64,000 nt of DNA from Faecalibacterium prausnitzii (lineage in GTDB: Bacteria > Bacillota > Clostridia > Oscillospirales > Ruminococcaceae), in the NCBI RefSeq assembly GCF_003287405.1, contig NZ_PRLD01000001.1, forward strand, positions 1-64,000. Reading direction: 5' to 3'. The first letter of the stretch is position 1; each line of letters starts with the position of its first letter. This document shows positions 1 to 64,000 of the stretch, in pieces. A model generated the notes under the pieces. The model was not told where the DNA came from. It saw only the letters and a list, made by a program, of their open reading frames with translations, and did not search any database. The position numbers were made by a program, and so were the translations under genes.

Positions 1-995
1 GCGCCTTGCCGGAGGACGAACTGCGCCGCATTGCCGCAGATGCCGGCGTTTCGGACGAGGAAATAGAGACGCTGCTGGCAGGGGATTCTGTTTTGACCCT
101 GTGGGGAGATTGCTATTATGACCCCGCTGCGGACGCGTACTATCAGAAGAACACCCAAACGGAGGGCAGCATTCCTGTTGAACCGCTTTTCGCAGCTGGA
201 GACAAGTTGAGCATCCAATACCGGCGTTATACCGGGCAGGATGAAGCCGGGAATGAGGTCTACCGGACGTATACAGCCCAGCTGCCCATTGTCGGTGTCG
301 TAAAGTCTGCGAACAACTACACGCTGTTGACAACAGACCGGCTCATTTCCAGCGGCACGATTTTTGTCAGTACGGCTCTTTACCATAAAATGTTTGAGAG
401 CGCAGGCAGCTACCATATGGAAAAAGAAGGATACAGCAGCCTGAACGTGAAACTGTCCGCTGACAGCAATTTCTCGTTGCGGCGGTCTATTTCCTCCATT
501 GCGACGCGCAGGAATGGTATCTTGAGTGCAGATAACTACGACCTGATCAGCCAGAGCTACACCGAGGGCACACAGAGCGCTTTCCTTGTCGGCATCCTTG
601 CGGTATTCGGGGTCCTTCTGGGGTGCGCACTGCTGGTGGTTTTGAACCTTTCGGCTTATGAAATCCAGCAGCAGCGGCTGTCGCTTCTCCTGACGCTGGG
701 TGTTTCCCCGAAAAAACTGGTGCTATCCTATGCAAAGCTGCTGCTCCCGGTCATCTTTGGGACGACGCTGCTTGTGAATATCGTTGTCTATGCGGCAGTT
801 TCGCGTATCGTTCCGATCCAGAGCATTCTCGACCTGATCCGTATCCATACAAGCGGACGGGTGTTTGAATTCCATAAACCCGTGGGAAGTCAGATCATGG
901 TCAGCATTCTGCTGATGGTGTTCTGGCTGTCCGCAGCGTTGCTGCCGATCTTCTCCTTTATTCGTAAAAAAGCATCCAAGGGGGACATCTTATGA
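1..995 (+). CDS. ABC transporter permease, FtsX/MacB type (5' end cut by window)
   Basis: Membrane subunit of an ABC exporter or mechanotransmission complex. The reading frame (codons from base 3) is open to the window edge, so the N-terminus is missing; the in-frame TTG at 6 is probably not the true start. About 180 residues of soluble extracytoplasmic domain are visible, then three hydrophobic segments near residues 190-215, 240-270 and 300-322, which is the C-terminal FtsX domain layout (pfam FtsX: three helices near the C-terminus, ending in a basic tail KKASKGDIL). The stop overlaps the ATG of the ATPase gene by four bases (ATGA), so the two are translationally coupled and form one transporter. 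The substrate cannot be told from this fragment; MacB-like peptide or lipid export is possible. Confidence 0.85.
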   Translation, partial: ALPEDELRRIAADAGVSDEEIETLLAGDSVLTLWGDCYYDPAADAYYQKNTQTEGSIPVEPLFAAGDKLSIQYRRYTGQDEAGNEVYRTYTAQLPIVGVVKSANNYTLLTTDRLISSGTIFVSTALYHKMFESAGSYHMEKEGYSSLNVKLSADSNFSLRRSISSIATRRNGILSADNYDLISQSYTEGTQSAFLVGILAVFGVLLGCALLVVLNLSAYEIQQQRLSLLLTLGVSPKKLVLSYAKLLLPVIFGTTLLVNIVVYAAVSRIVPIQSILDLIRIHTSGRVFEFHKPVGSQIMVSILLMVFWLSAALLPIFSFIRKKASKGDIL

Positions 996-1711
996 AGGAT
1001 AAAATTCTGGAAGCTGTGCAGATCTCCAAAACCTACGGGGAAGGAGAAAGCACTGTTCACGCCCTCAGAAATAGCGACCTGACCCTTGAAAACGGTACAT
1101 TTGCGTCCATCATCGGATCCAGCGGCAGCGGAAAATCCACGCTCCTGAAAATTCTGGGAGGACTTTTGCCACCCACCACCGGTAAGGTGCTGCTGGACGG
1201 TCAGGACATTTATGCAATGAATGCGGAGCAGCTGGCACAGGTGCGGCGGCAAAAGATCGGCTTTATTTTTCAGGATTTCCGCCTGTTCCCGGAGTACACG
1301 GTGCGGGATAATATTCTGATTCCGTTTTACCTCGACCATAGAGCACCGGATGAGCAGATGCTCCATAAGCTGACCGGGATCTTGGGCATTGCGGGCAAGC
1401 TGCATTCCCGCCCCGCACAGCTCTCCGGCGGACAGCAGCAGCGTGTGGCGATCGCTCGTGCGCTCATCGCAAAGCCCCGCATCGTTTTTGCAGACGAGCC
1501 TACCGGAAATCTGGATACGCGGACGGGCGAGGATACGATGCGGCTGCTGATGGAATGCGCTGCGGAGTTCGGGCAAACGCTTATCGTTGTCACGCATAAC
1601 CCGGAAATTGCGCAGAAGGCGCAGCAGGTCATTCGGATCGAGGATGGGCGGATCTTTTATAACGCAATACTACCAATGAGTGTTAGTTCTCGCGGGAATA
1701 GCGGGGTATAA
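992..1711 (+). CDS. ABC transporter ATP-binding protein (LolD/MacB-like)
   Basis: ATPase of the FtsX-type transporter encoded just upstream. 239 aa. Walker [10 protein letters not shown] at residues 42-50, Q-loop Gln94, signature LSGGQ at 144-148, Walker B IVFADE at 164-169 followed by PTGNLD, and an H-loop VVTHN near 200. All catalytic motifs are intact. The family usually ends shortly after IEDGRI; here a further 17 or so residues ([10 protein letters not shown]...) of unrelated-looking sequence follow, which may mark a junction with other DNA. The start ATG overlaps the permease stop. A 14-codon frame follows at 1722 with a good Shine-Dalgarno sequence and may be the residue of a lost downstream gene. 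Confidence 0.92.
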
Positions 1712-1721
1712 GAAAGGGGAA

Positions 1722-1766
1722 TGGATATAGGTTTTGATCAGTGGCGCAAGGTGATGCAAAAATAGC
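1722..1766 (+). other. Very short frame after the ABC operon, possible gene remnant
   Basis: ATG at 1722 preceded by AAAGGGG gives MDIGFDQWRKVMQK and then a TAG stop that lies inside a hairpin. The spacing from the ABC ATPase stop and the Shine-Dalgarno sequence are what one expects for a third operon gene, but the frame is closed after 14 codons. It is either a remnant of a deleted gene or a chance frame. I do not recognise the peptide. Confidence 0.2.
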
Positions 1767-1790
1767 ACGGTGCATTTCTGTATCGTGCTA
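1758..1790 (-). terminator. Intrinsic terminator, minus strand
   Basis: Arms TAGCACG (1763-1769) and CGTGCTA (1784-1790) form a perfect 7-bp stem. On the minus strand it is followed by TTTTT. It lies downstream of the minus-strand GlsB/YeaQ-type gene, as a third stop signal. Confidence 0.6.
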
Positions 1791-1802
1791 AAAATGGACA
1801 AA

Positions 1803-1836
1803 CAAAAACCACGGTGCGTGTGCATCGTGGTTTAAT
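1803..1836. terminator. Hairpin terminator, probably bidirectional
   Basis: Arms AAACCACG (1806-1813) and CGTGGTTT (1826-1833), perfect 8-bp stem, 12-base loop. The minus-strand tail is TTTTTG and the plus-strand tail is TTT. The loop sequence resembles that of the hairpin at 1763-1790 (both contain CACGGTGC and ATCGTG), which suggests the two arose by duplication. Confidence 0.55.
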
Positions 1837-1883
1837 CAAACGGAAGATATTTCTGCGCAAGACGTTTTTGCTCGGATATAAAG

Positions 1884-1934
1884 CCAAAAGCCGCCGCACC
1901 CTGCCCGGAAACTCCGGCAGCAGAATGCGGCGGC
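1884..1934 (-). terminator. Intrinsic terminator of the GlsB/YeaQ-type gene
   Basis: Arms GCCGCCGCA (1890-1898) and TGCGGCGGC (1926-1934) with an inner GC-rich extension. The minus-strand tail is TTTTGG. It begins 18 bases after the stop codon of the minus-strand gene at 1952-2278. Confidence 0.75.
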
Positions 1935-1951
1935 GTACTGTTACAAAAAAC

Positions 1952-2278
1952 TTACTTGGAGATCTTCTGGCCGATCCAGATGCAGATGCAGGCACCAATC
2001 ACCGAGATGGCAAAGGAAGAAAAGCTGCCGGAAGCGTGGATGCCCAGCAGGCCGAACAAAAACTCGCCCACAAAGCTGCCCAGCACACCCATCAGGATGT
2101 TGCGGCCAAGGGAAGTTTCCGTGCCCATAAAACGCCCGGCCAGATATCCGGCCAGTGCGCCCACCAGCACGCCCACAAAAAGGGAAGCCAGCACACCCAC
2201 CAGCGACAGCAGGCCGGTCAGACAGCCCACCAGTACGCACAGCAGGGCAACGATAAGTAAAATGGTTAAGGTGATCAT
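1952..2278 (-). CDS. GlsB/YeaQ/YmgE family stress-response membrane protein
   Basis: Small integral membrane protein, 108 aa, family 'transglycosylase-associated' (Pfam PF04226). Three or four hydrophobic helices cover almost the whole chain: roughly 3-25, 30-50, 60-82 and 86-105. The family's glycine pattern is visible (GALAGYLAGRFMG, then GVLGSFVGEFLFGLLG). Molecular function is unknown; homologues are induced by stress in several bacteria. A GAGGTATAA Shine-Dalgarno region precedes the ATG on the minus strand. It is 20 bases downstream of nth on the same strand, so the two are likely co-transcribed from the nth promoter, and it is followed by a strong terminator. Confidence 0.85.
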   Translation of the reverse strand: MITLTILLIVALLCVLVGCLTGLLSLVGVLASLFVGVLVGALAGYLAGRFMGTETSLGRNILMGVLGSFVGEFLFGLLGIHASGSFSSFAISVIGACICIWIGQKISK

Positions 2279-2298
2279 AGATTATACCTCCTTGAAAA

Positions 2299-2988
2299 TT
2301 ACGGCTCTGCCTGCTGCCCGGCGGCTTCGCGGGCGGTGCGGCAGATGTCTTTCAAACAGCATTTTTCGCATTCCGGCTTGCGGGCATTGCACACCGCACG
2401 GCCGTGCATCACAAAGCGGTGGCAAAGGTCGCTGCCTTCCTCCGGCGGGATGATCTTCCACAGGGCCATCTCCACCTTCTGCGGCTCCTTGATGCCGTCC
2501 ACAAGGCCGATTTTATTGCACAACCGGATGCAGTGGGTGTCGGTAACGATGGCGGGCTTGCCGAACACATCGCCCATGATCAGGTTTGCGCTCTTGCGCC
2601 CCACGCCGGGCAGGGCAAGCAATTCGTCAAAGGTGTCAGGCACCCGGCAGTCGTACTTGTCCCGCAGCATCCGCATACAAGCCGAGATGTCCCGCGCCTT
2701 GGAGTGTCCCAGCCCGCAGGGCTTGACGATGGCTTCAATGTCCTCCGGTTCGGCGGCAGCCAGCGCCGCCACACTGGGGTATTTTGCAAACAGCTCTTCC
2801 ACCACAATGTTCACCCGGGCATCCGTGCACTGGGCGGCCAGCCGCACGCTGACTAGCAGCTGCCATGCGTGGTCGTAGTCCAGCGTGCACCCTGCATCTG
2901 GGTATTCAGCCTTGAGACGCCGGATGACTTCCAGCGCCAGCGCTTTTTTTGCGGTAAGGTCCTCCGGGGCCTTTTTTCGTACCGGCAT
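2299..2988 (-). CDS. nth: Endonuclease III
   Basis: DNA glycosylase/AP lyase that removes oxidised pyrimidines in base excision repair. 229 aa. Helix-hairpin-helix LPGVGRKSAN at 126-135 carries the catalytic Lys132; the partner aspartate is Asp150 in VTDTHC. A C-terminal [4Fe-4S] site is complete: Cys200, Cys207, Cys210 and Cys216 with the exact C-x6-C-x2-C-x5-C spacing of the family. The N-terminus is basic and a little longer than in Escherichia coli Nth. It is transcribed divergently from rarA, with its own promoter at 3021-3049, and is followed by the GlsB/YeaQ-type gene. Confidence 0.96.
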   Translation of the reverse strand: MPVRKKAPEDLTAKKALALEVIRRLKAEYPDAGCTLDYDHAWQLLVSVRLAAQCTDARVNIVVEELFAKYPSVAALAAAEPEDIEAIVKPCGLGHSKARDISACMRMLRDKYDCRVPDTFDELLALPGVGRKSANLIMGDVFGKPAIVTDTHCIRLCNKIGLVDGIKEPQKVEMALWKIIPPEEGSDLCHRFVMHGRAVCNARKPECEKCCLKDICRTAREAAGQQAEP

Positions 2989-3020
2989 GGGACAAACCTC
3001 CTTTGAAAGGGAATACTTGA

Positions 3021-3049
3021 ATCATACCATGTTTGACAGGATTTGTAAA
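3021..3049 (-). promoter_or_regulatory. Promoter of nth
   Basis: Read on the minus strand: -35 TTTACA (complement of 3044-3049), 17-bp spacer, -10 TATGAT (complement of 3021-3026). It faces away from the rarA promoter. Confidence 0.6.
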
Positions 3050-3067
3050 TGTTTACGGGGCATTATC

Positions 3068-3082
3068 TGAGAATGATTTTCA
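3068..3082. promoter_or_regulatory. Fur/PerR-box-like palindrome upstream of rarA
   Basis: TGAGAATGATTTTCA is a 7-1-7 inverted repeat that differs from the Fur consensus TGATAATNATTATCA at one position in each arm. It ends ten bases before the -35 box of the promoter that drives rarA and the Fur-family gene, so the regulator may control its own operon. Confidence 0.5.
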
Positions 3083-3091
3083 GAAAAGCCC

Positions 3092-3120
3092 TTGTCCTCC
3101 TTTTCTAAATGCGTTATACT
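3092..3120 (+). promoter_or_regulatory. Promoter of rarA and the Fur-family gene
   Basis: -35 TTGTCC (3092-3097), 17-bp spacer, -10 TATACT (3115-3120). The rarA ATG follows at 3161. Confidence 0.65.
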
Positions 3121-3160
3121 ATATAAAAAGTGCCTTGCGGGCAGGAAAGGAGAAACCACC

Positions 3161-4435
3161 ATGAACGAACCTCTTGCGCAGCGCCTGCGTCCCAAAACGC
3201 TGGCGGATGTGTGCGGGCAGCAGCATCTGCTGGCCCCGGGGCGGGTGTTCCGCCGCACCATTGAGAGCGGACGCATTCCCAACATGATCTTTTACGGCCC
3301 CTCCGGCACCGGAAAGACCACGGTGGCACGTATCATTGCCGAGAACAGCGGCATGACCCTGCACAAGCTCAACGGCACCTCCTGCGGCACAGGGGATATC
3401 AAGGCGGTGCTCAAGGATATCGGCACGCTGGCAGCGGCGGGCGGCATTCTGCTGTATCTGGACGAGATCCAGTACCTGAACAAAAAGCAGCAGCAGAGCC
3501 TTTTGGAATGCATCGAGGACGGCAGCGTCACCCTGATTGCTTCCACCACCGAGAACCCCTATTTTTACATCTATAATGCCCTGCTTTCCCGCTGCACTGT
3601 GTTTGAGTTCAAGCCCCTTGCCGCAGCGGATGTGGAGCGCGGGGTGCGCAACGCCGTGCAGCGCCTTTCCGAGGGGGAGCAGGTGCCGGTGTGCATGGAC
3701 GAGGACGCCTGTGCCTATCTGGCCGAAAGCGCCGGGGGCGATCTGCGCAAGGCGCTGGGCTGTCTGGACTTTGCAGTCACGGCGGCACCGGTGGAAAACG
3801 GAGAAAAGCGCATTACCTTGGATATGATCCGGCAGGTCACCCGCCGCACCGCCATGCGCTACGACCGGGAGGGCGACGACCACTACGACATCGTTTCTGC
3901 CTACCAAAAGTCCATGCGCGGCTCCGACCCGGACGCGGCACTGCATTATCTGGCACGCCTGTTGGAAGCGGGAGATCTGCCCTCTGCCTGCCGCCGCCTG
4001 ATGGTGTGCGCCTGTGAGGATGTGGGGCTTGCCTACCCGCAGATCATTCCCATCGTCAAGGCGGCGGTGGATGCTGCCAACATGGTGGGTCTGCCGGAGG
4101 CGCGTCTGCCGCTTGCGGACGCGGTCATTCTGGTGGCCACCAGCCCTAAATCCAACAGCGCCCACGATGCCATCAACGCAGCCATTGCGGATGTGCAGGC
4201 CGGGCGCACCGGCCCCATCCCACGCCAGCTGCAAAACAAGCACTTTGATGGCGAGGATGCGCTGGTGAAGGGACAGAACTACAAATATGCCCACAGCTAC
4301 GCAAACCACTGGGTACAGCAGCAGTACCTGCCGGATGTGCTGAAGGATACCAAATACTACACCTTTGGCGACAACAAGACCGAGCAGGCAGCCCGGGCGT
4401 ACTGGGCAAAGATCAAAGGGGAAGAAAACGTCTGA
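3161..4435 (+). CDS. rarA: Replication-associated recombination protein A (MgsA/RarA AAA+ ATPase)
   Basis: AAA+ ATPase of the clamp-loader clade that acts at stalled replication forks and at single-strand/double-strand junctions. 424 aa from the ATG at 3161, chosen because AGGAAAGGAG lies just upstream and because RarA starts with an 'LAxRLRPxxL' motif, here PLAQRLRPKTL. Walker A GPSGTGKTT is near residue 47, Walker B LLYLDEIQ near 97, sensor-1 STTENP near 126, and the C-terminal tetramerisation region is present. An upstream in-frame start at 3092 would fall inside the promoter and is rejected. The Fur-family gene follows after 18 bases. Confidence 0.93.
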   Translation: MNEPLAQRLRPKTLADVCGQQHLLAPGRVFRRTIESGRIPNMIFYGPSGTGKTTVARIIAENSGMTLHKLNGTSCGTGDIKAVLKDIGTLAAAGGILLYLDEIQYLNKKQQQSLLECIEDGSVTLIASTTENPYFYIYNALLSRCTVFEFKPLAAADVERGVRNAVQRLSEGEQVPVCMDEDACAYLAESAGGDLRKALGCLDFAVTAAPVENGEKRITLDMIRQVTRRTAMRYDREGDDHYDIVSAYQKSMRGSDPDAALHYLARLLEAGDLPSACRRLMVCACEDVGLAYPQIIPIVKAAVDAANMVGLPEARLPLADAVILVATSPKSNSAHDAINAAIADVQAGRTGPIPRQLQNKHFDGEDALVKGQNYKYAHSYANHWVQQQYLPDVLKDTKYYTFGDNKTEQAARAYWAKIKGEENV

Positions 4436-4453
4436 ACCGTGTAAAAAAGGAGG

Positions 4454-4864
4454 ATGGATATGCGCTACTCAAAACAGCGGGAGCTTGTCATGCAGACGGT
4501 GGAGCGGCTGTGCGACCACCCGACTGCGGAAGAGATCTACGATAAAGCCGCACAGGAGTGCCCGAACCTGAGCCTTGGCACTGTGTACCGCAACCTGAAC
4601 AGTCTGGTGGAGGCCGGGCGGGTGCGCCGGGTGTCCATTCCCGGCAAGGCCGACCGTTTTGACCACACTCTGCCGTGGCACAGCCATTTGTACTGCACCG
4701 TCTGCGGCGGCGTGACCGATGCAGATGTGGACGGAAAACAGGTGATGGAACTGGTCAAAAACCAGAAGGGCAGGGTGCAGGATTGCGCCGTGGTGCTGCT
4801 GGGCGTGTGCGAAGAGTGCTGCCGCAGACAGGATGCAGAGGTTGCAGCGGCCAAACAGGCATAA
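4454..4864 (+). CDS. Fur-family transcriptional repressor, PerR-like
   Basis: Metal-dependent winged-helix regulator of the Fur superfamily, 136 aa. The recognition helix region reads LSLGTVYRNL. Structural zinc cysteines are Cys81/Cys84 and Cys119/Cys122. The residues that bind the regulatory metal in Bacillus PerR all have counterparts: His22, Asp70, His76, His78 and Asp89. An aspartate rather than glutamate at position 70 is the feature that makes PerR, unlike Fur, open to iron-catalysed histidine oxidation, so peroxide sensing is likely. The N-terminus is about 15 residues shorter than in Bacillus PerR. It is co-transcribed with rarA; a Fur-box-like site precedes the operon. Iron sensing (Fur) is the main alternative. 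Confidence 0.85.
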   Translation: MDMRYSKQRELVMQTVERLCDHPTAEEIYDKAAQECPNLSLGTVYRNLNSLVEAGRVRRVSIPGKADRFDHTLPWHSHLYCTVCGGVTDADVDGKQVMELVKNQKGRVQDCAVVLLGVCEECCRRQDAEVAAAKQA

Positions 4865-4881
4865 AATTTGCGTGTTTCCTC

Positions 4882-4910
4882 TTGCCCGCAGCGGCCAAAC
4901 AGGGTATACT
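4882..4910 (+). promoter_or_regulatory. Promoter upstream of miaB
   Basis: -35 TTGCCC (4882-4887), 17-bp spacer, -10 TATACT (4905-4910). A second TATAAT at 4926-4931 has no matching -35 box. Confidence 0.55.
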
Positions 4911-4982
4911 AAAGAGTGTCTTTTATATAATAGCAGAAAATAGAGTTTCGCCGCATGGGACTGCCCTGCCCGGCGGAGAAGG

Positions 4983-6374
4983 ATGGTTTTTTTGGAATAC
5001 ATTAACTTTGAACATAATACCGTTGCCGCCGAGCTGGTGCGGCAGACCTACGACACCCCGCCGCTGGCCTTTGTGCACAGCTACGGCTGTCAGCAGAACG
5101 TCAACGACGGCGAGCGCATCAAAGGCGTGCTGGTGGATATCGGCTACGGCCTGTGCGATAAGCCCGAGGACGCCGACCTGATCCTGTTCAACACCTGCGC
5201 CGTGCGCGAGCACGCCGAGCAGCGGGTGTTCGGCAACGTGGGCGCGCTGAAGGGGCTCAAGGAAAAAAAGCCCGGTCTCATCATCGGCCTGTGCGGCTGC
5301 ATGGCTAACCAGAAGCACGTTGTGGAAAAGCTGCGCAAGAGCTACCCCTATGTGGATCTGGTGTTCGGCGTGGACGGCATCGATACCCTGCCGCAGCTGG
5401 TTGCCCAGAAGCTGCAAAAGCATAAGCGGGTGCTGCTGGACCCTGCCCAGCGTCCGGTCATCGTGGAGAATATCCCCATCCGGCGCGAGAGCGAGTTCCG
5501 CGCTTGGCTGCCCATCATGTACGGCTGCGACAACTTCTGCACCTACTGCATCGTGCCCTACGTCCGCGGCCGCGAGAAGAGCCGCAAGCCCGGCGATATC
5601 CTTGCGGAGTTCCGCAGCCTTGTGGAAGCGGGCTATAAGGAGATCACCCTGCTGGGTCAGAACGTGAACAGCTATGGCAAGGGGCTGGAAGAGCAGATCG
5701 ATTTCTCCGACCTTCTCAACCTGCTGTGCACCGTGCCCGGCGATTATCACATCCGCTTTATGACCAGCCACCCCAAGGACGCCAGCCATAAGCTCATTGA
5801 TACCATCGCCGCCCAGCCGAAGCTGTGCAAGCACCTGCATCTGCCGGTGCAGTGCGGCTCCGACCGGCTTTTGCAGCAGATGAACCGCCACTACACGGTG
5901 GAGCAGTATCTGGAGCTCATTGACTACGCCCGCAAGACCGTGCCCGGCATCACCTTCTCCAGCGATATCATCGTGGGCTTCCCCGGCGAGACCGAGGAGG
6001 ATTTTGTAAAAACGCTGGAACTGGTGCGCAAGGTGGGCTATATGCAGCTGTTCACCTTTATCTATTCCAAGCGCACCGGCACCAAGGCTGCCGAAATGCC
6101 GGACCCCACCCCCCGCAAGGAAAAGACCGACCGCATGACCCGCCTGCTGGCTACGCAGGACGAGATCGCCATGGCGCTGGTCAAGGCGCAAGTAGGGCAG
6201 ACTGTCCGGGTGCTGGTGGAAGGTTACGGCCGCAACGAGGGCACCCTTTCCGGCCGGCTGGACAACAACCTGACCGTGGAGTTTGCCGCCGACCCGGCAC
6301 TGCTGGGCAGCTACGCGACCGTACATCTTACCGGTGCCCGCGCCACTGTGCTGCTGGGCGAAGTGGAAGCATAA
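4983..6374 (+). CDS. miaB: tRNA-2-methylthio-N6-dimethylallyladenosine synthase
   Basis: Radical-SAM methylthiotransferase that converts i6A37 to ms2i6A37 in tRNAs reading UNN codons. 463 aa. The N-terminal UPF0004 domain carries the three cysteines of the auxiliary cluster (YGCQQN, FNTCAVREHA and LCGCMAN). The radical-SAM CxxxCxxC motif is Cys182, Cys186, Cys189 (CDNFCTYC), followed by VPYVRGREKSR. A TRAM domain occupies the last 70 residues. GGAGAAGG sits directly before the ATG. The substrate-making enzyme MiaA is encoded in the same window at 11732. The next gene is YlbF-like, matching the Bacillus neighbourhood where ymcA and miaB are adjacent. Confidence 0.96.
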   Translation: MVFLEYINFEHNTVAAELVRQTYDTPPLAFVHSYGCQQNVNDGERIKGVLVDIGYGLCDKPEDADLILFNTCAVREHAEQRVFGNVGALKGLKEKKPGLIIGLCGCMANQKHVVEKLRKSYPYVDLVFGVDGIDTLPQLVAQKLQKHKRVLLDPAQRPVIVENIPIRRESEFRAWLPIMYGCDNFCTYCIVPYVRGREKSRKPGDILAEFRSLVEAGYKEITLLGQNVNSYGKGLEEQIDFSDLLNLLCTVPGDYHIRFMTSHPKDASHKLIDTIAAQPKLCKHLHLPVQCGSDRLLQQMNRHYTVEQYLELIDYARKTVPGITFSSDIIVGFPGETEEDFVKTLELVRKVGYMQLFTFIYSKRTGTKAAEMPDPTPRKEKTDRMTRLLATQDEIAMALVKAQVGQTVRVLVEGYGRNEGTLSGRLDNNLTVEFAADPALLGSYATVHLTGARATVLLGEVEA

Positions 6375-6434
6375 AAACGTGATTCCGGGGTAAACTGCCC
6401 CAGAAAGAATAAAAACAACAAGGAGAACCCAATC

Positions 6435-6842
6435 ATGGATTGCATTGATCTTTTCAAGCGTGCCGCTATGGCACTGCAGACCGACCCCCGCTACGTCATT
6501 CTGGATCAGGCCCGCAAGGCAAATGATAAGGATGAGGAGCTGCAGAATCTGATCGGCGAGTTCAATCTGGCCCGCATGGATCTGAACAACGAGATCGGCA
6601 AGAACGAGCGCGACGACGCCCGCATCGCTGAGCTGAACGAGAAGGTGAACAGCCTTTACGGTCAGATCATGGGCAACGAGGGTATGGTGGCATATAACGA
6701 GGCCAAGCGCGAGTGCGAGAATCTGGTCAACTATATCGACGCCATCATCAACACCGCCATGAACGGCGGCGACCCCATGACCGTGCAGGAGCCTTCTGCC
6801 TCCTGCACCGGCAGCTGCTCTACCTGCGGCGGCTGCCACTAA
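6435..6842 (+). CDS. YlbF/YmcA family protein (RicF-like) with cysteine tail
   Basis: Small all-helical protein of 135 aa (Pfam Com_YlbF, formerly DUF964). Residues 1-105 are the charged helical core typical of YlbF and YmcA. The tail carries four cysteines, Cys124, Cys128, Cys131 and Cys134 (CTGSCSTCGGCH). In Bacillus, YlbF (RicF), YmcA (RicA) and YaaT (RicT) form a complex that binds [4Fe-4S] clusters, stimulates RNase Y processing and influences MiaB-dependent tRNA modification; a cysteine-containing C-terminus is a RicF feature. Its place right after miaB supports the link. GGAGAA precedes the ATG. The partners are not in this window. Confidence 0.82.
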   Translation: MDCIDLFKRAAMALQTDPRYVILDQARKANDKDEELQNLIGEFNLARMDLNNEIGKNERDDARIAELNEKVNSLYGQIMGNEGMVAYNEAKRECENLVNYIDAIINTAMNGGDPMTVQEPSASCTGSCSTCGGCH

Positions 6843-6858
6843 GCAGAGTTTTCATCGG

Positions 6859-6893
6859 AACGCGGCTGTGCAACACAGACCGCGTTTTGTTTG
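6859..6893 (+). terminator. Intrinsic terminator after the YlbF-like gene
   Basis: Arms AACGCGG (6859-6865) and CCGCGTT (6880-6886) with an inner CTGTG/CACAG stem and tail TTTTGTTTG. It separates miaB-ylbF from mutS. Confidence 0.75.
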
Positions 6894-6954
6894 CACCGGC
6901 GGTTACAGCCCGCAAACCGGCTGACGGAACCATACAAGGGAAAGAGGAAAAACC

Positions 6955-9570
6955 ATGGCAGAGCTTTCGCCCATGATGCAGCAGTATCTTGAGATCAAAA
7001 ATCAACACAAGGACGAAATTCTTTTTTACCGCATCGGCGATTTTTACGAGATGTTCTTCGATGACGCCGTCACGGCGTCCCGGGAGCTGGATCTTACCCT
7101 TACCGGCAAGCAGTGCGGCCTTGCGGAGCGCGCCCCCATGTGCGGCGTGCCCTTCCACAGCTACGAGGGCTATGTAGCGCGCCTGATCGCCAAGGGCTAT
7201 AAGGTGGCCATCTGCGAGCAGGTGGAGGACCCCGCTAAAGCCAAGGGGCTTGTCAAGCGGGACATCATCCGGGTGGTCACCCCCGGTACGGTCATTGAAA
7301 GCAGTATGCTGCAGGACGACCGTAACAACTACATTGCCAGCCTGTACCTCAAGGGCAAAAAGGCCGGTCTGTGCTTTGCGGATGTTTCCACCGGTACGGC
7401 GCATATCACCGAACTGACGGCAGATAAGATCGCCCCGGCGGTCATTACCGAGCTGTGCCGCTACCATCCCAGCGAGGTGCTGCTGAACCCCGGTCTGCTG
7501 GACTGCCGCGAGGTGACCGCCTACATCAAAAAGAACATGAGCTGCTCGGTGGAACTGGTCGAGGACGAGCGCTATGCGCCGGGGCTGGTGGCGTCTGCGC
7601 TGGAAGAGCAGTTTGGCCGCGACTGGCCGCAGACCACCGGCATAGCTGCCGAGGGTCTGGTGCGCTTTGCCATGGCCGCGCTGCTGGAATATCTGCACGA
7701 TACCCAGATCAAGGGCGTGGAGCGGCTAAAGACCGTCATTACTTACAACGAAGCCCAGTTCATGCGGCTTTCACCGGTCACCCGCGCAAACCTTGAGCTG
7801 ACCGAGACCCTGCGCGGACGCGAAAAGCGCGGCACCCTGCTGTGGGTGCTGGATAAGACCAGCACTGCCATGGGCAAGCGGATGCTGCGCAGCTGGATCG
7901 AGCAGCCGCTTATTTCCAGCTCGCTCATCAACCACCGCCTGAACGCCGTGGAGGCACTGGTGCGCCAGACCATGGTGCGCGGCGATTTGACCGAGGAACT
8001 GCATTACATCGCGGATCTGGAGCGCCTGATGACCCGCACGGTGTACGGCTCTGCCACCCCCAAAGAGATCTACACCCTTGCCCAGACCTGCGACCGTCTG
8101 CCCGGTCTGCGCAAGCAGGCGGAGGGCTGCAGCTGCCCGGAGCTTTCCGAGCTTGCCGCCAGCATCGACCCGCTGGAGGATATCAAGGCGCGCATTTATG
8201 CCGCAGTAGACCCGGACGCACCCTCCACCCTCAAGGATGGCGGCGTCATTGCCAAGGGTTACCATGCCGAGGTGGACGAGCTGCGCTCCATCCGCGACAA
8301 CACCAAGGGGGTGCTGGCGCAGCTGGAAGCCCGCCTGCGGCAGGAGACAGGCATCCCCAAGCTGAAGATCGGCTATAATCATGTGTTCGGCTACTTCATC
8401 GAGGTGAGCAACTCCTACAAAAACCTTGTGCCGGAGACCTATATCCGCAAGCAGACCCTCACCTCCGGCGAGCGGTACATCACGCAGGAGCTGAAGGAGC
8501 TGGAAAGCAAGATCCTTGGCGCACACGAGCGGCTCATCTCGCTGGAGCGCCGCCTGTTTGACGAACTGCTGGAGAGCATCGGTGCCCAGCTGGACCGTAT
8601 CCAGCGCACCGCCAATGCTATCGCCCAGCTGGATGTACTGGCTGCGCTGGCGCAGGTTGCAGCGGAAAATAACTACTGCCGCCCCATGGTGGACGACAGT
8701 GATGTGCTGACCATCACCGAGGGACGTCACCCGGTGGTGGAGCAGGTGCTCAAGGGCAGTATGTTCGTGCCCAACGATACTACCCTCAACTGCACCACCG
8801 ACCGCTGTCTCATCATCACCGGCCCCAACATGGCGGGCAAATCTACCTATATGCGTCAGAATGCCCTCATTGCGCTGATGGCACAGATCGGCTCCTTTGT
8901 GCCGGCTGCCAGCTGTCATGTGGGCGTGGTGGATGCCATTTTCACCCGTATCGGTGCATCGGACGACCTTGCCGCAGGCCAGTCTACCTTTATGGTGGAG
9001 ATGACCGAGGTGGCCGAAATTTTGAAAAACGCCACCGCTAAGAGCCTTGTGGTGCTGGACGAGATCGGCCGCGGCACCTCCACCTTTGACGGCATGAGCA
9101 TTGCCCGCGCCGTGGTGGAGCATATCGCAGACCCTGCCAAAGGACTGGGCTGCAAGACCCTGTTCGCCACCCACTACCACGAGCTGACCGAGCTGGAAGG
9201 CACCGTGGAAGGCGTAAAAAACTACAACATCGCGGTCAAAAAGCGCGGCGAGGACATCACCTTCCTGCGGCGCATCGTGCGCGGCCCCGCCGACGATAGC
9301 TACGGCATCGAGGTGGCAAAGCTGGCTGGTCTGCCCGGCAGCGTGACCCGCCGCGCCCACGAAGTGCTGCGCACGCTGGAAGCATCTGCCCCCAAAAACA
9401 AGGTGGAGCAGATGGATTTTGACGCCTTGCAGGAGTACAATTCCCCGGCAGTGCCCAGCGAGATGATGGAAAAGCTGGAGACCGTGGATGTGGAAACACT
9501 TACTCCCATTGAAGCGCTGAACTTTTTGTACGAGCTGAAAAAGACCCTCAAGGGCAGCCTGAACGGCTGA
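6955..9570 (+). CDS. mutS: DNA mismatch repair protein MutS
   Basis: Mismatch-recognition ATPase, 871 aa, full length for MutS1. The mismatch-binding Phe-X-Glu motif is in GDFYEMF near residue 28. Connector, lever and clamp domains follow. Walker A GPNMAGKST is at 623-631, and the downstream VVLDEIGRGTSTFDG (Walker B/signature) and ATHYHEL motifs are intact. The C-terminus ends in the short helix (ALNFLYELKKTLKG) that mediates tetramerisation and beta-clamp contacts in other MutS proteins. mutL follows 33 bases later. Confidence 0.98.
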   Translation: MAELSPMMQQYLEIKNQHKDEILFYRIGDFYEMFFDDAVTASRELDLTLTGKQCGLAERAPMCGVPFHSYEGYVARLIAKGYKVAICEQVEDPAKAKGLVKRDIIRVVTPGTVIESSMLQDDRNNYIASLYLKGKKAGLCFADVSTGTAHITELTADKIAPAVITELCRYHPSEVLLNPGLLDCREVTAYIKKNMSCSVELVEDERYAPGLVASALEEQFGRDWPQTTGIAAEGLVRFAMAALLEYLHDTQIKGVERLKTVITYNEAQFMRLSPVTRANLELTETLRGREKRGTLLWVLDKTSTAMGKRMLRSWIEQPLISSSLINHRLNAVEALVRQTMVRGDLTEELHYIADLERLMTRTVYGSATPKEIYTLAQTCDRLPGLRKQAEGCSCPELSELAASIDPLEDIKARIYAAVDPDAPSTLKDGGVIAKGYHAEVDELRSIRDNTKGVLAQLEARLRQETGIPKLKIGYNHVFGYFIEVSNSYKNLVPETYIRKQTLTSGERYITQELKELESKILGAHERLISLERRLFDELLESIGAQLDRIQRTANAIAQLDVLAALAQVAAENNYCRPMVDDSDVLTITEGRHPVVEQVLKGSMFVPNDTTLNCTTDRCLIITGPNMAGKSTYMRQNALIALMAQIGSFVPAASCHVGVVDAIFTRIGASDDLAAGQSTFMVEMTEVAEILKNATAKSLVVLDEIGRGTSTFDGMSIARAVVEHIADPAKGLGCKTLFATHYHELTELEGTVEGVKNYNIAVKKRGEDITFLRRIVRGPADDSYGIEVAKLAGLPGSVTRRAHEVLRTLEASAPKNKVEQMDFDALQEYNSPAVPSEMMEKLETVDVETLTPIEALNFLYELKKTLKGSLNG

Positions 9571-9603
9571 CCATAAAATCAACCACAGGGGAGGGAAAAT
9601 ACC

Positions 9604-11748
9604 ATGGCAGTCATCCATGTTCTGGATAAGCATACCGCTGAACTGATCGCCGCCGGTGAGGTGGTGGAGCGCCCGGCATCGGTGGTCAAGGAGCTGTTAG
9701 AAAACTCCATCGACGCCGGTGCAACGCAGGTCACCGTCAGCATTGAATCCGGCGGCGTAAAGCTGATCGAAATCAGCGATAACGGCACCGGCATTGATGC
9801 TGAGTATATCCCGACGGCCTTCATCCGCCACGCCACCAGCAAAATCGAAAAGCCGGACGACCTGAACAGCATCCATACGCTGGGCTTCCGCGGCGAAGCA
9901 CTGGCTTCCATTGCCAGCGTGGCGCGGGTAGAGCTGCTCACCCGCACCGAGGTGGACGAGTTTGCCACCTGCTACCGCATCGCCGGCGGCGAGGAGCAGG
10001 GCAGGGAGCCTGCCGCCCGCGCCGTGGGCACCACCATCCGGGTGCAGGACCTGTTCTACAACACCCCCGCCCGCATGAAGTTCCTCAAAAAGGACTCCAG
10101 CGAGGGCACCTTTGTGGCAGATAACGTAGGTCATGTCGCACTCAGCCACCCGGAGGTCAGTGTCAAGTTCATCCGGGAAGGCAAGCTGCAATACGTCACC
10201 CCCGGCGATGGTCAGCTGCGCAGCGCCGCCTATGCGGTGCTGGGGCGGGAGTTCAGCCGCGACCTCATTGAGGTGCACTCCGAGGAGGGGCTGTACCGGG
10301 TCACCGGTCTGATCACCCCGCCCAAGAGCTGCCGCGCCAGTCGCAGCATGCAGCATTTCTACATCAATGGCCGCTATGTGCGCAACCGTACCATCATGGC
10401 GGGCATGGAAATGGCCTTTAAGGGCACGACCATGCAGGGCAAGTTCCCGGGCGGCATCCTGCTGCTGGAAATGCCCACCGACCTTGTGGACGTCAATGTC
10501 CACCCTGCAAAGATCGAAGCCCGCTTTGCCCGGGAAAACGACGTGTTCGATGTCGTTTACCATGCGGTCAAGCTGGCACTGGCACAGCCCGGCACCGGGG
10601 AACGCCGCTTTACCTTTGAAGCGGACAAAAATGAGAAATCCGAAAAAGAAAACGATACAAAGAACGAAAATTCTGTAAAGAATAATCACTTTACGGGACT
10701 TTCTGCCGTGGTTCCGGGTCAAGCAGCCCCCGGCACACTGCCTGCGCAGCGCTGGGAAGCCCCGCCGCAGCAGCGCCCCGCTGCTGCACCGGTGAAAACC
10801 CCGGCTTTTACGGCAGATACCCCGCCGGTACAGCCCGCACAGCCTGCCCGCGCGGCTGCTGCTATGCCCTCGTGGCGGCAGTCTGCCCCCGCAGAGGACA
10901 TTCTGGATCCTGTGGTCACCCTCCACAGCCCGGAAAAACCGGATGCAACCGAAGTCCAGCCCGCGCCGCAGCCCTTCCGGGCAGCTGCCGGTGAAGCGCA
11001 GCTGGATGTGCACCCGGAAACGGACACCGCAGCCGACCCGCTGCTGGATCACATGGCGGCATGGAACACCGTACCCGCCGCCCCGGAGATCGAAGCCGCC
11101 ACGGTGCCCTATCAGCCGGAAGAACCCGAACAGCCGGAACAGCCGGAGCAGCTGGGCTTTGATGTACCGCAGGGAGAAGAGCCGCTGCGGTATGTGGGCG
11201 AAGTCTTCCGCACCTATATTCTGGCAGAGCGGGGAGACGAGCTGTGCCTGATCGACAAGCACGCCGCCCATGAGCGCCAGCTGTACGAAAAACTTGCTGC
11301 CAACTACGGCAACGTGCCCAGCCAGCTGCTGCTGCAACCCGCCGCCATCGACCTTTCCGCAGAGGAAAAGCAGGCGCTGCTGGAAAACCAGCCCCTGCTG
11401 GAAAACGCCGGGCTGGATGTGGCGGACTTTGGCGGCAGTACCGTGCTGCTGCGCGCCGTGCCTGCGGACGTAGAGCCGCAGAACGCCGAGGACTTGCTGG
11501 TGGAGATCGCCGACCGCCTGCTCAAGGGCAGCCGGGACGCACTGAACGAGCACACCGAGTGGGTGCTGCACTCCATCTCCTGCCGCGCCGCCATCAAGGC
11601 GGGGGACAAGTCCTCCCCGCAGGAGCTTATGGCACTGGCCGAGAAGATCCTCTCCGGCGAGGTGCCGCCTTTCTGCCCCCATGGCCGTCCCTGCGTGCTC
11701 AAACTTACCCGAAAGGAGTTGGAAAAGCAGTTTGGACGCATCGTGTAA
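9604..11748 (+). CDS. mutL: DNA mismatch repair endonuclease MutL
   Basis: MutS partner, 714 aa. The N-terminal GHKL ATPase is intact: ENSIDAGA, DNGTGID and GFRGEALASI. Residues about 335-520 form a low-complexity linker rich in Ala, Pro, Gln and Glu, including an EEPEQPEQPEQ repeat. The C-terminal domain has the nicking-endonuclease motif DKHAAHERQLYE starting at Asp551 (family form DQHA-x2-E-x4-E) and CPHGRP near the end, so this MutL is a latent endonuclease as in other bacteria lacking MutH. miaA starts inside its 3' end. Confidence 0.97.
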   Translation: MAVIHVLDKHTAELIAAGEVVERPASVVKELLENSIDAGATQVTVSIESGGVKLIEISDNGTGIDAEYIPTAFIRHATSKIEKPDDLNSIHTLGFRGEALASIASVARVELLTRTEVDEFATCYRIAGGEEQGREPAARAVGTTIRVQDLFYNTPARMKFLKKDSSEGTFVADNVGHVALSHPEVSVKFIREGKLQYVTPGDGQLRSAAYAVLGREFSRDLIEVHSEEGLYRVTGLITPPKSCRASRSMQHFYINGRYVRNRTIMAGMEMAFKGTTMQGKFPGGILLLEMPTDLVDVNVHPAKIEARFARENDVFDVVYHAVKLALAQPGTGERRFTFEADKNEKSEKENDTKNENSVKNNHFTGLSAVVPGQAAPGTLPAQRWEAPPQQRPAAAPVKTPAFTADTPPVQPAQPARAAAAMPSWRQSAPAEDILDPVVTLHSPEKPDATEVQPAPQPFRAAAGEAQLDVHPETDTAADPLLDHMAAWNTVPAAPEIEAATVPYQPEEPEQPEQPEQLGFDVPQGEEPLRYVGEVFRTYILAERGDELCLIDKHAAHERQLYEKLAANYGNVPSQLLLQPAAIDLSAEEKQALLENQPLLENAGLDVADFGGSTVLLRAVPADVEPQNAEDLLVEIADRLLKGSRDALNEHTEWVLHSISCRAAIKAGDKSSPQELMALAEKILSGEVPPFCPHGRPCVLKLTRKELEKQFGRIV

Positions 11749-12682
11749 TGCAAAACCCGCTGTGGTGGCTGTGGTAGGCCCCACCGCCACCGGCAAGACC
11801 GCGCTGGGCGTTGCGCTGGCGCAGCGGTTCTCCGGCGAGGTCATCAGCGCCGACTCCATGCAGATCTATAGAGGTTTGGATGTGGGCACTGCCAAGATCA
11901 CCCCGCAGGAGACCTGCGGCATCCCGCACCACGGCGTGGACATCCTCACCCCGGAAAAGACCTTCAGCGTGGCAGATTTTACCGCGCTGGCAGGGGAGTA
12001 TATTCAGGATATCACCGCCCGGGGGCATCTGCCGCTGCTGGTAGGCGGCACCGGACTGTATGTGCAGAGCCTTTTGTACGGGGTGCGCTTCACCGCCGAA
12101 AAAGCCCCGGACGGCCTGCGCGAGCAGCTGACCGCCGAGTTGGAAGCCATCGGCCCGGAAGCCATGTACGCAAAACTGCAAGCCGTGGACCCGGAAGCCG
12201 CCGCTGCCATCCACCCCAATAATAAGGTACGGGTGCTGCGGGCGCTGGAGCACTACCACGCTACCGGCAAGCGTCTCAGCGAACAAAAGGCCGATTCGCT
12301 GCCGCCGGAGCGCCCCTACCGCAGCCTTGTGCTGGGGCTGGACTTCCCGGACCGTGCAGCGCTGTACCGCCGCATCGACCTGCGGGTGGACAAAATGCTG
12401 GAAGCCGGGCTTTTAACCGAGGCGGAATACGTCTGGCGCAACCGCGAAGCCTTCCGCACCGCCGCACAGGCCATCGGTTATAAAGAATTTTTTCCGTATT
12501 TTGAGCAGACTGCAGCGCTGGATGCCTGCACCGAAAAACTCAAACAGGCTTCCCGTAACTACGCCAAGCGCCAGCTGACATGGTTCCGCCACATGGACGG
12601 GGTCACATGGCTGGATGCCGGGGCTGAGGACGTGCGGCAGACCGCCCTGCGCCTGACCCAAGACTTTTTATCGAAAGGATGA
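11732..12682 (+). CDS. miaA: tRNA dimethylallyltransferase
   Basis: Transfers a dimethylallyl group to A37 of tRNAs that read UNN codons, the step before MiaB. The P-loop GPTATGKT lies near residue 17 and is followed by the family motifs SADSMQIYRG, GTAKI and LVGGTGLYVQSL. The start is uncertain. TTG at 11732 gives 316 aa, the normal MiaA length, and has GAAAGGAG upstream (spacing about 13). GTG at 11762 and ATG at 11681 are also in frame. With the TTG start, the gene overlaps mutL by 17 bases. The stop overlaps the next gene by four bases. Confidence 0.9.
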   Translation: MDASCNAKPAVVAVVGPTATGKTALGVALAQRFSGEVISADSMQIYRGLDVGTAKITPQETCGIPHHGVDILTPEKTFSVADFTALAGEYIQDITARGHLPLLVGGTGLYVQSLLYGVRFTAEKAPDGLREQLTAELEAIGPEAMYAKLQAVDPEAAAAIHPNNKVRVLRALEHYHATGKRLSEQKADSLPPERPYRSLVLGLDFPDRAALYRRIDLRVDKMLEAGLLTEAEYVWRNREAFRTAAQAIGYKEFFPYFEQTAALDACTEKLKQASRNYAKRQLTWFRHMDGVTWLDAGAEDVRQTALRLTQDFLSKG

Positions 12683-14001
12683 TCCTTATGCCGGAAACCC
12701 CTCAGGAACCGCGCCACAAGCTCTCTGCGCTCACCACGCTGGCAGTTGTGATGGCCACCTTTTTGCTGGCGGCGGCAGTGTATGTCTGCTGGCAGGCGGC
12801 GCACATCCTTTTCCCCCAGAACGTCTACGAAACGGCGCTGCCCATCACCATCTCCGATACCATTGAAGCGGACGGCGTGCTGCTGTTTGACGAGACCTGC
12901 ATTTCCGGCAGCGGCAATCTGGGCTACCTTGTCTCGGATGGCGAGCGGGTGTCGGCGGGCACTGCCGTTGCAGAGCTGTACACCGACGCCAATCAGGCAG
13001 TGCTGCGCCAGCAGCTGACCCAGCTCACCAGCCAGATCGACCTGTTGCAGCGCTCCCAGAACACCGCAGCCACCCAGCTGGATGGCTTGCTCAAGGAGCG
13101 CTCCGGCGCACTGTACGATCTGCTGGATGCGCTGGACACCGACCGCTACAGCGATGTGGACAGCAGCGCCGATGCCTATCTGCTGGCGCAGAACAAGCTC
13201 TGGATCACCACCGGCGATACCGCCGGCTTTGCAGATCAGATCGCGCTGCTTGCCCAGCAGGCACAGACCGTGCAGGCCCAGCTGGGCAACCCCACTCAGA
13301 TCACCGCCCCCACCACCGGCTACTTTGTCCGGGCTGCCAGCAGCGGACGGCTGAACGCCGGTGCTGCGGACATTCTGGCACAGAGCCCGGAGCAGCTCAA
13401 GGCTTATCTGGACTCCGACCCCGAGATGCCGCTGGATGGCTGCGTAGGCAAGCTGGTGGCCGGGTTCAGCTGGCAGTACGCCGGTGTGTGCTCGGCAAAG
13501 CAGGCCGAAAAGCTGCTGGGCTCGGACGGCAAGCCCCTGCGCACGGCAGTGGAGATCAGCTTTCCCGGCCAGAGCGATGCCGCCTTGCGCGCTACCGTCA
13601 CCGAGGTGACCGTTGATGCAGAAAAGGATGTTGCCCGCTTTGTGCTGCGCTGCAATTCCATCAACGGCGACGTGCTGTGTCTCAACCACGCCCGTGCCCG
13701 CATCAGCACCGGGGAGAGCACCGGTCTGCGGGTGCCTGCTGCAGCGGTGCACTACCTGAAGGAGGACGGCACCGAGGCCGAAACGCAGGGCGAAAACTAT
13801 ATCCCCGGCGTGTATGTCAAGTACGGCAACATTGCCCGCTTCTGTAAGATCGACCCCGTGGATGCTGACCATCCGCTGGTCACGGAAGGGGATTACATCC
13901 TTGTTTTGCCCAAGGGAACGGACGGTTCTGTCAGTCAGGTAAGGCTTTATGACGAAATAATCGTCTCGGGACAAAATTTATATGACGGAAAACTTTTGTA
14001 G
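12679..14001 (+). CDS. HlyD-like membrane protein of the division gene cluster
   Basis: 440 aa. A short cytoplasmic N-terminus is followed by one transmembrane segment (about 14-38) and a large extracytoplasmic region. Residues about 70-215 look like the biotinyl-lipoyl/coiled-coil hairpin part of membrane-fusion proteins (HlyD superfamily): LGYLVSDGERVSAGTAVAELY, then a Gln-rich helix pair, then a return strand TAPTTGYFVRAASSG. No ABC or RND pump gene is adjacent. Instead it precedes sepF, a place where many Clostridia have a similar gene, so a role at the division site or in the envelope is more likely than efflux. An alternative ATG is at 12688. Confidence 0.75.
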   Translation: MILMPETPQEPRHKLSALTTLAVVMATFLLAAAVYVCWQAAHILFPQNVYETALPITISDTIEADGVLLFDETCISGSGNLGYLVSDGERVSAGTAVAELYTDANQAVLRQQLTQLTSQIDLLQRSQNTAATQLDGLLKERSGALYDLLDALDTDRYSDVDSSADAYLLAQNKLWITTGDTAGFADQIALLAQQAQTVQAQLGNPTQITAPTTGYFVRAASSGRLNAGAADILAQSPEQLKAYLDSDPEMPLDGCVGKLVAGFSWQYAGVCSAKQAEKLLGSDGKPLRTAVEISFPGQSDAALRATVTEVTVDAEKDVARFVLRCNSINGDVLCLNHARARISTGESTGLRVPAAAVHYLKEDGTEAETQGENYIPGVYVKYGNIARFCKIDPVDADHPLVTEGDYILVLPKGTDGSVSQVRLYDEIIVSGQNLYDGKLL

Positions 14002-14004
14002 TTA

Positions 14005-14033
14005 TTGACATCTGCTGCAAAAAATCAGATAAT
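14005..14033 (+). promoter_or_regulatory. Promoter of sepF
   Basis: -35 TTGACA (14005-14010), 17-bp spacer, -10 GATAAT (14028-14033). The sepF ATG is at 14111 with AAAGGAG upstream. Confidence 0.7.
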
Positions 14034-14110
14034 AGTAAAAGCTATTTGCATTCTTTTTGCAAAGAACGCCAGGCAGCCGGGCGCTGCCCGAATGAAAGGA
14101 GCAGATAATT

Positions 14111-14575
14111 ATGTCTTTGCTGGATAGCATTAAAAAGGGCCTGATGGGTGAAGGGGACGAGTACGAGGATCAGTACATCGATGACGGCCCCCAGATGGTG
14201 AACAACAACAGCGGCGTCGGCATCGGGATGGATGAAGAGACCGAAGAGCCTGCCGAGGGCACCAGCAAAAAGAACAAGGTGGTCAATATCCACGCTACCA
14301 CCCAGCTCAAGGTGGTTCTGGTCAAGCCCGAGCGGTTCGAGGATGCCAGCACCATTGCCGACCATCTGAACAACAAGCGTACCGTGGTGCTGAATCTGGA
14401 GTCCACCAACAAGGAGGTCTCCCGCCGTCTGGTGGACTTCCTGTCCGGCGTGGCCTATGCCAACAACGGTCAGATCAAGCGCGTAGCCAACAGCACCTTT
14501 ATCATTACCCCGTACAACGTGGATATCATGGGTGACCTGCTGGACGAGCTGGAGAACAATGGCGCATTCTATTGA
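14111..14575 (+). CDS. sepF: Cell division protein SepF
   Basis: FtsZ-associated, membrane-binding division protein, 154 aa. The N-terminal amphipathic helix (MSLLDSIKKGLMG) is the membrane anchor. An acidic linker runs to about residue 58, and the conserved SepF core occupies about 62-150 (VVLVKPERFEDA, VVLNLESTNKEVSRRLVDFLSG, FIITPYNVDI). The last bases overlap the ylmH start. Confidence 0.95.
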   Translation: MSLLDSIKKGLMGEGDEYEDQYIDDGPQMVNNNSGVGIGMDEETEEPAEGTSKKNKVVNIHATTQLKVVLVKPERFEDASTIADHLNNKRTVVLNLESTNKEVSRRLVDFLSGVAYANNGQIKRVANSTFIITPYNVDIMGDLLDELENNGAFY

Positions 14576-15377
14576 TCCGGCAGCCGGTGCGGTGCGCGGC
14601 TTTGTGCCCGCCCGCAACGATGAGGAACGCTATCTCATGCGGCATATCGAGGATCTTGCCGATGCGGCTTTTTCCCGCGGCATAGCCCGGTACTCCGCGT
14701 TCCTCAGCGACCGGGAACAGGATCTTGCCCGGGCGGCACTGGGGCGTGCCGGTGTGCGGGACGGCTGGCGTTTTGACGGCGGCTGGCCCGAAGCCGAGCG
14801 CCGGGTGCTTTGTCTGGAGCCGGAGTACAGCTACAGCGAGTGTCCGGTGCGCTGTGTACAGCTGCAGTGCCGGGCGCTGCCCGGTGCGGCGCTTCCGGCG
14901 CACAAGGACTATCTGGGCAGCCTGATGGGGCTTGCCCTCAAGCGCGAAGCACTGGGCGATATCCTGCTGCCCGCCGATGCGCCGGGCACAGCCTATGTGT
15001 TCGCGCTGGAGCCGGCGGCAAAGCTTATCTGCCGGGAGCTGTGCCAGGCGGGGCGCACCGAGGTGTCCACCCGTCTTTTGGAGCCGGAAGAGATCCCGGC
15101 TTTCCCGGCGCCGGAGCGGCAGCTGCTCACTGCCACCGTGTCCTCCCTGCGGCTGGACGCGGTGCTTTCTGCCATGCTGCACGTCAGCCGCGGTACTGCT
15201 GCGGAGCTGATCGAAGCGGGCAGGGTAGAGATCAACCATCTGCCGGTAGAAAAGCCCCATGCCCCCGTATACGAGCAGGATGTGTTCACCGTGCGCGGCA
15301 AGGGCCGCTTCCGGCTGACTGCATTGCCCGGGAAAAGTAAAAAAGATCGTTCGATCATTGAGTTCTTTCAATATTAA
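14559..15377 (+). CDS. ylmH: YlmH family RNA-binding protein (S4 domain)
   Basis: 272 aa from ATG 14559, which overlaps the end of sepF by 17 bases and has GGAG four bases upstream. An N-terminal domain typical of YlmH (DREQ.. and LGALMGLGLKRE-like segment, here LGSLMGLALKREALGDI) is followed by a C-terminal S4 RNA-binding fold at about 195-255 (LRLDAVLSAMLHVSRGTAAELIEAGRV region). YlmH homologues act in ribosome-associated rescue and lie beside sepF and divIVA in many Firmicutes. An upstream in-frame ATG at 14532 would overlap sepF further and lacks a ribosome-binding site. Confidence 0.88.
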   Translation: MAHSIDPAAGAVRGFVPARNDEERYLMRHIEDLADAAFSRGIARYSAFLSDREQDLARAALGRAGVRDGWRFDGGWPEAERRVLCLEPEYSYSECPVRCVQLQCRALPGAALPAHKDYLGSLMGLALKREALGDILLPADAPGTAYVFALEPAAKLICRELCQAGRTEVSTRLLEPEEIPAFPAPERQLLTATVSSLRLDAVLSAMLHVSRGTAAELIEAGRVEINHLPVEKPHAPVYEQDVFTVRGKGRFRLTALPGKSKKDRSIIEFFQY

Positions 15378-15392
15378 AAGCTATGGGAGGAA

Positions 15393-16238
15393 ATGACTAT
15401 GCTGACTCCGCAGGATGTCCGCTCTGTACAATTTGAAAAAAACCTCCGCGGCTACCGTACAGAGGACGTGGATCGTTTTCTGGACAAGGTCGAGGAGCAG
15501 CTGCAGCAGAACGATGCGCAGGCAGAGCAGCTGCGCAAGCAGATCGCAGATCTGACCGCAGAGAACCAGAAGCTCAAGGGCGAGCTGCAAAGCTTTGAGG
15601 CTGACGGCGATATGCTCAAGAGTGCGCTGATCAATGCTCAGCGCATGGGCGAAAACGTGATCCGCGAAGCAAACCAGAAGGCTGAGGAGATCATCCACCG
15701 CGCAAATCTGCGGGGCGACGATATCATCCGCGATGCCAACGAGCTGCTGCAAAAGGCAAGCGACCGCGCAGACGAGATCGAGAACGAAGCCAATGAGAAG
15801 CGTATGGCGGAGGAGCGGGAGTACGACCGCGTCCGTCTGGAGGTCACCCGCTTCAAGGCCGATGTGCTCAATTTGTACCGCAGCCATGTGGAGTCTTTGA
15901 GCCGTCTGCCGGAGTTCCAGAAGGAAACCAAGGAAGCTGCACAGGACGCCCCCGCACAGGACGCAGAGCCTGCGCAGGAGACTGCCGCAGAGCAGCCCGC
16001 CGCACAGCCTGATGCTGCCCCCGCAGCCGACGCTGCAGCAGCTCCGGTCGAGCAGCCTGCCGAAACGACCAAAACCACCGAACCTGCCGCCCCTGCCGAT
16101 GACGACAAGGCGGCTGACAGCAGCGAGGATTTCTGGGCAAAGGACGAAAGCCAGCTCAAGCTGGACCCGCCTCCTGCTGATATGAAGCCGGACGAGCCGG
16201 ACTATGATGCTTTTCAGGGCGTCAAGTTCAGCGAGTAA
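15393..16238 (+). CDS. divIVA: DivIVA-domain cell division/polarity protein
   Basis: Coiled-coil protein that binds negatively curved membrane at poles and division sites. 281 aa. Residues 1-60 match the DivIVA membrane-binding domain (TPQDVRSVQFEKNLRGY, then EDVDRFLDKVEEQL). A long heptad-rich coiled coil runs to about 165. A 60-residue Ala/Pro/Gln/Glu-rich linker follows, then an acidic C-terminus. GGGAGGAA precedes the ATG. It is in the ylm cluster and upstream of ileS as in Bacillus and Clostridium. Confidence 0.92.
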   Translation: MTMLTPQDVRSVQFEKNLRGYRTEDVDRFLDKVEEQLQQNDAQAEQLRKQIADLTAENQKLKGELQSFEADGDMLKSALINAQRMGENVIREANQKAEEIIHRANLRGDDIIRDANELLQKASDRADEIENEANEKRMAEEREYDRVRLEVTRFKADVLNLYRSHVESLSRLPEFQKETKEAAQDAPAQDAEPAQETAAEQPAAQPDAAPAADAAAAPVEQPAETTKTTEPAAPADDDKAADSSEDFWAKDESQLKLDPPPADMKPDEPDYDAFQGVKFSE

Positions 16239-16274
16239 GGCACCCAACGCAAAAATAGAGGAGAGTGTAAACCA

Positions 16275-19070
16275 TTGGCTAAGAACAAATCGCAGTACGA
16301 CAGTACGTTGAATCTGCCCAAGACCCTGTTCGAGATGCGTGCCGGCCTGCCCAAAAAGGAACCGGTCATGCTCAAGGATTGGGACGACAACGACCTGTAC
16401 AACCAGCTCATGAAGCACAACGAGGGCAAGCCCCAGTTCATTCTGCACGACGGCCCTCCGTATGCAAACGGCAATATCCACATGGGCACTGCCCTGAACA
16501 AGATCATCAAGGATATCATTATCCGCGAAAAGAACATGGAGGGCTATCAGGCTCCCTATGTGCCCGGCTTTGATACCCACGGCCTGCCCATTGAGCTGAA
16601 GGCTCTGTCCTCGGTCGGTGACAAGAAGAAGGACATCTCCAAGCTGGAGCTGCGCCAGATCTGTGAAAAGTTTGCCACTGAGCATATCGACATCATGAGC
16701 GACCAGTTCAAGCGTCTGGGCGTCATCGGTGACTTCGAGCACCCCTACCTGACCCTGAAGCCTGAGTTTGAAGCGCGTCAGATCGAGATCTTTGGCGAGA
16801 TGGCCAAGAAGGGCTACATCTACAAGGGTCTCAAGCCCGTGTACTGGTGCCCGGACTGCCGCACTGCGCTGGCAGAAGCCGAGATCGAGTACGGCGAGGA
16901 CGACTGCGATTCCATCTTTGTGCGTTTCCACGTCTCGCAGGATCCCAACGGTGTGCTGGCAAAGTACGGCATCCCCATGGATAAGACCTACTTCGTCATC
17001 TGGACCACCACCACCTGGACCCTGCCCGCCAACGAGGCTATCTGCCTGAACGGTCAGTTCGAGTATTCCTTCGTCAAGATCGGCGAGGAGTACCACATCA
17101 TGGCTACCGATCTGGTCAAGAGCGTCATGGACGCCTGCCACATCGAGAACTACGAGATCGTGGGCGAGCCTGTTTCCGGCGCTGAGTTCGAGCTGATGCG
17201 CTACAACCACGTCTACCTGCCCAAGGAGGGCTGGGTCATTCTGGGCGACCACGTCACGCTGGAAAGCGGTTCTGGCTGCGTGCACACCGCAGGCGGCCAC
17301 GGCGTGGACGACTTCAACGTCTGCCAGAAGTATCCGCAGGTGCCCATCACAGTGCCTGTGGATGACGGCGGTTACCTGACTGAGCTGGCCGGTAAGTACG
17401 CTGGTCAGCGCGTGTGGGCAGCCAACAAGACCATTCTGGCCGACCTGACTGCATCCGGCGCTGTGATGGGTCAGGTGCACATCAAGCACCAGTACCCCCA
17501 CTGCTGGCGCTGCCACAACCCCATCATCTTCCGTGCTACCGAGCAGTGGTTCTGCTCCATTGCCAAGTTCCGCGAGGATGTGTACAAGGCCATTGATACC
17601 GTCACATGGATGCCGGATTGGGGTCATGACCGCATGACCGGCATGGTGCGCGACCGCAACGACTGGTGCATCAGCCGCCAGCGCACTTGGGGCGTGCCCA
17701 TCCCCGCCTTCTACTGCAAGAAGTGCGGCACCTACCACATTACCGATGCTACCATCAAGGCTGTCAGCGCCCTGTTCCGCAAGGAAGGCTCTGACGCATG
17801 GTATAAGTACGATGCCGAGCAGATCATCCCCGCAGGTGAAGTGTGCGAAAAGTGCGGCGCTTCCGAGTGGGAGAAGGACACCGACATCATGGACGTCTGG
17901 TTCGACTCCGGCTCTACCCACGCCGCCGTGCTGGACGAGCGTCCCGAGCTGCGTTTCCCCGCCGATATGTATATGGAAGGCGGCGACCAGTTCCGCGGCT
18001 GGTTCCAGTCCAGCCTGCTGACCAGTGTTGCAAGCAAGGGCTGTGCACCCTATAAGTCCGTGCTGTGCCACGGCTGGGTGGTGGACGAGCAGGGCAAGCA
18101 GATGCACAAGAGCGCCGGCAACGGCGTGGAGCCCAGCGAGATCATCAAGGACTACGGCGCCGATATCATCCGCCTGTGGGTGGCTTCTTCCGACTACACC
18201 GTGGACGTGCGCGCCGGCAAGAACATCTTCAAGCAGCTCAGCGAAGCTTACCGTAAGATCCGCAACACCGCCCGCTTCATTCTGGGCAATCTGGACGGCT
18301 TTGACCCCAACACCGATTGTGTGGCAGACGACCAGCTGCAGGATATCGACCGCTGGGCACTGGCTGCGCTGGATGACCTGATCGTCAACACCAACGCAGG
18401 CTACGCTGTGTACGACTTCAACAAGGTCTACCACGCCGTGTACAACTTCTGCGTGGTGGCCATGTCCAACTTCTATCTGGACGTCACCAAGGATCGTCTG
18501 TACTGCACCAACGGCGCAGCCCGCAAGGCAGCCCAGACCACCATGTACAAGATCCTTGTCGCTCTGGACAAGATCATTGCCCCCATCCTGTGCTTCACCA
18601 GTCAGGAGATCTGGGACTTCATGCCCAAGACCGAGGGTATGAACAAGTATGTGGTGTTTGAGCAGATGCCCAAGGCCGGCCAGTACGCCGCCGACGATGC
18701 TTTCAAGGCAAAGTGGGCACAGCTCATCGCCGTGCGCGACGAGGTCAAGAAGGTGCTGGAGCAGGCCCGTGCCGAAAAGCTCATCGGTGCTTCTCTGGAA
18801 GCTTCCGTCACCCTGTACTGCAACGATGCCGTCTATGACCTGCTGAACAGCATCCCCATGGACGAACTGGCCGACCTGATGATCGTCTCCCATGTGGAGC
18901 TGGTCAAGGGCGAGGGCGGCGCTGCCAGCGCTGTCGAGGGCTTGGGCGTTGCAGCTGCACACGCCACCGGCGACAAGTGCGAGCGCTGCTGGAAGTACTC
19001 TGCTTCCATCGGCAGCCATCCTGCACACCCCACTCTGTGCGCACGCTGCGCCAGCGTTGTGGAAGCATAA
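16275..19070 (+). CDS. ileS: Isoleucyl-tRNA synthetase
   Basis: Class I aminoacyl-tRNA synthetase, 931 aa, eubacterial type. The HIGH-type motif is PPYANGNIHMG at 61-71. The KMSKS-loop is KQMHKS at 608-613, a usual IleRS variant. The CP1 editing domain is present (TTTTWTLPANEA, and GCVHTAGGHGVDDF with the editing histidine/aspartate). A C-terminal zinc site CERC...LCARC is intact. The start codon is TTG at 16275, supported by GAGGAG ten bases upstream and by the normal N-terminus AKNKSQYDSTLNLPKT. No T-box leader fits in the 36-base gap to divIVA. A strong terminator follows. Confidence 0.97.
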   Translation: MAKNKSQYDSTLNLPKTLFEMRAGLPKKEPVMLKDWDDNDLYNQLMKHNEGKPQFILHDGPPYANGNIHMGTALNKIIKDIIIREKNMEGYQAPYVPGFDTHGLPIELKALSSVGDKKKDISKLELRQICEKFATEHIDIMSDQFKRLGVIGDFEHPYLTLKPEFEARQIEIFGEMAKKGYIYKGLKPVYWCPDCRTALAEAEIEYGEDDCDSIFVRFHVSQDPNGVLAKYGIPMDKTYFVIWTTTTWTLPANEAICLNGQFEYSFVKIGEEYHIMATDLVKSVMDACHIENYEIVGEPVSGAEFELMRYNHVYLPKEGWVILGDHVTLESGSGCVHTAGGHGVDDFNVCQKYPQVPITVPVDDGGYLTELAGKYAGQRVWAANKTILADLTASGAVMGQVHIKHQYPHCWRCHNPIIFRATEQWFCSIAKFREDVYKAIDTVTWMPDWGHDRMTGMVRDRNDWCISRQRTWGVPIPAFYCKKCGTYHITDATIKAVSALFRKEGSDAWYKYDAEQIIPAGEVCEKCGASEWEKDTDIMDVWFDSGSTHAAVLDERPELRFPADMYMEGGDQFRGWFQSSLLTSVASKGCAPYKSVLCHGWVVDEQGKQMHKSAGNGVEPSEIIKDYGADIIRLWVASSDYTVDVRAGKNIFKQLSEAYRKIRNTARFILGNLDGFDPNTDCVADDQLQDIDRWALAALDDLIVNTNAGYAVYDFNKVYHAVYNFCVVAMSNFYLDVTKDRLYCTNGAARKAAQTTMYKILVALDKIIAPILCFTSQEIWDFMPKTEGMNKYVVFEQMPKAGQYAADDAFKAKWAQLIAVRDEVKKVLEQARAEKLIGASLEASVTLYCNDAVYDLLNSIPMDELADLMIVSHVELVKGEGGAASAVEGLGVAAAHATGDKCERCWKYSASIGSHPAHPTLCARCASVVEA

Positions 19071-19108
19071 GCGTCCCGCATCAATACAAATCTGTTTTGT
19101 AAAAGGGC

Positions 19109-19141
19109 GGCGCTCCCTTGACCGGGGAGCGCCGTTTTTTA
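19109..19141 (+). terminator. Intrinsic terminator after ileS
   Basis: Perfect 9-bp stem GGCGCTCCC (19109-19117) / GGGAGCGCC (19125-19133), followed by GTTTTTTT. Confidence 0.9.
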
Positions 19142-19161
19142 TAACAGAAACGAGGTAGCTA

Positions 19162-19641
19162 ATGGCATTTGTTCTCTTTAATCTGGCAGCTGTGGCGGCA
19201 CTGGTCGGCATCGACCAACTGATCAAGCTGTGGGCGGTGCAGGCTTTGCAGCCGGTTGGCGCTATGCCGCTCATCCCCCATGTGGTGGAGCTGCGGTTCG
19301 TGCTCAATCAGGGCATGGCTTTCAGCCTGCTCAGCGGCAAGCAGCTGTTCCTGATCATCGCCACCAGTGCGGCACTGCTGGCAGTGGCCTATGGGCTGTT
19401 CTTCCGCAGCCGCGGCAAGCGCTTGCAGCAGGCAGCACTGGTGCTGGTGCTGGGCGGCGGTATCGGCAACCTGATCGACCGGGTGCTCAACGGCGAGGTA
19501 GTGGACTACATCAACCTGCTGTTCATGCGGTTTGCTGTGTTCAATTTTGCGGATATCTGCGTTTGCGTGGGTGTGGCACTGTGGGTGCTGGTGATCTTTC
19601 TGGATGAGCTCCATGCCGATGATGCCGCCAAGGAGCAATAA
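19162..19641 (+). CDS. lspA: Lipoprotein signal peptidase (signal peptidase II)
   Basis: Aspartyl membrane protease that removes signal peptides from diacylglyceryl-modified prolipoproteins. 159 aa with four hydrophobic helices. The catalytic aspartates are Asp106 (GNLIDR) and Asp131 (FNFADI), each in the family motif. GACQ-independent features such as LNQGMAFSLL (conserved NxGxAF loop) are present. ACGAGG precedes the ATG. The pseudouridine synthase gene starts three bases after the stop, as in the Bacillus lspA-ylyB pair. Confidence 0.95.
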   Translation: MAFVLFNLAAVAALVGIDQLIKLWAVQALQPVGAMPLIPHVVELRFVLNQGMAFSLLSGKQLFLIIATSAALLAVAYGLFFRSRGKRLQQAALVLVLGGGIGNLIDRVLNGEVVDYINLLFMRFAVFNFADICVCVGVALWVLVIFLDELHADDAAKEQ

Positions 19642-19644
19642 ACC

Positions 19645-20577
19645 ATGGAACAGCGTGAATTTATCGTAGAGCAGGAGACTGCCGGGCAGCGCATCGACCG
19701 CTTTCTCAGCGGCGAGGACACCGGCCTGTCCCGCTCGGCGCTGCAAGCGCTGGTGGCCGAGGGTCATGTGCAGTGCAACGGCAAGGCTGTGGCCAAAAGC
19801 CTGAAACTCAAGGCAGGAGACACCGTGCTGCTGGAGATCCCTGACGCAAAGCCCATCGAGGCTGTGCCGCAGGATATCCCGCTGGATATCGTCTACGAGG
19901 ATGCCCATCTGCTGGTGGTCAACAAGCCCAAGGGCATGGTGGTGCACCCCGCACCCGGTAACCCGGACGGCACGCTGGTCAACGCCCTGCTGTGGCACTG
20001 CAAGGGCAGCCTTTCCGGCATTGGCGGCGAGATCCGCCCCGGCATCGTCCACCGCATTGATAAGGACACCAGCGGCCTGCTGGTGGTGGCAAAGGACGAC
20101 GCTACCCACATCGGCCTTTCCCAGCAGATGGCGGTGCACAGCGTGGAGCGCGCCTACCAGACGGTGGTCTACGGCGGCTTTGCGCAGGACGAGGGCTTTG
20201 TAGAAACAAACCTCGGCCGCAGCAAGACCGACCGCAAAAAAATGGCGGTCTATCCCGCCACCGAGCCCCACACCAAGTACGCCTACACCGGCTACAAGGT
20301 GCTGGAGCGGCTGGGCGAGTTCACCCTGCTGGAATGCCGCCTAAAGACCGGCCGCACCCATCAGATCCGCGTACACATGGCCTCCATCCACCATCCGGTA
20401 GCGGGGGACCCGGTGTACGGCCCTCACAACTGCATCACCAGCCTGCACGGCCAGTGCCTGCACGCCAAAACGCTGGGCTTTATCCACCCCATCACCGGGG
20501 AGCAGCTGCGGTTCGATTCCGAGCTGCCGGACTACTTTACCCATTTTCTCGCAACACTCAGGAGGAAAAACACATGA
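19645..20577 (+). CDS. RluA/RluD-family pseudouridine synthase
   Basis: 310 aa. N-terminal S4 domain (about 15-75) followed by the RluA catalytic domain with HRIDKDTSGLLVVAK near residue 135, where the aspartate is the nucleophile. The second conserved segment GRTHQIRVHM is near 236. Gene order after lspA matches Bacillus ylyB and the E. coli 23S rRNA enzyme RluD is the closest well-known model, so 23S rRNA is the likely target, but the exact site cannot be read from sequence. The stop overlaps the next gene's start (ATGA). Confidence 0.92.
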   Translation: MEQREFIVEQETAGQRIDRFLSGEDTGLSRSALQALVAEGHVQCNGKAVAKSLKLKAGDTVLLEIPDAKPIEAVPQDIPLDIVYEDAHLLVVNKPKGMVVHPAPGNPDGTLVNALLWHCKGSLSGIGGEIRPGIVHRIDKDTSGLLVVAKDDATHIGLSQQMAVHSVERAYQTVVYGGFAQDEGFVETNLGRSKTDRKKMAVYPATEPHTKYAYTGYKVLERLGEFTLLECRLKTGRTHQIRVHMASIHHPVAGDPVYGPHNCITSLHGQCLHAKTLGFIHPITGEQLRFDSELPDYFTHFLATLRRKNT

Positions 20578-21401
20578 ACGATTCTCTGGCATCCACTCTG
20601 GTGCTCTGTGATCTGGATAACCTGCTGCTGGGCGAGGATGGCAATCTGACCCAGGTGGTGCGGGATGTTTTGCAGTTGTTCAGCAGCCGCGGCGGCAGAC
20701 TGACTGTTTTTTCGCAGCGCTCTCCGCGCGCCGTGCGCTCCATTCTGGGCAGCGTGCGTCTGGCAGCGCCTGCGCTGGTGTGCGGCGGCACCATGGCCTA
20801 CCACTATGCCGACGGCAACCGGGTGCCCCTGTGCAGCTTTGCCCAGCAGCAGGAGCTTTTTACCTGCCTGCCGGATACCCCCGGCGTGGGTGTCGCCGTG
20901 CAGATGCAGGACGGCACCACCCGGGTGCTGCGCATGAGCAATGCGTTGGAGCGCCATCTGCGGCAGGAGTGGACCCCGTATCTGCTGGCAAACGCCGCCG
21001 ACATCCGCCCCGAGCAGGTGCTGCGGGTGCTGCTGTATCAGGACAGCAAGTCTGTACCCCTGATCTCGCTGGCAGAAAAGGCCATCGGGGATCGTGTTGC
21101 CCTGCTGGGCGAGCGTATCGCCCCGGACACTCTTGTTCTCACCCCGAAGCGAATCTCTGGCCGGGAAATGCTGGACACCGTCTGCGCCATGGCGCAGGTG
21201 GGCGCGGAGCAGGTCCTTGCGCTGGCGGGCGGTCAGCCCATGCTGGAGCTGGTGCAGGCTGTAGAGCACAGCGCAGTGGCCGCCGATGCCCCGGCAGAGC
21301 TGCGCCTTGCCGCCGAGCAGATCACCCTGACGGATGCCGCCGGTGGCGCTGCTGTGGAGGTTTTGTACCGCATGGTGCGTGCTGCTGAAAAATCCGTGTA
21401 A
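20574..21401 (+). CDS. HAD-superfamily protein, Cof-like, with degenerate active site
   Basis: 275 aa from ATG 20574, which overlaps the preceding stop by four bases and has CAGGAGG upstream. The chain follows the plan of Cof-type HAD phosphatases: N-terminal LVLCDLDNLLL, a Ser-containing motif II (LTVFSQRS), then a C2 cap and a late GREMLD...GAEQVLALAGGQPMLE segment in place of KGxAL...GDxxND. Motif I has DLD but lacks the usual Thr/Gly, and motif IV has GGQPM where GDxxND is normal. Phosphatase activity is therefore doubtful, and the protein may have a structural or binding role. It is followed by a terminator. Confidence 0.7.
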   Translation: MNDSLASTLVLCDLDNLLLGEDGNLTQVVRDVLQLFSSRGGRLTVFSQRSPRAVRSILGSVRLAAPALVCGGTMAYHYADGNRVPLCSFAQQQELFTCLPDTPGVGVAVQMQDGTTRVLRMSNALERHLRQEWTPYLLANAADIRPEQVLRVLLYQDSKSVPLISLAEKAIGDRVALLGERIAPDTLVLTPKRISGREMLDTVCAMAQVGAEQVLALAGGQPMLELVQAVEHSAVAADAPAELRLAAEQITLTDAAGGAAVEVLYRMVRAAEKSV

Positions 21402-21410
21402 AATTTGTGC

Positions 21411-21449
21411 AAAGCCCTCTGCTATTTTCCCGCAGAGGGCTTTCTTTTT
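21411..21449 (+). terminator. Intrinsic terminator after the HAD gene
   Basis: Stem AAAGCCCTCTGC (21411-21422) / GCAGAGGGCTTT (21432-21443), then CTTTTTAG. Confidence 0.9.
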
Positions 21450-21469
21450 AGCAAAAAATCAGGTAGAAT
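21441..21469 (+). promoter_or_regulatory. Possible promoter of the ComEA-like gene
   Basis: TTTCTT (21441-21446), 17-bp spacer, TAGAAT (21464-21469). The -35 box is weak and overlaps the terminator tail. Confidence 0.35.
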
Positions 21470-21483
21470 GGGGAGGAGGACCT

Positions 21484-21828
21484 ATGCCGAACCAAAAGCA
21501 CCGCGAGGGGCTGTTTTTTCTGCTGTGCCTTGCCGCCGCAGGGATCTGTGCAGGGCTGGCGTTCCGGTTTGCAGTGCCGCTGCAAGCACAGACCCCGCAG
21601 ACACTGCCGGACACAAAGGCGCTGGCGGAGTACACACAGGTGGAGCTGAACACAGCCGATGCAGACGCTTTGTGCACCCTACCCGGCGTCGGTCCCCGCA
21701 ATGCACAGGCTATTCTGGACTACCGGGCGCAGTACGGTCCGTTTGCACAGGTGGAGGATGCCGCGCAGGTGCCGGGCATTACCCGCGCAATGGTGGATTC
21801 ATGGGCAGGACAGGCGTATGTCCGCTAG
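21484..21828 (+). CDS. ComEA-like helix-hairpin-helix protein
   Basis: 114 aa from ATG 21484 (GGGGAGGAGG upstream). One N-terminal membrane segment (about 10-30) is followed by a short spacer and a C-terminal double helix-hairpin-helix domain of the ComEA type: VELNTADADALCTLPGVG, AILDYRAQYGPF, then VPGIT. ComEA is the DNA receptor of the competence pilus system; no other com gene is present here, and many Firmicutes carry stand-alone copies. DNA binding at the outer face of the membrane is the likely activity. It is shorter than Bacillus ComEA (205 aa) and lacks the SLBB-like middle domain. Confidence 0.8.
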   Translation: MPNQKHREGLFFLLCLAAAGICAGLAFRFAVPLQAQTPQTLPDTKALAEYTQVELNTADADALCTLPGVGPRNAQAILDYRAQYGPFAQVEDAAQVPGITRAMVDSWAGQAYVR

Positions 21829-21881
21829 GGCGCAGCCCGCTTTCTGCCTTGGTCAAAGAGGAAATACGGAGATATATTGTT

Positions 21882-24275
21882 ATGAGTGACGAATCGATCT
21901 TTATCAACCGCGAACTGAGCTGGCTGGATTTCAACCGCCGCGTTCTGGCGCTGGGCAAGGACAAAAACGTCCCGCTGGGCGAGCGGATCAAGTTTCTGGC
22001 AATTTACGGCTCCAATCTGGACGAGTTTTTCATGGTGCGCGTGGGCTCCTTGCAGGAGCGCGCAAACCTTGAGCAGAGCAAGACCAAAAAGGAAAAGCGG
22101 GAAAACAAGACCAACATGACCGCCGCCGAGCAGCTGGCCGCCATTATGCCCAAAACGGCGCAGCTGCAGGAGGAATGCGATAAATTCTACGCAAAAGCGC
22201 TGGAAAATCTGGCGGAGAACGGCTACCATAAGGTGGATTTCGACCACCTGACCAAGGAAGAAGAGCATCTCTGGAAAAAATACTTCCAGTCGGAACTGTT
22301 CCCCATCCTCAGCCCGCAGATCGTAGATAACCGCCACCCGTTCCCGTTTTTGCGCAACAAGGAGATCTACCTTGGCGTGCTGCTCAAGGAAAAGCACACA
22401 CAGGAGCAGAGCCTTGGCATCGTGCCCATCTCCAGCCAGATGGAGCGGATGCATTTTATCAAAAAGGACGGCGCTGTGCAGTTTGCCCTTACCGAGGAGC
22501 TGGTGCTGCACTATGCGTCCAACATCTTCGGCAAGGATTCCATTCAGGAAAAATGCCTGTTCCGGGTCACCCGCAACGCGGATATCGATGTAAAAGAGGG
22601 CATGATGGATCACGATATTGATTATCGCGAGATCATGACCGAGCTGCTCCGGCGCCGCCGCAAGCTGGCCGCTGTCCGTTTGCAGATCACGCCCGCCCCC
22701 GCACCGGAGGTGGAGCGGCTGCTGTGCAGCCGTCTGGAACTGACCCGCAAGCGGGTGTTCTTGCAAAAGAGCCCGCTGGACCTGAGCTTCTTCTTTAAGC
22801 TTTCCGGCCGCATGGAGACCGAGGGTCACCCGGCGCTGTTTTACACCCCCGCACGCCCCATGCTGCCGCCGCCGGACTATGATCTTGCCACTGAGGTGCA
22901 GAAGCATGACGTGCTGCTCAGCTATCCGTACCAGTCCATCCGTCCCTTTATCACCATGCTCAAAAAGGCCGCACAGGACCCGGACGTCATCTCCATCAAG
23001 ATGACTCTCTACCGCATGGCGCGGGAGTCTCAGATCGTGCAGGCGTTGATGGAAGCCGCCGAAAACGGCAAGGAAGTGGTGGCGCTGGTGGAATTGCGCG
23101 CCCGCTTTGACGAGCAGAACAACATCGACTGGTCCAAGCAGCTGGAAAGCGCAGGCTGCACCGTCATCTACGGCTTCGAGGACTACAAGGTGCACTCCAA
23201 GCTGACCCTCATCACCCGCAAGGGCGCAGAGGGCTACTCCTACATCACCCAGATCGGTACCGGCAACTACAACGAAAAAACCAGCGAACTGTATACCGAT
23301 TATTCCTTCATCACCGCAGATGAGCGCATCGGCGAGGAAGCCTCCAAGGTGTTCCGCAATCTGGCCGTGCAGCAGCTCACCGAGGAAAGCGACAAGATGC
23401 TGGTTGCCCCGCTGCGCTTCAAGAGCGTGCTGCTGGACGAGATGGATCACGTCATCGCTGCCGCCCGCATGGGCCGCCCGGCTTCCATGATCCTGAAAAA
23501 CAACTCCATCAGCGACCGGGATATCATCCTGAAATTGCAGGAAGCCAGCTGCGCTGGGGTGCGCATTGATATGATCGTGCGCGGCATCTGTTGCGTGCGC
23601 GCAGAGGTGCCCGGCAGGACCGAGAATCTGCACATCCGCAGTCTGGTGGGACGGTATCTGGAGCATGGCCGCATTTACAGTTTCTTTGATGGCACCCACA
23701 CCCGCATCTACATTGCTTCCGGTGACTTCCTCACCCGTAATACTGAGTGCCGTGTGGAGGTAGGCGTGCGGGTGGAGGATCCTGTTCTGGTGCAAAAGCT
23801 CACCGATATCCTTCAGCTGCAGCTACGGGATAACGTCAACGCCCGGGTCATGGATGCCAGCGGCAGCTATCAGAAGGTGAAGCCCGCCGAGGGTGAGCCG
23901 CTGGTCAACGGCCAGATGGGTATGTACGAGCTGCTGCGCAACGACTGGCAGCGCCCCGAGCCGTGGAAGTGCACCACCTCCGCCCCGGAAACGGAAAAAC
24001 CGGCGGCAGTCTGTCAGGAAGTTACCGTGGAACAGCTCAAACAGGAGCTGCCCCATGTGTTCCAGCCCGCACCGGAAAAGGCAGAGAATGCCGCCCCGGC
24101 GGCGCAGCAGCCCGACCACTACGAGGCACTGGAACAGATGCTGAACAACAAGCCCCGCGCTGCGCAGCCCGCGCCGAAAACGCCCGCTGCACCCCGCCCG
24201 GCTGCAAAGCCTGCTGTCACCGCGCCCAAGAAAAAGAGCCTGCTGGAACGCATCGGGAACTTTTTCCGGCGCTGA
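21882..24275 (+). CDS. ppk1: Polyphosphate kinase 1
   Basis: Makes inorganic polyphosphate from ATP through a phosphohistidine intermediate. 797 aa from ATG 21882 (CGGAG upstream; N-terminus INRELSWLDFNRRVL is the family start). Head, N- and C-terminal catalytic domains are complete. The autophosphorylated histidine corresponds to His438 (VHSKLTLI); the second conserved histidine is His606 (HTRIYIAS). Beyond the usual end at about residue 690 there is a tail of about 100 residues rich in Ala, Pro and Glu that finishes in a basic helix KKKSLLERIGNFFRR. The tail is not part of the known PPK1 fold. Confidence 0.96.
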   Translation: MSDESIFINRELSWLDFNRRVLALGKDKNVPLGERIKFLAIYGSNLDEFFMVRVGSLQERANLEQSKTKKEKRENKTNMTAAEQLAAIMPKTAQLQEECDKFYAKALENLAENGYHKVDFDHLTKEEEHLWKKYFQSELFPILSPQIVDNRHPFPFLRNKEIYLGVLLKEKHTQEQSLGIVPISSQMERMHFIKKDGAVQFALTEELVLHYASNIFGKDSIQEKCLFRVTRNADIDVKEGMMDHDIDYREIMTELLRRRRKLAAVRLQITPAPAPEVERLLCSRLELTRKRVFLQKSPLDLSFFFKLSGRMETEGHPALFYTPARPMLPPPDYDLATEVQKHDVLLSYPYQSIRPFITMLKKAAQDPDVISIKMTLYRMARESQIVQALMEAAENGKEVVALVELRARFDEQNNIDWSKQLESAGCTVIYGFEDYKVHSKLTLITRKGAEGYSYITQIGTGNYNEKTSELYTDYSFITADERIGEEASKVFRNLAVQQLTEESDKMLVAPLRFKSVLLDEMDHVIAAARMGRPASMILKNNSISDRDIILKLQEASCAGVRIDMIVRGICCVRAEVPGRTENLHIRSLVGRYLEHGRIYSFFDGTHTRIYIASGDFLTRNTECRVEVGVRVEDPVLVQKLTDILQLQLRDNVNARVMDASGSYQKVKPAEGEPLVNGQMGMYELLRNDWQRPEPWKCTTSAPETEKPAAVCQEVTVEQLKQELPHVFQPAPEKAENAAPAAQQPDHYEALEQMLNNKPRAAQPAPKTPAAPRPAAKPAVTAPKKKSLLERIGNFFRR

Positions 24276-24302
24276 GCTGTAAAATCATGTAAACCAAAAC
24301 CG

Positions 24303-24343
24303 GAGCTGCTGCGCAGAGATTTGTGCGGCGGCTCTGCTTTTTT
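24303..24343 (+). terminator. Intrinsic terminator after ppk1
   Basis: Arms GAGCTGCTGCGCA (24303-24315) and TGTGCGGCGGCTC (24322-24334) pair along 13 bp with G-U pairs, then a TTTTTT tail. The stem sequence resembles that of the rpoD terminator. Confidence 0.85.
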
Positions 24344-24402
24344 GTTTGTGTTCTCCTGTCTGCCGCTTGTGCATACACTTTTCAGGATAGGAGGGCGGGC
24401 GT

Positions 24403-24933
24403 ATGCGGGTAAAACGGAGCGGACAGGCAGCAAAAATACGCAGACGGCGGTGGGGTATCATGGCACTTGTGTTGGCAGGGCTGGCACTCTGTCTGCTGGC
24501 AGCTTTGCCGGTGCAGGCTGCCCGGAACACGCAAAAGCACTGCTTTCCGCTGGATACCACGGCGTGGCGCGTCTCGGACGCCTACGGCGCGCGGACAGAC
24601 CCCTTTACCGGCAAGTCTGCGTTCCATCGGGGACTTGATCTTGCCTGCACGGCGGGCACGGCAGTGCAAGCGGTGCAGGGCGGGGTAGTGACTGCGGCGG
24701 CATACAGCCCAAGCTACGGCAACCATCTGCGCATCCTGCACCCGGATGGCTGCGAGACCCGCTACGCACACCTGCAATACCTCTATGTCCGCCCGGGAGA
24801 GGTGGTGCAGGCCGGGCAGACGCTGGGCACAGTGGGGCAGACAGGCCGCGCCACCGGTGCGCACCTGCATCTGGAACTGTGGCAGCAGGGCACTGCCTGC
24901 GACCCCGCCGCCCTGTTGGAGAATGCCCCGTGA
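24403..24933 (+). CDS. M23 (LytM) family metallopeptidase, in the spoIVFA position
   Basis: 176 aa. A basic N-terminus and one membrane/signal segment (about 17-39) precede a LytM domain. Zinc ligands His75 and Asp79 (FHRGLD) and His156 (HLHLE), and the catalytic His123 (RYAHL), are all present, so the domain looks active as a peptidoglycan endopeptidase. The stop overlaps the GTG of the next gene (GTGA). In Bacillus the pair spoIVFA (degenerate LytM fold) and spoIVFB (M50 protease) has the same order and lies next to rplU; here the same pair is followed by TIGR03960/TIGR03936 genes that share that neighbourhood in Clostridia. Confidence 0.85.
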   Translation: MRVKRSGQAAKIRRRRWGIMALVLAGLALCLLAALPVQAARNTQKHCFPLDTTAWRVSDAYGARTDPFTGKSAFHRGLDLACTAGTAVQAVQGGVVTAAAYSPSYGNHLRILHPDGCETRYAHLQYLYVRPGEVVQAGQTLGTVGQTGRATGAHLHLELWQQGTACDPAALLENAP

Positions 24934-25439
24934 GCCGGCTGCGGGTGGGGAAGCTTGTATTCCGGGACCCGGTGCTGCTGTGCGGTGTGGTGTACCTGCT
25001 GCTCTACTTTGATGCCAGTGGCTTTCTGCGGCTGGGACTGCTGGCGGCTGTTTTGCACGAGCTGGGGCACATCCTTGTCTACTGCATCCAGCAAAGGCGT
25101 CTGCCGGTCATCGAGGTGACCATGACCGGTTTTTGTATGCGTACGGCAGGGGAGAGGTTCTCCCCACTCCAGAGGTTCGTGCTTGCTGCCGCCGGGCCCG
25201 CAGTCAATTTTGCCCTTGCCGGGGTATGGGCGGTGCGTCTTGCGCAGACTGTCACTATCCGAGACAGCGCGTTCTGGGCAGCAAATCTGCTGACCGGGCT
25301 GTTCAATCTGCTGCCGGTGCCGCCGCTGGACGGCGCACAGATGGCAGCGTGCGCAGGGGCACTCTGGCGGCAAAAATACGGAAAGTGTACACAAACCGCC
25401 GGAAACGATTGCAAAACCGGCACATTTGGGGTAAAATAA
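24930..25439 (+). CDS. M50 site-2 protease, SpoIVFB-like
   Basis: 169 aa from GTG 24930, chosen because TTGGAG lies nine bases upstream and because it is coupled to the M23 stop. Integral membrane metalloprotease: zinc motif HELGH at 43-47 and the second motif NLLPVPPLDG with Asp134, the usual NxxPxxxxDG. Both are intact, so catalysis is plausible. It is much shorter than Bacillus SpoIVFB (about 290 aa), with no C-terminal CBS domain and fewer membrane helices. SpoIVFB releases sigma-K from its pro-form during sporulation. If the host is a non-sporulating genus, the target must be something else. Confidence 0.82.
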   Translation: MSRLRVGKLVFRDPVLLCGVVYLLLYFDASGFLRLGLLAAVLHELGHILVYCIQQRRLPVIEVTMTGFCMRTAGERFSPLQRFVLAAAGPAVNFALAGVWAVRLAQTVTIRDSAFWAANLLTGLFNLLPVPPLDGAQMAACAGALWRQKYGKCTQTAGNDCKTGTFGVK

Positions 25440-25476
25440 AAAGAACGCAAAAAACGGATTGTTTATGGAGGACCCG

Positions 25477-27336
25477 ATGTTTGATCCCAAACTGAAAGAA
25501 GCGCTGGGACGGGTGCAGAAGCCCGGCCGCTATACCGGCGGCGAGCCCGGCAGTATCTATAAAGAAAAGGATAAGGTAGATGTGCGCTTTGCCTTCTGCT
25601 TCCCGGATACCTACGAGGTGGGAATGTCCTTTCTGGGCGAAAAGATCCTGTACGAACTGCTCAACAGCCACGAGAACTGGTGGTGCGAGCGCGCCTTTAT
25701 GCCTTGGCTGGATATGAAGGCGGAGATGGAGCGCCTGCAGCTGCCGCTGTACACCATGGAGAGCAAAGACCCCCTCACGGCCTTTGACGCCGTGGGCTTT
25801 ACCTTGCAGTACGAGCTTTCCTACACCAATATCCTTGCCATGCTGGACTTGGCTGGCATCCCGTTCTATTCCAAAGACCGTGACGACCGCTGGCCGCTGA
25901 TCGTAGCGGGCGGCCCCTGCGCCTGCAACGCCGAGCCTATCGCGGATTTCTTTGACGTCATCCAGCTGGGCGAGGGCGAGAACCAGCTGCCCGCCATCTG
26001 CGCTGAGATCGAAAAGGCAAAGAAAGAGGGCATCTCCAAAAAGCAGCTGCTGCTCAACATTGCAAAGATCCCGGGCGTGTACATCCCGGCTTTCTACGAT
26101 GTCACCTACCACGAGGACGGCAGAGTAAAGGCCATCACCCCCAACGAGCCGGGCATTCCGGCGCGCATCACCAAGGCCATCATCAAGGATCTGAACCAGT
26201 TCGCCCCGCCCACCAACTTTGTGGTGCCCATGGTGGGTGCCATTCAGGACCGCGCCAGCATCGAGGTGCTGCGCGGCTGCGTGCGCGGCTGCCGGTTCTG
26301 TCAGGCGGGCTTTCTGTACCGCCCCATGCGCCAGCGCGATGCCAGTTTGCTGAACAAGGCCGCGCAGGATCTGTGTGCCAACACCGGTTACGAGGAACTG
26401 AGCCTTTCCAGCCTTTCCACCTCCGACCACGGTCAGCTGGAAGAGCTGCTGGATGATCTGAACGAGTGGGCACCCAAGGAGCACGTCAGCCTGTCGCTGC
26501 CCTCCCTGCGTGTGGACAACTTCTCCCAGAGTCTCATCGAAAAAACAACCAAGGTGCGCAAGAGCGGACTGACCTTTGCCGCCGAGGCCGGTACTCAGCG
26601 TCTGCGCAACGTCATCAATAAAAACGTCACTTGGGATGAGATCGAAAAGACCTGCACCATCGCTTTCAATGCGGGCTACACTTCGGTCAAGCTCTACTTC
26701 ATGATGGGTCTGCCCACCGAGACCATGGAGGATATCGAGGGCATTGCCGAGACCGCCCAGAAGGTGGTAGACCTCTACTACAAGAACACGAACCACGCCA
26801 AGGGACGCGGCGTGCAGGTGACCATCAGCTGCGCCTGCTTTGTGCCCAAGCCCCACACCCCCTTCCAGTTCGTGCCCATGGATACCGCCGAGACCCTGCA
26901 GGCCAAGCAGAAGCACCTGCTGGAAAGCGTGCACAGCCGCAAGATCAAGGTGAACTACCACGACAGTACCACCAGCTTTTTGGAGGGCGTGTTCGCCAAG
27001 GGCGACCGCCGCCTTGCCCCGGTCATCGTGGAGGCTTATAAGCGCGGCTGCTACTTCGATGGCTGGGAAGAGTGCTTCAAGTACGATACTTGGATGCAGA
27101 CCTTTGCGGATCTGGGCATCGACCCCGCCTTCTACTGCCAGCGCCCCATCGCGCTGGACGAGGTGACCCCGTGGTCGCATATGGACTACGGCATCACCCA
27201 CGAGTATCTGGTGCGGGAGTACAACAAGGCTCTGGCTGCCCAGACCACCCCGCCCTGCAACCGTGCCTGCAACGCCTGCGGTGCCAACCATCTGTTAGGA
27301 GGTCCCTGCTTTGATTACAGTCAGAATCTCGTTTGA
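25477..27336 (+). CDS. TIGR03960 family radical SAM protein
   Basis: 619 aa from ATG 25477 (GGAGG six bases upstream). An N-terminal Rossmann/B12-binding-like region (about 1-200, with FPDTYEVGMSFLG) precedes the radical-SAM core. The cluster cysteines are Cys268, Cys272 and Cys275 (CVRGCRFC), followed by GFLYRPMRQR. Function is unknown. The family is nearly always paired with the TIGR03936 protein encoded next, and both lie beside RNase G, rplU or rpmA in many Clostridia, which suggests a link to ribosome or RNA metabolism. Confidence 0.92.
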   Translation: MFDPKLKEALGRVQKPGRYTGGEPGSIYKEKDKVDVRFAFCFPDTYEVGMSFLGEKILYELLNSHENWWCERAFMPWLDMKAEMERLQLPLYTMESKDPLTAFDAVGFTLQYELSYTNILAMLDLAGIPFYSKDRDDRWPLIVAGGPCACNAEPIADFFDVIQLGEGENQLPAICAEIEKAKKEGISKKQLLLNIAKIPGVYIPAFYDVTYHEDGRVKAITPNEPGIPARITKAIIKDLNQFAPPTNFVVPMVGAIQDRASIEVLRGCVRGCRFCQAGFLYRPMRQRDASLLNKAAQDLCANTGYEELSLSSLSTSDHGQLEELLDDLNEWAPKEHVSLSLPSLRVDNFSQSLIEKTTKVRKSGLTFAAEAGTQRLRNVINKNVTWDEIEKTCTIAFNAGYTSVKLYFMMGLPTETMEDIEGIAETAQKVVDLYYKNTNHAKGRGVQVTISCACFVPKPHTPFQFVPMDTAETLQAKQKHLLESVHSRKIKVNYHDSTTSFLEGVFAKGDRRLAPVIVEAYKRGCYFDGWEECFKYDTWMQTFADLGIDPAFYCQRPIALDEVTPWSHMDYGITHEYLVREYNKALAAQTTPPCNRACNACGANHLLGGPCFDYSQNLV

Positions 27337-27955
27337 AAAGAAAAATGAAGCCTCCTATATCTCCCTGCTGGACTTGCAGCGGGTGATGCAGCGGGTGCTC
27401 AAGCGCAGCGGTCTGCCGGTGTGGCATACGCTGGGTTTCAACCCCCATATCTACATGACCTTTGCCTGCCCGCTCTCTCTGGGACAGGAGAGCGAGTGCG
27501 AGTGCGTGGACGTTAAGACCGAGGCGGAAGCCCCGGATTTTGCCCAGTGGCAGACTGCGCTCAACGCCATTATGCCCGCCGGTATCCACGTTACCCGGGT
27601 GGCTCCGGTGGAGATGAAAGCGGACAGCATCGCCTTTGCCTGTTACCGCATCAGCTACCCGGCGGCTGCCGTTGCGGTGCTGGAGCAGTATAACGCGCTG
27701 GAGACAGCCCCCGTGGAAAAGCACAGCAAGCGCGGCAAAAAGATCATAGACCTTAAAGAGCATATCCCGCAGCTGCGCTATACCGCACTGGGGGACACTG
27801 TGCAGCTGGAACTTTGCCTGCCTGCCGCGCAGGAGCTGAACCTGAACCCCTCGCTGCTCACCGGTTTTCTGGAAGAAAAGTTCGGCCTGCCAGCCGCAAG
27901 CGCCAATATCCTGCGCACCAAATTTTTGACGGCAGACCAGCAGCTGTTTGCCTGA
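27311..27955 (+). CDS. TIGR03936 family protein (DUF2344)
   Basis: 214 aa. Starts at TTG 27311, with AGGAGG eight bases upstream, and so overlaps the radical-SAM gene by 26 bases. The chain begins ITVRISFEKKNEASYISLLDL and has the family segment GFNPHIYMTFACPLSLGQES. DUF2344 proteins are fused to the C-terminus of the TIGR03960 enzyme in some species, so the two probably act together. No catalytic motif is known. Confidence 0.88.
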   Translation: MITVRISFEKKNEASYISLLDLQRVMQRVLKRSGLPVWHTLGFNPHIYMTFACPLSLGQESECECVDVKTEAEAPDFAQWQTALNAIMPAGIHVTRVAPVEMKADSIAFACYRISYPAAAVAVLEQYNALETAPVEKHSKRGKKIIDLKEHIPQLRYTALGDTVQLELCLPAAQELNLNPSLLTGFLEEKFGLPAASANILRTKFLTADQQLFA

Positions 27956-28020
27956 AGCGGCGCAAAAGTCCGTCTATCATGCAAAACAGAAAATTTTTGC
28001 AAGATTTTTCGCCAAATTGC

Positions 28021-28049
28021 TTGCATTCAAGCCGGTTTTGTGCTATCCT
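28021..28049 (+). promoter_or_regulatory. Promoter of rplS
   Basis: -35 TTGCAT (28021-28026), 17-bp spacer, -10 TATCCT (28044-28049). Confidence 0.5.
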
Positions 28050-28055
28050 ATTAGG

Positions 28056-28160
28056 GCGTTAGTGTCCGCTGAGACCACAGCGGGGTTAATGACAAGTATT
28101 TATCATTAAACGGGCGGTCCTCTGACGGCTATGCCGTGCATGAACGTCTAAAAACAAATG
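28056..28160 (+). promoter_or_regulatory. Structured 5' leader of rplS
   Basis: A leader of about 115 nt before the rplS start. Visible stems: CCGCTG (28066-28071) with CAGCGG (28078-28083); AATGA with TCATT around 28089-28108; and ACGG with CCGT near 28116-28129. Ribosomal-protein L19 leaders are known in several phyla and mediate autoregulation. I cannot match this one to a described family by eye. Confidence 0.4.
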
Positions 28161-28172
28161 GAGGATTCAAAA

Positions 28173-28514
28173 ATGGACGCACTGAAGATTATTTCTGAAG
28201 GCAGTATCAAGGCTGAAAAGCCTCAGTTCAACGTTGGCGATACCGTCCGCGTTGATGTTCGTATCAAGGACGGCGACCGTGAGCGCATTCAGGCCTTTGA
28301 GGGCACTGTCATTGCTAAGAAGCACGGCGGCGTTGCAGAGACCTTCACCGTTCGCCGCGTGGCTTACGGTGTCGGCATCGAGCGTGTCTTCCCCGTCAAC
28401 AGCCCCTTCGTTGAGAAGGTCACTGTTGTCCGCAAGGGTAAGGTCCGCCGCGCAAAGCTGTTCTATCTGCGTGGCCGTACGGGCAAGGCTGCCAAGGTCA
28501 AGAGCGATATTTGA
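28173..28514 (+). CDS. rplS: 50S ribosomal protein L19
   Basis: 113 aa, normal L19 length. The start ATG 28173 is chosen over the in-frame ATG at 28158 because the GGAGG ribosome-binding site (28160-28164) lies between them. The conserved [26 protein letters not shown] and [14 protein letters not shown] regions (names of segments, not contiguous) are present. L19 sits at the 30S-50S interface. It has its own promoter and leader and is followed by a perfect terminator, so it is a single-gene unit, although lepB, ylqF and rnhB are close as in other Firmicutes. Confidence 0.97.
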
Positions 28515-28538
28515 TCATCCCCGATTTGAAACCGGGAG

Positions 28539-28566
28539 AAAAGGGACAACTTGTTGTCCCTTTTTT
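28539..28566 (+). terminator. Intrinsic terminator after rplS
   Basis: Perfect stem GGGACAAC (28543-28550) / GTTGTCCC (28553-28560) flanked by AAAA and TTTTTT. Confidence 0.92.
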
Positions 28567-28620
28567 CTTTTTCAAAGCCCGGGCGTATGTGTAAAATCAG
28601 GAAAGGCTGGTGGCTAAGCT

Positions 28621-29172
28621 ATGGAAAAACAGCAGCAGTCTGCCCCCGCAGTGCGCGGACAGGGCATACTGGAATGGTACGAAGCGCTTATCTCCGCAGC
28701 GCTGGTGCTGGTACTGATCTTTTCGTTTTTCTTCCGCATCATTCAGGTGGACGGGCGCTCTATGGTGCCCACCCTGACCCACGGCGATAAGCTTATCGTC
28801 TGGGCGGCAGGCTACACCCCGCAGCGGGGCGATGTGGTTATCGTGGATAGCTACACCGTCTACGGTAAACCGCTGGTCAAGCGGATCATCGCCAAGGGCG
28901 GCGACACCATCAGCATCGACTACGACGCCGGTACGGTCACGGTGAACGGCGAACTTTTACAGGAGGACTACATTGCAGCCCCTACCTATCTGGGCTACGA
29001 TGTGCAGTTCCCGTTCACGGTGCCGGAGGGCACCCTGTTTGTGATGGGGGACAACCGCAACGAATCGCTGGACAGCCGCTCCTCCTATGTCGGCTGCATT
29101 GACGAGCGTGATATTCTGGGCAAGGTGCTGCTGTGCTTTATGCCCTTTACAGATTTTGGGGTGGTAAAATGA
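28621..29172 (+). CDS. lepB: Signal peptidase I
   Basis: Membrane serine protease that cleaves Sec and Tat signal peptides. 183 aa with one N-terminal membrane helix (about 22-42), the Gram-positive type. The catalytic Ser47 is in DGRSMVPTL and the general-base Lys87 in LVKRII. The box E segment MGDNRNESLDSR is intact. The stop overlaps the ylqF start by four bases. Confidence 0.95.
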   Translation: MEKQQQSAPAVRGQGILEWYEALISAALVLVLIFSFFFRIIQVDGRSMVPTLTHGDKLIVWAAGYTPQRGDVVIVDSYTVYGKPLVKRIIAKGGDTISIDYDAGTVTVNGELLQEDYIAAPTYLGYDVQFPFTVPEGTLFVMGDNRNESLDSRSSYVGCIDERDILGKVLLCFMPFTDFGVVK

Positions 29173-30092
29173 ACGAAATGGATACCCGGTTTGCAAACCA
29201 GTACAATATTCAGTGGTTCCCGGGCCACATGACCAAGACCCTGCGCATGATGGAGCAGGAGATCCAGCACGTTGATGCCAGCCTTGTGCTGCTGGATGCG
29301 CGCATTCCGCTTTCCAGCCTGAACCCGGAGATCGAGCGCATCACCGACCGCAAGCCAAAGCTCTATGCGCTGAACAAGGCCGACCTTGCCGACCCGGCTG
29401 TGACTGAGGAGTGGATCCGCTACTTCCGCGCCGCAGATGCCGGCTGCGTGGCCATCAGCGCCAAGCAGAAGGGCGGCGCAAACGCCGTGAAGGCGGCTAT
29501 TGAAAAGGAACTTTCCGGCCTGCTGGAGCGCCGCCAGAACCGCGGCATGGGCGGTGCCAAAACGCAGGTGATGCTGTGCGGCATCCCCAACGTGGGCAAA
29601 TCCACCTTTATCAACACCTTTGCAGGCTCTGCCCGCGCCAAGGCGGCAGACCGCCCCGGCGTGACCAAGGGCAAGCAGTGGGTCAGCACCGAAAAGTTTG
29701 ATCTGCTGGATATGCCCGGCGTGCTGTGGAAAAAGTTCGATTCCAAGACCATCGCCTCCAATCTGGCCTTTATCGGCTCCATCAAGGACGATATTCTGGA
29801 TGTGGAAGAGCTGGCCATGAACCTGCTGGACGAGGTGCGCCGCAACTATCCCGACCTTGTGGCACAGCGCTACAAGCTGGATGCTGAAACGCTGGCACTG
29901 CCGCCCTACGAGCTGCTGGAAGCCATCGGCCGCAAGCGCGGGCTGCTGGTGCGCGGCGGCGAGGTGAACACCGAGCGCTGTGCCATCATGCTGGTGGACG
30001 AGTTCCGCGCCTGCAAGTGGGGACGTATCTCTCTGGAGCGCCCGCCGCAGCGGGATGACCTGACCGATTTTGCCGAGGAGGACGAGGAATGA
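29169..30092 (+). CDS. ylqF: Ribosome biogenesis GTPase YlqF/RbgA
   Basis: Circularly permuted GTPase needed for late 50S assembly in Bacillus. 307 aa from ATG 29169. Motif order shows the permutation: G4 (NKADL) and G5 (SAK) come first, then G1 (GIPNVGKST) near residue 139 and G3 (DMPGV). The N-terminus has the family signature [11 protein letters not shown]. The C-terminal helical domain ([11 protein letters not shown]) is present. rnhB overlaps its stop by four bases, the same order as in Bacillus. Confidence 0.96.
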
Positions 30093-30736
30093 AGCGCCGC
30101 TCGGATGAGGAGATCTCGGCGCCGCTGTACGCCTTTGACGCTGAGGTGCGCAGCCAGTACGGCTGCTTTGCCGGTGTGGACGAGGCTGGGCGCGGCCCGC
30201 TTTGCGGCCCTGTTTGCGTAGCGGCCTGTATTCTGGACCCGGAAAACCCGGTGTACGGCATCAATGATTCCAAAAAGCTGACCGAGAAAAAGCGCGAAGC
30301 ACTGTTTGATGAGATCTGCGAAAAAGCGCTGGCCTACCGCATCGTTTTTGTGGGGCCGGAGGTCATCGACCGGGAAAACATCCTGAACGCCACCATGGGC
30401 GGGATGCAGCAGGCGGTGGAAGAACTGGACATCGTGCCTAATCTGGTGCTGGTTGACGGCAACCGCACCCCCGCAGGCTTGCAGATCCCGGCACAGCCGG
30501 TGGTCAAAGGCGATGCCACCAGCGCCAGCATCGGCGCAGCCTCGGTGCTGGCCAAGGTCAGCCGTGACCGCTATATGCTGGAACTGGACAAGCAGTACCC
30601 GCAGTATCAGCTGGCAAAGCACAAGGGCTACCCCACAAAGCTGCACTATGAGCTGATCGCGCAGTACGGCATCCAGCCGTTCTACCGCCGCAGCTTCCTT
30701 AAAAAGCAGGGCTACTGGCCGGAGAGCGGCAAATGA
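30089..30736 (+). CDS. rnhB: Ribonuclease HII
   Basis: Removes ribonucleotides from DNA duplexes. 215 aa. The catalytic carboxylates are in [10 protein letters not shown] (Asp and Glu), VDGNR (Asp) and [13 protein letters not shown] (Asp). The region [10 protein letters not shown] is typical of RNase HII. It is coupled to ylqF and yraN through ATGA overlaps on both sides. Confidence 0.96.
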
Positions 30737-31101
30737 ACCGCGCCGAGACCGGCCGCAGTGGAGAAGCTGCCGCTGCCCGCTGGTATCAGAAGCAGGGCGC
30801 GCAGCTGCTGGCGCATAATTATCATACCCGCATGGGAGAGCTGGATCTTGTGCTGCGGGAGCCGGACGGCACCATCGTCATCTGCGAGGTAAAGACCCGC
30901 AGCCAAGGGATGCTGCAGCGCCCCGCTGCTGCCGTAGACCCGGCCAAGCAACGCCGGCTGATCTGCGCTGCACAAGGGTATTTGCAGCAGACCGGCCAAA
31001 GCGAAGAACCGGTGCGTTTTGACGTTGCAGAGGTAGTTCCTCTTGACAGCGGGCGCTGGATGGTACATATTATAAAGGGTGCCTTTCTCTGCGAACCCTA
31101 A
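30733..31101 (+). CDS. YraN family (UPF0102) endonuclease-like protein
   Basis: 122 aa. PD-(D/E)XK fold: the core reads [25 protein letters not shown], with the acidic and lysine residues of the nuclease motif in place (segments GELD and EVK). Function is not established; it follows rnhB in many genomes. Its TAA stop (31099-31101) lies exactly at the left end of the MITE: the TA is the target-site copy and the A is the first base of the element. Removing the element would leave TAG, so the protein is unchanged by the insertion. Confidence 0.85.
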
Positions 31102-31263
31102 GGGTGTATCTGAAAAGTCGAAAATTTAGTCTATTTCTACAAGCACAGTTGGATTTTGCGTTAAACAGCCTTGAAATCCACAAAGGATTCCTGCGGCTAT
31201 TTGCCTTAAATCCCGCTTGTGCTTGCGAAATATCCGTCATTTTCTTTGTTTTCAGATACACCT
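31101..31263. mobile_element. Foldback MITE (163 bp) with TA target duplication
   Basis: Terminal inverted repeats: left AGGGTGTATCTGAAAA (31101-31116) and right TTTTCAGATACACCT (31249-31263), 15 bp apart from one extra G on the left. TA flanks both ends (31099-31100 and 31264-31265), as produced by Tc1/mariner/IS630-type transposases. The whole element is an imperfect palindrome about its midpoint near 31182; internal matching blocks include TATTTC, CAAGCACA/TGTGCTTG, GGATTT/AAATCC and CAGCC/GGCTATTT. It contains no gene and is AT-richer than its surroundings. It lies between yraN and thrC. No second copy or transposase is in the window. Confidence 0.75.
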
Positions 31264-31369
31264 TAGGCAGAAACCGTGGCACCGGTGGGAAGTATGCGGC
31301 AGAACGAGGATTTTGCCGTGCAACCGGGAACGTGCCCGGCACGTTCCATGGCGAAAAGGAGCGATGACC

Positions 31370-32830
31370 ATGCAGTTTTTCAGTACCAGAGATCAGAACC
31401 GCAAAGTAACCTCTTCTCAGGCAATCGCACAGGGTCTGTCCGATGAAGGCGGCCTGTTTGTGCCGGAAAGTTTTCCGCAGGTGGATGTAAAAGCCCTGTG
31501 TGGGCTGGACTATCCTGCGCTGGCAGCAGCTGTTGTGCGGGAGTACCTGACCGATTATGACCCCGCTTTCCTGACCGACGCCACCCGCAGCACCTACGGC
31601 GCTGCTTTCGGCGGCAAGGCAGGCTATCTTGCCCCGGTGGAAGGGGACACCTATGCCCTGGAGCTGTGGCACGGCCCGACCTGCGCCTTTAAAGATTACG
31701 CCCTGCAGCTGATGCCCAAGCTGCTGGTGGAAGCAAAAAAGAATCTGGGACGCACCGAAAAGACCCTGATCCTTGTGGCCACCAGCGGTGATACCGGCAA
31801 GGCAGCACTGGACGGCTACCATGATATCCCCGGTGTGGAGATCGCCGTGTTCTACCCCACCGGCGGCACCAGCGAGATCCAGCGTTTGCAGATGGCAACG
31901 CAGGAGGGCGCTAATGTTGCTGTGTACGCCGTACGCGGCAACTTCGACGATGCCCAGACCGGCGTGAAGAAGGTGTTCGGCGATAAGGCCATCGCTGCCG
32001 AGCTGGAAAAGCGCAATATCCGTCTTTCCAGCGCCAACTCCATCAACTGGGGCCGCCTTGTGCCGCAGATCGTCTACTATTTTGCCGCCTACGCCCAGCT
32101 GCTCAAGGCCGGTAAGATCACCTTCGGCGACGAGGTGGACTTCTGCGTACCCACCGGCAACTTCGGCGATATCCTTGCCGGTTATTACGCAAAGCAGATG
32201 GGTCTGCCTGTGGGCAAGCTGGTCTGCGCCTCCAACGAGAACAACGTGCTGACCGATTTCCTCACCACCGGTACTTATACCGCAAAGCGGGAGTTCTTCA
32301 AGACCACCTCGCCCAGCATGGACATTCTGGTGTCCTCCAATCTGGAGCGCCTGCTGTACCATGTGACCGGCAGCGATGCCGAGGTAGCAGGCTTTATGCA
32401 GCAGCTGGCTGCCACCGGCAGCTACACCGTCCGTCCCGAGACGCTGGCCGCCATTCAGCAGACCTTCTCCTGCGGCTGGAGCAGCGAGGACGAGGTGGCA
32501 GGGGAGATCCGTGCCCGCTACGAAAAGGATGGCTACCTGTGCGATACCCACACCGCTGTGGCTTTCCATGTGGCTGCACAGAAAAAGCGGCAGGGCGTGC
32601 CCATGGTGGTGCTTTCCACCGCATCGCCCTTCAAGTTCCCCCGCAGTGTGCTGAGCGCACTGGGCAAAGCTGCTCCGGAAAACGATTTTGAAGCCATGCA
32701 GCAGCTGGAGGCTGCCACCGGTCATGCCGCACCGGCAAGCCTTGCCGCTCTGCGCAGCAAGCCGGAGCGCTTTGATACGGTCATTGCCCCGGAACAGATC
32801 GCCGAGGTGGCGCTGGGCTATCAGGCATAA
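31370..32830 (+). CDS. thrC: Threonine synthase
   Basis: PLP enzyme that converts O-phosphohomoserine to threonine. 486 aa from ATG 31370, which has AAAAGGAG eight bases upstream; ATG 31364 is too close to it. Family type is the longer bacterial/fungal form: N-terminal FSTRDQNRKVTSSQAIAQGL, PLP lysine Lys108 in GPTCAFKDYALQLMP, phosphate-binding ATSGDTGKAAL. The upstream 268-base gap is mostly the MITE, so any native thrC promoter is either beyond it or inside it. Confidence 0.96.
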   Translation: MQFFSTRDQNRKVTSSQAIAQGLSDEGGLFVPESFPQVDVKALCGLDYPALAAAVVREYLTDYDPAFLTDATRSTYGAAFGGKAGYLAPVEGDTYALELWHGPTCAFKDYALQLMPKLLVEAKKNLGRTEKTLILVATSGDTGKAALDGYHDIPGVEIAVFYPTGGTSEIQRLQMATQEGANVAVYAVRGNFDDAQTGVKKVFGDKAIAAELEKRNIRLSSANSINWGRLVPQIVYYFAAYAQLLKAGKITFGDEVDFCVPTGNFGDILAGYYAKQMGLPVGKLVCASNENNVLTDFLTTGTYTAKREFFKTTSPSMDILVSSNLERLLYHVTGSDAEVAGFMQQLAATGSYTVRPETLAAIQQTFSCGWSSEDEVAGEIRARYEKDGYLCDTHTAVAFHVAAQKKRQGVPMVVLSTASPFKFPRSVLSALGKAAPENDFEAMQQLEAATGHAAPASLAALRSKPERFDTVIAPEQIAEVALGYQA

Positions 32831-32866
32831 GCTTCTGCGGACAGACAGAACAGGAGTAAACAGACT

Positions 32867-33550
32867 ATGGCACTTTTTGTGCTTGGCGATCCCCATCTTT
32901 CTCTGGGCGCATCCAAGCCGATGGATATCTTTCCCGGCTGGAACGATTATGTGGACAGGCTGGAGAAAAACTGGCGCAAGCTCATCACCCCGCAGGATAC
33001 CATCGTGCTGGCGGGGGATATCAGCTGGGCTATGCGCCTGACCGATACCCGCAAGGACTTTGCCTTTTTGCAGCAGCTGCCCGGGCAGAAGATCATCATG
33101 AAGGGCAACCACGATTACTGGTGGTCCACCGCCAACAAGATGAACGCCTACCTCAAGGCCGAGGGCTTTGATACCCTGCATATCCTGCACAACAATTCTT
33201 ACAGTGTGGAGGGGTACGCCATCTGCGGCACCCGCGGCTGGCTGTTCGATGTGGGGGAACCCCATGATGAAAAGGTGATGAACCGCGAGATCGGCCGTCT
33301 GCGCATGAGTTTGCAGGCTGCGGAGCCCGGGCTGGAAAAGCTGGTGTTCCTGCACTATCCGCCTGTCTACACCGGCACCAGTGCCCCGGAGATCGTAGCC
33401 ACCCTGAAGGAGTTCGGCATCAAGACCTGCTTCTACGGGCATCTGCATGGCAACGCCATCCGGTTTGCCGTACAGGGCGAGGTGGACGGCATCCGGTACA
33501 AGCTGGTAAGTGCCGACGGCCTGCGTTTTTGCCCCTACCGCATCAATTAA
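32867..33550 (+). CDS. Metallophosphoesterase
   Basis: Calcineurin-like phosphoesterase, 227 aa. Metal-binding motifs in order: GDPHL (Asp8, His10), LAGDISW, KGNHDYWW and YGHLHGN. The protein resembles the YkuE-less, single-domain 'phosphohydrolase' group common in Clostridia. Substrate is unknown. It is 36 bases after thrC, so it probably shares its transcript. Confidence 0.88.
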   Translation: MALFVLGDPHLSLGASKPMDIFPGWNDYVDRLEKNWRKLITPQDTIVLAGDISWAMRLTDTRKDFAFLQQLPGQKIIMKGNHDYWWSTANKMNAYLKAEGFDTLHILHNNSYSVEGYAICGTRGWLFDVGEPHDEKVMNREIGRLRMSLQAAEPGLEKLVFLHYPPVYTGTSAPEIVATLKEFGIKTCFYGHLHGNAIRFAVQGEVDGIRYKLVSADGLRFCPYRIN

Positions 33551-33615
33551 CGGCGGTACAAAAGGGCAAAAACGACAAAATTTAAAAATTTGGTATGGCA
33601 ATTGTGTCCAGAGCG

Positions 33616-33624
33616 TGCTATAAT
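33616..33624 (+). promoter_or_regulatory. Extended -10 promoter of tig-clpP-clpX
   Basis: TGC followed by a consensus TATAAT (33619-33624). There is no good -35 hexamer at the normal distance; TGGCAA (33596-33601) is at 17 bp. Confidence 0.6.
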
Positions 33625-33649
33625 AAGTTTTGACGCGATTGTTGCACCC

Positions 33650-33740
33650 AATTGAGCGCGCGCGTCCCCGCATTCCGTGTGCATACAGCAAGGACGTGGT
33701 GCGCGGTTGCTCAGGGCAAAAACTTCCTGCCCGGAGCAAT
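33650..33740 (+). promoter_or_regulatory. Structured leader of tig
   Basis: Two stem-loops in the 140-nt leader: GCGCGCGCGTCC region (from 33655) pairing with GGACGTGGTGCGCG (33692-33705), and TTGCTCAGGGC (33707-33717) pairing with GCCCGGAGCAA (33729-33739). The second ends 14 bases before the ribosome-binding site. Confidence 0.4.
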
Positions 33741-33766
33741 AGAATATTTGAGTGGAGGATAAACAA

Positions 33767-35083
33767 ATGAATCTCATCAAGTGTGAAAAGCTCGAGAAGA
33801 GCATGGCAGAACTGCAGTTCTCCATCGACGCAGAAGCTTTCAAAAAGGCTGTTGCCGATGTTTTCAAAAAAGAGGGCAAGAAGTACCCTGTGCAGGGCTT
33901 CCGCAAGGGCAAGGCTCCCAAGGCTCTGATCGAGAAGATGTACGGCGCAGACGTCTTTACCTATGACGCCATCAACGAGCTGTTCCCGGAGGCTTTCGAG
34001 GCTGCCGCTAAGGAAGCTGGCGTGGAGCCCGTGGGCCGTCCCGAGGTCACCGTGGATTCTGCCAGCGAGGCAGAGGGCGCTACCCTGACCGTGAAGGTCG
34101 CCGTGAAGCCCGAGGTCAAGGTTGGCAGCTACAACGGTCTGACCGTGGAAAAGACTGTCCATACTGTTACCGACGAGGCTGTGGACGCTGAGCTGAAGCG
34201 TGTGCAGGAGCGCAACGCCCGTGAGCTGACCCGTGAGGGCGCTGCTCAGAATGGCGATATCGCTGATATCGACTTCGAGGGCTTTGTGGACGGTGTCGCA
34301 TTCGAGGGCGGCAAGGCTGAGCACTACAACCTGACTCTGGGCAGCGGCAGCTTCATCCCCGGCTTTGAGGAGCAGGTCGTTGGCCACTCCGCCGGCGAGG
34401 AGTTCGATGTGAACGTCACCTTCCCCACCGAGTATCAGGCTGCTGAGCTGGCTGGCAAGGCAGCTGTCTTTAAGATCAAGCTGCACGAGGTCAAGTACAA
34501 GGAGCTGCCCGCTCTGGATGATGAGCTGGCAAAGGACTGCTCTGAGTACGACACTCTGGACGAGTTCAAGGCTTCCATCCGCAAGAACAACCAGGAGCAG
34601 CTGGACAAGCAGGACGATCTGGCTGTCGAGAATGCTCTGGTCGATCAGGTCATCGAGAGCATGGAGGGCGAGATCCCTCAGGCTATGTACGATGTCCGCA
34701 TGGACGAGATGGTCAACGACTTTGCTTTCCGTGTGGAGCAGCAGGGTCTGCGTCTGGAGGACTACCTGAAGTATATGGGTCAGTCCATGGAGCAGTTCCG
34801 CGCCGCTTTCATGCCGCAGGCTGAGAAGCAGGTCAAGATCGGTCTGGCTCTGGAGGCTGTTGCTGCTGCTGAGCACATCGAGGCTTCCGAGGACGAGATC
34901 AATGCCGAGATCAAGCGCATTGCTGACCAGTACAAGATGGAAGAGGACAAGGTGCGTGAGCTGATCAACGTTGAGGATCTGAAGCAGGATCTGGCTCGCA
35001 CCAAGGCCATCGACTTCATCAAGAGCCACGCTAACATCGTGGAGAAGCCCGCAGAGGCTGAGAAGGCTGCTGACGCTGAGTAA
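33767..35083 (+). CDS. tig: Trigger factor
   Basis: Ribosome-associated chaperone and prolyl isomerase, 438 aa. The start ATG 33767 is preferred to GTG 33752 because GTGGAGGAT is the ribosome-binding site. N-terminal ribosome-binding domain with the family signature FRKGKAPKALIEKMYG (normally GFRxGKxP), a FKBP-type PPIase domain about 150-245 (GDIADIDFEGF, GSGSFIPGFEE), and the C-terminal chaperone arms. First gene of the tig-clpP-clpX cluster. T-ending alanine and glycine codons are commoner than in the genes upstream, in line with high expression. Confidence 0.96.
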   Translation: MNLIKCEKLEKSMAELQFSIDAEAFKKAVADVFKKEGKKYPVQGFRKGKAPKALIEKMYGADVFTYDAINELFPEAFEAAAKEAGVEPVGRPEVTVDSASEAEGATLTVKVAVKPEVKVGSYNGLTVEKTVHTVTDEAVDAELKRVQERNARELTREGAAQNGDIADIDFEGFVDGVAFEGGKAEHYNLTLGSGSFIPGFEEQVVGHSAGEEFDVNVTFPTEYQAAELAGKAAVFKIKLHEVKYKELPALDDELAKDCSEYDTLDEFKASIRKNNQEQLDKQDDLAVENALVDQVIESMEGEIPQAMYDVRMDEMVNDFAFRVEQQGLRLEDYLKYMGQSMEQFRAAFMPQAEKQVKIGLALEAVAAAEHIEASEDEINAEIKRIADQYKMEEDKVRELINVEDLKQDLARTKAIDFIKSHANIVEKPAEAEKAADAE

Positions 35084-35132
35084 TCAGTGCCGGGCTCTGT
35101 AAAGCGCCGCAGGCGTTTTATCAAAGGTTGTT

Positions 35133-35187
35133 AAAATTGACCGGTACGGCTGAACTTTACAAGGGGACCCGTATCGGTCAATTTTGC
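35133..35187 (+). terminator. Long inverted repeat between tig and clpP (terminator or attenuator)
   Basis: AAAATTGACCGGTACGG (35133-35149) and CCGTATCGGTCAATTTT (35169-35185) pair at 16 of 17 positions and end in TTTT. The loop is 19 bases. It probably stops part of the transcription out of tig before clpP, or protects a processed end. Confidence 0.6.
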
Positions 35188-35221
35188 CAATAAACTTAAA
35201 CCATTTCAGGAGGCGAACTTT

Positions 35222-35818
35222 ATGAGTTTTGTTCCTTACGTTGTCGAGCAGTCGGCGCACGGAGAGCGTTCCTACGATATTTTCTCTCGTCTGCTGAACG
35301 ATCGCATCATCGTGCTGAGCGAGGATGTCAACGATACCACCGCAAGCCTTGTGGTGGCGCAGCTGCTGTATCTGGAAGGGCAGGACCCGGATAAGGACAT
35401 CAGCCTGTATATCAACAGCCCCGGCGGTTCCATCAGTGCCGGTATGGCCATCCATGATACCATGCAGTATATCAAGTGCGATGTTTCCACCATCTGCATG
35501 GGCATGGCTGCCTCTATGGGCGCATTTCTGCTGGCAAGCGGCACCAAGGGCAAGCGCTTTGCGCTGCCCAACGCCGAGATCATGATCCACCAGCCGCTGA
35601 TCGGCGGTCAGGGCGGCGGCCTTTCCGGCCAGACTACGGATATCAAGATCCATGCCGAGCACATGGTCTATATCCGCGATAAGATGAACCGGATGCTCAG
35701 CGAGTACACCGGCCAGCCGCTGGAAAAGATCCAGCAGGACACCGAGCGCGACAACTACCTTACCGCGCAGCAGGCAAAGGAATACGGCCTGATCGATGAG
35801 GTCATTGCCCACCGGTAA
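35222..35818 (+). CDS. clpP: ATP-dependent Clp protease proteolytic subunit
   Basis: Serine protease that forms the 14-mer barrel for ClpX (and ClpC/ClpA). 198 aa. Catalytic triad Ser98 (AASMGA), His123 (MIHQP) and Asp177 (TERDN). The N-terminus FVPYVVEQ and the handle region [13 protein letters not shown] are typical. AGGAGG precedes the ATG. clpX follows 36 bases later. Confidence 0.97.
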
Positions 35819-35854
35819 ACCGCTATAATCTATCCAGGATAAGGAAAAACAGCT

Positions 35855-37177
35855 ATGGCAAATAACAATTCCGGCAAAAACGAAAAAGATCTGGTTTGCA
35901 GCTTTTGCGGCAAGCATCAGGACGAAGTGGAGCGCATGATCATTGGCCCCGGGGTCAATATCTGCAGCGAGTGCATCGGCCTGTGCCACGATCTGCTCTC
36001 TGACAAGCCGGATCAGCCCAAAAGCGCCCGTCCGGCTCGCGGCAGCGCAAGCCGCGCCCATGTCCAGCCCGCTGCCGCAGATCTGGATATCAACATCATG
36101 ACCCCGGCTGAGATCAAGGAAGGTCTGGATCAGTATGTCATCGGTCAGGACGAGGCAAAGCGTGTGCTGTCCGTTTCAGTCTACAACCACTATAAGCGCA
36201 TCCTCAGCGGCAAGGGCGGCGACGTGGAGCTGCAAAAGTCCAACGTGCTGCTGCTGGGTCCCTCCGGCGTGGGCAAGACCCTGCTGGCCCAGACGCTGGC
36301 CAAGATGCTGGGCGTGCCCTTCGCCATTGCGGATGCCACCACCCTTACCGAGGCCGGTTATGTGGGCGAGGACGTGGAGAACATTCTGCTCAAACTGATC
36401 CAGGCGGCGGATTTTGACGTGCAGAAGGCACAGATCGGCATCATCTACATTGATGAGATCGACAAGATCACCCGCAAGAGCGAAAACCCCTCCATCACCC
36501 GCGATGTGGGCGGTGAGGGCGTACAGCAGGCACTGCTGAAGATCTTGGAGGGCACTGTCAGCAACGTGCCGCCGCAGGGCGGCCGCAAGCACCCGCAGCA
36601 GGAGTTCATCCAGATCGACACCACCAACATCCTGTTCATCTGCGGCGGTGCCTTTGATGGTCTGGACAAGTATATCCTGCGCCGCACCGATAAGTCCGCG
36701 CTGGGCTTCGGCAGCGCGCTGAAGGATAACTCCACCGAGGCTGAGCGTGCATTGTTGCGTAAGGTAGAGCCCCACGATCTGGTTAAGTTCGGCCTGATCC
36801 CGGAACTGATCGGCCGTCTGCCGGTCATCACCGTGCTGGATGATCTGGACGAGGATGCACTGGTGCGCGTGCTCAAGGAGCCCCGCAACAGTCTGGTCAA
36901 GCAGTATAAAGAGCTGCTGGGCATGGATAACGTGGAGCTTACCTTCACGGACGAAGCTCTGCACGCCATTGCCCGCAAGACCATCGAGCGCAAGACCGGT
37001 GCCCGCGGTCTGCGCAGCGTGATGGAAAGCATTCTGCTGCCCATCATGTACGAGGTGCCCAGCGATGCCACCATTATCCGCGTGACCGTGGACGAGGACA
37101 CTGTGGAGGGCGGCGAAGCACATCTGGAATACGGCGCTGTGCGCAAACGCTATAAAAATCAGGTCGCTCTCAGCTGA
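35855..37177 (+). CDS. clpX: ATP-dependent Clp protease ATP-binding subunit ClpX
   Basis: AAA+ unfoldase that feeds ClpP. 440 aa. N-terminal zinc domain with Cys15, Cys18, Cys37 and Cys40. Walker A GPSGVGKT at 135-142, the pore-1 loop GYVGED, Walker [10 protein letters not shown], and a C-terminal arginine-rich sensor-2 region ([12 protein letters not shown]). A usable ClpP-docking loop lies near LGFGSAL. A terminator follows. Confidence 0.97.
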
Positions 37178-37213
37178 CGGCATTGCCGCACAGCAGGGGA
37201 GCGCACCCGCCTG

Positions 37214-37259
37214 AAAGCCCTGTTTCGAAAGCTTTTTGCTTTTGGCAGGGCTTTTTGCT
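37214..37259 (+). terminator. Intrinsic terminator after clpX
   Basis: Outer stem AAAGCCCTG (37214-37222) / CAGGGCTTT (37246-37254), inner GAAAGC/GCTTTT, tail TTTGC. Confidence 0.8.
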
Positions 37260-37268
37260 TTCAAATTC

Positions 37269-37297
37269 TTGTTTCTGACAGGAAAATGTACTATAAT
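37269..37297 (+). promoter_or_regulatory. Promoter of the aminotransferase gene
   Basis: -35 TTGTTT (37269-37274), 17-bp spacer, consensus -10 TATAAT (37292-37297). Confidence 0.75.
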
Positions 37298-37402
37298 AAT
37301 AAAATGTGGAGCGTGCGGCATGTGCTCTCTGGCAGGGGCATACCGCAAAAGACGAGCCATATAACTGGGTAACAGGAAGTACTATAAAGGAGTGTGTTTT
37401 CA

Positions 37403-38683
37403 ATGGCAAATTATCACGAGATGGATCGCGCTGCGCTGACCGCTGAAAAGGCAGCGCTGGAAGAGGAATACAAGCAGTTTCAGGCAAAGGGTCTGAAGCT
37501 GAATATGGCACGCGGCAAGCCCGGCCCCCACCAGATGGATCTGGCAATGGACCTGCTGAAGATGACCGACTACACCACGGATGCAGGCACCGATGCCCGC
37601 AACTACGGCGAGCTGGAGGGTCTGAGCGAGGCCCGCGCCCTGTTTGCAGATGTGTTCGGCGTAAAGCCCAACGAGGTGTTCGTGGGCGGCAACTCCAGCC
37701 TGCAGCTGATGTATAACCTCATCAACATCGGTTATGTGTTTGGCTTCCCGGAGTCTCCCTGTCCGTGGTCTCAGGTGGAGAAGCGCAAGTTCCTCTGCCC
37801 GGTGCCCGGCTATGACCGTCACTTTGCCATCACCGAAGAGTTCGGCTTTGAGCTCATCAGTGTGCCCATGACCCCCAACGGCCCCGATATGGACGTTGTG
37901 GAAAAGCTGGTGGCAGAGGATGATACCATTAAGGGTATCTGGTGTGTGCCGCAGTACTCCAACCCCGATGGCTACACCTACAGCGATGAGACCATCGAGC
38001 GCTTTGCCAAGATGAAGACCGCAGCCCCGGATTTCAAGATCTTCTGGGACGAGGCTTACATCGTCCATCACCTGACCGAGGAGATCATCGAGACTCCTGT
38101 TCTGCTGAACGTGAGCAAGAAGTACGGCACGCAGGATCGCGTGTTCATGTTCACCTCCACCAGCAAGATCACCTTCCCGGGTGCCGGCGTTTCTGCCATT
38201 GCCTGCAGCGACAACAGCATGAAGTATATGTGCAAGCGCTTTGCAGTGATGATCATCAGCTACGATAAGATGAACCAGCTGCGCCATGTCCGCTTCCTGA
38301 AGAACAAGGAGGGCGTTCTGGCACACATGGCAAAGCACCGCCGCCGTCTGGTGCCCTGCTTTGATGCCGTCAAGACCGCCTTTGCCGCCAACCTCACCCC
38401 CTGCGGCGATATTGCCCACTGGACCAACCCCAAGGGCGGCTACTTCATCAGCCTGTATGTCATGCCCGGCTGCGCCAAGCGCGTGGCAGAACTGTGCAAG
38501 GATGCAGGTCTGGTGCTGACCGGCGCAGGCTCTGCTTATCCGTACCACAAGGACCCGCAGGATTCTCACCTGCGCATCGCACCCACTTATCCCAGTCTGG
38601 ACGAGGTGGAGACCGCTTCCGAGCTGCTGTGCGTCTGTGTGCGTCTGGCCGTTGTGGAAAAGCTGCTGGCTGATATGGCCTAA
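37403..38683 (+). CDS. Aspartate aminotransferase, type 1C (PF12897 family)
   Basis: PLP-dependent class I/II fold aminotransferase, 426 aa from ATG 37403 (AAGGAG ten bases upstream). The N-terminal LNMARGKPGPHQMDL signature marks the PF12897 group, whose studied member in Corynebacterium is an aspartate aminotransferase; the fold relates to MocR regulators but no DNA-binding domain is present. PLP lysine is Lys255 in TSTSKITFPGAG; Asp216/Tyr219 (FWDEAY) contact the cofactor. It is a single-gene unit between its own promoter and terminator. It likely supplies aspartate, or oxaloacetate and glutamate. Confidence 0.85.
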   Translation: MANYHEMDRAALTAEKAALEEEYKQFQAKGLKLNMARGKPGPHQMDLAMDLLKMTDYTTDAGTDARNYGELEGLSEARALFADVFGVKPNEVFVGGNSSLQLMYNLINIGYVFGFPESPCPWSQVEKRKFLCPVPGYDRHFAITEEFGFELISVPMTPNGPDMDVVEKLVAEDDTIKGIWCVPQYSNPDGYTYSDETIERFAKMKTAAPDFKIFWDEAYIVHHLTEEIIETPVLLNVSKKYGTQDRVFMFTSTSKITFPGAGVSAIACSDNSMKYMCKRFAVMIISYDKMNQLRHVRFLKNKEGVLAHMAKHRRRLVPCFDAVKTAFAANLTPCGDIAHWTNPKGGYFISLYVMPGCAKRVAELCKDAGLVLTGAGSAYPYHKDPQDSHLRIAPTYPSLDEVETASELLCVCVRLAVVEKLLADMA

Positions 38684-38705
38684 GGCTTGAAATAACTTGT
38701 ATATT

Positions 38706-38748
38706 CTCCTCTGCGGGGCTCTTTGCAGGGCCGGCAGGGGAGTTTTAT
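38706..38748 (+). terminator. Intrinsic terminator after the aminotransferase
   Basis: CTCCTCTGC (38706-38714) pairs with GCAGGGGAG (38734-38742, one G-U), tail TTTTAT. Confidence 0.8.
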
Positions 38749-38793
38749 CACAGAAAGGCCGGCACGACGGCTGCTCTGTGAGGAGAGGAGCCG

Positions 38794-38866
38794 TTGGCAA
38801 AACTTGCGGTTCACAACAAAAACGGCTGCGGCTGCACAGCCGCCGCTTTTGGAGGTTCCCTGATTT
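38794..38866 (+). promoter_or_regulatory. Leader of secDF with possible leader ORF and RBS-proximal hairpin
   Basis: GAGGAGAGGAG lies seven bases before TTG 38794, which opens a frame (LAKLAVHNKNGCGC...) that runs into secDF out of frame. Within it, GCGGCTG (38828-38834) pairs with CAGCCGC (38837-38843), with AAAA before and TTTT after, directly upstream of the secDF ribosome-binding site GGAGG (38851-38855). The hairpin can act as an attenuator or can restrict ribosome access. Confidence 0.4.
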
Positions 38867-41200
38867 ATGAAAACAAAAGGCAAAGCATGGCAGCTGGTCG
38901 TTACCGCGCTGCTGATCGTTGTATTTGTCTACACCGCCTTTTTTGGCGTGGCAGCAAAATACGGCGATGTGACCACCACCTATATCAAAGGTGCAAAGGA
39001 TATCCGCTTTGGTGTGGATATCAAAGGCGGCGTCAACGTCACCTTTGTGCCCTCGGATGGCTACGATGCCACAGACGAGCAGCTGGATGCCGCCCGTCTG
39101 GTTATCGAGAACCGTCTGGTCGCGCTGAACGTGACGGACTACGAGCTGTATGTGGACAACAATTCCGACAGCCTGATCCTGGAGTTCCCGTGGCAGTCCG
39201 GCGAGACGGACTTTGACCCCGAGTCCGCCATTCAGGAGATCGGCACCACCGCCTATCTGACCTTCCGCGAGGGAGCCAGCAAGGACGGTGAGCTGATCCT
39301 GGACGGCTCCATGGTCGAAAGCGCCTCGGCGCAGTACGGCGCTGTGAGCAACGGCGGCAGCTCAGAGTATTACGTCGCCCTCAAGTTTACCACCGAGGGT
39401 GCCAAGGCCTTTGGCGATGCCACCACCAAGCTGGCCGCCGATAAGGGCAGCATCAGCATCTGGCTGGACGACGAGAACGTGAGCACCGCCACCGTCAACA
39501 CCGCCATTACCGATGGACAGGCCATCATCACCAGTTCGGCTTCTAATCCCTTTACGCAGGACGCCGTGGTCAAGATGGCACGCCAGATCAACTCCGGTGC
39601 GCTGCCCTTTGCCCTGAGCGTGGACAGCTACTCTACCGTGAGCCCCAGTCTGGGCGAAAACAGCCTTGGTGCCATGGTGCTGGCAGGTCTGATCGCTTTT
39701 GCCCTCATCGTGGTGTTCATGACGGTGCTGTACCGTCTGCCGGGCTTTCTGGCCTGCATCGCGCTGGCCGGTCAGGTGGCGGCTACGCTGGCCTTTGTGT
39801 CCGGCTACTTCCCGGTATTTGAAAGCTTTACCCTGACCCTGCCCGGCATCGCAGGTATCATTCTGGCCATCGGCATGGGCGTGGATGCCAACGTCATCAC
39901 CGCCGAGCGCATCAAAGAGGAGCTGAAAAACGGCAAATCTCTGGACGGCGCCCTGAAGAGCGGCTTTGCCCGTGGCCTGACCCCTATCATTGACGGCAAC
40001 GTGACTATCGTCATCGTGGCTATCGTGCTCATGGGCGCCTTCGGCCCCTCGGATGGTCTGTTTGCCAAGGCACTGCACTTTGTGTTCTTTGCCTTCGGCC
40101 CCTCTACCGCAGGCACCATCTACGCCTTCGGCTATACGCTGCTTACCGGCGTGCTGCTGAACTTCGTGTTCGGTGTGTTCGCTACCCGTGTGATGATCCG
40201 CGGTGCAGCCGCCATCAAGGCACTGCGCAATCCGTGGCTGTACGGTGCTGCAAAGCCCGTGCAGGAAAAGGCCGAAAAGAAGCCGGTGGATTTCGTGTCC
40301 CTGCGCAAAAAGTTCCTGACCATCTCCGCCTGCCTGATGGTAGCCATTCTGCTGTGCGCCGTGGTGTTCGGTGTGCATCTGGATACCGAGTTCACCGGCG
40401 GTGCTATGATCACCCTGTCCTACGAGGGCAGCTTTGACCAAGCCACTGTACAAAAGACCGCTGCAGCGGCGCTGGAAAACACCGGTCTGACCCTGCAGAC
40501 CGGCGAGAACGTAGCCACCGGCGACCAGACCCTGAAGATCTCCATGCCCGGCACCGAGACTGTGACCACCGAGCAGGTGGAGAACCTGCTGGACTCCCTG
40601 AACGAAAACTACCCGGATAACCAGTTCACCCAGCTGTCCCTGAGCAACGTCAGCGCAGCCATGGGCACCAAGTTCCTGCAGAAGAGCTTGGTGGCTGTGC
40701 TGTTTGCACTGGTGCTCATTCTGCTGTATATCGCCCTGCGCTTCAAGAACATCGGCGGTCTGACCGGCGGCATGATGGCAGTGCTGGCGCTGGTCAACGA
40801 CCTGATGGTGGTGTTCGGCACCTTTGTGCTGCTGCGCACCGCACTGGACGGCAACTTTATCGCCGCTATGCTCACCATCCTCGGCTACTCCATCAACGAT
40901 ACCGTTGTGGTGTACGACCGTATCCGCGAGAACCGCGCCCTGATGGGTAAAAAGGCTGGCTTTGAAGAGCTGGTCAACCAGTCGGTCAACCAGTCTGCCC
41001 GCCGCACCCTGATCACCACCATCACCACCGTGATGGCACTGGGCGTCATGTGCATCGTGGCAAAGCTCTACGGTCTGGACAGCATCTTTACCTTTGCGTT
41101 CCCGCTGATGATGGGTATGATCAGCGGTGTGTACACCTCTCTGTGTGTTTCCACCTCGGCATGGGTGCTGTGGAGCGAGCGCAGGAAAAAGAAAGACTAA
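38867..41200 (+). CDS. secDF: Protein-export membrane protein SecDF (SecD-SecF fusion)
   Basis: Proton-driven RND-type subunit that helps pull proteins across the membrane after SecA. 777 aa, a natural fusion of SecD (about 1-460) and SecF (about 470-777). Each half begins with a membrane helix and has a conserved strand motif ([12 protein letters not shown] in Sec[14 protein letters not shown] in SecF) and a five-helix bundle. The SecD half lacks much of the large P1 head seen in Gram-negatives. The conserved GMGVDANVI and [16 protein letters not shown] segments, with the charged residues of the proton path, are intact. nrdR follows after 16 bases. Confidence 0.95.
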
Positions 41201-41216
41201 GGCGGAGGAACAAACG

Positions 41217-41684
41217 ATGAAGTGCCCTTATTGCGGTGCGGAGGAATCCAAGGTGATCGACTCCCGCCCGACTGAAGACAACGAGCGCATCCGCCGCCGC
41301 CGCGAGTGCCTGAACTGCCATATGCGCTTTACCACCTATGAGGTGGTGGAAACGGTGCCGCTGGTGGTCATTAAAAAGGATAACTCCCGCGAGCCCTTTG
41401 ACCGGCAGAAGCTGCTCAATGCCATGCTGCGTGCCTGCGCCAAGCGTCCTGTCAGCTATGAAGCACTGGAGCACGCCGTCAGCAGCATCGAACAGTCTCT
41501 GTTCAGCTCCTACGACCGCGAGATCCCCAGTGTGCGCATCGGCGAGCTGACCATGCAGGAACTGAAAAAGATCGACGAGGTGGCCTATATCCGCTTTGCA
41601 TCGGTCTACCGCCAGTTTGCGGATGTGGAAAGCTTTCTTGATGAACTGAAAAAGCTTGTGGGAGATCGCAAGGAAAAACAGTAA
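41217..41684 (+). CDS. nrdR: Transcriptional repressor NrdR
   Basis: Nucleotide-sensing repressor of ribonucleotide reductase genes. 155 aa from ATG 41217 (GGCGGAGGAA upstream). Zinc ribbon Cys3/Cys6 and Cys31/Cys34 is followed by the ATP-cone domain ([18 protein letters not shown]...). No nrd gene is nearby. A strong terminator closes the secDF-nrdR unit. Confidence 0.97.
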
Positions 41685-41697
41685 AATACAACCCGGA

Positions 41698-41737
41698 GGG
41701 GCTGTTGCACAAAGTGATGTGCAGTAGCCCCTTTTTT
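41698..41737 (+). terminator. Intrinsic terminator after nrdR
   Basis: GGGGCTGTTGCAC (41698-41710) pairs with GTGCAGTAGCCCC (41719-41731, one mismatch), tail TTTTTT. Confidence 0.9.
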
Positions 41738-42044
41738 GTGTGCTTATTTGAAACGAAATCTCCTTATAAGAAGAGAATGCAGACAGGAACGCAACAAAGC
41801 GCCACAAAAGCGTACACAAAGCATTGATATGCAAAATGATGTATAAAAATCCGATAATATACACTCCGGTAGGCATCGGAACAGCCCGGAAAGTGTGCGG
41901 AAGCTGTTGCACTTGGCTGATTTTGAAGAGAAGCGCAACACAACTGTAACGTTTTCGGAGCTTTTGTTACGCTTGAGTTGCGGTAAAAGAGCGGGGAAAT
42001 TTTAAAAAATCTGTATTTTTTCTGCAAATTAGCCTTTGAACCTC
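41738..42044. other. AT-rich noncoding stretch upstream of the CAP gene
   Basis: About 300 bases with no convincing gene on either strand. It is AT-richer than its surroundings and holds short repeats (CAACAAAGCGC/CACAAAAGCG; GTAAC...GTTAC at about 41946-41970). A 37-codon frame from 41839 has no ribosome-binding site. It probably is upstream regulatory DNA for the CAP-protein gene. Confidence 0.5.
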
Positions 42045-42073
42045 TTGACGTCTGTATGGTTTTGTGATACTCT
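42045..42073 (+). promoter_or_regulatory. Promoter of the double-CAP gene
   Basis: -35 TTGACG (42045-42050), 17-bp spacer, -10 TACTCT (42068-42073). Confidence 0.65.
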
Positions 42074-42087
42074 TGTGACACAAGAGT
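42069..42087. promoter_or_regulatory. 19-bp perfect palindromic operator over the -10 box
   Basis: ACTCTTGTG-A-CACAAGAGT. It covers the -10 hexamer and the likely transcription start, the usual place for a repressor site. It is followed by AGTTGCA at 42085, 42110 and 42119, three direct copies, and GTGATAC occurs on both sides of the palindrome. Confidence 0.65.
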
Positions 42088-42170
42088 TGCAGATGTGATA
42101 CGACAGAGTTGCAAACAAGTTGCAGCATACAACATCACACTGTATAAGGCAGCAGACCGGAGGCAATCTT

Positions 42171-43109
42171 ATGAAGCGTGCAATGAGTACCATGAAGAAT
42201 ATCGCAGCAGCTGCTATGACGCTGGCTGTGGTTTTTGGCTTTGCAGGCTTCAAGCCCGTCACCGCAAACGCAGCACAGGCTGCCGTGCCTGCTGCCGCTT
42301 CCGTGGAGGAAGAGAACTCCTACTTTGAGGAAGACGCTTACCAGCGCAGCTTCCTGACCCTGATCAATAACGAGCGCGCACAGGCTGGTCTGGCTCCCGT
42401 TGCTCTGGGTGACAGCAGCCACAATGCCGCTGCAATGAAGCGTGCCGAGGAGCTGGCAGTTTCTTACTCCTACGTTCGTCCCAACGGTCAGCGCGATTTC
42501 ACCGTTCTGGCAGAGAACGGCATCAGCGATGTTTCTATCGGCGAGAACTACATGGCCGGTTGCTCCACCCCCGATTCCGCAATGGATCAGTGGATGGCTA
42601 CCGATTTTACCCGCGAGCGCATCCTGAACGCTGATGCCACCACCGTGAGCGTTGGTCACTACGAGGGCGGCGTCTACAACAATTACTGGGTGCTGATCTT
42701 CTCTTACCCTGAAAATTCTCACACCGAGGACTACCGTCAGGAAGTTCTGGATCTGGTCAATGCTCAGCGCGCAAAGTACGGTCTGACCGCTCTGGAAATG
42801 GGCGATGATAATCTGACCGCCGCTGCACAGACCCGCGCCGAGGAGATCGCCGTTGTAAACTCTCACGTCCGCCCCGATGGCTCCAAGTGCTTTACCGTCC
42901 TGAAGGACTACGGCGTTACCGATACCCCCACCGGCGAGAATGCCGCATGGGGCAGCGTCTCTCCTGAAGAGGTCGTCAACGCATGGATGAACTCCGAAGG
43001 CCATCGCGCCAATATCCTGAACCCTGAGGCTCGCAAGATGAGTGTTGGCTACTACTACAATAGCAACAGCACCTGGGGTCATCAGTGGATCCAGATCTTT
43101 ACCAAGTGA
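42171..43109 (+). CDS. Secreted protein with two CAP (SCP/PR1-like) domains
   Basis: 312 aa from ATG 42171 (CCGGAGG upstream). Signal peptide: basic start, hydrophobic core to about 27, cleavage near TANA-AQ at 34/35. Two tandem CAP-like repeats follow, about 57-175 and 190-312. Both have the motif LxxxNxxRAxxGL and SxxRPxG.xxFTVL; the second retains GENAAWG and GHRANILNP as in YkwD-type proteins, while in the first HRxxI is replaced by REXIL and the repeat looks degenerate. CAP proteins of this kind are extracellular with mostly unknown roles. An operator covers its promoter, so expression is under tight control. Confidence 0.85.
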   Translation: MKRAMSTMKNIAAAAMTLAVVFGFAGFKPVTANAAQAAVPAAASVEEENSYFEEDAYQRSFLTLINNERAQAGLAPVALGDSSHNAAAMKRAEELAVSYSYVRPNGQRDFTVLAENGISDVSIGENYMAGCSTPDSAMDQWMATDFTRERILNADATTVSVGHYEGGVYNNYWVLIFSYPENSHTEDYRQEVLDLVNAQRAKYGLTALEMGDDNLTAAAQTRAEEIAVVNSHVRPDGSKCFTVLKDYGVTDTPTGENAAWGSVSPEEVVNAWMNSEGHRANILNPEARKMSVGYYYNSNSTWGHQWIQIFTK

Positions 43110-43129
43110 TCAACTGCTTTCTTCTTATA

Positions 43130-43168
43130 AAAGACTGACGGGGCCGCAAGGCTTCGTCAGTCTTTTTA
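43130..43168 (+). terminator. Intrinsic terminator after the CAP gene
   Basis: AAAGACTGACG (43130-43140) / CGTCAGTCTTT (43154-43164), tail TTATTT. Confidence 0.9.
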
Positions 43169-43182
43169 TTTGCGCCCGTTTG

Positions 43183-43191
43183 TGTTATACT
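43183..43191 (+). promoter_or_regulatory. Extended -10 promoter of the YigZ gene
   Basis: TGT-TATACT (TATACT at 43186-43191). The -35 region overlaps the preceding terminator tail and is poor. Confidence 0.5.
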
Positions 43192-43221
43192 TATTCTGAG
43201 TTATTATCAGGAGGATCTAAC

Positions 43222-43842
43222 GTGGAGGATTACCGCACCGTCCGGGGCACGGCCACCGGCGAATATGAAGAGAAAAAGAGCCGCTTTATCGCACAGCTCT
43301 CCTTTGCCGACAGCGAGGAAGCCGCCGTTGCCTTTCTGGAGCAGGTGCGGGCGGCTAACCGCACCGCGCGGCACAACGTCTACGCTTACCGCCTGCGGGC
43401 GGGCAACCGCGAGCGCTATTCCGATGACGGTGAGCCGGCAAAGACTGCCGGTACGCCCGCGCTGGAGGTGCTGCAGCATAGTGGCCTGACCGACCTGATC
43501 GTGGTGGTCACCCGCTACTTTGGCGGGGTGCTGCTGGGCACCGGCGGTTTGGTGCGCGCTTACACCACCGCCACCGCCCGCGCACTGGAAAACGCGGAGG
43601 TCGTCACAGTGCGCAGTGTGGTGGAGCTGCAGGTAACGGTGGATTACGCCCTTTACGAGCGTGCGTCCCTGCTCATTGATGCCGCCGGGGCAAAACAGGC
43701 ACCGCCGGAGTTTACGGACCGTGTTACCCTGCGCTGGCAGATGCCGGAACACACCGAAGCCCCGCTGCTGGAGCAGCTGCGGGAGCTGACCCGGGGCAGC
43801 GCTCAGGTGACGGTGTCTGACCCGTTCTACGCACCATTTTAA
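43222..43842 (+). CDS. YigZ/IMPACT family protein
   Basis: 206 aa, starting at GTG 43222 with CAGGAGG upstream. The N-terminal UPF0029/IMPACT domain carries the family signature: KKSRFIAQ, ARHNVYAYRL, DDGEPAKTAGTP, and VVVTRYFGGVLLGTGGLVRAY. The C-terminal DUF1949 domain follows. The molecular role in bacteria is unclear; eukaryotic IMPACT acts on translational control. It is a single gene, 140 bases upstream of dgt. Confidence 0.93.
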   Translation: MEDYRTVRGTATGEYEEKKSRFIAQLSFADSEEAAVAFLEQVRAANRTARHNVYAYRLRAGNRERYSDDGEPAKTAGTPALEVLQHSGLTDLIVVVTRYFGGVLLGTGGLVRAYTTATARALENAEVVTVRSVVELQVTVDYALYERASLLIDAAGAKQAPPEFTDRVTLRWQMPEHTEAPLLEQLRELTRGSAQVTVSDPFYAPF

Positions 43843-43899
43843 AAAACAAAGTCTTTTTTGCAAACCGACACCGAACTTCCCCCTTCGACACGGCCGATG

Positions 43900-43908
43900 T
43901 GCTACAAT
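43900..43908 (+). promoter_or_regulatory. Extended -10 promoter of dgt-dnaG-rpoD
   Basis: TGC-TACAAT (TACAAT at 43903-43908). The closest -35 match TTCGAC is only 13 bp away, so recognition probably relies on the extended -10. Confidence 0.5.
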
Positions 43909-43984
43909 TGCTGCAGCGCAGCAATTGGGATCGGCTGCGCGCAGAGGGGAGGGGAGAAACCCGAAAAACAAAAGGAGGATCTGT

Positions 43985-44983
43985 ATGGATGTGCGCCGGA
44001 GAACCGAAGAGATCGAGCATCTTGCCTTTGCGCCGTGGGCGACCTTCAGCGATGCAAGCCGCGGCAGAGCTGTGCCGGAGCCGCAGGATCCGCTGCGCCC
44101 GGTGTTCCAGCGGGATCGCGACCGGGTGCTGCACTGCAAGGCCTTCCGGCGTCTCAAGCAGAAAACGCAGGTGTTCCTTTCGCCGGAAGGCGACCTGTAC
44201 CGCACCCGGCTGACCCATACGCTGGAGGTCTCGCAGATCGCCCGCACCATTGCCCGTGGTCTGCGCCTGAACGAGGATCTGACCGAGGCCATCAGCCTTG
44301 CGCATGATCTGGGGCATACCCCCTTTGGTCACGCGGGAGAAAAGGCACTGGATGCTCTTTGCCCGGACGGCTTCCGCCACTATATGCAAAGCCTGCGTGT
44401 GGTGGACCGGCTGGAAAAGGACGGCGAAGGGCTCAACCTGACATGGGAGGTACGGAACGGCATCGTTACCCACACCAAGGGCACATGGGCAGCTACCCCG
44501 GAAGGACGCATCGTGCGCTTGGCGGATCAGATCGCCTTTGTCAACCACGATATCGAGGACGCCGTGCGCGCCGGTGTGCTGGACGCTGCCACCCTGCCCA
44601 AGGACTGCACGGCAGTGCTGGGACAGACCAAATCTGCCCGCATCACCACCATGATCAACAGCATTCTCACCCACAGCGAGGGGGATGTCCGCATGGGCAC
44701 GGAGGAATACGAAGCGTTCCTTGCTCTGCGGGATTTCATGTACACGACCGTGTATGTGGATAAAAACGCCAAGCGTGAGGAGCAGAAGGTGGACAAGCTT
44801 ATCGCGGAGCTGTACGAATACTACCTGACCCATGTGGATCAGATGTCCAACTTTTATGTGCAGCTGGCCTATCAGGAGGGACGGGAGCGCGCCGTCACCG
44901 ACTACATCAGCGGTATGAGCGATGAGTTTGCCATCCGCACCTTTGAAGAACTGTTCGTGCCCCAGAAATGGCACGTCCTTTAA
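43985..44983 (+). CDS. dgt: Deoxyguanosinetriphosphate triphosphohydrolase-like protein
   Basis: HD-domain dNTPase, 332 aa from ATG 43985 (AAGGAGG upstream). HD-superfamily metal ligands: His78 (RLTHTLEV), His107 and Asp108 (AHDLGHTPFGH), with a later Asp in HDIEDAVRAG. This short clade lies upstream of dnaG and rpoD in many Firmicutes and hydrolyses dNTPs to nucleoside and triphosphate. The substrate range is not readable from sequence. Confidence 0.92.
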   Translation: MDVRRRTEEIEHLAFAPWATFSDASRGRAVPEPQDPLRPVFQRDRDRVLHCKAFRRLKQKTQVFLSPEGDLYRTRLTHTLEVSQIARTIARGLRLNEDLTEAISLAHDLGHTPFGHAGEKALDALCPDGFRHYMQSLRVVDRLEKDGEGLNLTWEVRNGIVTHTKGTWAATPEGRIVRLADQIAFVNHDIEDAVRAGVLDAATLPKDCTAVLGQTKSARITTMINSILTHSEGDVRMGTEEYEAFLALRDFMYTTVYVDKNAKREEQKVDKLIAELYEYYLTHVDQMSNFYVQLAYQEGRERAVTDYISGMSDEFAIRTFEELFVPQKWHVL

Positions 44984-45008
44984 AACTGGAGAGGTCGTTT
45001 AAAACAAC

Positions 45009-46784
45009 ATGATCCCACACGAATACATCGAGGAGCTTACCCGCCGCACCGACATTGTGGAGCTGGTGGGCAGCTATGTGCAGCTCAAACGCAAGGGACG
45101 GCTGTACGGCGGGCTGTGCCCTTTTCACAGCGAAAAAACGCCGTCCTTTTATGTGTACCCGGACACCCAAAGCTTTTATTGCTTCGGTTGTCAGGCAGCC
45201 GGAGATGCCATCAGCTTTGTCAAAAAGATCAACAATATCAGCAGCGGCGAAGCCATCAAGATGCTGGCTTCCCGCGCCGGGATGCCGGAACCGCAGGAGG
45301 ACGATAAGACGGGACGCCTGCGCAGCCGGGTGCTTTCCATGAACAAGGAGGCCGCCCGCTTCTTCCATGCCTGCCTGAACTCTACCGTGGAGGAGGCACG
45401 GCAGGCGCGCGCTTACTGGCGGCGGCGCGGGCTGGACGATAAGACCATCGTCCGGTTCGGGCTGGGCTATGCCCCCAACGATGGGCAGGCGCTGTACCAG
45501 TACCTGCGGGATAAAGGCTACAACCAGCAGGAGCTGGATGCCAGCGGCCTGTTCAAGCGCAGCCAGTCCGGGCGCATCTACTGCCTGTTCTGGAAGCGTG
45601 TCATGACCCCCATCTTTGACCTGCGCGGCAACATCATTGCCTTTGGCGGGCGCGTGATGGACGACTCCAAGCCCAAATACGTCAACAGCCCGGAGACGCT
45701 GGTCTACCACAAATCTGAGACGGTGTTTGCCATGCAGATCGCAAAGCGCAGCGCCTCCCGGCGGTTCGTGCTGTGCGAGGGCTACATGGACGTCATCAGT
45801 ATGCAGCAGGCGGGCATCGACACTGCCGTCTGCGCCTGCGGCACCGCGCTGACCCCCGGGCAGGTGCGCATCATCAGCGAGTATGCCGACGAAGTCATTC
45901 TGAGCTACGACTCGGACGAGGCCGGTCAGAAGGCGACCCTGCGCTCGCTGGAGCTGTTCCGCAACAGCCCGGTAAAGGTGGGCGTTTTGCAGATTCCCGG
46001 TGCAAAGGACCCGGACGAGTATATCAAAAAATACGGCCCGGAGCGCTTTCAGGCACTTCTGGACGGGGTGGGCAACGCGCTGGACTTCCGGCTCAAGCGC
46101 CTGCGGGATCAGTACGATCTCTCGCAGGATGCGCAGCGGCTGCAATATGTAAAGGAAGCTGTGGAAATGCTGGCCGAGCGCTCTAACCCCACCGAGCAGG
46201 AGGTGTACGCCGGGCGGCTGGCAGAGGAGACCAACATCTCCAAAACCGCCATTCTGGCGCAGCTGGGCACCGCAGCAAAGCGGGCAGGCGGCAAGTACCG
46301 CCGGGAGAAAAACCACGAGCGGCTGCATTCCGGCGAGATGGATCAGATCAAGGTGCCTTACAGCGCAGGCGGCAGTCAGGCACTGGGCATTGCCAGCGCC
46401 CAGCAGCGGCTGCTGGCGGCCATCCTGCGGGAGCCGCGGTATCTGGAACTGGCTAAACAGCAGCTGACGGCGGAGCAATTCATCCAGCCGCAGCAGAAGG
46501 AACTATACGAAGCGATGCTCAATTGCAGCCGGGAGGGCGTGGAGCTCAGCCTGACGGCACTGCGGGCATTTGCAAGCGAAGAAGCATTGAATGAACTGAG
46601 CCGACTTGCGGCACAATACAGCGATGTGAACTGCACACCGGAGGATATCCATCTGTATCTGGACAGGATCGCCCGGGGAATGCCGGTTGCAAGCAAAGCT
46701 GCTGCAATGTCCGGCGATGAGATCACACAGTATCTTCAGTCGATGCGCGAAAAAAAGCAGGGGACGCTGCCCGAACAAGACTGA
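45009..46784 (+). CDS. dnaG: DNA primase
   Basis: Makes RNA primers for replication. 591 aa. CHC2 zinc site Cys37, His40, Cys58 and Cys61. TOPRIM core with VLCEGYMDVI (catalytic Glu) and LSYDSDEAGQ (DxD). C-terminal helicase-interaction region from about 450. The GGAGAGG Shine-Dalgarno region is about 15 bases from the ATG, longer than normal, which may keep DnaG levels low relative to sigma-A. Position between dgt and rpoD matches the Firmicute macromolecular-synthesis operon. Confidence 0.96.
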   Translation: MIPHEYIEELTRRTDIVELVGSYVQLKRKGRLYGGLCPFHSEKTPSFYVYPDTQSFYCFGCQAAGDAISFVKKINNISSGEAIKMLASRAGMPEPQEDDKTGRLRSRVLSMNKEAARFFHACLNSTVEEARQARAYWRRRGLDDKTIVRFGLGYAPNDGQALYQYLRDKGYNQQELDASGLFKRSQSGRIYCLFWKRVMTPIFDLRGNIIAFGGRVMDDSKPKYVNSPETLVYHKSETVFAMQIAKRSASRRFVLCEGYMDVISMQQAGIDTAVCACGTALTPGQVRIISEYADEVILSYDSDEAGQKATLRSLELFRNSPVKVGVLQIPGAKDPDEYIKKYGPERFQALLDGVGNALDFRLKRLRDQYDLSQDAQRLQYVKEAVEMLAERSNPTEQEVYAGRLAEETNISKTAILAQLGTAAKRAGGKYRREKNHERLHSGEMDQIKVPYSAGGSQALGIASAQQRLLAAILREPRYLELAKQQLTAEQFIQPQQKELYEAMLNCSREGVELSLTALRAFASEEALNELSRLAAQYSDVNCTPEDIHLYLDRIARGMPVASKAAAMSGDEITQYLQSMREKKQGTLPEQD

Positions 46785-46832
46785 TCCCTGTTTTCCCTCC
46801 GGCTGGAGCTGGAGAGAAAAGGAGCAGGAATC

Positions 46833-47912
46833 ATGCAGAAATTGTCGCAAACGGAAGAACTTGCCCGCAGCCTTGCCGCAAAGGCGCGGCGCCACACCCT
46901 GACCCCGGAGCAGATCAGCCGCGCCATGGAGGAAACGGATTTCGATGTTGCACAGCTGGATGAACTCTACGCGGCGCTGGAGCAGCGGGGCGTCCATCTG
47001 GCAGAGGAACCTGCCGAGCTGCCCGTGCTGGACGATGCACAGATCGGCAGGCTGGAGAATGAGCTGTCCTCAGAGGGTGTGGCGCTGGATGACCCGGTCA
47101 AGACCTATTTAAAGGAGATCGGCCGGGTGCCGCTGCTGACCGCCGGGCAGGAGATGGCACTGGCAAAGGCTGCCCGCGCCGGAGATGCAGATGCCCGCCG
47201 CGCTTTGAGCGAAGCAAACCTGCGGCTGGTGGTATCGGTAGCCAAGCGCTACGCCGGGCGGGGACTGCCTTTTCTGGATCTCATTCAGGAAGGCAACCTT
47301 GGCCTGATGAAGGCGGCGGAAAAATTTGAGCCGGAGCGTGGCTTCAAGTTCTCTACCTACGCAACGTGGTGGATTCGTCAGTCCATCACCCGCGCCATTG
47401 CGGATCAGGGACGCACCATCCGCATCCCGGTGCATCTGGTGGAGAGCATCAACCGGGTCAAGAAAACGGCGGGCGACCTGCTGCATAAAAATGGACGGGA
47501 GCCCACCGTGGAGGAGATCGCTGTCGCACTGGATATGGAACCGGACAAGGTGCGGGAGCTGCTGCAATTGTCGCAGGAGCCCATCAGTCTGGAAACGCCG
47601 GTGGGGGAGGAAGAGGACGCCCATTTAGAGGACTTTATTCAGGACGAAGATGCCGGTGTCCCGGTGGACGAAGCCGGGCGTCAGCTGCTGCGGCGGGAGC
47701 TGTTGCACGTCCTTAAAAGCCTGACGCCCCGGGAGGAGCGGGTCATCACCCTGCGCTTTGGTCTGGAGGATGGCCGTGCCCGCACGCTGGAAGAGCTGGG
47801 CAAGGAGTTCAACGTGACCCGGGAACGGGTGCGGCAGATCGAAGCAAAGGCGCTGCGCAAGCTGCGCCACCCCAGCCGCGCGAAGCTGCTGCGGGATTAT
47901 CTGGATGAGTGA
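46833..47912 (+). CDS. rpoD: RNA polymerase primary sigma factor (sigma-A/RpoD)
   Basis: 359 aa, Gram-positive sigma-A length. A short acidic region 1.1 (to about 85) is followed by region 1.2 ([17 protein letters not shown]), the 2.1-2.4 core ([31 protein letters not shown]) that reads the -10 box, region 3, and region 4.2 ([13 protein letters not shown]) that reads the -35 box. AGAAAAGGAG precedes the ATG. It is followed by a terminator and then rpoB. Confidence 0.97.
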
Positions 47913-47933
47913 ATCGCATAAAATTTTCAGGAC

Positions 47934-47973
47934 GAGACTGCTGCACAGCATTTTGTGCGGCGGTCTCTTTTTT
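47934..47973 (+). terminator. Intrinsic terminator after rpoD
   Basis: GAGACTGCTGCACA (47934-47947) pairs with TGTGCGGCGGTCTC (47954-47967) through 14 bp with G-U pairs, tail TTTTTT. Nearly the same stem as the ppk1 terminator. Confidence 0.9.
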
Positions 47974-47975
47974 GC

Positions 47976-48164
47976 GGCAGGGAAGTACAAAAGTCACACT
48001 TCCGGGCACAAGAGTAAAGATAGACAAATTGCACAAGGGTGTTATGAACAGGAACGTGCAAAATAAAAAAATCAAGTACTTGGCAGACAAACAGCTACAC
48101 GCTGCCGGGCGTGCGAAAACAAAGCGAAAATTAAATTTATTTCGGCAAAAAACTGAAAAATGGC
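47976..48164. other. Noncoding stretch upstream of the rpoB promoter
   Basis: About 190 bases, AT-rich toward the promoter, with a small GAAGT/ACTTC hairpin at about 47982-48003. Open frames here have no ribosome-binding site and run through the promoter, so I do not call a gene. Confidence 0.5.
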
Positions 48165-48193
48165 TTGACAACAGGGGTTTTCGGGTGTATACT
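48165..48193 (+). promoter_or_regulatory. Promoter P1 of rpoB-rpoC
   Basis: Consensus -35 TTGACA (48165-48170), 17-bp spacer, -10 TATACT (48188-48193). It gives a leader of about 190 nt. Confidence 0.85.
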
Positions 48194-48333
48194 GCATTAG
48201 TATCACATAATGGACTAGTGCGCCAAAAAGGGAACTGCGATGGCTGCCGCTTGAGGGCTTGCCCCGAAAAGTTTGTGCAAAATGCCGGAACGTTCCGCAG
48301 GACGCGGGTCGAATTATGTGTGTCTGCTCAAAT

Positions 48334-48363
48334 TTGACCCGTGTATACGACATCCCGTAGAAT
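48334..48363 (+). promoter_or_regulatory. Promoter P2 of rpoB-rpoC
   Basis: -35 TTGACC (48334-48339), 18-bp spacer, -10 TAGAAT (48358-48363), only about 20 bases before the rpoB ATG. Confidence 0.5.
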
Positions 48364-48388
48364 ATAAAAGTAAGGAGTGGTTGATTTT

Positions 48389-51300
48389 ATGATGAAAGTC
48401 AAGCCCGTTAAGCTCGGCAAAACCGAGCGCATGAGCTTCTCCCACATCGACGAAGTCATCAGTATGCCGAACCTGATCGAGGTGCAGAAGAACTCGTATC
48501 AGTGGTTTCTGGATGAAGGCCTGAAGGAGGTCTTCCACGATATCGGCACCATTGAGGACTACACCGGCAATCTGGCACTGAGCTTTGTGGACTTCCGGCT
48601 GGACAAGGAGCCGAAGTACAGCATCAAGGAGTGCAAGGAGCGCGACGTTACCTTTGCAGCCCCCCTGCGCGTCACCGCCCGTCTGCTGAACAAGGAGACC
48701 GGCGAGGTGAAGGATCAGGAGATCTTCATGGGCGACTTCCCCCTGATGACCGACGCAGGCACCTTTGTCATCAACGGTGCCGAGCGTGCGATCGTCAGCC
48801 AGCTGGTCCGTTCTCCCGGTGTGTTCTACGGCCATGCCAAGGATAAGGTCGGTAATGACCTGTACAGCGCCACCATGAACCCCAACCGCGGTGCATGGCT
48901 GGAGTACGAGACCGATGCCGCCAATGTGTTCTATGTCCGTATCGACAAGAACCGCAAGCTGCCCGTCACGGTGCTGTGCCGTGCACTGGGTCTGTCCTCT
49001 AACGAGGATATCCTGAACTACTTCGGCGAGGACGAGCGCATTCTGGCCACGCTGGAAAAGGATACCACCAAGAACCGCGAAGAGGGTCTGCTGGAGGTCT
49101 ACCGCAAGCTGCGCCCCGGCGAGCCTCCCACGGTGGAGTCCGCTACCAGCCAGATCGATATGCTGTTCTTCGATCCGCGCCGGTACGACCTGTCCCGCTT
49201 CGGCCGCTATAAGATGAACAAAAAGCTGTCTCTGGCACGCCGCATCATGAACCATGTGGCCGCAGAGAACGTGGTGGATCCCTTCACCGGCGAGATCCTT
49301 GTCGAGGCCGACAAGAAGATCGACCGCAAGCTGGCTGAGCAGATCGATGCCGCCGGCGTGGATCTGGTCGTGCTGAAGATCGATGATCCCATGAAGGATC
49401 AGCCCCACAAGGTCAAGGTCATTACCAACGGCTGCGTGGATGCACAGGCCATCATTGATAGCTACTACCCTGCATTCAAGGGGGTGGATGTCAAGGAGTG
49501 CGGCATCAACGAGCGCTGCTGCCTCAAGGAGCTGCGCAAGATCCTTGATAACGCCTCCAGCGCCGAGGAGGTCATGGAGAGCCTGAAGAAGGATCACGAC
49601 CTGCTCATCGGCCGTACCGTCACCATCGACGATATCCTGTCCTCCATCAACTACCTGAACGGTCTGGGCTACGGCATCGGCACCACCGATGATATCGACC
49701 ATCTGGGCAACCGCCGTATCCGCAGTGTGGGCGAGCTGCTGCAGAACCAGTTCCGCATCGGTTTCTCCCGTATGGAACGCGTCATCCGTGAGCGCATGAC
49801 CCTGCAGAGCCAGGATCAGAGCGTCATCACCCCGCAGGCACTGATCAACATCCGTCCTGTGGTGGCAGCCATCAAGGAGTTCTTCGGCTCCTCTCCGCTG
49901 TCTCAGTTCATGGATCAGAATAACCCTCTGGCTGAGCTGACCCACAAGCGCCGTCTGTCTGCTCTGGGTCCCGGCGGTCTGAGCCGTGACCGCGCAGGCT
50001 TCGAAGTCCGCGATGTTCACTACAGCCACTACGGCCGTATGTGCCCCATCGAGACCCCTGAAGGCCCCAACATCGGTCTGATCTCCTATCTGGCATCCTA
50101 CGCTAAGATCAACGAGTACGGCTTTGTGGAGGCTCCCTACCGCAAGGTCAAGAAGATCTACGATGAGAACAACAACCTCATTGAGCAGGTCGTCACCGAC
50201 GAGGTGGAGTATATGACCGCCGATGTGGAGGACGAGTACGTTGTGGCACAGGCCAACGAGCCGCTGGACGAAGGCAAGCACTTCGTCCGTCCCCGCGTGT
50301 CTGCCCGCCGCCGCGACGAGATCCTGGAAATCGACGCAGAGAAGGTCGATTACATGGACGTCTCTCCGCGAATGATGGTCTCTGTTGCTACCGCCTGCAT
50401 CCCCTTCCTGGAGAACGATGACTGTAACCGTGCACTGATGGGCTCTAATATGCAGCGTCAGGCAGTGCCTCTGATGGTCACCCAGCAGCCTATTGTTGCT
50501 ACCGGTATGGAGTACAAGGCTGCTACCGACTCCGGCACCGCTGTGCTGGCTAAGAGCAACGGCATTGTGGAGAAGGTCGATGCCGACCACATTGTTGTAC
50601 GCAACGAGCAGGGCGCTCTGGAGGATTACTCTCTGATCAAGTTTGCCCGCTCCAACGCAGGCACCTGCATCAACCAGCGCCCCATCGTGGAAGTGGGCGA
50701 GACTGTCACCGCCGGTCAGGTGCTGGCCGATGGCCCCGCAATGCGCAACGGCGAGATCTCTCTGGGTAAGAACGCCCTGATCGGCTTCATGACCTGGGAG
50801 GGCTACAACTACGAGGACGCCGTTCTGCTGAACGAGAAGATCGTGCGCGAGGACGTGTACACCTCCATCCACATCGAGGAGTACGAGACCGAGAGCCGCG
50901 ATACCAAGCTGGGACCCGAGGAGATCACCCGCGACATCCCCAACGTTTCTGAGGATGCCCTGAAGGATCTGGACGAGCGCGGCATCATCCGCATTGGTGC
51001 CGAGGTCAAGAGCGGCGATATTCTGGTCGGCAAGGTCACCCCGAAGGGTGAGACCGAGCTGACCGCTGAGGAGCGCCTGCTGCGCGCCATCTTCGGTGAG
51101 AAGGCACGCGAGGTGCGCGACACCTCCCTGCGTGTGCCCCATGGCGCTTACGGCATCATTGTGGATGTCAAGGTCTTTACCCCGGAGAACAGCGATGAGC
51201 TGCAGCCCGGTGTGCGCGAGGTCGTCCGCTGCTATATCGCCCAGAAGCGTAAGATCAGCGTTGGCGATAAGATGGCAGGCCGTCACGGTAACAAGGGTGT

Positions 51301-52258
51301 CGTTTCCCGCATCCTGCCGCAGGAGGATATGCCCTACCTGCCCGACGGCACTCCGCTGGACATCGTGCTGAACCCGCTGGGCGTGCCTTCCCGTATGAAC
51401 ATCGGTCAGGTGCTGGAAGTCAACCTCGGCTACGCTGCCAAGGCCTGCGGCATCAAGGTCATGACCCCCGTCTTTGATTCTGCCCGTGAGAACGACATCG
51501 GCGATACCTTTGATACCGCCCGCGAGATGTGGCACGGCGAGAATGCTCCCGCTTACCCCACCAAGCTCCCCAAGATCATGGGCGAGAAGGGTCACATCAT
51601 CGACTTCTCCAAGATCGAGCTGGATCGTGACGGCAAGACCACTGTTTACGATGGCCGTACCGGTGAAAAGTTCGATAACCGCGTTACCGTTGGTTATATG
51701 TACTACCTCAAGCTGCATCACCTGGTCGATGATAAGATCCACGCCCGTTCCACCGGCCCCTACTCTCTGGTCACCCAGCAGCCTCTGGGCGGCAAGGCGC
51801 AGTTCGGCGGTCAGCGCTTCGGCGAGATGGAGGTCTGGGCACTGGAAGCTTACGGTGCCGCTTACACCCTGCAGGAGATCCTGACTGTCAAGTCCGATGA
51901 CGTGGAGGGCCGTGTCAAGACCTACGAAGCCATCGTCAAGGGCGAGCCCATCCCGCAGCCCGGCATCCCCGAGTCCTTCCGCGTTATGCTGAAGGAACTG
52001 CAGTCTCTGGGTATGGACGTGATCGTGCAGGATAAGGACGGCAACGAGATCGATATGCGCCAGAACTTCGACGACGAAGAGACCGGCTTTGATATGCGTG
52101 ATGTTGCCGGCACCGAGACTGTGGTGCAGGAGAGCGAACTGACTGATTACAACATCAAGGACGCCGATGCAGGTTTCGATGATCCCTCTGTGCTGGAGGA
52201 TGACAACTCTGTCTCTGCAGAGTCCGCTTCCTCCGATGAAGTGGATTTTGACGAATAA
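48389..52258 (+). CDS. rpoB: DNA-directed RNA polymerase subunit beta
   Basis: 1289 aa from ATG 48389 (AAGGAG 11 bases upstream; ATG 48392 is an alternative). All conserved beta blocks are present. The rifampicin pocket reads [19 protein letters not shown] followed by LSALGPGG, that is wild type at the positions (His, Ser, Asp) where resistance normally arises. [12 protein letters not shown] and the C-terminal clamp region [24 protein letters not shown]-type segments are complete. After the conserved end there is an acidic tail (to DEVDFDE) of about 60 residues. Codon use is strongly biased. Confidence 0.98.
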
Positions 52259-52277
52259 ACCCCTTATAGGCTGTTTT

Positions 52278-52330
52278 CCCGCTGCGGTGCGCGTGCTGCC
52301 GCCGCAGACAGGGGAGAGCAGCGGGTTTTA
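52278..52330 (+). terminator. Terminator-like hairpin between rpoB and rpoC
   Basis: CCCGCTGC (52278-52285) / GCAGCGGG (52318-52325) with tail TTTTATAG. It lies inside what is normally a single transcription unit and no promoter follows, so it must be partly read through. Confidence 0.6.
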
Positions 52331-52382
52331 TAGGTCGCCTGTCATCATCGAAACAACTAGAGATTAAGAAAGGGTTCGTTTC

Positions 52383-55955
<3,573 letters not shown>

Positions 55956-55988
55956 GCGCAGCATCCGTCAGGATCTGATCAATTAAGC

Positions 55989-56027
55989 AAAACCGCTCCG
56001 TGGGCGAAAGCCTGCGGGGCGGTTTTT
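55989..56027 (+). terminator. Intrinsic terminator after rpoC
   Basis: AAAACCGCTCCG (55989-56000) pairs with the CGGGGCGGTTTT ending near 56026, tail TTTTTG. Confidence 0.85.
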
Positions 56028-56132
56028 GCGTGCCGGAAGCAGCGCAGCAGGGGAGGGAAAAGGCACTTTTTCTGCCGAAAATTGCCCGAAAGAAAAAATC
56101 TGGAATAAATACAAAAAAAATTGCAAAAACTG

Positions 56133-56161
56133 TTGACATCCGGCTGCAAAGCGGGTATTAT
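56133..56161 (+). promoter_or_regulatory. Promoter of rpsL-rpsG-fusA
   Basis: Consensus -35 TTGACA (56133-56138), 17-bp spacer, -10 TATTAT (56156-56161). Confidence 0.85.
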
Positions 56162-56248
56162 ATAACTGTTGCGCGTCCCTCATGGGGATAGTGCGGCAAA
56201 AAAGTCGGAAAATCTTCCGATGTTCATCATTAAGAAAGGAGAAACAAA

Positions 56249-56677
56249 ATGCCTACTTTTAACCAGCTTGTACGCAAAGGCCGTGAGGTCCTGACTACCA
56301 AGAGCACCGCTCCCGCTCTGCAGAAGACTTATAATTCTCAGAAGAAGCAGTACTCTGATCTGAGCAGCCCCCAGAAGCGTGGTGTCTGCACTGCAGTTCG
56401 TACCATGACCCCCAAGAAGCCTAACTCTGCTCTGCGTAAGGTTGCTCGTGTCCGCCTCACGAATGGTATCGAGGTCACCTCTTACATTCCCGGTATCGGC
56501 CATAACCTGCAGGAGCACTCCGTCGTGCTGATCCGTGGCGGCCGTGTTAAGGACCTGCCCGGTGTGCGTTACCACATCATCCGTGGTACCCTGGATACTC
56601 AGGGTGTGGCAGGCCGTAATCAGGCCCGCTCCAAGTACGGCGCAAAGCGTCCTAAGGCCGGTGCTGCAAAGAAGTAA
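56249..56677 (+). CDS. rpsL: 30S ribosomal protein S12
   Basis: 142 aa. Decoding-centre protein with the conserved loops [17 protein letters not shown] and [13 protein letters not shown]; the lysines whose change gives streptomycin resistance are wild type. AGAAAGGAG precedes the ATG. First gene of the str operon, which here lacks the L7Ae-like gene that Bacillus has between rpoC and rpsL. Confidence 0.98.
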
Positions 56678-56836
56678 TTGAGGACAACCGCCATAAACGG
56701 CTTTCCTTTATATAAATAACAAGTCCGCTTAAAAGCGGAGGGTAACGGTTTATGTAAGGTCAGCTCTTTGTGACACAACGGGAGTTTTATTACTTTCGAG
56801 TACCGATGATATCATTCTGTGAAGGAGGGAAGAAAG
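56678..56836 (+). promoter_or_regulatory. Structured rpsL-rpsG intercistronic region
   Basis: 159 bases, unusually long for adjacent ribosomal genes. CATAAAC (56692-56698) pairs with GTTTATG (56748-56754), enclosing a CCGCTT/AAGCGG hairpin (56725-56738); a GTCA/TGAC hairpin follows near 56761. In Escherichia coli the S12-S7 intercistronic RNA is the S7 autoregulatory site, so this is a candidate for the same control. Confidence 0.45.
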
Positions 56837-57307
56837 ATGCCTAGAAGAGGTAACATTGCTAAGCGCGATGTCTTAGCTGATCCTATTTACAATTCCAAGA
56901 TGGTCACCCGCCTGGTCAACAGCGTCATGCTGGATGGCAAGAAGGGCGTCGCTCAGAAGATCGTTTACGAAGCTTTCTCCATGATTCAGGAAAAGACCGG
57001 CAACGATCCTCTGGAGACTTTCGAGAAGGCGATGGAGAACATCATGCCCAGCCTCGAGTGCAAGACCCGCCGTGTTGGTGGCGCTAACTACCAGGTTCCC
57101 CTGGAGGTCAGCCCCGCTCGCCGCGAGACTCTGGGTCTGCGCTGGCTGACTGCCTACAGCCGCACCCGTGGTGAGAAGACCATGGCACAGCGTCTGGCTG
57201 CTGAGATCATGGATGCTGCCAACAACACTGGTAACGCCGTGAAGAAGCGTGAGGACACTCACAAGATGGCAGAAGCTAACAAGGCTTTCGCACATTTCCG
57301 TTATTGA
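56837..57307 (+). CDS. rpsG: 30S ribosomal protein S7
   Basis: 156 aa from ATG 56837, with GAAGGAGGGA upstream; a GTG at 56819 is upstream of that ribosome-binding site and is rejected. The N-terminus [19 protein letters not shown] and the segment [16 protein letters not shown] are characteristic. S7 nucleates assembly of the 30S head. fusA follows after 24 bases. Confidence 0.98.
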
Positions 57308-57331
57308 TCTGTTCTGTAGGAGGTTAATTTC

Positions 57332-59458
57332 ATGGCTACACCCAGAGAAGTTTCTCTTCAGATGACGAGAAATATCGGCATTATGGCCCATATCGATGCT
57401 GGTAAGACTACGACTACCGAGCGTATTCTGTACTACACCGGCATCAACCACAAGATCGGCGAAGTCCATGATGGCGGCGCTACCATGGACTGGATGGTTC
57501 AGGAGCAGGAGCGTGGTATCACCATCACTTCCGCTGCTACCACCTGCTACTGGAGCCACTCTGAGACCCAGAAGGATCCGGTCGCATTCAAGAAGAACCG
57601 TCACCGCATCAATATCATCGACACCCCGGGCCACGTGGACTTCACTGTTGAGGTTCAGCGTTCTCTGCGCGTGCTGGACGGTTCTGTGACCGTTCTGGCC
57701 GCTAAGGGCGGTGTCGAGCCCCAGTCTGAGACCGTTTGGCGTCAGGCTGACGAGTACAAGGTTCCCCGTATGGTCTACGTCAACAAGATGGATACCATGG
57801 GTGCCGACTTCTTCCGCTGCATCAAGATGCTGCACGATCGTCTGCACGCTAACGGCGTAGCGATCCAGCTGCCTATCGGTCAGGAGGATACCTTCCGTGG
57901 TATCGTTGACCTGGTTGATATGAACGCTGAGGTCTACTACGACGATATGGGTAACGATATGCGCACCGAGCCTATCCCCGAGGATATGGTCGAGCAGGCT
58001 GAAGAGTACCGTAACATTTTGGTCGAGGCTGTTGCCGAGAACGACGAAGAGCTGATGGAGAAGTACCTCGAGGGTGAGGAGATCACCCGTGAGGAACTGA
58101 AGGCTGCTATCCGCAAGGAGACCATTGCAAATACTCTGGTTCCCGTTGTCTGTGGTTCTTCCTACAAGAACCGCGGCGTGCAGAAGCTGCTGGACGCTAT
58201 CGTTGACTATATGCCCGCACCTACCGATGTCGAGGACATCAAGGGTGTGAATCCTGAGACCGAAGAGCAGGAGACCCGTCCTTCTTCTGACGATGCTCCG
58301 TTTGCTGCTCTGGCTTTCAAGATCGCTACCGACCCGTTCGTTGGTAAGCTGGCATACTTCCGTGTGTACTCCGGTAAGGTTGAGGCAGGTACTACTGTCT
58401 ACAACTCCGTGAAGGACAACAAGGAGCGTATGGGCCGCATCCTGCAGATGCACTCCAACCACCGCAAGGATATCGACTGCTGCTACGCAGGTGATATCGC
58501 TGCTGTTGTCGGTCTGAAGAACACCACCACTGGTGATACTCTGTGTGATGAGGATCATCCCATCATTCTGGAGTCCATGAAGTTCCCCGAGCCCGTTATC
58601 CGCGTTGCTATCGAGCCTAAGACCAAGGCTGGTAACGAGAAGATGGGCATCGCGCTGGCAAAGCTGGCCGAAGAGGATCCGACCTTCAAGACCTACACCG
58701 ATGAAGAGACCGGCCAGACCATCATTGCTGGTATGGGCGAGCTGCATCTGGAGATCATTGTTGACCGTCTGCTGCGTGAGTTCAAGGTTGAGGCAAACGT
58801 GGGCGCACCCCAGGTTGCTTACCGTGAGACCATCCGCAAGGAGGCCAATCAGGAGACCAAGTACGCACGTCAGTCCGGTGGTAAGGGTCAGTACGGTCAC
58901 GTTAAGATCAAGATCGAGCCCAATGAGCCCGGCAAGGGTTACGAGTTCGTCAACGCTATCGTTGGCGGCGCTATCCCGAAGGAATACATCCCTGCTATCG
59001 ACAACGGTATTCAGGGTGCTATGAAGGCTGGCGTTCTGGCAGGCTATCCTGTTGTTGATGTCAAGGTCACCCTGTGGGATGGTTCTTATCATGAGGTCGA
59101 CTCCTCTGAAATGGCCTTCTCCATCGCTGGTTCTATGGCATTCAAGGATGCTATGCGCAAGGCTGATCCTATCATCACCGAGCCCATCATGAAGGTTGCT
59201 GTTATCGTTCCCGATGAGTATCTGGGCGATGTTATCGGTGACCTGAACGCTCGCCGTGGTCAGATCCAGGGTATGGAAGCTATGGCTGGTACCCAGCGTG
59301 TCAACGCATTTGTGCCTCTGGCTCAGATGTTCGGCTACGCTACTGACCTGCGTTCCAAGACTCAGGGTCGTGGCCAGTATGTTATGGAGCCCTCTCACTA
59401 CGAGCCGGTTCCCAAGAACATTGCTGACCAGATCATTGCTGGCCGTACCAAGGGCTAA
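57332..59458 (+). CDS. fusA: Elongation factor G
   Basis: Translocation GTPase, 708 aa. G1 [13 protein letters not shown]2 with [12 protein letters not shown]3 DTPGHVDF, G4 NKMD. Domains II to V are complete; domain IV contains the [11 protein letters not shown] segment. AGGAGG precedes the ATG. Codon use shifts to GCT, GGT and CGT compared with most neighbours, typical of very highly expressed genes. Confidence 0.98.
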
Positions 59459-59475
59459 GCGCTGTAAAGCATAAG

Positions 59476-59510
59476 AATTTTGCCGGGGTAGTGTAACTCC
59501 GGCAAAATTT
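59476..59510 (+). terminator. Intrinsic terminator after fusA
   Basis: AATTTTGCCGG (59476-59486) / CCGGCAAAATT (59499-59509), T-rich tail. It separates fusA from tuf, which has its own promoter. Confidence 0.75.
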
Positions 59511-59523
59511 CCTGTAAAAGCAC

Positions 59524-59552
59524 TTGATTTTACAGGACAAATTTAGTAGAAT
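59524..59552 (+). promoter_or_regulatory. Promoter of tuf
   Basis: -35 TTGATT (59524-59529), 17-bp spacer, -10 TAGAAT (59547-59552). Confidence 0.7.
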
Positions 59553-59630
59553 AGCCTTGCAATGCAATGTCTGCATTTTGCAGGGTTGTTGTAACCAATA
59601 TCAAAACCTAAATTAAGGGAGGATATTCCA

Positions 59631-60833
59631 ATGGCTGAAAAGGCAAAGTTCGACCGTTCTAAGCCGCATGTTAACATCGGCACCATCGGTCACGTTGACC
59701 ACGGCAAGACCACTCTGACCGCTGCTATCACCAAGTACCTGGCTCTGAAGGGTGATGCAGAGTTCATGGACTACGCTAACATCGATAAGGCTCCTGAGGA
59801 GCGTGCTCGTGGTATCACGATCAACTCCGCTCACGTTGAGTACCAGACCGAGAAGCGCCACTACGCTCACGTTGACTGCCCGGGCCATGCTGACTACGTT
59901 AAGAACATGATCACCGGTGCTGCTCAGATGGACGGCGCTATCCTGGTCGTTGCTGCTACCGATGGTCCCATGCCCCAGACCCGTGAGCACATCCTGCTGG
60001 CTCGTCAGGTCGGCGTGCCCTATATCGTCGTGTTCATGAACAAGTGCGATATGGTCGACGACGAGGAGCTGCTGGATCTGGTCGAGATGGAGATCCGTGA
60101 GCTGCTGAGCGAGTACGACTTCCCGGGCGACGACACCCCGATCATTCGTGGTTCCGCTCTGAAAGCTCTGGAGGCTCCCAACGATCCCGAGGATCCTGCT
60201 TACGCTTGCATCAAGGAGCTGATGGACGCTGTTGACTCCTACATCCCCAACCCGGATCGTGAGGAGGATAAGCCCTTCCTGATGCCCATCGAGGACGTCA
60301 TGACCATTTCTGGCCGTGGTACTGTTGCTACCGGTCGTGTTGAGCGTGGTATGGCCAAGGTTGGCGACGCTATGGAGATCGTCGGCATTAAGCCTGACCG
60401 TCTGAACACCACCATCACCGGTCTGGAGATGTTCCGTAAGTCTCTGGACTTCGCTGAGGCTGGCGATAACATCGGCGCTCTGCTGCGTGGTGTTGATCGT
60501 ACCCAGATCGAGCGTGGTCAGGTTCTGGCTAAGCCCGGTTCTGTGCACCCCCACAACGTCTTTGAGGCTCAGGTCTACGTCCTGACCAAGGACGAAGGCG
60601 GCCGTCACACTCCCTTCTTCTCCAACTATCGTCCTCAGTTCTACTTCCGTACCACTGACGTGACCGGCATCATCACCCTGCCCGAAGGCACCGAGATGTG
60701 CATGCCCGGCGATAACGTCATGATGCACGTTGAGCTGCTGACCCCTGTTGCTATGGAAGAGGGCCTGCGTTTCGCTATCCGTGAGGGTGGCCGTACCGTT
60801 GGTTCCGGCGTTGTTGGCAAGATCATTGAGTGA
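59631..60833 (+). CDS. tuf: Elongation factor Tu
   Basis: Delivers aminoacyl-tRNA to the ribosome. 400 aa. G1 [11 protein letters not shown], switch [16 protein letters not shown]3 DCPGHADY, G4 NKCD, G5 SALKAL. Domains II and III are complete. AGGGAGGA precedes the ATG. It is separately transcribed, with a promoter and terminators on both sides, and has the same T-ending codon bias as fusA. Confidence 0.98.
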
Positions 60834-60876
60834 TTTTGTCCTTGAACGTAAGTTCCAAGGCTAACTAGCAATTTAT

Positions 60877-60916
60877 AAAGACCTTCCCGTTCCGGAGAGC
60901 GGGAAGGTCTTTTTGT
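60877..60916 (+). terminator. Intrinsic terminator after tuf
   Basis: AAAGACCTTCCCG (60877-60889) / CGGGAAGGTCTTT (about 60900-60912), tail TTG. It may also serve the converging desulfurase gene. Confidence 0.9.
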
Positions 60917-60957
60917 TTGTTTATGGCAGTTACAAACGGCTTTGTTTCACAGCTCCT

Positions 60958-62079
60958 TTACCGTGTCAGGGTGTTATAGCAGTCTGCAAAGGCGTGCAGA
61001 AAGGCGGTCAATTCCTCCTCTGTGGTAAGGTGGCTCAGGCTGATGCGCCACGAGGAAAGGGCATTGCGCCGGTCCTGACTGACTGCCAGCACTGCCCGAG
61101 AGGGCAGTCCGTCGGACGAACAGGCGGATTTGACCGAGACACACACCCCGCGTGCGTCCAGCTCCCGCTGGAACACGGTGCCCTTTACGCCCTGCACGCT
61201 CAGGTTCAGGATATGCGGCACAGCGTTTGCGGGGCTGTTGACGCGCACTTTTGGATAGCGGGAAAGCTCCGCACGCAGCCGGTCGTTCAGGCTGCGCACG
61301 GCTGCGGCGCGGGCGGGCAGCTCCGCAGTAGCCTTTTCCAAGGCCAGCGCCAGCGAACAGGCAAGGGCTACGGTGGGCGTGCCGCTGCGATAGGGGGTAG
61401 TGCTCTCTCCACCGTGGATGAGGGGCGGCAGTGCCAGCCCCAGCCGCTTTACCAGCACACCGATGCCGTTGAGCCCGTAAAACTTATGGGCTGTCAGGCT
61501 CATGGTGTCCATGCCTTCAAACTGCACAGGAATTTTCCCCACAGCCTGTGTGGCGTCCACATGAAAATGGCAGTTGGGATACGCCTTTAAAAGCTCTGCA
61601 ATCTCCGCAATGGGCTGCACTACGCCCAGCTCGCTGTCCACGGCGGTCACTGCCACCAGAACGGTGTCCGGGCGCAGTCGCCTTTTCAGGTCTGCAAGGT
61701 CTACCGTGCCGTCCGACCGGATGTCCAGCAGCTCCACCTCGTACCCCTGCTTTTGCAGCGTCTCCAGACTGCCGCTGACGGACGAATGCTCCAGCGGGGT
61801 AGAGAGGATGTGCCTGCCCGCTGCACCTCCCAGCGCCGCTAGCCCCTTTACAGCAAGGTTGTTGGCTTCGCTTGCGCCGGAGGTGTAGATGATGCCCGCA
61901 GGCGGTGCGCCCAGACAGCGGGCGATGCTGCGGGTCGCCTCGTTTATAGCGGCTTTTGCGGCAGCGCCTGCCTGATGGTGGGCGTTGGCATTGCCCGGGT
62001 AGCGCCGCTCTGCTTCACAGAAGCATCGCAGCACTTCCTCGTCCACAGGGGTATTGGCAGAATAATCCAGATAAAACAT
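60958..62079 (-). CDS. Cysteine desulfurase (NifS/IscS family)
   Basis: PLP enzyme of aminotransferase class V, 373 aa. PLP lysine Lys199 (SLTAHKFYG), His98 (LEH) stacking on the ring, and the sulfur-accepting Cys320 in SVKSACSSDG. The SAC motif and the length match NifS/IscS group proteins that supply sulfur for Fe-S clusters or thiolated tRNA. MiaB, Nth and a RicF-like protein in this window are Fe-S users. No iscU/nifU is adjacent, and thiI does not follow, so the acceptor is unknown. A TATAAT promoter lies upstream on the minus strand. Confidence 0.9.
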   Translation of the reverse strand: MFYLDYSANTPVDEEVLRCFCEAERRYPGNANAHHQAGAAAKAAINEATRSIARCLGAPPAGIIYTSGASEANNLAVKGLAALGGAAGRHILSTPLEHSSVSGSLETLQKQGYEVELLDIRSDGTVDLADLKRRLRPDTVLVAVTAVDSELGVVQPIAEIAELLKAYPNCHFHVDATQAVGKIPVQFEGMDTMSLTAHKFYGLNGIGVLVKRLGLALPPLIHGGESTTPYRSGTPTVALACSLALALEKATAELPARAAAVRSLNDRLRAELSRYPKVRVNSPANAVPHILNLSVQGVKGTVFQRELDARGVCVSVKSACSSDGLPSRAVLAVSQDRRNALSSWRISLSHLTTEEELTAFLHAFADCYNTLTR

Positions 62080-62133
62080 AGAACCTCCTGCAATATCAAC
62101 ACATCAGTATGATAGGAAATAAGAACAGGCTCT

Positions 62134-62162
62134 ATTATAGGCGATTCTGCCGCAAAGCGCAA
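62134..62162 (-). promoter_or_regulatory. Promoter of the cysteine desulfurase
   Basis: Minus-strand -35 TTGCGC (complement of 62157-62162), 17-bp spacer, -10 TATAAT (complement of 62134-62139). Confidence 0.6.
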
Positions 62163-62213
62163 CCCCCGCAGCTTACGGCGCGGCGCAACAGGCAAGAAAA
62201 AGCTGTCAACACC

Positions 62214-62242
62214 TTGCTGGAAAGCCCAAAATCTGCTATACT
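62214..62242 (+). promoter_or_regulatory. Promoter of the uraA leader
   Basis: -35 TTGCTG (62214-62219), 17-bp spacer, extended -10 TGC-TATACT (62237-62242). Confidence 0.7.
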
Positions 62243-62327
62243 TATCAAAAAGGCTGCGGCGTTGCTGCTGCCTTGCCGGAGCGGTTCCGGTTGTTGGAAG
62301 GAACACAAAAAGAAGGGGAGGAGCACA

Positions 62328-62393
62328 ATGTTCAAGCGTGAGCGACTGCATAGCGGCTTCTTTCTCCTTTTTGTGTGGAGGTCTTGTTCCTGA
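62328..62393 (+). CDS. Leader peptide of uraA (21 aa)
   Basis: ATG 62328 with AAGGGGAGGAG upstream opens a 21-codon frame that starts MFKRER and ends WRSCS. Its middle codons (FFLLF) are written in a pyrimidine run, TTCTTTCTCCTTTTTG (62358-62373), so the RNA is U-rich there. The TGA stop ends six bases before the uraA terminator stem. This layout is that of a translated attenuator; the peptide itself probably has no other function. Confidence 0.6.
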   Translation: MFKRERLHSGFFLLFVWRSCS

Positions 62394-62398
62394 AATTC

Positions 62399-62437
62399 AG
62401 AGGCACTGCTGTTTCAACGGCAATGCCTCTTTTTTTG
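62399..62437 (+). terminator. Attenuator terminator before uraA
   Basis: AGAGGCA (62399-62405) / TGCCTCT (62424-62430) with an inner stem and a TTTTTTT run. The upstream pair ACACAAAAAG (62303-62312) / CTTTTTGTGT (62367-62376) can form a 10-bp stem that spans the leader-peptide ribosome-binding site. Confidence 0.8.
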
Positions 62438-62462
62438 GGAATAACAGTACAGGAGGTTTTCT

Positions 62463-63824
62463 ATGAGCGAAAAGATCGATTACTCCAAAGGCGTATACGA
62501 CGCCAAAAAGCTGGGCACAGGCCGGATGTTCATTCTGGGTGTGCAGCACATGTTTGCCATGTTCGGCGCAACGGTTCTGGTGCCGCTGCTCACCGGCCTG
62601 AGCGTTTCCACCACTTTGCTGTGTGCCGGTCTGGGCACCCTGCTGTTCCACCTTATCACCAAAAAGAAGGTCCCGGCATTCCTCGGCTCATCCTTTGCGT
62701 ATCTGGGCGGCTTTTCCATCGTGGCTCCCATGCTGGCTGATGCTGACGGCAACCTGACCGTTGCCAACACCAAGATGCTGCCCTATGCCTGCGCTGCCAT
62801 TGCATTCTCGGGTCTGGTCTATCTGGTGGCCAGCCTGCTGATCTCCACCTTTGGCATCCGCCGCATCATGAAGTTCTTCCCGCCGGTGGTCACTGGCCCC
62901 ATCATCATCTCCATCGGCCTGATCCTTGCACCCTCTGCCGTCACCAACTGCCAGTCCAACTGGCTGCTGGCTTTCGTGGCACTGGGCACTGTCATCGTGT
63001 GCAACATCTGGGGCAAGGGCATGGTCAAGATCCTGCCCATCCTCATCGGCGTGCTGGTCTCCTACGCGGTGGCACTGGTCACCGGCGCAGTGGACTTCCA
63101 GAAGATCTCCGAAGCCGCTTGGCTGGGCATCCCCCTGCACAAGGAGGCTATGGGTCTGTTCGCCATTGACGGCAGCCCGGAGTTCATCAGTGCGCTGTTC
63201 ACCATCATCCCCATCGCACTGGCTACCATGATGGAACACGTTGGCGATATTGCCGCCATCAGCGCCACCGTCGGCCACAACTATATCAATGACCCCGGCC
63301 TGAACCGCACCCTGATGGGCGATGGTCTGGCCACTACCATGGCTGGTCTGCTGGGCGGCCCCGCCAACACCACCTACGGCGAGAACACCGGCGTGCTGGC
63401 ACTGAGCAAGATCTACGACCCGCTGGTCATCCGTATTGCCGCTGTGCTGGCCATCATCCTGAGCTTCAGCCCCAAGTTTGAGGCTGTCATCAACACCATC
63501 CCCACCGGCATCATCGGCGGTATCAGCTTTGTGCTGTACGGCATGATCTCTGCCATCGGTGTGCGCAACGTGGTGGAGAACCGCGTGGACTTCACCAACA
63601 GCCGCAACCTGATCGTTGCCGCCGTCATTCTGGTGTGTGCACTGGGCTTCAACTCTGTGGGCGGCGTTGGCTTTACCGTTGGCAGCGTTACTATCAACCT
63701 GTCCGGTCTGGCTGTGGCTGCGATTGCAGGCATCCTGCTCAACGCCATCCTGCCCGGTAACGACTACGAGTTTGACGCTACCGCCGGCTCCGATGCTGCT
63801 ACCAGCGGCAACCTGCAGGTCTGA
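62463..63824 (+). CDS. uraA: Uracil permease (NCS2 family)
   Basis: Proton-coupled nucleobase transporter, 453 aa with about 14 membrane segments. The N-terminal GVQHMFAMFGATVLVPLLTG and VPAFLGSSFAYLG segments closely follow uracil-specific UraA/PyrP proteins. The substrate-binding glutamate lies in MMEHVGDI and the second conserved region is GGPANTTYGENTGV. A terminal tail is short and hydrophilic. ACAGGAGG precedes the ATG. The gene stands alone behind an attenuated leader; pyrimidine limitation probably controls it. Xanthine transport is a less likely alternative. Confidence 0.93.
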   Translation: MSEKIDYSKGVYDAKKLGTGRMFILGVQHMFAMFGATVLVPLLTGLSVSTTLLCAGLGTLLFHLITKKKVPAFLGSSFAYLGGFSIVAPMLADADGNLTVANTKMLPYACAAIAFSGLVYLVASLLISTFGIRRIMKFFPPVVTGPIIISIGLILAPSAVTNCQSNWLLAFVALGTVIVCNIWGKGMVKILPILIGVLVSYAVALVTGAVDFQKISEAAWLGIPLHKEAMGLFAIDGSPEFISALFTIIPIALATMMEHVGDIAAISATVGHNYINDPGLNRTLMGDGLATTMAGLLGGPANTTYGENTGVLALSKIYDPLVIRIAAVLAIILSFSPKFEAVINTIPTGIIGGISFVLYGMISAIGVRNVVENRVDFTNSRNLIVAAVILVCALGFNSVGGVGFTVGSVTINLSGLAVAAIAGILLNAILPGNDYEFDATAGSDAATSGNLQV

Positions 63825-63885
63825 TTCCGGTAATTCACCCAGTTTTCTGCAGTGGAATTTGGACATTCTGCCAGATTTTAATAAG

Positions 63886-63938
63886 TAGGAATAATTCTTA
63901 AAAATATACTTGACTAACTAGGAATTATTCGCTATAAT
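63886..63938 (+). promoter_or_regulatory. Strong promoter with paired 12-bp repeats
   Basis: -35 TTGACT (63910-63915), 17-bp spacer, consensus -10 TATAAT (63933-63938). TAGGAATAATTC (63886-63897) and TAGGAATTATTC (63919-63930) are near-identical, 33 bp apart (about three helical turns). The second fills the spacer between -35 and -10. This looks like an operator pair for a gene beyond the window. Confidence 0.65.
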
Positions 63939-63993
63939 AGAGCCATGGAAAGGGAAGTGCACAAAGCACAAAGCTCCTTCCGTGGCTCTTTCT
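63939..63993 (+). terminator. Hairpin after the last promoter (terminator or attenuator)
   Basis: AGAGCCATGGAA (63939-63950) pairs with TTCCGTGGCTCT (63978-63989, one G-U), inner GTGC/GCAC hairpin, tail TTTCTA. It starts right after the -10 box, so RNA from that promoter would include only part of the stem; the full stem would form in read-through RNA from uraA. Confidence 0.6.
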
Positions 63994-64000
63994 ATACCCG

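Follow-up and report, generated by a model that had tools for sequence, protein, structure and literature searches.

Between yraN and thrC of Faecalibacterium prausnitzii lies a short near-palindrome whose first base doubles as the last base of a stop codon. This locus raises the question of how such a sequence came to interrupt the junction of two genes, what moves it, and whether the body between its ends is more than filler. Here we address these points starting from the window, i.e. the entire 64,000-nucleotide stretch of contig NZ_PRLD01000001.1 that was analysed, and extending the comparison to genomes of the genus, the order and the phylum.

A mobile element at the end of yraN

The gene yraN (30733–31101, forward strand) encodes a protein of 122 aa with matches to the profiles NF009154 and TIGR00252, and the downstream gene thrC (31364–32830, forward strand; start codon of our choosing) encodes a threonine synthase recognized by TIGR00260. 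The element occupies positions 31101–31263 (forward strand, 163 bp), and its first base is the last base of the yraN stop codon. The left copy of a TA target duplication (31099–31100) provides bases 1 and 2 of this TAA codon, and the right copy (31264–31265) is recognizable both from the sequence and from empty sites. The first-pass annotation had proposed that the TAA stop is made up of the left TA and the first base of the element, that without the element the codon would read TAG, and that the insertion separates yraN from thrC. All three proposals are borne out: the sequence bears out the first, the sequence and the profile matches place the 163 bp between the two genes, and the related genome G029 carries an empty allele, GAACCT-TAG-GCAG, with one TA and a TAG stop. 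The base preceding the TA is C in the window genome and T in G029, and the left end in the window reads TA|AGGGTG, with one extra A relative to most copies (TA|GGGTG). The site is also empty in the relatives G013 and G017, where the sequence is slightly unlike that of G029. The yraN gene is present in 30 of the 31 genomes of the genus, and the site is occupied in one of these 30, the window's own, counting as occupied any site with tips at most 600 bp downstream. The yraN copy is therefore an insertion confined to one species, which converts TAG to TAA and adds about 165 bp to the yraN-thrC spacer.

The element is bounded by identical 14-bp terminal inverted repeats, GGTGTATCTGAAAA at 31103–31116 on the forward strand and, in exact agreement, GGTGTATCTGAAAA at 31249–31262 on the reverse strand, and it is nearly palindromic overall. 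The left repeat is directly followed by GTCG, as are the tips at the right ends of insertion sequences in strain An122. Further inward, the fold and the alignment both identify TTTCTACAAG (31134–31143, forward strand) as the left arm of a helix that contains an internal loop, facing CTTGCGAAA (31222–31230, forward strand) as its right arm. The predicted RNA fold of 31090–31275 is an end-to-end hairpin of -64.6 kcal/mol, against a mean of -36.5 for 200 dinucleotide shuffles (z = -7.6), none of which reached as low a value. The earlier description of a palindromic element of about 163 bp with terminal inverted repeats and a flanking TA duplication, whose RNA would form a long hairpin, thus agrees with the sequence, with the single TA of the empty sites and with this prediction.

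The first-pass annotation had also suggested looking for further copies, for empty sites and for a transposase with the same ends, and the first two are readily found. The window's own genome (3.03 Mb in 70 contigs, 99.6% complete) holds nine matches, comprising eight full-length copies (97–100% identity) dispersed at different places and a 56-bp deletion form; the element is hence not a chance palindrome. It contains no transposase gene in its 163 bp. BLAST matches are found in 8 of the 31 genus genomes, its own included. The 14-bp tip, with at most one mismatch, has at least one match in 29 of the 31, with many counts near those of a reversed-pattern control; the counts lie far above this control in the window genome G000 (25 vs 0), G001 (29 vs 2), G007 (66 vs 1) and G016 (37 vs 2). 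Ten filled copies were compared with the joined flanks in relatives. Clear TA-compatible empty alleles with a single TA were recovered for five of them (L001, L004, L007, L008 and L025), in three of which one TA is mutated in the filled allele. For the other five, the comparison is compatible with an empty allele at lower identity in L014, ambiguous in L011, L021 and L033, and without a spanning match in L002. These observations, with the yraN site empty in relatives and a single TA in G029, confirm that 31101–31263 is a mobile miniature inverted-repeat element (MITE) inserted at a TA that it duplicated. An RNA gene conserved at one fixed position would account for the conserved structure described below, but the variable location, the TA duplication and the occupation of the yraN site in one of 30 genomes speak against it, and the empty sites lead us to reject it; we give this reading practically no chance of being correct.

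Several further observations bear on the history of individual copies. One insertion site is common to six species and carries forms of 163 bp, 128 bp and 56 bp (L009 1501–1556, which is in G000:C13, as well as L034, L037 and L015–L017); it represents an old insertion decaying through internal deletion. At the site of a full copy in G017 (L021), the window genome keeps a single tip (L206 about 1698–1713; G000:C18 about 310570), which is a footprint or a deletion remnant. Two 273-bp elements from two species share the tips and bear an extra internal insert (L125 1175–1448 in G004 and L158 278–551 in G001). The 72,556 plasmid records searched contain no match to the element. Matches occur in three of 50,697 phage records, all unannotated fecal contigs, and the tip pattern in three stretches of viral contigs; these contigs with tip patterns or near-copies (L309–L311, MT836996.1, MT836644.1 and MT839582.1) may stem from prophages or from contaminating host DNA. 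Gene context derived from open reading frame calls was discarded, as long spurious frames placed even the yraN copy inside an apparent gene.

Transposases associated with the terminal repeats

The first-pass annotation had assigned the element to the Tc1/mariner/IS630 type. The TA duplication and the short inverted repeats are compatible with that assignment, but elements with the same ends encode a transposase that the profiles place in the IS5 family. In G010 (Candidatus Faecalibacterium intestinigallinarum) the same ends lie 884 bp apart, with TA on both sides, and enclose a transposase in two frames. Its first part matches PF13340 and falls just below the cut-off of the IS5-family profile NF033580 (108.9 vs 110 bits), and its second part matches PF01609 and exceeds that cut-off (142.6 bits). 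The first part was found in 3 of the 31 genus genomes (E <= 1e-10) and adjoins matching tips in G010 and in G007 (Candidatus Faecalibacterium gallistercoris), where the left end next to the transposase matches. Weaker transposase matches (38% identity) in G010 and G004 are without such tips, in stretches that end at contig ends. A scan of the collection with the second part gave 95 loci, of which 80 were kept. Of these, 67, at 34–50% identity, come mostly from relatives of Bradyrhizobium, and the remaining 13 from Faecalibacterium or Gemmiger, seven of them from An122 and one being the G010 element again. At all 13 the right end is ACTTYTCRGATRCAYC with CTA directly after it; for An122 this end is GCCGACTTCTCAGATACACC|CTA, compared with TTTTCGACTTTTCAGATACACC|CTTA for the window element turned round. 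The transposase occurs beside MITEs in G010, G007 and G016, and G016 has an insertion-sequence end bearing the Faecalibacterium tip.

Window-type elements end in GGTGTATCTGA, and the partners found with the same ends, in searches that covered IS5-type transposases, are all IS5-type. From their profile matches, the transposases of elements with window-type ends in F. intestinigallinarum, F. gallistercoris and strain An122 are assigned to the IS5 family. The TA duplication is accordingly no distinguishing mark of IS630 in this case; TA also flanks both ends of five among nine IS5-type elements studied in other genomes. Hence we regard an IS630-type origin as highly improbable and conclude, with considerable confidence, that the element is a non-autonomous IS5-family MITE. 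Of the transposase with the same ends that had been sought, the 884-bp G010 element with its two frames and others in Faecalibacterium and Gemmiger were recovered, but none in the window's own genome. A search with the first part (E <= 1e-10) found no such transposase in G000 or in its closest relatives G013, G017 and G029, and the source of the window-genome copies is therefore lost, located elsewhere or unrecognized. Mobilization in trans by IS5-family transposases is most likely, judging from the shared ends: such an enzyme would cut at the tips and paste the element into a TA, as the shared tips and the duplications suggest.

A hairpin core shared across the order

When 56 elements about 160 bp long, belonging to three subfamilies, were aligned, several internal blocks as well as the ends were seen to be shared. 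Family-level matches occur in 16 of 297 genomes, several of them over the centre only, and most of those inspected are similarly sized elements that share the centre but carry other tips. With 36 elements aligned, changes on both sides are seen at 28 of the 31 predicted pairs, and 90.2% of cells are paired (66.3% when shuffled) with a covariation score of 0.595 (0.178 when shuffled); slid controls reach at most 51.7% paired and a score of 0.168. A covariance model of the core, R1, built from 31 sequences, has matches in 88 of 395 genomes sampled from the order, which we take to be Oscillospirales, representing 43 of 172 genera; the elements concerned are about 160 bp long. In a sample of 398 genomes from the phylum, 4 have matches, three inside the order and one outside.

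The window holds one R1 match, the element itself, with the core region at 31145–31223 (forward strand, 74.2 bits). A second stretch at 27900–27969 gives a very weak score (16.3 bits, E 0.13) and probably matches by chance. Within the core, the apical hairpin CTTGAAATCC-ACAAA-GGATTCCTGCG (31170–31195, forward strand) contains strongly conserved unpaired TT and TGC. It is preceded by a near-invariant CGT block (31159–31161, forward strand; 94–100% at each base over 95 distinct matches to the model), which faces the block GCCTT (31203–31207, forward strand; 81–98% per base in the same 95). Over 100 matches (95 distinct, several per genome, found by R1 itself), the unpaired C-G-T before the inner stem, the T at the first internal loop, the opposite G-C and the post-stem C-C-T-T are conserved at 87–100%. 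When the core is counted alone, in an alignment of the 95 distinct matches that was itself fitted to R1, 97.4% of cells are paired against 79.7% in shuffles, and four of five measures beat nearly all shuffles; the number of pair types is not above them, 399 of 500 shuffles reaching the observed value. The body of the element thus holds a hairpin core common to many genera of the order, and is not filler.

The possibility that the core is part of an insertion sequence was rejected, as R1 did not find it in the insertion sequences tested, namely L124, L165 (truncated by a contig end), L229, L370, L372, L379 and L384. In L373 an R1 match falls outside the insertion sequence. In G479, a pair of GGCCTTGTTTGAAAA tips spanning 125 bp (L391) has no R1 core match.

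Outside the two Faecalibacterium subfamilies there are 61 core matches; inverted repeats next to TA were surveyed at 59 of them, two without flank being dropped. A tip score of at least 15 was obtained for 30 of the 59, with 29 below it, as against 3 of 229 control positions 450–700 bp away, and 24 of the 30 tip-defined elements are 160–169 bp long. Their tips include GGGGCTNTCTGAAAA, GGCCTTGTTTGAAAA, GAACCTGTATTCACA, GAGCGTGTTCACAT and GACCTGTTCGGAAA. A single genome, G333, has two clearly different tips scoring at least 15 (L354 and L360) and two more below that score (L356 and L361). NF033580 matches are present in 4 of 12 core-bearing genomes searched; nine such elements were examined, and in six of them the terminal repeats agree at 12–14 of 14 positions and lie 789–869 bp apart, five of these six having TA on both sides. 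One of them is an 847-bp IS5-type element in G648, with TA on both sides and the tip GGCCTTGTTTGAAAAA, which it has in common with three core elements of G479 and G322; these three, two in G479 and one in G322, carry GGCCTTGTTTGAAAA exactly or with one mismatch. In G001 and G322 the IS5-type element with defined ends does not share its tips with the core elements checked in those genomes. Thus, a tip match to an IS5-type element is established for two tip types and not generally. In G648 a core element with the tip GAGCCTATCCCATAATGA (L390; G648:C301 about 14630–14795) is flanked on both sides by fragments of an IS5-type transposase gene.

A possible reading, to which we give somewhat less than even odds, is a modular element, in which one order-wide core would wear different terminal repeats and would thereby be carried by different IS5-family transposases. 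Its hairpin, with the near-invariant loops, would be a functional part that a factor of the host or the element recognizes in single-stranded DNA or in RNA form, and not an insertion-sequence remnant. Lineages with the same core probably differ in their tips because each would follow the insertion sequence that mobilizes it. The least certain step is that the core hairpin, as single-stranded DNA or RNA, may assist movement of the element or tolerance of it; a structural role in the element's own mobility is our first guess, with an RNA role close behind. In the more specific form of this RNA role, the core would be transcribed with the host gene and bound or cut, for instance by RNase III, setting mRNA ends and making insertions at gene ends tolerable or useful. 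The stable predicted fold (z -7.6), near-invariant unpaired blocks that are unlike on the two sides, and the position of the window copy at a gene end are in line with such a device, and the enterobacterial ERIC and neisserial Correia elements are reported to act via transcripts in the accounts consulted (PMC10969869; PMC2229807). Nevertheless, none of 13 distinct loci has an above-threshold Rfam match on the element, and a simple scan finds no intrinsic terminator inside it. Over the whole element, mismatches comprise 40 G-T and 49 A-C (14 of the 49 from one hand-added column pair); as the two are about equal, there is no clear strand bias. The core alone has 21 G-T against 7 A-C, 20 of the 21 coming from one pair, and mismatches counted on folded consensus structures, which admit G-T by construction, number 26 against 11 and 79 against 28. 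On this evidence the RNA device is possible but somewhat doubtful. Membership in a known Rfam family was rejected for the 13 loci, the sole above-threshold match in these loci, an SpF59 sRNA in G171 (L101 1119–1180; RF02440, 59.4 bits), being outside the element and about 300 bp from the core element there. Three weak matches below their family cut-offs also lie outside elements (L001 1782–1801, L330 2442–2521 and L332 1682–1793).

The compensatory changes fit selection for the hairpin, and they would also fit correction from arm to arm, in which template switching repeatedly repairs a near-palindrome and pairing is kept by mutation. Double changes are indeed seen among copies that are at least 93% alike, with 69 double and 352 single at paired positions in subfamily B (0–14 double in slid controls), and 17 double and 344 single in subfamily A (0–2 double in slid controls). 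However, the blocks of the internal loops stay mismatched and near-invariant across genera, so that arm-to-arm correction alone would not preserve them but rather erase them, and the common core sequence itself would need a separate cause. We accordingly consider this explanation rather unlikely.

Relation to known elements and significance

By the available accounts, several bacterial repeats resemble the element in part. ERIC/IRU of enterobacteria (127 bp) is likewise a short TA-ended MITE spread across whole bacterial families (PMC2229807; PMC10969869); set apart by description, it has a 7-bp terminal repeat and occurs in other bacteria, whereas here the tips vary and two types match IS5-type elements. 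RUP of pneumococcus (107 bp) is described as similarly sharing tips with an autonomous element and inserting at TA, but its partner is IS630-type (IS630-Spn1), unlike the IS5-type partner of the window element (PMC2229807). Correia/NEMIS is also a TA-ended hairpin MITE, whose transcripts are reportedly cut by RNase III; it is recorded in these sources for Neisseria only, and the comparison with the window element is by description alone (PMC2229807; PMC10969869). YPAL/RU-2 of Yersinia (about 168 bp) is described as similar in size and palindromic character, but its termini are given as lacking TA, in contrast to those of the window element (PMC2229807). The IS5-family insertion sequences (NCBIfam NF033580) share tips and TA flanks with the MITE, but are 789–884 bp long with a transposase and, in those tested, have no core. 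Among the matches listed for the open PubMed Central literature, with subscription papers and ISfinder outside this scope, none describes the element. Hairpin elements of about 160 bp with a common core and varying ends apparently form a large undescribed group.

The element accounts for repeats in Faecalibacterium, e.g. the majority of the 66 matches to the tip in G007, and across the order it offers a set of natural insertions, some beside housekeeping genes as at yraN-thrC. Insertion sequences are regarded as the main source of bacterial MITEs in the review consulted (PMC10969869), and conserved ends with a variable middle would therefore be expected. Here the opposite is seen: it is the middle that is retained and the ends that vary, across 43 of the 172 genera sampled from one order. 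The main interest thus lies in a conserved core with changing ends, the ends being what the mobilizing enzyme should recognize, and this raises the testable question of the function of the hairpin body of a bacterial MITE.
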